From Thermococcus sp. (GTDB taxonomy: Archaea > Methanobacteriota_B > Thermococci > Thermococcales > Thermococcaceae), in the NCBI GenBank assembly GCA_027001105.1, contig JALTMZ010000195.1, positions 1 to 11,078 of the forward strand: a stretch of DNA of 11,078 bases, in the 5' to 3' direction. Within the stretch, counting starts at the first letter, position 1, and the number at the start of each line of letters is the position of its first letter. The position numbers were made by a program, and so were the translations under genes. Below are positions 1-11,078 of the stretch, piece after piece. The notes beneath the pieces were generated by a model, which saw nothing but the letters and a program-made list of their open reading frames with translations, was not told where the DNA came from and did not search any database.

Positions 1-1062
1 TTTCCACTCTTCTTTTAAGTTCACAACTATTAAATCAGCGTCTTTCCCAACTTCGAAACCTTTGTTCTTTATTCCAAAAATCTTGGCTGGGTTTAGGGAT
101 GTTTTTTCAATTATATCCCAAAGAGGGATCATGCCTTTGTTGTACGCTGTCAGGAGAAGTGCTAATTCAGTTTCCAATCCAGGTAAACCTGCTGCACCTT
201 CTTCTTTTTCATCTAAAGTGTGGGGTGCGTGGTCGCTTGCAACGATTGGAATTTTTTCAAAGTTCTGCCAAAGATATCTGACATCTTCTTTGCTTCTTAA
301 TGGAGGGTACACTTTTAAAAGTGGATTTTCCTTAAAGTCCCTTTTAGTCAGGAATAAGTGATGAGGAGTAACTTCAAAGCTTATCCATGGGAGACTTTCT
401 TCCAAAATTCTCTTTAACCCTTCTTTTGTAGAGACGTGGCAAATGTGGAGAGGTTTCCTTAATTTTTTGCTAATATTCAGAACTTTCTCAATTGCTTTGA
501 CCTCCACAATGTTGGGCCTCTCTGGGAATTTTTGAATTAGTCCATAATCCTCAGCATGAACACTAACCTTTCTATCGGCACACTTATAATCCTCTTCAAA
601 ATTTTCCGAGTAGATTCCTCCTGTGGAGGCTCCCATGAAAATTTTATAAAAATCTGCTTTTACATTTTTAACCTCACTGCAGTTTCCTGCGATTAAAAAG
701 CCCAATGCGTAATCTGTATACGATTTTCTTTTGAAGAGCTCTGTTCTCTTTTCAAAAATTTCCTTAGTCATAACTGGTGGATCTGTATTTGGCATATCAA
801 ATACCGTTGTTATTCCTCCATGAAGAGCAGCCATAGTTCCGCTTTTTATTGTCTCTTTATGTTTTTGATTAAAATCCCTTAAATGAACATGAACGTCAAT
901 CATTCCAGGGATTATAACCTCGTGAGCTTTTGTTTCAATGATTTTTTCCCCCTTGAGAGGTTTTTTTGAGAACTTTGTAATTTTACCATTATCAACCCCA
1001 ATGTATCCATTTATGACATGCTTTTCAACAAAAAACTTGCCCTTTAGAACAAGCTCATGCAT
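1..1062 (-). CDS. pyrC: Dihydroorotase, 3' end truncated by window edge
   Basis: This enzyme interconverts N-carbamoyl-aspartate and dihydroorotate, the third step of cytosolic pyrimidine synthesis. Translating the minus strand gives 354 codons without a stop; the family usually has about 400-420 residues, so roughly 50-70 C-terminal residues lie outside the window. Visible amidohydrolase motifs are the metal-binding IDVHVHLRDF (His58, His60), DMPNT near 89-93, the YKIFMGAST segment whose Lys140 fits the carboxylated metal-bridging lysine, VSVHAED (His169), LHICHVST (His206/His209) and ASDHAPH with the catalytic Asp277. The ATG at 1062 is chosen because the usual short beta-rich N-terminal segment (MHELVLKG) starts there. 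No clear Shine-Dalgarno precedes it, which fits a short leader. The frame stays open upstream to an in-frame ATG at 1188, but that stretch does not resemble the family. The gene is divergent from the transporter. Identification is firm; the start is less so. Confidence 0.95.
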   Translation of the reverse strand, partial: MHELVLKGKFFVEKHVINGYIGVDNGKITKFSKKPLKGEKIIETKAHEVIIPGMIDVHVHLRDFNQKHKETIKSGTMAALHGGITTVFDMPNTDPPVMTKEIFEKRTELFKRKSYTDYALGFLIAGNCSEVKNVKADFYKIFMGASTGGIYSENFEEDYKCADRKVSVHAEDYGLIQKFPERPNIVEVKAIEKVLNISKKLRKPLHICHVSTKEGLKRILEESLPWISFEVTPHHLFLTKRDFKENPLLKVYPPLRSKEDVRYLWQNFEKIPIVASDHAPHTLDEKEEGAAGLPGLETELALLLTAYNKGMIPLWDIIEKTSLNPAKIFGIKNKGFEVGKDADLIVVNLKEEWK

Positions 1063-1069
1063 AAGTGCC

Positions 1070-1079
1070 CGTTTAAACG
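1070..1079. promoter_or_regulatory. 10-bp perfect palindrome at the pyrC leader
   Basis: CGTTTAAACG is a perfect palindrome, located where the pyrC transcript is predicted to start and 8 bases upstream of its ATG. Its position would suit a repressor operator. No known regulator is recognised, and a 10-base palindrome can arise by chance. Confidence 0.25.
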
Positions 1080-1092
1080 TCAAATGCCTAAT

Positions 1093-1108
1093 GTTTTTAA
1101 GATTTTCG
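1093..1108 (-). promoter_or_regulatory. Candidate BRE/TATA promoter for pyrC
   Basis: On the minus strand, CGAAAA followed by TCTTAAAAAC resembles an archaeal BRE plus TATA element. Its centre is about 36 bases from the ATG at 1062, so transcription would begin near 1072 and leave a leader of about 10 bases. That agrees with the missing ribosome-binding site. The match is imperfect and inferred by eye. Confidence 0.4.
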
Positions 1109-1161
1109 ATATTGATGTCATGAAATAAGGTTTCAGACGATTTTCTCGGCTTTCTACAAAA

Positions 1162-1185
1162 TTTTATCTGGATAATCTGATAAAA
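1162..1185. repeat. 24-bp inverted repeat, candidate operator
   Basis: TTTTATC (1162-1168) and GATAAAA (1179-1185) are perfect inverted 7-mers separated by 10 bases. Inside, ATCTG also occurs twice as a direct repeat. Size and symmetry fit a dimeric DNA-binding protein, but the element is about 100 bases from pyrC and 230 from the binding-protein gene. It is not the TATCAC-N5-GTGATA Thermococcales glycolytic motif. Confidence 0.35.
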
Positions 1186-1257
1186 CATGTTTGCTTATTA
1201 AATTAATGCTGGAACTGTCCAATAATATTGTCGCATTAAGCTCGAGTTCCAATGTTA

Positions 1258-1291
1258 GTGCTCCTCTTCATGTATGGGCTTGCAGGAGTAC
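1258..1291 (+). repeat. Hairpin of 8 bp with 18-base loop
   Basis: GTGCTCCT (1258-1265) can pair with AGGAGTAC (1284-1291), seven Watson-Crick pairs plus one G-U, leaving an 18-base loop. It lies upstream of the TATA candidates of the binding-protein gene, so it is not clearly part of that leader. It could belong to a small RNA or be coincidental. Confidence 0.3.
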
Positions 1292-1304
1292 AATGAACAT
1301 CCTC

Positions 1305-1316
1305 AAAGTTTTACAA
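1305..1316 (+). promoter_or_regulatory. Shared 12-base motif, copy 1 (binding-protein promoter region)
   Basis: AAAGTTTTACAA occurs here, about 10 bases upstream of the TATA-like element at 1326-1334, and again at 4367-4378 at the permease promoter. A regulator reading both copies could coordinate the two transcription units of one importer. No named regulator is recognised. Confidence 0.35.
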
Positions 1317-1325
1317 AAACGTAAC

Positions 1326-1365
1326 TCTTAAATAGGAATCGCATGTATAATCTTATGCCTTTATA
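1326..1365 (+). promoter_or_regulatory. Candidate TATA elements for the binding-protein gene
   Basis: Two AT-rich elements are plausible: TCTTAAATA at 1326-1334, which would start transcription near 1355, and TTTATA at 1360-1365, which would start it near 1387 and leave a leader of about 25 bases. Neither has an ideal purine-rich BRE, so the choice between them is open. A promoter somewhere here is likely because the upstream gene is divergent. Confidence 0.5.
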
Positions 1366-1396
1366 CCCTAAGAAATGCAGTAGTGTTTAAGAAAAT

Positions 1397-1405
1397 GAGG
1401 GAGGA
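1397..1405 (+). promoter_or_regulatory. Strong ribosome-binding site of the binding-protein gene
   Basis: GAGGGAGGA ends 7 bases before the ATG at 1413, a good Shine-Dalgarno match that fixes the start and fits a highly translated surface protein. Confidence 0.75.
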
Positions 1406-1412
1406 CTAAACC

Positions 1413-4211
1413 ATGAAGAGGTCTGGAATTTTGGCCTTGTTGTTTGTGTTTGTTATGCTTTTGGGACCATTAGCTGCAGCAGAGCAGGGGCCAGCTCCTG
1501 ACACTGTTTACATCTCAATTAGGACAAATGAAGAAACTGGTATAACAGACGTTGCAAAAGGAGACCTGGATATATTCCTCTGGTCAGTCAGTGGAGCTAA
1601 GTTCAAGGACTTACCAGCGGATGTTTTAAACAACTTAAAGCTCATCAAAACAGCAAGCGGTTATTGGGAAATCACCATGAACCCCGTCCATGACGATGAC
1701 AGCCCATACTTGATTACAGTCGGTGAGAAGAAGTATTTCAACCCATTTGCAATTAGAGAAGTTAGATTTGCAATGAACTGGCTCGTCAGCAGGCAGTACA
1801 TTGTTCAGAACATCCTCCAAGGTAGCGGTGCTCCAATGATTGGTGGTATCAGACCAAGCACAGGTGCAAACCCATACTTTGAGCCAGTTTATAAGGCTCT
1901 TGGAATCTCAGCTACAGCTGACGTTGCCAAGGCACAGAAAATGGTTGAGGAAGCTATGAAGAAAGCTGCCGATGAATTAGCAAAGCAGGGACACAAACTC
2001 GAGCTCAAGACCGATGAGAACGGAAGACAGTGGTGGTACTTTGATGGTGAGCCCGTTACAGTTAAGTTCATCATAAGAATTGAAGATAGAAGAAAAGATG
2101 AGGGTCTTTATGTTGCTGACTTAATTGAAAAGTTCTTCCACTTCAAGGTTGAGAGACTCCTCTGGGATAGGAGAAAGGCATCATCCACAGTTTACCTGAG
2201 CGATCCAAAGAACTACGAGTGGAACCTCTACACTGCTGGTTGGGTTTCAACGGTTAACGTTAAGTGGCCAGATGACTATACAGCCTTCTGGTATGCTGAC
2301 TGGTATGGATGGCTTCCAGCTCCAGTTGGATGGGAGTACAAGCCAACCCTCACAGTTAAGGACTTCATTGACTACATAGGAGGCCCAGACAAGGCTGTTG
2401 AGGCACTTGGTCTCAAGTACTATGTTGGAGACAAGCTCAAGGAGCTTTACGACTGGACAATTGATGATGTCACAAAGCTTCTCGTACTAACAAGCGTTGA
2501 GGTTAATGGTAAGGAGTACAAGCTTGAAGAAGGAAATGCTGACCAGTACTGGGATCTTCAGAAGATTTCAATGGGACTCGGTATAATGGACAGCATAAGA
2601 ATGTTCACAGTAGAAACTTGGGAGTACTTCCCAGTCAACAAGAACAGAGTTAAAGCAATTGCAAGAGATGTCTCAAGCGGTCTCTGGACAAGATGGAGCC
2701 TGATAACTGCTGAAACACCTGACAAGGTTGTTAACGTTGCTGAATACTCAGCAACCGGTGCACTCTTCATGAGCGCATTCAACCCAATTGGTGGTATCGA
2801 CGACGTTTATGCAAGTGCAATCTGGAGGGTTGTTAGAGACTACCCAGTTTACACAGATCTCTCAACCGGAACCTACATCCCAGTCAGATGTGATTTCAAG
2901 GTTGAGAGAGGGCCAATTAAGGTACCCGAAACAGCGGTCATCTGGAACGCAACTGTGAAGAAGTGGGTTTCACCATACGCTGGTCAGGAGGCTAAAGCCA
3001 AGGTTACCTACGACTGTAAGCTTGGCAACTGGCACGATGGACAGCCCATGACAATGGCAGACTTCAAGTACGCAATAGCATTCAACTATGAATGGGCTTA
3101 CAAGAATGGCGACAACGATCCATACTACGATGAGAAGATCGCAAACGCCTTCGTTGATATCGCCAAGCAGATAAAGGGTTATGAGTTCGTCGATGAGGAC
3201 ACAATTGCAGTCTATACAGACTACATCCACCCAATTGCTGATGATGTCATCGCTGCAAACAACGCTGTCTGGCCAACGCTCCCATGGCAGCTCCTCTATG
3301 CAATGAGCGAACTCGTTGCAAAGGGACAGGAGTATGGCGCATCACAGAAGTACTCCTTCAGTGAGGAGGCAGAGGGTGTTGCACAGCTTGACTTGCTCAT
3401 CAAAGATCACGTTGCAGACTTGAGGAAGGTTCTTGAGGCACTCAAGGCAAAGAAGGCAGTTCCACCTTCAATTGCCAACGATGTTAAAGACCCAACACCA
3501 GGTTACGACGCACTCATCAAGTGGATTGACGAGCATGGCAACGCTGTAGTCAGCAACGGTCCGTTCTACATTGAGAAGTACGACCCAGATAAGATATTCG
3601 TTGAGCTCAAGGCATTCAGAGACCCAACCTATCCGTTCAGCGTTGACTACTGGAAGCAGAAGCTCATCCTTGCAAAGCTTGAGCTCGCTGGTGTTAACAT
3701 TCCGACAAGGGTCTTCACAGGAGATGACTTGAAGATCGAGGTCAGAGCAAACATGGTTGTTGAGTATCCAACAGAGGGAACCCAGCCAGCTGACAAGGGA
3801 TTCGTTTACATTGAGATAAGAGATGAGAATGGTAATCCAGTCTACACCGGCGAGGCTAAACTCACTAAGGCAGGAGTCTTCGAGATAACTGTTCCTGGTT
3901 CAGAGACTGCAAAGTGGGAGGCAGGAAGATACGACATCTATGTCAAAGGCGGACTGATGGAGGGCGTTACCTCATTCACTGACAAGAAGACTCTGATTGT
4001 AATCAAGAAGCAGGTCACATCACCAAGCCCGAGCCCAAGCCCATCTCCAAGTCCGTCACCATCACCAAGCCCATCTCCATCACCAAGCCCATCACCAAGC
4101 CCGAGCCCAAGTCCCTCACCATCACCAACCGAGACTAAGACTGGTGTCTGTGGTCCAGCAGCACTTGTAGGACTGGCATTGATTCCACTGCTCCTGAGAA
4201 GGAAGAAGTGA
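1413..4211 (+). CDS. ABC transporter substrate-binding protein, Dpp/Opp class, CGP-CTERM anchored, motifs in permuted order
   Basis: This is the extracellular ligand receptor of the importer encoded downstream (family SBP_bac_5, 932 residues). Residues 1-23 are a signal peptide: MKRSG, a hydrophobic core, and LAAA before Glu24; no lipobox is seen. The binding region appears in swapped order. Residues 30-436 carry motifs normally found in the second half: the GDLDI aGeiD-like motif at 50-54, the FAIREVRFAMNWLVSR DvRvRqAl-like motif at 112-127, and NILQGSGAP at 133-141. Residues 437-760 carry first-half motifs: FNP at 456-458, WHDGQPMTMADF at 540-551 and NGPFYIEKY at 715-723. Residues 761-868 look beta-rich and Ig-like, 870-905 are 18 Ser-Pro units, and the end is CGPAAL (from Cys913), a hydrophobic segment and RRKK, matching CGP-CTERM. 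The ligand could be peptide or oligosaccharide; sequence alone does not decide. Class assignment is firm, the permutation is inferred. Confidence 0.93.
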   Translation: MKRSGILALLFVFVMLLGPLAAAEQGPAPDTVYISIRTNEETGITDVAKGDLDIFLWSVSGAKFKDLPADVLNNLKLIKTASGYWEITMNPVHDDDSPYLITVGEKKYFNPFAIREVRFAMNWLVSRQYIVQNILQGSGAPMIGGIRPSTGANPYFEPVYKALGISATADVAKAQKMVEEAMKKAADELAKQGHKLELKTDENGRQWWYFDGEPVTVKFIIRIEDRRKDEGLYVADLIEKFFHFKVERLLWDRRKASSTVYLSDPKNYEWNLYTAGWVSTVNVKWPDDYTAFWYADWYGWLPAPVGWEYKPTLTVKDFIDYIGGPDKAVEALGLKYYVGDKLKELYDWTIDDVTKLLVLTSVEVNGKEYKLEEGNADQYWDLQKISMGLGIMDSIRMFTVETWEYFPVNKNRVKAIARDVSSGLWTRWSLITAETPDKVVNVAEYSATGALFMSAFNPIGGIDDVYASAIWRVVRDYPVYTDLSTGTYIPVRCDFKVERGPIKVPETAVIWNATVKKWVSPYAGQEAKAKVTYDCKLGNWHDGQPMTMADFKYAIAFNYEWAYKNGDNDPYYDEKIANAFVDIAKQIKGYEFVDEDTIAVYTDYIHPIADDVIAANNAVWPTLPWQLLYAMSELVAKGQEYGASQKYSFSEEAEGVAQLDLLIKDHVADLRKVLEALKAKKAVPPSIANDVKDPTPGYDALIKWIDEHGNAVVSNGPFYIEKYDPDKIFVELKAFRDPTYPFSVDYWKQKLILAKLELAGVNIPTRVFTGDDLKIEVRANMVVEYPTEGTQPADKGFVYIEIRDENGNPVYTGEAKLTKAGVFEITVPGSETAKWEAGRYDIYVKGGLMEGVTSFTDKKTLIVIKKQVTSPSPSPSPSPSPSPSPSPSPSPSPSPSPSPSPSPSPTETKTGVCGPAALVGLALIPLLLRRKK
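4020..4127 (+). repeat. (Ser-Pro)18 stalk-coding tract
   Basis: Eighteen consecutive Ser-Pro codon pairs encode residues 870-905. Serine is written as TCA, AGC, TCT and AGT, and proline as CCA, CCG and CCC, so the tract is not a pure microsatellite, although 12-18 base blocks recur within it. The product should be an extended, possibly O-glycosylated spacer between the binding domains and the membrane anchor. Confidence 0.9.
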
Positions 4212-4213
4212 AC

Positions 4214-4271
4214 CTTTCTTTTCCTTCTTTCTAACTTTTAACTTTGTTTTTGGAACTTGGTGTTTTTCTCT
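4214..4271 (+). terminator. T-rich transcription terminator after the binding-protein gene
   Basis: Directly after the stop codon come several pyrimidine and oligo-T runs (CTTTCTTTTCC, CTTTTAACTTTG, GTTTTTGG, GTTTTTCTC) with no strong stem. Archaeal termination typically uses such T-runs. With a new promoter at 4353-4369, this suggests that much of the binding-protein mRNA ends here, allowing more receptor than permease. Confidence 0.5.
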
Positions 4272-4352
4272 GTTCTCCATATATAAACAATTGGTACACT
4301 GCAGGTTTTACTACTTCATTTTCTTGAAATATACGTGTCCCACTTATCGTTA

Positions 4353-4369
4353 TAGAAAAATATATAAAA
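4353..4369 (+). promoter_or_regulatory. Strong BRE/TATA promoter for the permease-ATPase operon
   Basis: TAGAAAAATATATAAAA contains a purine-rich BRE-like AGAAAAA followed by TATATAAAA, close to the Thermococcales promoter consensus. Transcription would start near 4390, giving a leader of about 50 bases before the TTG at 4444. A second TATA-like element lies at 4279-4288 but has a pyrimidine-rich upstream flank. Confidence 0.7.
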
Positions 4370-4378
4370 GTTTTACAA
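4367..4378 (+). promoter_or_regulatory. Shared 12-base motif, copy 2 (permease promoter)
   Basis: AAAGTTTTACAA overlaps the downstream edge of the TATA box, between TATA and the predicted start site. A protein bound here would be expected to repress. The first copy (1305-1316) instead lies upstream of its TATA candidate, a position compatible with activation. Confidence 0.35.
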
Positions 4379-4429
4379 GATTGAAAATGTTGATGAATGA
4401 GAAATATCCCGAATGAACATGTCTGAACA

Positions 4430-4437
4430 GGGAGGTG
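4430..4437 (+). promoter_or_regulatory. Ribosome-binding site selecting a TTG start
   Basis: GGGAGGTG ends 6 bases before the TTG at 4444. The in-frame codon at 4438 is a TGA stop, so no start further upstream is possible. The TTG begins the first membrane segment correctly. Confidence 0.75.
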
Positions 4438-4443
4438 TGAGGT

Positions 4444-5505
4444 TTGGGATACGGTCGTTATTTGGCAATTAGACTCTTAAATGCGCTTTTAGTTCTGGCA
4501 TTAGTAACGCTACTTGTTTCAGTTCTGTTTACAAAAGTTGCAGAGGAGGACTTGAAGTCAAGCATACAGGAGCAGATAAATATGAAGCTAAGAGCAAATC
4601 CTGAACTTATGAAGCAGCTTTCAGCTGATCCTGAAAGGTTTCAGCAGTGGTATCAAAATGAGTACAACAGATTAATTCGTGCCTACGGGCTGGACAAGCC
4701 TTTCTGGGTTAGGGTCTTAGAGAGAACAAAGGACACTCTAACCCTAAACTTTGGGAATACGAAAACTCCAATATTCGGTGAGACTAACGTTAAGAAGATT
4801 ATCGCAGCCGCAATTCCAAGAACGGTTTTACTCTTCACGACGGCACAGATAATTGTTATTCTGATTGGCCTTCTCTTAGGTGTTAAAGCGGCTCAAGTTG
4901 CAGGAAGTGCATTGGACAGGGCAGTTTCTATTATCGCAATGCTAACGAGCAGTATACCAATGTGGTGGTTTGGAATGATTGCAATCTTAATCTTCTCGTT
5001 CAAACTTGGATGGTTCCCAAGTGGTGGCATGACATCCACTCCACCTAAGGAAGGATTTGCATACTACACTGACATCCTTTATCATATGGTACTCCCTGTG
5101 GGGACAATAGTGTTTGTCCTCTTCGGAGGTTGGGCATGGACAACCAGAAACATCATGATCGGCACAATGCAGGAAGACTTCATCATGGCTGCAAGGGCTA
5201 AAGGTGTTCCCGAAAGAAAAGTTATTTACGGACATGCTCTGAGAGCATCTGCTCCGCCGATCATCACAATGACGATCTTCAGCCTTCTCGGCTCTCTGGG
5301 TGGTGCAATCATTACAGAGGGAGTCTTCAACTGGCCGGGAATGGGAAGACTCTATTGGACTGCTCTACAACAAAACGAAACGAGACTTCTCATGGGAGTT
5401 ACATTCGTTACAGTTGCCCTTTATCTAATAAGCATGATACTTGCGGATTTGGCATATGGTTACCTTGATCCAAGAGTTAAAGTTGGTGCATCCCAGCAAA
5501 CATGA
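4444..5505 (+). CDS. ABC transporter permease, DppB/OppB family
   Basis: One half of the membrane channel of the importer, 353 residues, similar to the usual 310-350 of the family. Residues 7-30 form the first membrane helix, residues 31-115 are an extracytoplasmic loop with charged, probably helical sequence, and about five more helices follow. The cytoplasmic coupling (EAA) loop is at 243-273 (QEDFIMAARAKGV, then the HALRASAPPI segment), where an ATPase docks. EGVFNWPGMGRL further on is a typical DppB-family motif. The start is TTG, supported by a strong ribosome-binding site and an immediately preceding in-frame stop. Its stop codon at 5503 forms part of the ribosome-binding site of the next gene, so translation is probably coupled. 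Family assignment is firm; the transported substrate is not known. Confidence 0.95.
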   Translation: MGYGRYLAIRLLNALLVLALVTLLVSVLFTKVAEEDLKSSIQEQINMKLRANPELMKQLSADPERFQQWYQNEYNRLIRAYGLDKPFWVRVLERTKDTLTLNFGNTKTPIFGETNVKKIIAAAIPRTVLLFTTAQIIVILIGLLLGVKAAQVAGSALDRAVSIIAMLTSSIPMWWFGMIAILIFSFKLGWFPSGGMTSTPPKEGFAYYTDILYHMVLPVGTIVFVLFGGWAWTTRNIMIGTMQEDFIMAARAKGVPERKVIYGHALRASAPPIITMTIFSLLGSLGGAIITEGVFNWPGMGRLYWTALQQNETRLLMGVTFVTVALYLISMILADLAYGYLDPRVKVGASQQT

Positions 5506-5512
5506 GGTGAGG
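5504..5512 (+). promoter_or_regulatory. Stop-overlapping ribosome-binding site fixing the start at 5516
   Basis: GAGGTGAGG begins within the TGA stop of the upstream permease and lies 3 bases before ATG 5516. This argues against the longer frame from 5441, which would add 25 residues unlike the family and overlap the upstream gene by 65 bases. Confidence 0.7.
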
Positions 5513-5515
5513 CAA

Positions 5516-6958
5516 ATGAGATGGGTCGATGTAAAGGAGAGTATTAAGGATTTCTGGTTTGAATTTAGAAGGCAAAAAGGTGGGTTGCTTGGATTATTCT
5601 TACTTGCTCTCTTAGTTTTCACGGCCATAGCAGCCCCTTACATAACTGAACCAGACATTCCAAAGAAATGGACCACATACTGGGAGGGCAATCCTACAAA
5701 TGTTCCCCCAGTATGGTATAACTATTTCACTGCAAAAAAGCTTGCAGCTCACGAAGTTTTCACATACAACGACTTGAAGGTTACAGCCGAAGGACAGGAT
5801 TTGGGAGGAGGAATAAAATACTACGCTTTTGAATTTGACTACAATAATAGATACGATCTACCCCCAAAAGATTTGATCATAAAGAATATCGGAGTTCAGC
5901 TTGCTGATCTCAACACCCCAGCTCAGATCGTAATTACGGTTTACAGACCAGATGGGAAAAAGATCGAGCTTTTGAGTGCTGACTTGGTGGAGGGATCAAT
6001 ATACCAACTTGCCAAAATGGGTGCTGTTAGGAACAACGTGTTTAACTGGGCGTCGCAGTTTGAAGATCCAAAGAACCTTCAGGGTAGAGTTGAAACAATA
6101 AAAAGCACAATGGATGTCATGGAAGTCATATTTGCAAAAGCTGAACCTGGAATACTAATAAACCCACAGCCTCTCCACGGGGACTACAAGTTCCAAGTTG
6201 AGATATTCACGTTTAACAAGGGGGATAAAGTTGACTTAAAGCCTGTCCAAATCATCCTCACTGGAAGAACTTATGGGCTGATGGGAACGGATTACAAAGG
6301 AAGAGACCTTTGGGCAGGTTTAGTATGGGGAACAAGAGTTTCACTTGTCGTTGGTGTGTCAGTAGCGGTCTTGAGCGTTTTAATTGGAATTGCATACGGT
6401 GTCACGAGCGCATACCTTGGTGGCTGGAAGGACGAGTTTATGCAGAGAGTTAACGAATTTGTAGCCTCAATTCCAACGTTGCCGATCCTTATCCTTTTGG
6501 GTGCAGCATTCAAGGGACACGTTACATTGTGGACAATAGTCTTCCTGCTGGTGATGTTCGGATGGACTGGAATTGCCAAAGTTGCAAGGAGTATGGCACT
6601 CCAGATTAAAGAGCAGACCTATGTCGAGGCAGCAAAAGCTTTGGGTGCTGGAACTGGAAGGATTATATTCAAGCATATCATGCCGCAGATTATGCCTTAC
6701 GCATTTGCTGTCATGGCTCTGAGCGTTCCTGGAGCCGTTCTCACTGAAGCATCACTTAGCTTCCTTGGACTTGGTGATCCAACAGCGGTTACATGGGGAC
6801 AGATACTCTATGATGCCCAGACAAACAGTGCAACAATCAACGGGTATTGGTGGTGGGTCATTCCACCAGGATTGGCAATTTCATTAGTTGCATTGACATT
6901 CGTGCTTATTGGTGTGGCACTGGATAGAGTGTTGAACCCAAGACTCAGGAGATTGTGA
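5516..6958 (+). CDS. ABC transporter permease, DppC/OppC family, with large extracytoplasmic insertion
   Basis: Second half of the membrane channel, 480 residues against roughly 280-310 for typical DppC. Residues 23-43 are the first membrane helix (OppC_N-like). Residues about 45-255 form a polar region with alternating beta-type segments (for example IGVQLADL, QIVITVYRPDG, YKFQVEIFTF), facing the outside by topology. The conserved GTDYKGRDLW motif, normally soon after the first helix, is at 257-266, followed by TRVSLVVG and five helices. The coupling loop is at 366-392 (EQTYVEAAKALGAG) and the LTEASLSFLGLG family motif follows. The insertion does not break any core motif. It may contact the unusual binding protein; that is inference. 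The next gene follows after 10 bases. Confidence 0.95.
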   Translation: MRWVDVKESIKDFWFEFRRQKGGLLGLFLLALLVFTAIAAPYITEPDIPKKWTTYWEGNPTNVPPVWYNYFTAKKLAAHEVFTYNDLKVTAEGQDLGGGIKYYAFEFDYNNRYDLPPKDLIIKNIGVQLADLNTPAQIVITVYRPDGKKIELLSADLVEGSIYQLAKMGAVRNNVFNWASQFEDPKNLQGRVETIKSTMDVMEVIFAKAEPGILINPQPLHGDYKFQVEIFTFNKGDKVDLKPVQIILTGRTYGLMGTDYKGRDLWAGLVWGTRVSLVVGVSVAVLSVLIGIAYGVTSAYLGGWKDEFMQRVNEFVASIPTLPILILLGAAFKGHVTLWTIVFLLVMFGWTGIAKVARSMALQIKEQTYVEAAKALGAGTGRIIFKHIMPQIMPYAFAVMALSVPGAVLTEASLSFLGLGDPTAVTWGQILYDAQTNSATINGYWWWVIPPGLAISLVALTFVLIGVALDRVLNPRLRRL

Positions 6959-6962
6959 GGTG
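6957..6962 (+). promoter_or_regulatory. Stop-overlapping ribosome-binding site fixing the start at 6969
   Basis: GAGGTG overlaps the TGA stop of the DppC-like gene and ends 6 bases before ATG 6969. A GTG three codons upstream (6960) lies inside this site and is therefore unlikely to be the start. Confidence 0.7.
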
Positions 6963-6968
6963 TGGAAG

Positions 6969-7928
6969 ATGGCTAAGACTGTCCTTGAAGTTAAAGATCT
7001 CAAAATGTACTACTTCACATCCAGAGGTGTCGTCAAAGCAGTCGACAATGTCAGCTTTGAGCTCAAAAAGGGGGAAGTATTGGGACTCGCTGGGGAGAGT
7101 GGATGTGGCAAGTCCTCTCTTGGCTTTACTTTAATGGGAATGCCAACTCCTCCAGGAAAGATAGTCGGTGGTAGCGTTAAAATTGACGGCAGAGAAATAG
7201 TTGGCCTTCCAGAGGACGTTTTGAGGAGAGAGATAAGGTGGCAGAAGATCTCAATGATATTCCAGGGTGCAATGAATGCTTTGAATCCTGTTTATACAAT
7301 TGGCTATCAGATGATTGAACCTCTCATTTATCACAAAGGAATGGAAAAAGAAGAAGCCCTTGACAGAGCAATGAAATATCTTGAGTTAGTTGGCCTGTCG
7401 CCAGAGATTGTTTACAGATACCCCCATGAGCTGAGCGGTGGTATGAAGCAGAGAGTTATCATTGCAACAGCGTTAATCCTTGAGCCAGAGGTTGTTATTG
7501 CCGATGAGCCAACAACAGCTCTTGATGTCGTTGTTCAGGCACAGATCATCAATTTGATGAAGAAGCTTAAGAAGGAGCTTGGACTTTCAATGATATTCAT
7601 CACACACGACCTGAGCATTCTTGCAGAGATCAGCGACAGAGTAGCAATCATGTATGCTGGAAAGATAATCGAGATCGGTGACAGCCAGAAGATTTACTAT
7701 GAGCCAGCCCATCCGTATACTCAAAAGTTGCTTGCAGCAATCCCGAGATTGCATGAGGACGTTGATAAGCTTGAATTTATTCCAGGACAACCGCCGAACC
7801 TCATTAAGCCCCCAAGTGGCTGCAGATTCCATCCAAGATGTCCCTATGCGATGCAGATATGTAAAGAACAAGAACCAGAGCTAAAGGAGATTGATAAAGA
7901 TCACTATGCAGCATGCTGGCTGTTGTGA
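6969..7928 (+). CDS. ABC transporter ATP-binding protein, DppD/OppD family
   Basis: One of the two cytoplasmic ATPases that drive the importer, 319 residues, normal length for the family. Motifs in order are Walker A GESGCGKS (42-49), the Q-loop in MIFQGAMNALNP, signature LSGGMKQR (155-162), Walker B VVIADEP (175-181) with D-loop TALD, and the switch histidine in FITHD. The C-terminal oligo_HPY region has GCRFHPRCPY and four cysteines (285, 291, 298, 316), a spacing common in Dpp/Opp ATPases and compatible with metal or Fe-S binding. The start at ATG 6969 is set by GAGGTG 6 bases upstream. The gene is complete, lies 10 bases after the permease gene and shares its transcript. It should form a heterodimer with the next gene product. 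Confidence 0.95.
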   Translation: MAKTVLEVKDLKMYYFTSRGVVKAVDNVSFELKKGEVLGLAGESGCGKSSLGFTLMGMPTPPGKIVGGSVKIDGREIVGLPEDVLRREIRWQKISMIFQGAMNALNPVYTIGYQMIEPLIYHKGMEKEEALDRAMKYLELVGLSPEIVYRYPHELSGGMKQRVIIATALILEPEVVIADEPTTALDVVVQAQIINLMKKLKKELGLSMIFITHDLSILAEISDRVAIMYAGKIIEIGDSQKIYYEPAHPYTQKLLAAIPRLHEDVDKLEFIPGQPPNLIKPPSGCRFHPRCPYAMQICKEQEPELKEIDKDHYAACWLL

Positions 7929-7938
7929 GGGATGAAAG

Positions 7939-8946
7939 ATGGCCGAGCCAATTTTGAAAGTTGAAAACCTCAAGAAGTACTTCCCGATCAAAAGAGGGTT
8001 ACTTGGAGCCCTTAGAGGGGAACCTCCAAGATTCGTTAGAGCTGTTGATGGAGTCAGCTTTGAAGTGTACAAGCAAGAGGTCTTTGCCTTAGTAGGTGAG
8101 AGTGGCTGTGGTAAGACAACAACAGGAAAGCTCGTCATGAAGCTCCTCGAGCCTACGGATGGTAGGATATATCTGGAAGGAAAAGATGTTACTGAGCTCA
8201 AAACGCAAGAGGAAATTAAGGCATACAGAAGAAAGGTTCAGATGATATTCCAGGATCCTTTCTCATCAATGAATCCAAGATTCAGGATATATGACGTGCT
8301 CGAAGAACCTCTCTTAATTCACGGAATAGGCGAAACAAGGGCGGAAAGGGAAGAACTTATATACAAAGCCCTGGAAATGGTCAAGATTGTTCCACCGGAG
8401 GACTATGTTGGAAGACATCCGCATATGCTTTCAGGCGGTCAGAGACAAAGAGTTGCTATTGCAAGAGCACTCATCTTGAATCCAACATTTATTGTTGCAG
8501 ATGAGCCCGTTTCAATGCTTGATGTTTCAATTAGAGCAGAAATCCTTGAATTGATGAAGGAGCTTAAAGAAAAGATGGGCGTTACATATCTCTACATCAC
8601 CCACGACCTCTCAACGGCAAGGTACTTCTCAGACTGGATAGCTGTTATGTATCTGGGAAGAATAGTTGAGATGGGGCCCGCTAAAGTCGTAATTGACAAT
8701 CCAATACATCCATATACAAGAGCTCTCTTGGCTGCTGTTCCAGAGCCAATTCCAGAGAGAAGAAACATCATCAAAGAATTGCCAATTAAAGGTGAAGTTC
8801 CAAGTGCTGTCAACATTCCACCAGGATGTAGATTTCATCCCAGATGTGTCTACATGGAGAAAGGACTCTGTGATGTCAAGCATCCACAGCTCATTGAATA
8901 CGAACACAACCATTGGGTTGAGTGTCATTTAGCAGGTAAGATCTGA
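7939..8946 (+). CDS. ABC transporter ATP-binding protein, DppF/OppF family
   Basis: Partner ATPase, 335 residues, full length. KYFPIKRGLLG near the N-terminus is typical of the DppF/OppF branch. Walker A is GESGCGKT (53-60), the Q-loop is in MIFQDPFSSMNPR, the signature is LSGGQRQR (164-171), Walker B is FIVADEP (184-190) and the switch histidine is in YITHD. The D-loop region reads PVSMLD instead of the common PTSALD, a variant I do not expect to abolish activity. The C-terminal oligo_HPY region carries GCRFHPRCVY and four cysteines (297, 303, 311, 329), parallel to its partner. The ATG at 7939 follows GAGGGATG, which overlaps the previous stop. This is the last gene of the importer; a 39-base gap with T-rich sequence follows. 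Confidence 0.95.
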   Translation: MAEPILKVENLKKYFPIKRGLLGALRGEPPRFVRAVDGVSFEVYKQEVFALVGESGCGKTTTGKLVMKLLEPTDGRIYLEGKDVTELKTQEEIKAYRRKVQMIFQDPFSSMNPRFRIYDVLEEPLLIHGIGETRAEREELIYKALEMVKIVPPEDYVGRHPHMLSGGQRQRVAIARALILNPTFIVADEPVSMLDVSIRAEILELMKELKEKMGVTYLYITHDLSTARYFSDWIAVMYLGRIVEMGPAKVVIDNPIHPYTRALLAAVPEPIPERRNIIKELPIKGEVPSAVNIPPGCRFHPRCVYMEKGLCDVKHPQLIEYEHNHWVECHLAGKI

Positions 8947-8947
8947 G

Positions 8948-8967
8948 CCTTTCCTTCTTTATTTCTC
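8948..8967 (+). terminator. Weak T-rich terminator candidate after the importer operon
   Basis: CCTTTCCTTCTTTATTTCTC directly follows the last importer gene and is the only pyrimidine-rich run in the 39-base gap. The T-runs are short (three at most), so read-through into the next gene is likely. Confidence 0.3.
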
Positions 8968-8985
8968 TACTTTGGATGTGATACC

Positions 8986-9474
8986 ATGACTACATTCAGA
9001 AGAGCCATTAATTATCCGCTGATAAAGGGAGGATTAATTTTTTTAGCACTTGCTCTTCTACTATCCTTAATATCAATGTATAGCGTTGAAAAATCCTATT
9101 TTTCCCAAGGAACCTTAGGTGTTGGGCATCACATTATTGGAGACAAAGAGTTCGAAAGCAACTATTTCGTAATAAATAGAACTCTTATCATTTCCTCCCA
9201 AAATGCAAGTGTCGTTGTTATTCAGAGGGGGAAGATAAACTCTTACACTCTCAACAATCAATCTGTTCGTCTAACCCCAACTTCCCAACCTGAAATAAGT
9301 GTCGAGAGTGGTAATGTGAGCTATTCGTATAGAGTTTACGGCGTTGATTACCCCTACTCCCCCTTATCACTCTTGGCTTTTGTTTTTATGATTGTAGGAA
9401 GTGCTTTAAGTGTGTATGGATATATTAGATTTATGGAAGGTGCTGTTGAAAAAACACGGAAGAGAAGAAGGTGA
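8986..9474 (+). CDS. Hypothetical membrane protein with two TM segments
   Basis: I do not recognise this 162-residue protein. It has a short basic N-terminus, a hydrophobic segment at about 14-31, an extracytoplasmic region of about 90 residues rich in Ser, Asn, Val and Tyr with four potential N-glycosylation sequons (NRT, NAS, NQS, NVS), a second membrane helix at about 122-147 and a very basic tail ending KTRKRRR, which should be cytoplasmic. Both termini would be inside and a small beta-type domain outside. The start ATG is preceded by GGATGTGAT. Its TGA stop is embedded in the ribosome-binding site of nadE, so the two genes are probably translated together. A role in the importer is possible only by position. 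Confidence 0.8.
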
Positions 9475-9475
9475 T
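9470..9475 (+). promoter_or_regulatory. Stop-overlapping ribosome-binding site fixing the nadE start
   Basis: GGTGAT contains the TGA stop of the upstream gene and lies 4 bases before ATG 9480. The GTG at 9471 is part of this site and is unlikely to be the start. Confidence 0.7.
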
Positions 9476-9479
9476 CTCG

Positions 9480-10244
9480 ATGAGGACTCTAAACTACGAG
9501 GAGGTTATTGAGAAGATAGTGTACTTCATTAAAGAAAAAGTAGACGAAGCAAATGTAGGTGGTGTTGTGGTTGGAATTAGTGGCGGTGTTGATAGTGCTA
9601 CTACTGCCTTCCTTGCGGTGAAGGCTTTGGGAAAAGATAAGGTTCTTGGCTTGATAATGCCATACTACGAGAATCAGGACGTGGAGGATGCGAAATTAGT
9701 TTGTGAAACCCTCGGAATTAACTATAAAATCATCAACATCAAGCCAATTGTTGATGCTTTTGAGAAAAACCTTGATTTCAAGCCAAACAAAATTACCAAG
9801 GGCAACATAATGGTGAGAACGAGGATGATTCTCCTCTACGCTCATGCGAACCAGTATAATCTCCTCGTCTTGGGAACAAGCAATAAGAGCGAGCTTTTGA
9901 CTGGTTATTACACTAAGTGGGGCGATGGTGCAAGTGATTATGCTCCACTGATAAATCTCTATAAGACTGAAGTCTGGGAGATTGCCAAGAGGTTGGGTGT
10001 TCCGGAGAAGATCATTAAGAAAAAACCAACCGCTGGGCTTTGGATTGGGCAGACGGATGAGGATGAACTCGGCATAAGTTACAGGCTCTTGGACGAGATT
10101 CTTTACAGATTAGTTGATTTGAAAATGCCAAAAGAAAAAATTGCTGAGGAATTAAACATTCCAATTGAAAAAATCAAATACGTTGAGAATTTAATAAAGA
10201 AGAGCGAACACAAAAGAAAACTACCAGTAGGTCCAGAGATCTGA
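9480..10244 (+). CDS. nadE: NH3-dependent NAD+ synthetase
   Basis: Catalyses the last step of NAD biosynthesis in the cytoplasm: deamido-NAD plus ATP and ammonia give NAD, AMP and diphosphate. The protein has 254 residues, the normal length of the single-domain ammonia-using form; the N-terminal glutaminase domain of the longer type is absent. The ATP pyrophosphatase P-loop SGGVDSA is at 34-40. Further conserved motifs are [33 protein letters not shown] (starting near 131), the DYAPL segment, [10 protein letters not shown] and [16 protein letters not shown]. The start ATG is chosen from the GGTGAT site just upstream. It sits between two membrane-protein genes with overlapping stop and ribosome-binding signals, so it is probably cotranscribed, but no functional link to the transporter is evident. 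Confidence 0.95.
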
Positions 10245-10252
10245 GGTGGGAG
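10243..10252 (+). promoter_or_regulatory. Ribosome-binding site selecting a TTG start for the EamA permease
   Basis: GAGGTGGGAG begins inside the nadE stop codon and lies just before TTG 10254, whose frame opens directly into the first membrane helix. The first in-frame ATG (10293) falls 14 codons downstream, inside that helix, and is less likely. Confidence 0.65.
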
Positions 10253-10253
10253 C

Positions 10254-11078
10254 TTGAAAAGGGGGTATCTTTTAGTTTTTTTAGCTGCCAGTATGTGGGG
10301 TACTCTTGGAATATTTGCCAAACTGCTGTATCAGTTTAACTTGGACACATTTACTGTGGTATTTTATCGAGTGATGATTGCGTTTTTTCTCCTTTTAATA
10401 TATAACTCCTCAAAAGGTTTGAAGATTAAGAAAGAACGTCTTCCATTTTACGCATTCTATGGGTTTTTTAGCATTTTTTTGTTCTATGTGCTGTATTTTT
10501 ATACTGTAAGAATATCTTCAGTGTCTTTGGCGGTTTTACTCTTATATACTGCCCCAATTCACTCCACGATACTCGGATACCTTGTCTTTAAAGAAAAAGT
10601 AACCCCAACAAAGTCAATAGCATTGATAATGGCAGTTTCGGGAGTGCTATTTGTTGTAAATCCGAATAATGAAAGAATAAGCATTCTTGCAATAGTATTG
10701 GGACTCCTATCAGGAGTTACTTATGCATTATATGGTGTTTTAGGTAAAATGGCAGTTAGAAACGAGAGACCTGAAGAGGCATTACTATATACTCTTGGAT
10801 TTGGAGCTCTGTTCTTAGTTCCCTTTTCTAATTTTAAAATTCCATTAAATGCTGTTCCCTATATTTTTGCACTTGCATTTTTTCCAACATTTCTGGCATA
10901 CATTTTGTACAACACTGCCCTGAGAGAGGTTGAGGTAAGCAAAGCTTCGATAATAGCGACGATAGAACCAGTCGTAGCTCTAATTTTGGCGTATCTGGTA
11001 TTTAATGAGGTCTTGACATTAAAACAGCTACTAGGGGCAGTTTTAATAATTGGGAGCTCAATGCTTATTCATTTAGAT
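10254..11078 (+). CDS. EamA/DMT-family permease, 3' end cut by window edge
   Basis: A drug/metabolite-transporter superfamily protein; the substrate cannot be read from the sequence. The 275 codons seen are open to the window end, and family members have about 280-300 residues, so only a short C-terminus should be missing. About ten hydrophobic segments form two EamA repeats: the first opens with ASMWGTLGIFAK (12-23) and contains LLYTAPIHSTILGYLVFKE, and the second has GLLSGVTYALYGVLGK and ends with IATIEPVVALILAYLVFNE, the repeat counterpart. The predicted start is TTG 10254, 9 bases after nadE, with a ribosome-binding site overlapping the nadE stop. Cotranscription with nadE is likely. Confidence 0.9.
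   Translation, partial: MKRGYLLVFLAASMWGTLGIFAKLLYQFNLDTFTVVFYRVMIAFFLLLIYNSSKGLKIKKERLPFYAFYGFFSIFLFYVLYFYTVRISSVSLAVLLLYTAPIHSTILGYLVFKEKVTPTKSIALIMAVSGVLFVVNPNNERISILAIVLGLLSGVTYALYGVLGKMAVRNERPEEALLYTLGFGALFLVPFSNFKIPLNAVPYIFALAFFPTFLAYILYNTALREVEVSKASIIATIEPVVALILAYLVFNEVLTLKQLLGAVLIIGSSMLIHLD

What the first reader, a model, noticed from the sequence alone, without database searches (positions are those of the whole stretch)
1500..3692. Binding protein appears to be a circular permutation of the class-C (SBP_bac_5) fold
In ordinary Dpp/Opp binding proteins the order is: NP.../vyE, then WHDG-pvTA-D, then GPY-l, then aGeiD, then DvRvRqAl-aiDr, then G-g-pA. Here the order is GDLDI (50-54), REVRFAMNWLVSR (115-127), GSGAP (137-141), a long lobe-II-like part, then FNP (456-458), WHDGQPMTMADF (540-551), NGPFYIEKY (715-723) and DYWKQKLIL (745-753). 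The new N-terminus matches the point where the chain normally crosses from lobe I to lobe II, and the usual N- and C-terminal parts are joined near residue 437. Both usual termini lie in lobe I, so this is structurally feasible. I do not know of a published description, but cannot search. It may be shared by a whole Thermococcales subfamily.
Basis: partly seen in the sequence, partly recalled or inferred. Interest (0 to 1): 0.75.

Follow-up and report, generated by a model that had tools for sequence, protein, structure and literature searches.

The report
Repeatedly shuffled archaeal peptide-binding proteins
This archaeal nutrient-catching protein has its two halves in swapped order compared with the textbook family, and its relatives show four other ways of cutting the same ring open, so nature seems to have re-cut this protein many times beside the same kind of transporter.

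Summary
ORF 1413-4211(+) (932 aa) is a class-C (SBP_bac_5) binding protein with swapped halves: aa 31-433 match residues 324-721, and aa 437-742 match residues 4-310, of the solved Thermococcus kodakarensis OppA 7fi3, which has the usual order. Each half occurs once. The AlphaFold model is confident (pLDDT 89); aa 22-437 superpose on the C-terminal halves of DppA and OppA.

It is not only a Thermococcales oddity: 77 of the 80 best named loci, archaeal and bacterial, have this order. Relatives show five breaks of one circular core: canonical (N), window (P1), P3, P4, P5. In Thermococcaceae, N, P1, P3 and P4 each occur beside the same operon type. Parsimony needs 8 changes. A rooted permease tree nests canonical-order OppA inside P1 (AU p=0.0006), which suggests a reversion; the binding-protein tree does not settle it (p=0.22, or 0.083 with two unsuitable outgroups removed). 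A second, separate class-C family there is also permuted.

Mechanism: an ordinary tethered binding protein of a Dpp/Opp-type importer whose fold tolerates new ends. Nine paper searches listed no account of it.

The parts
1413..4211 (+). Permuted class-C (SBP_bac_5) substrate-binding protein, 932 aa, order 'P1'
   Evidence: Open frame; Pfam PF00496 55.1 bits, cut-off 32.4; 7fi3 E 1.1e-137
1413..1484 (+). Signal peptide, aa 1-24 (inferred)
   Evidence: Hydrophobic N-terminal segment seen in the sequence; model helix 4-17; no signal-peptide program was run
1494..2711 (+). Canonical C-terminal half (lobe II and the last part of lobe I), aa 28-433, placed first
2709..2723 (+). Seam: canonical C-terminus joined to canonical N-terminus, aa 433-437
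   Evidence: 14-25 residues between anchors 425 and 442 in 268 of 268 P1, P3, P4 and P5 rows
2718..3647 (+). Canonical N-terminal half (first part of lobe I), aa 436-745, placed second
   Evidence: aa 437-742 to 7fi3 4-310, i-E 3.5e-50; Pfam 28-152
3666..4004 (+). Beta-rich Ig-like domain, aa 752-864
   Evidence: FlgD_ig E 4.5e-4, below Pfam cut-off; strands in the model
4014..4145 (+). Ser-Pro repeat linker, aa 868-911
   Evidence: read from the sequence; pLDDT mostly under 50
4146..4205 (+). CGP-CTERM sorting/anchor segment, aa 912-931
   Evidence: TIGR04288, 28.6 bits, cut-off 21
4444..5505 (+). Permease B (DppB/OppB type)
   Evidence: BPD_transp_1 122 bits; mechanical start codon
5441..6958 (+). 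Permease C (DppC/OppC type) with a long insert between its N-terminal helix region and the permease domain
   Evidence: OppC_N 36-90 and BPD_transp_1 316-504; mechanical start codon
6960..7928 (+). ATPase D (DppD/OppD type)
   Evidence: ABC_tran and oligo_HPY
7939..8946 (+). ATPase F (DppF/OppF type)
   Evidence: ABC_tran and oligo_HPY

Best explanation
The protein is the extracellular, C-terminally tethered binding protein of a Dpp/Opp-type ABC importer (operon SBP-PermB-PermC-ATPase-ATPase). Its class-C fold is a true natural circular permutant: the usual ends are fused near residue 435 and the new ends lie in lobe I, after the NGPFYIEKY and YPF-DYW region and before the GDLDI segment. It belongs to a large family in which one circular core is found opened at five places (N, P1, P3, P4, P5). 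Shown: swapped order, one copy of each half, closed seams, wide distribution of P1, the same operon type beside four orders. Inferred: that P1 is ancestral in the family, that the TkOppA lineage returned to the canonical order, that the ligand is peptide (the title of entry 7fi3 names a bound pentapeptide), Venus-flytrap hand-over to the permease, origin by tandem duplication and trimming, and that orders are interchangeable because the chain is held by a long flexible linker, so that where it leaves the fold matters little.
Against: With 13 generic SBP outgroups the binding-protein tree roots inside P1, but a root next to N is not rejected (p-AU 0.22); two of those outgroups are themselves permuted, and without them p is 0.083 (11 outgroups), still not under 0.05. 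The permease tree rests on one outgroup operon with a long branch. I named the AU groups after seeing FastTrees, so those p values are optimistic. SBP and permease trees disagree on where P3/P4 sit relative to N. Two P1 rows fall inside N in one tree, at support 70. The 80 loci are the best of 537 ranked against a P1 protein, which favours P1. The second half is weak against generic Thermococcaceae SBPs (hhalign E 0.0086, probability 4.7%), so its identity rests mainly on 7fi3. The structure job for a P4 protein failed (pLDDT 35). No direct head-to-tail duplicate was seen as an intermediate. Ligand and transport are untested.
Confidence: 0.88

Rival explanations
1. One early permutation only: canonical N order was kept in Thermococcaceae OppA and all P1 proteins descend from a single cut, so there was no reversion; P3, P4 and P5 are later re-cuts.
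For: The SBP tree with generic outgroups does not reject N next to the outgroup (p-AU 0.22; 0.083 with two permuted outgroups removed); the superfamily as a whole has the canonical order (established knowledge).
Against: The permease tree rejects it (p 0.0006). N rows nest among P1 rows in both half trees, but those were rooted on P1 relatives.
Confidence: 0.27
2. The protein is a remnant of two fused binding proteins, the first lacking its N-terminal half and the second its C-terminal half, which do not form one domain.
For: Tandem fusions of the core exist (L065: two P1 turns in 2077 aa; L066: one turn plus half, cut by the contig end).
Against: In the window and its intact single-core relatives each half occurs once and together they make one complete turn; one confident model, pTM 0.83; the order is kept across phyla.
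Confidence: 0.03
3. The permutation is adaptive: moving the ends moves the membrane tether to another face of the protein, as proposed for the permuted T. pallidum MglB-2 (PMC4990184).
For: Many archaeal members end in anchor-like tails (crude tail patterns; CGP-CTERM and PGF-CTERM models); the MglB-2 authors raise tethering (passages read).
Against: Five different exit sites occur in this family, four of them beside the same operon type; the P1 proteins of two bacterial MAGs, L121 and L151, end without such a tail.
Confidence: 0.2
4. Assembly or gene-calling artefact.
For: The window's genome is a fragmented, 80% complete assembly.
Against: 99% identical ORFs in G003 and G006 and collinear full-length homologues in one-contig genomes such as G005, G011, G019 and G025.
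Confidence: 0.01

Closest known systems
Thermococcus kodakarensis OppA (PDB 7fi3), class-C peptide-binding protein
   Same: Same family, 40% and 35% identity over the two halves
   Different: Canonical chain order; here the halves are swapped
Pfam PF00496 SBP_bac_5 (DppA, OppA, NikA)
   Same: Scores above the Pfam cut-off; half of the model superposes on DppA/OppA
   Different: Chain order permuted; core of about 715 aa against chains of roughly 500 aa for DppA/OppA
Treponema pallidum MglB-2 (Tp0684), 'Type Ic/Cluster Bc' (PMC4990184; passages read)
   Same: Natural circular permutant of a tethered ABC binding protein
   Different: Type I/cluster B sugar-binding fold, one permutation; not class C
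Glycine betaine-binding proteins and relatives, among them OpuAC and ProX (PMC2395249; passages read; that entries 2B4L and 1R9L are OpuAC and ProX is recalled)
   Same: Binding proteins related by circular permutation
   Different: Betaine and molybdate binders at under 24% identity; not class C
DNA methyltransferase permutation classes (PMC3320104; passages read)
   Same: One fold found in permuted orders, with duplication intermediates documented
   Different: Enzymes, unrelated fold

Membership tests
SBP_bac_5 / class-C substrate-binding proteins | Sequence profile PF00496 above its cut-off | tested here: met
   55.1 bits, cut-off 32.4, summed over two stretches
SBP_bac_5 / class-C substrate-binding proteins | Canonical chain order | tested here: not met
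   Profile 146-349 comes before 28-152
SBP_bac_5 / class-C substrate-binding proteins | Class-C bilobed fold | tested here: met
SBP_bac_5 / class-C substrate-binding proteins | Encoded with DppBCDF/OppBCDF-type permeases and ATPases | tested here: met
SBP_bac_5 / class-C substrate-binding proteins | Binds peptides or similar solutes | not testable with these tools
   7fi3 title mentions a bound pentapeptide; nothing measured for this protein
Natural circular permutant | Both halves present once, in swapped order, covering one full turn | tested here: met
Natural circular permutant | Old termini joined and new termini at or beside a loop | tested here: met
   14-25 residues across the N seam in 268 of 268 non-N rows; the window's ends lie between strand 729-734 and helix 746-750 and at the start of strand 31-37
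Natural circular permutant | Same fold and function as the unpermuted relative | tested here: inconclusive
   Fold by prediction for aa 22-437; function not measured
Type Ic / cluster Bc permuted binding proteins (TpMglB-2) | Type I sugar-binding fold | tested here: inconclusive
   The rows listed are class-C-type entries; absence of another fold from such a list does not exclude it

The most novel reading that the evidence does not exclude
Class-C binding proteins of archaea form a natural circular-permutation series: one circular core opened at five loops in one family, with repeated use of the same seams, nested re-permutations and a return to the canonical order (TkOppA a revertant), and two equivalent seams used again in a second, separate class-C family, beside the same kind of partner transporter. 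The ends of this fold would then be nearly free to move in evolution.
Probability: 0.65. Interest if true: 0.85.

Novelty: new variant of a known kind. Interest (0 to 1): 0.74.

Why it matters
The natural circular permutants of binding proteins that I found in print are isolated, distant pairs. Here one genus (g3) carries three orders, N, P3 and P4, beside the same operon type, and a second family shows two orders at about 82% identity. That makes it possible to ask directly how permutations arise, whether they can be undone, and what they cost. It also matters for annotation: Pfam splits the window protein into two stretches, and some relatives carry unrelated names (for example 'DNA-binding protein' in family 2, and 'permease' for P0053). 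The varied exit sites are a natural test of whether the anchoring position of a binding protein matters.

Tried and rejected
Tandem duplication of one half: rejected, the halves match different profile regions. Artefact: rejected. The rows of the VIA-align search cover mainly aa 22-438 of the model; the second half was not folded alone, because the second structure job went to a P4 protein and failed (mean pLDDT 35.4, 8 sequences), so it says nothing. PDB sequence searches with profiles at E 0.001 found only 7fi3 plus a weak AgaA hit. Rooting the SBP tree with generic SBPs was inconclusive. In the turn lengths I saw no direct head-to-tail partial duplicate; L065 has a 134-residue spacer between its copies, so it does not prove the duplication route. 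P4 seams coincide in groups that the trees keep apart; gene conversion, or one origin followed by later changes, cannot be excluded, so the count of events depends on the trees.

I first took the 725-aa family-2 proteins (L211, L212) as canonical, because Pfam matches them in one collinear stretch; their N-terminal region turned out to be the canonical C-terminal tail. Two such proteins (L212, L220) were among the 13 outgroups; I repeated the test without them (p 0.083).

Paper searches. None of the listed titles or abstract starts describes a permuted class-C binding protein, but some lists were capped (20 of 317, 30 of 620, 10 of 49, 15 of 34), and subscription papers are not held; I did not find or read the 7fi3 paper. 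PMC10117752 (one passage) names OppA as the major membrane and vesicle protein of Thermococcus. PMC12667903 (one passage) had nothing on ABC transporters. PMC7758197, on the circularly permuted P. furiosus 23S rRNA, was seen in the listing and abstract start only.

Full report
What is there. The window carries a complete Dpp/Opp-type operon: a 932-aa binding protein (1413-4211), permease B, permease C and two ATPases. The binding protein has a signal peptide (read from the sequence), a core (aa 28-745), a beta-rich Ig-like domain, a Ser-Pro linker and a CGP-CTERM segment.

Five openings of one ring. I wrote the P1 core alignment twice in a row and searched relatives with it: intact single-core proteins align in one full turn and the start gives the break. 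In window residue numbers the breaks are: P1 at 745/31; N at about 434; P3 at about 678-691; P4 at about 324-335; P5 at about 209. BLASTP against the single core or the window gives the same orders. Each class is open at its own seam and closed at the others wherever it could be measured: 14-25 residues lie between anchors 425 and 442 in 268 of 268 non-N rows. The P1 seam is closed with 20-37 residues in N, 26-39 in P3, 26-28 in P4 and 44-51 in P5, so P5 carries a short added linker there. The P4 seam was measurable in only 103 of 226 P1 rows and in none of 6 P5 rows. Four P1 rows look closed at the P1 seam, but in them the alignment wraps at an end. The breaks fall at or beside loops of the window model. 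P1, N and P3 ends lie in what I infer to be lobe I, P4 and P5 ends in lobe II.

Distribution. In 94 Thermococcaceae genomes 89 have a match (the row list was truncated, so I give no counts per order). The ranking used a P1 protein, which favours P1. Hosts named in the records include Thermoproteota, Thaumarchaeota, Desulfurococcales, Baldrarchaeota, Thermotogota, Atribacterota, Halanaerobiales, Spirochaetes, Planctomycetota and Bipolaricaulota; nearly all are MAGs. P5 was seen only in 6 database proteins without organism names, among the 120 listed of 269.

Same operon, different order. The layout SBP-PermB-PermC-ATPase-ATPase accompanies, in Thermococcaceae, N (L085-L090), P1 (L094-L096, L100, L102), P3 (L083, L092, L093) and P4 (L075, L076, L080, L081), and P1 in a genome of another family of the class (L097). 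In 13 other regions of that call a full or partial core lies without these partner genes (L065, L067, L068, L071-L074, L077-L079, L082, L084, L091); a few more were too short to tell. Permease C is 422-649 aa in the 61 operons collected (class medians 471-496; mechanical starts) against 313 aa in the two outgroup operons.

History. A FastTree of 160 representatives (155 with an assigned order) needs 8 changes of order (200 shuffles: mean 28.4, minimum 26), with P1 at the midpoint root. In a 59-row clade tree, 6 P4 rows plus 2 partial P4-like rows as one clade (AU p 4e-5) and P3+P4 without the P1 rows nested among them (p 8.8e-5) are rejected; I chose these groups after seeing a first tree. Two P1 rows (P0142, L071) fall inside N there, at support 70. 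Trees from the two halves agree on the main pattern, but some P1, P3 and P4 branches move, and both were rooted on P1 relatives. The permease-ATPase tree with one outgroup operon nests N inside Thermococcaceae P1, and setting N apart with the outgroup is rejected (p 0.0006). The SBP tree with 13 generic outgroups roots inside P1, but a root next to N is not rejected (p 0.22); without two outgroups that are themselves permuted it again roots inside P1, p 0.083. Return to canonical order is therefore favoured, not proven.

A second case. A 725-aa lipoprotein family in the same organisms (L212) carries the canonical C-terminal tail in front of the canonical N-terminus (pairwise BLASTP E 4e-4 and 7e-5; hhalign E 6.9e-7, probability 91.9%), a P4-like cut. 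Three of three sampled genomes of genus g5 (G010, G014, G018) carry a version cut at the P1-equivalent place at about 80-84% identity. Of the 120 listed relatives (of 538), 97 are collinear with L212, 19 have the P1-like cut (Pyrobaculum among them), 2 are cut about 50 residues further on, and 2 are fragments. That these cuts are equivalent to the P1 and P4 seams is read from the surrounding motifs, not from a structural alignment.

How it works. Best reading: a peptide-binding Venus flytrap held by a long linker and C-terminal anchor, feeding permeases B and C. Peptide binding is inferred from 7fi3's entry title. Because five exit sites coexist, four of them beside one operon type, I infer that the position of the ends is under weak selection; the tethering idea raised for T. 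pallidum MglB-2 is the rival. Permutation by duplication and trimming is one general model (PMC3320104); in-chain copies in L065 and L066 show that tandem fusions occur, but with a spacer.

Known and new. Permuted binding proteins are known in other fold classes (TpMglB-2; betaine-binding proteins). None of the papers listed, searches of an open-licence library with some capped lists, describes permuted class-C proteins, several orders in one binding-protein family, or a reversion, as far as titles, abstract starts and the passages read show.

Noticed in passing
L067:5294-9100 (G085:C1): A P1-order binding-protein domain is fused, through a TM-like segment read from the sequence, to a protein kinase domain (Pkinase E 2.4e-44): a possible archaeal receptor kinase with a permuted binding protein as sensor, nested in the P3 clade.
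   Followed up: partly
L071:5441-14068 (G070:C1): A 2875-aa protein fuses beta-helix/NosD repeats, a P1 binding-protein core and Ig/fn3 domains; other very long ORFs with a partial core match exist in G004 and G029 (L072, L073).
   Followed up: partly
L065:2403-8636 (G027:C1): Two complete P1 cores in one 2077-aa chain (aa 52-761 and 896-1609) with a spacer between them.
   Followed up: partly
L215:4978-7239, L216:5404-7560, L217:3966-6158: Independent permutation in a second class-C lipoprotein family, about 82% identical to the differently ordered L212; P0187 and P0188 show a further cut.
   Followed up: yes
window 5441-6958: Permease C of this transporter family has a long insert: 422-649 aa in 61 collected operons against 313 aa in the two outgroup operons; a possible docking domain.
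   Followed up: no
L077, L078, L082 (aa about 745-955), P0053, L079: P4 or P4-like proteins that carry a shared C-terminal domain of about 210 aa and no obvious membrane anchor; the four held as loci lie without the operon; weak S_layer_C match E 3.8e-4 in L077.
   Followed up: partly
G021:C1:994875-996820, G077:C1:1227671-1229534: Binding-protein genes of this family lying in two adjacent open frames; frameshifts or natural splits.
   Followed up: no
window 8986-9474: 162-aa ORF with hydrophobic stretches and no Pfam match at E 0.001, between the transporter and the NAD synthase gene.
   Followed up: no
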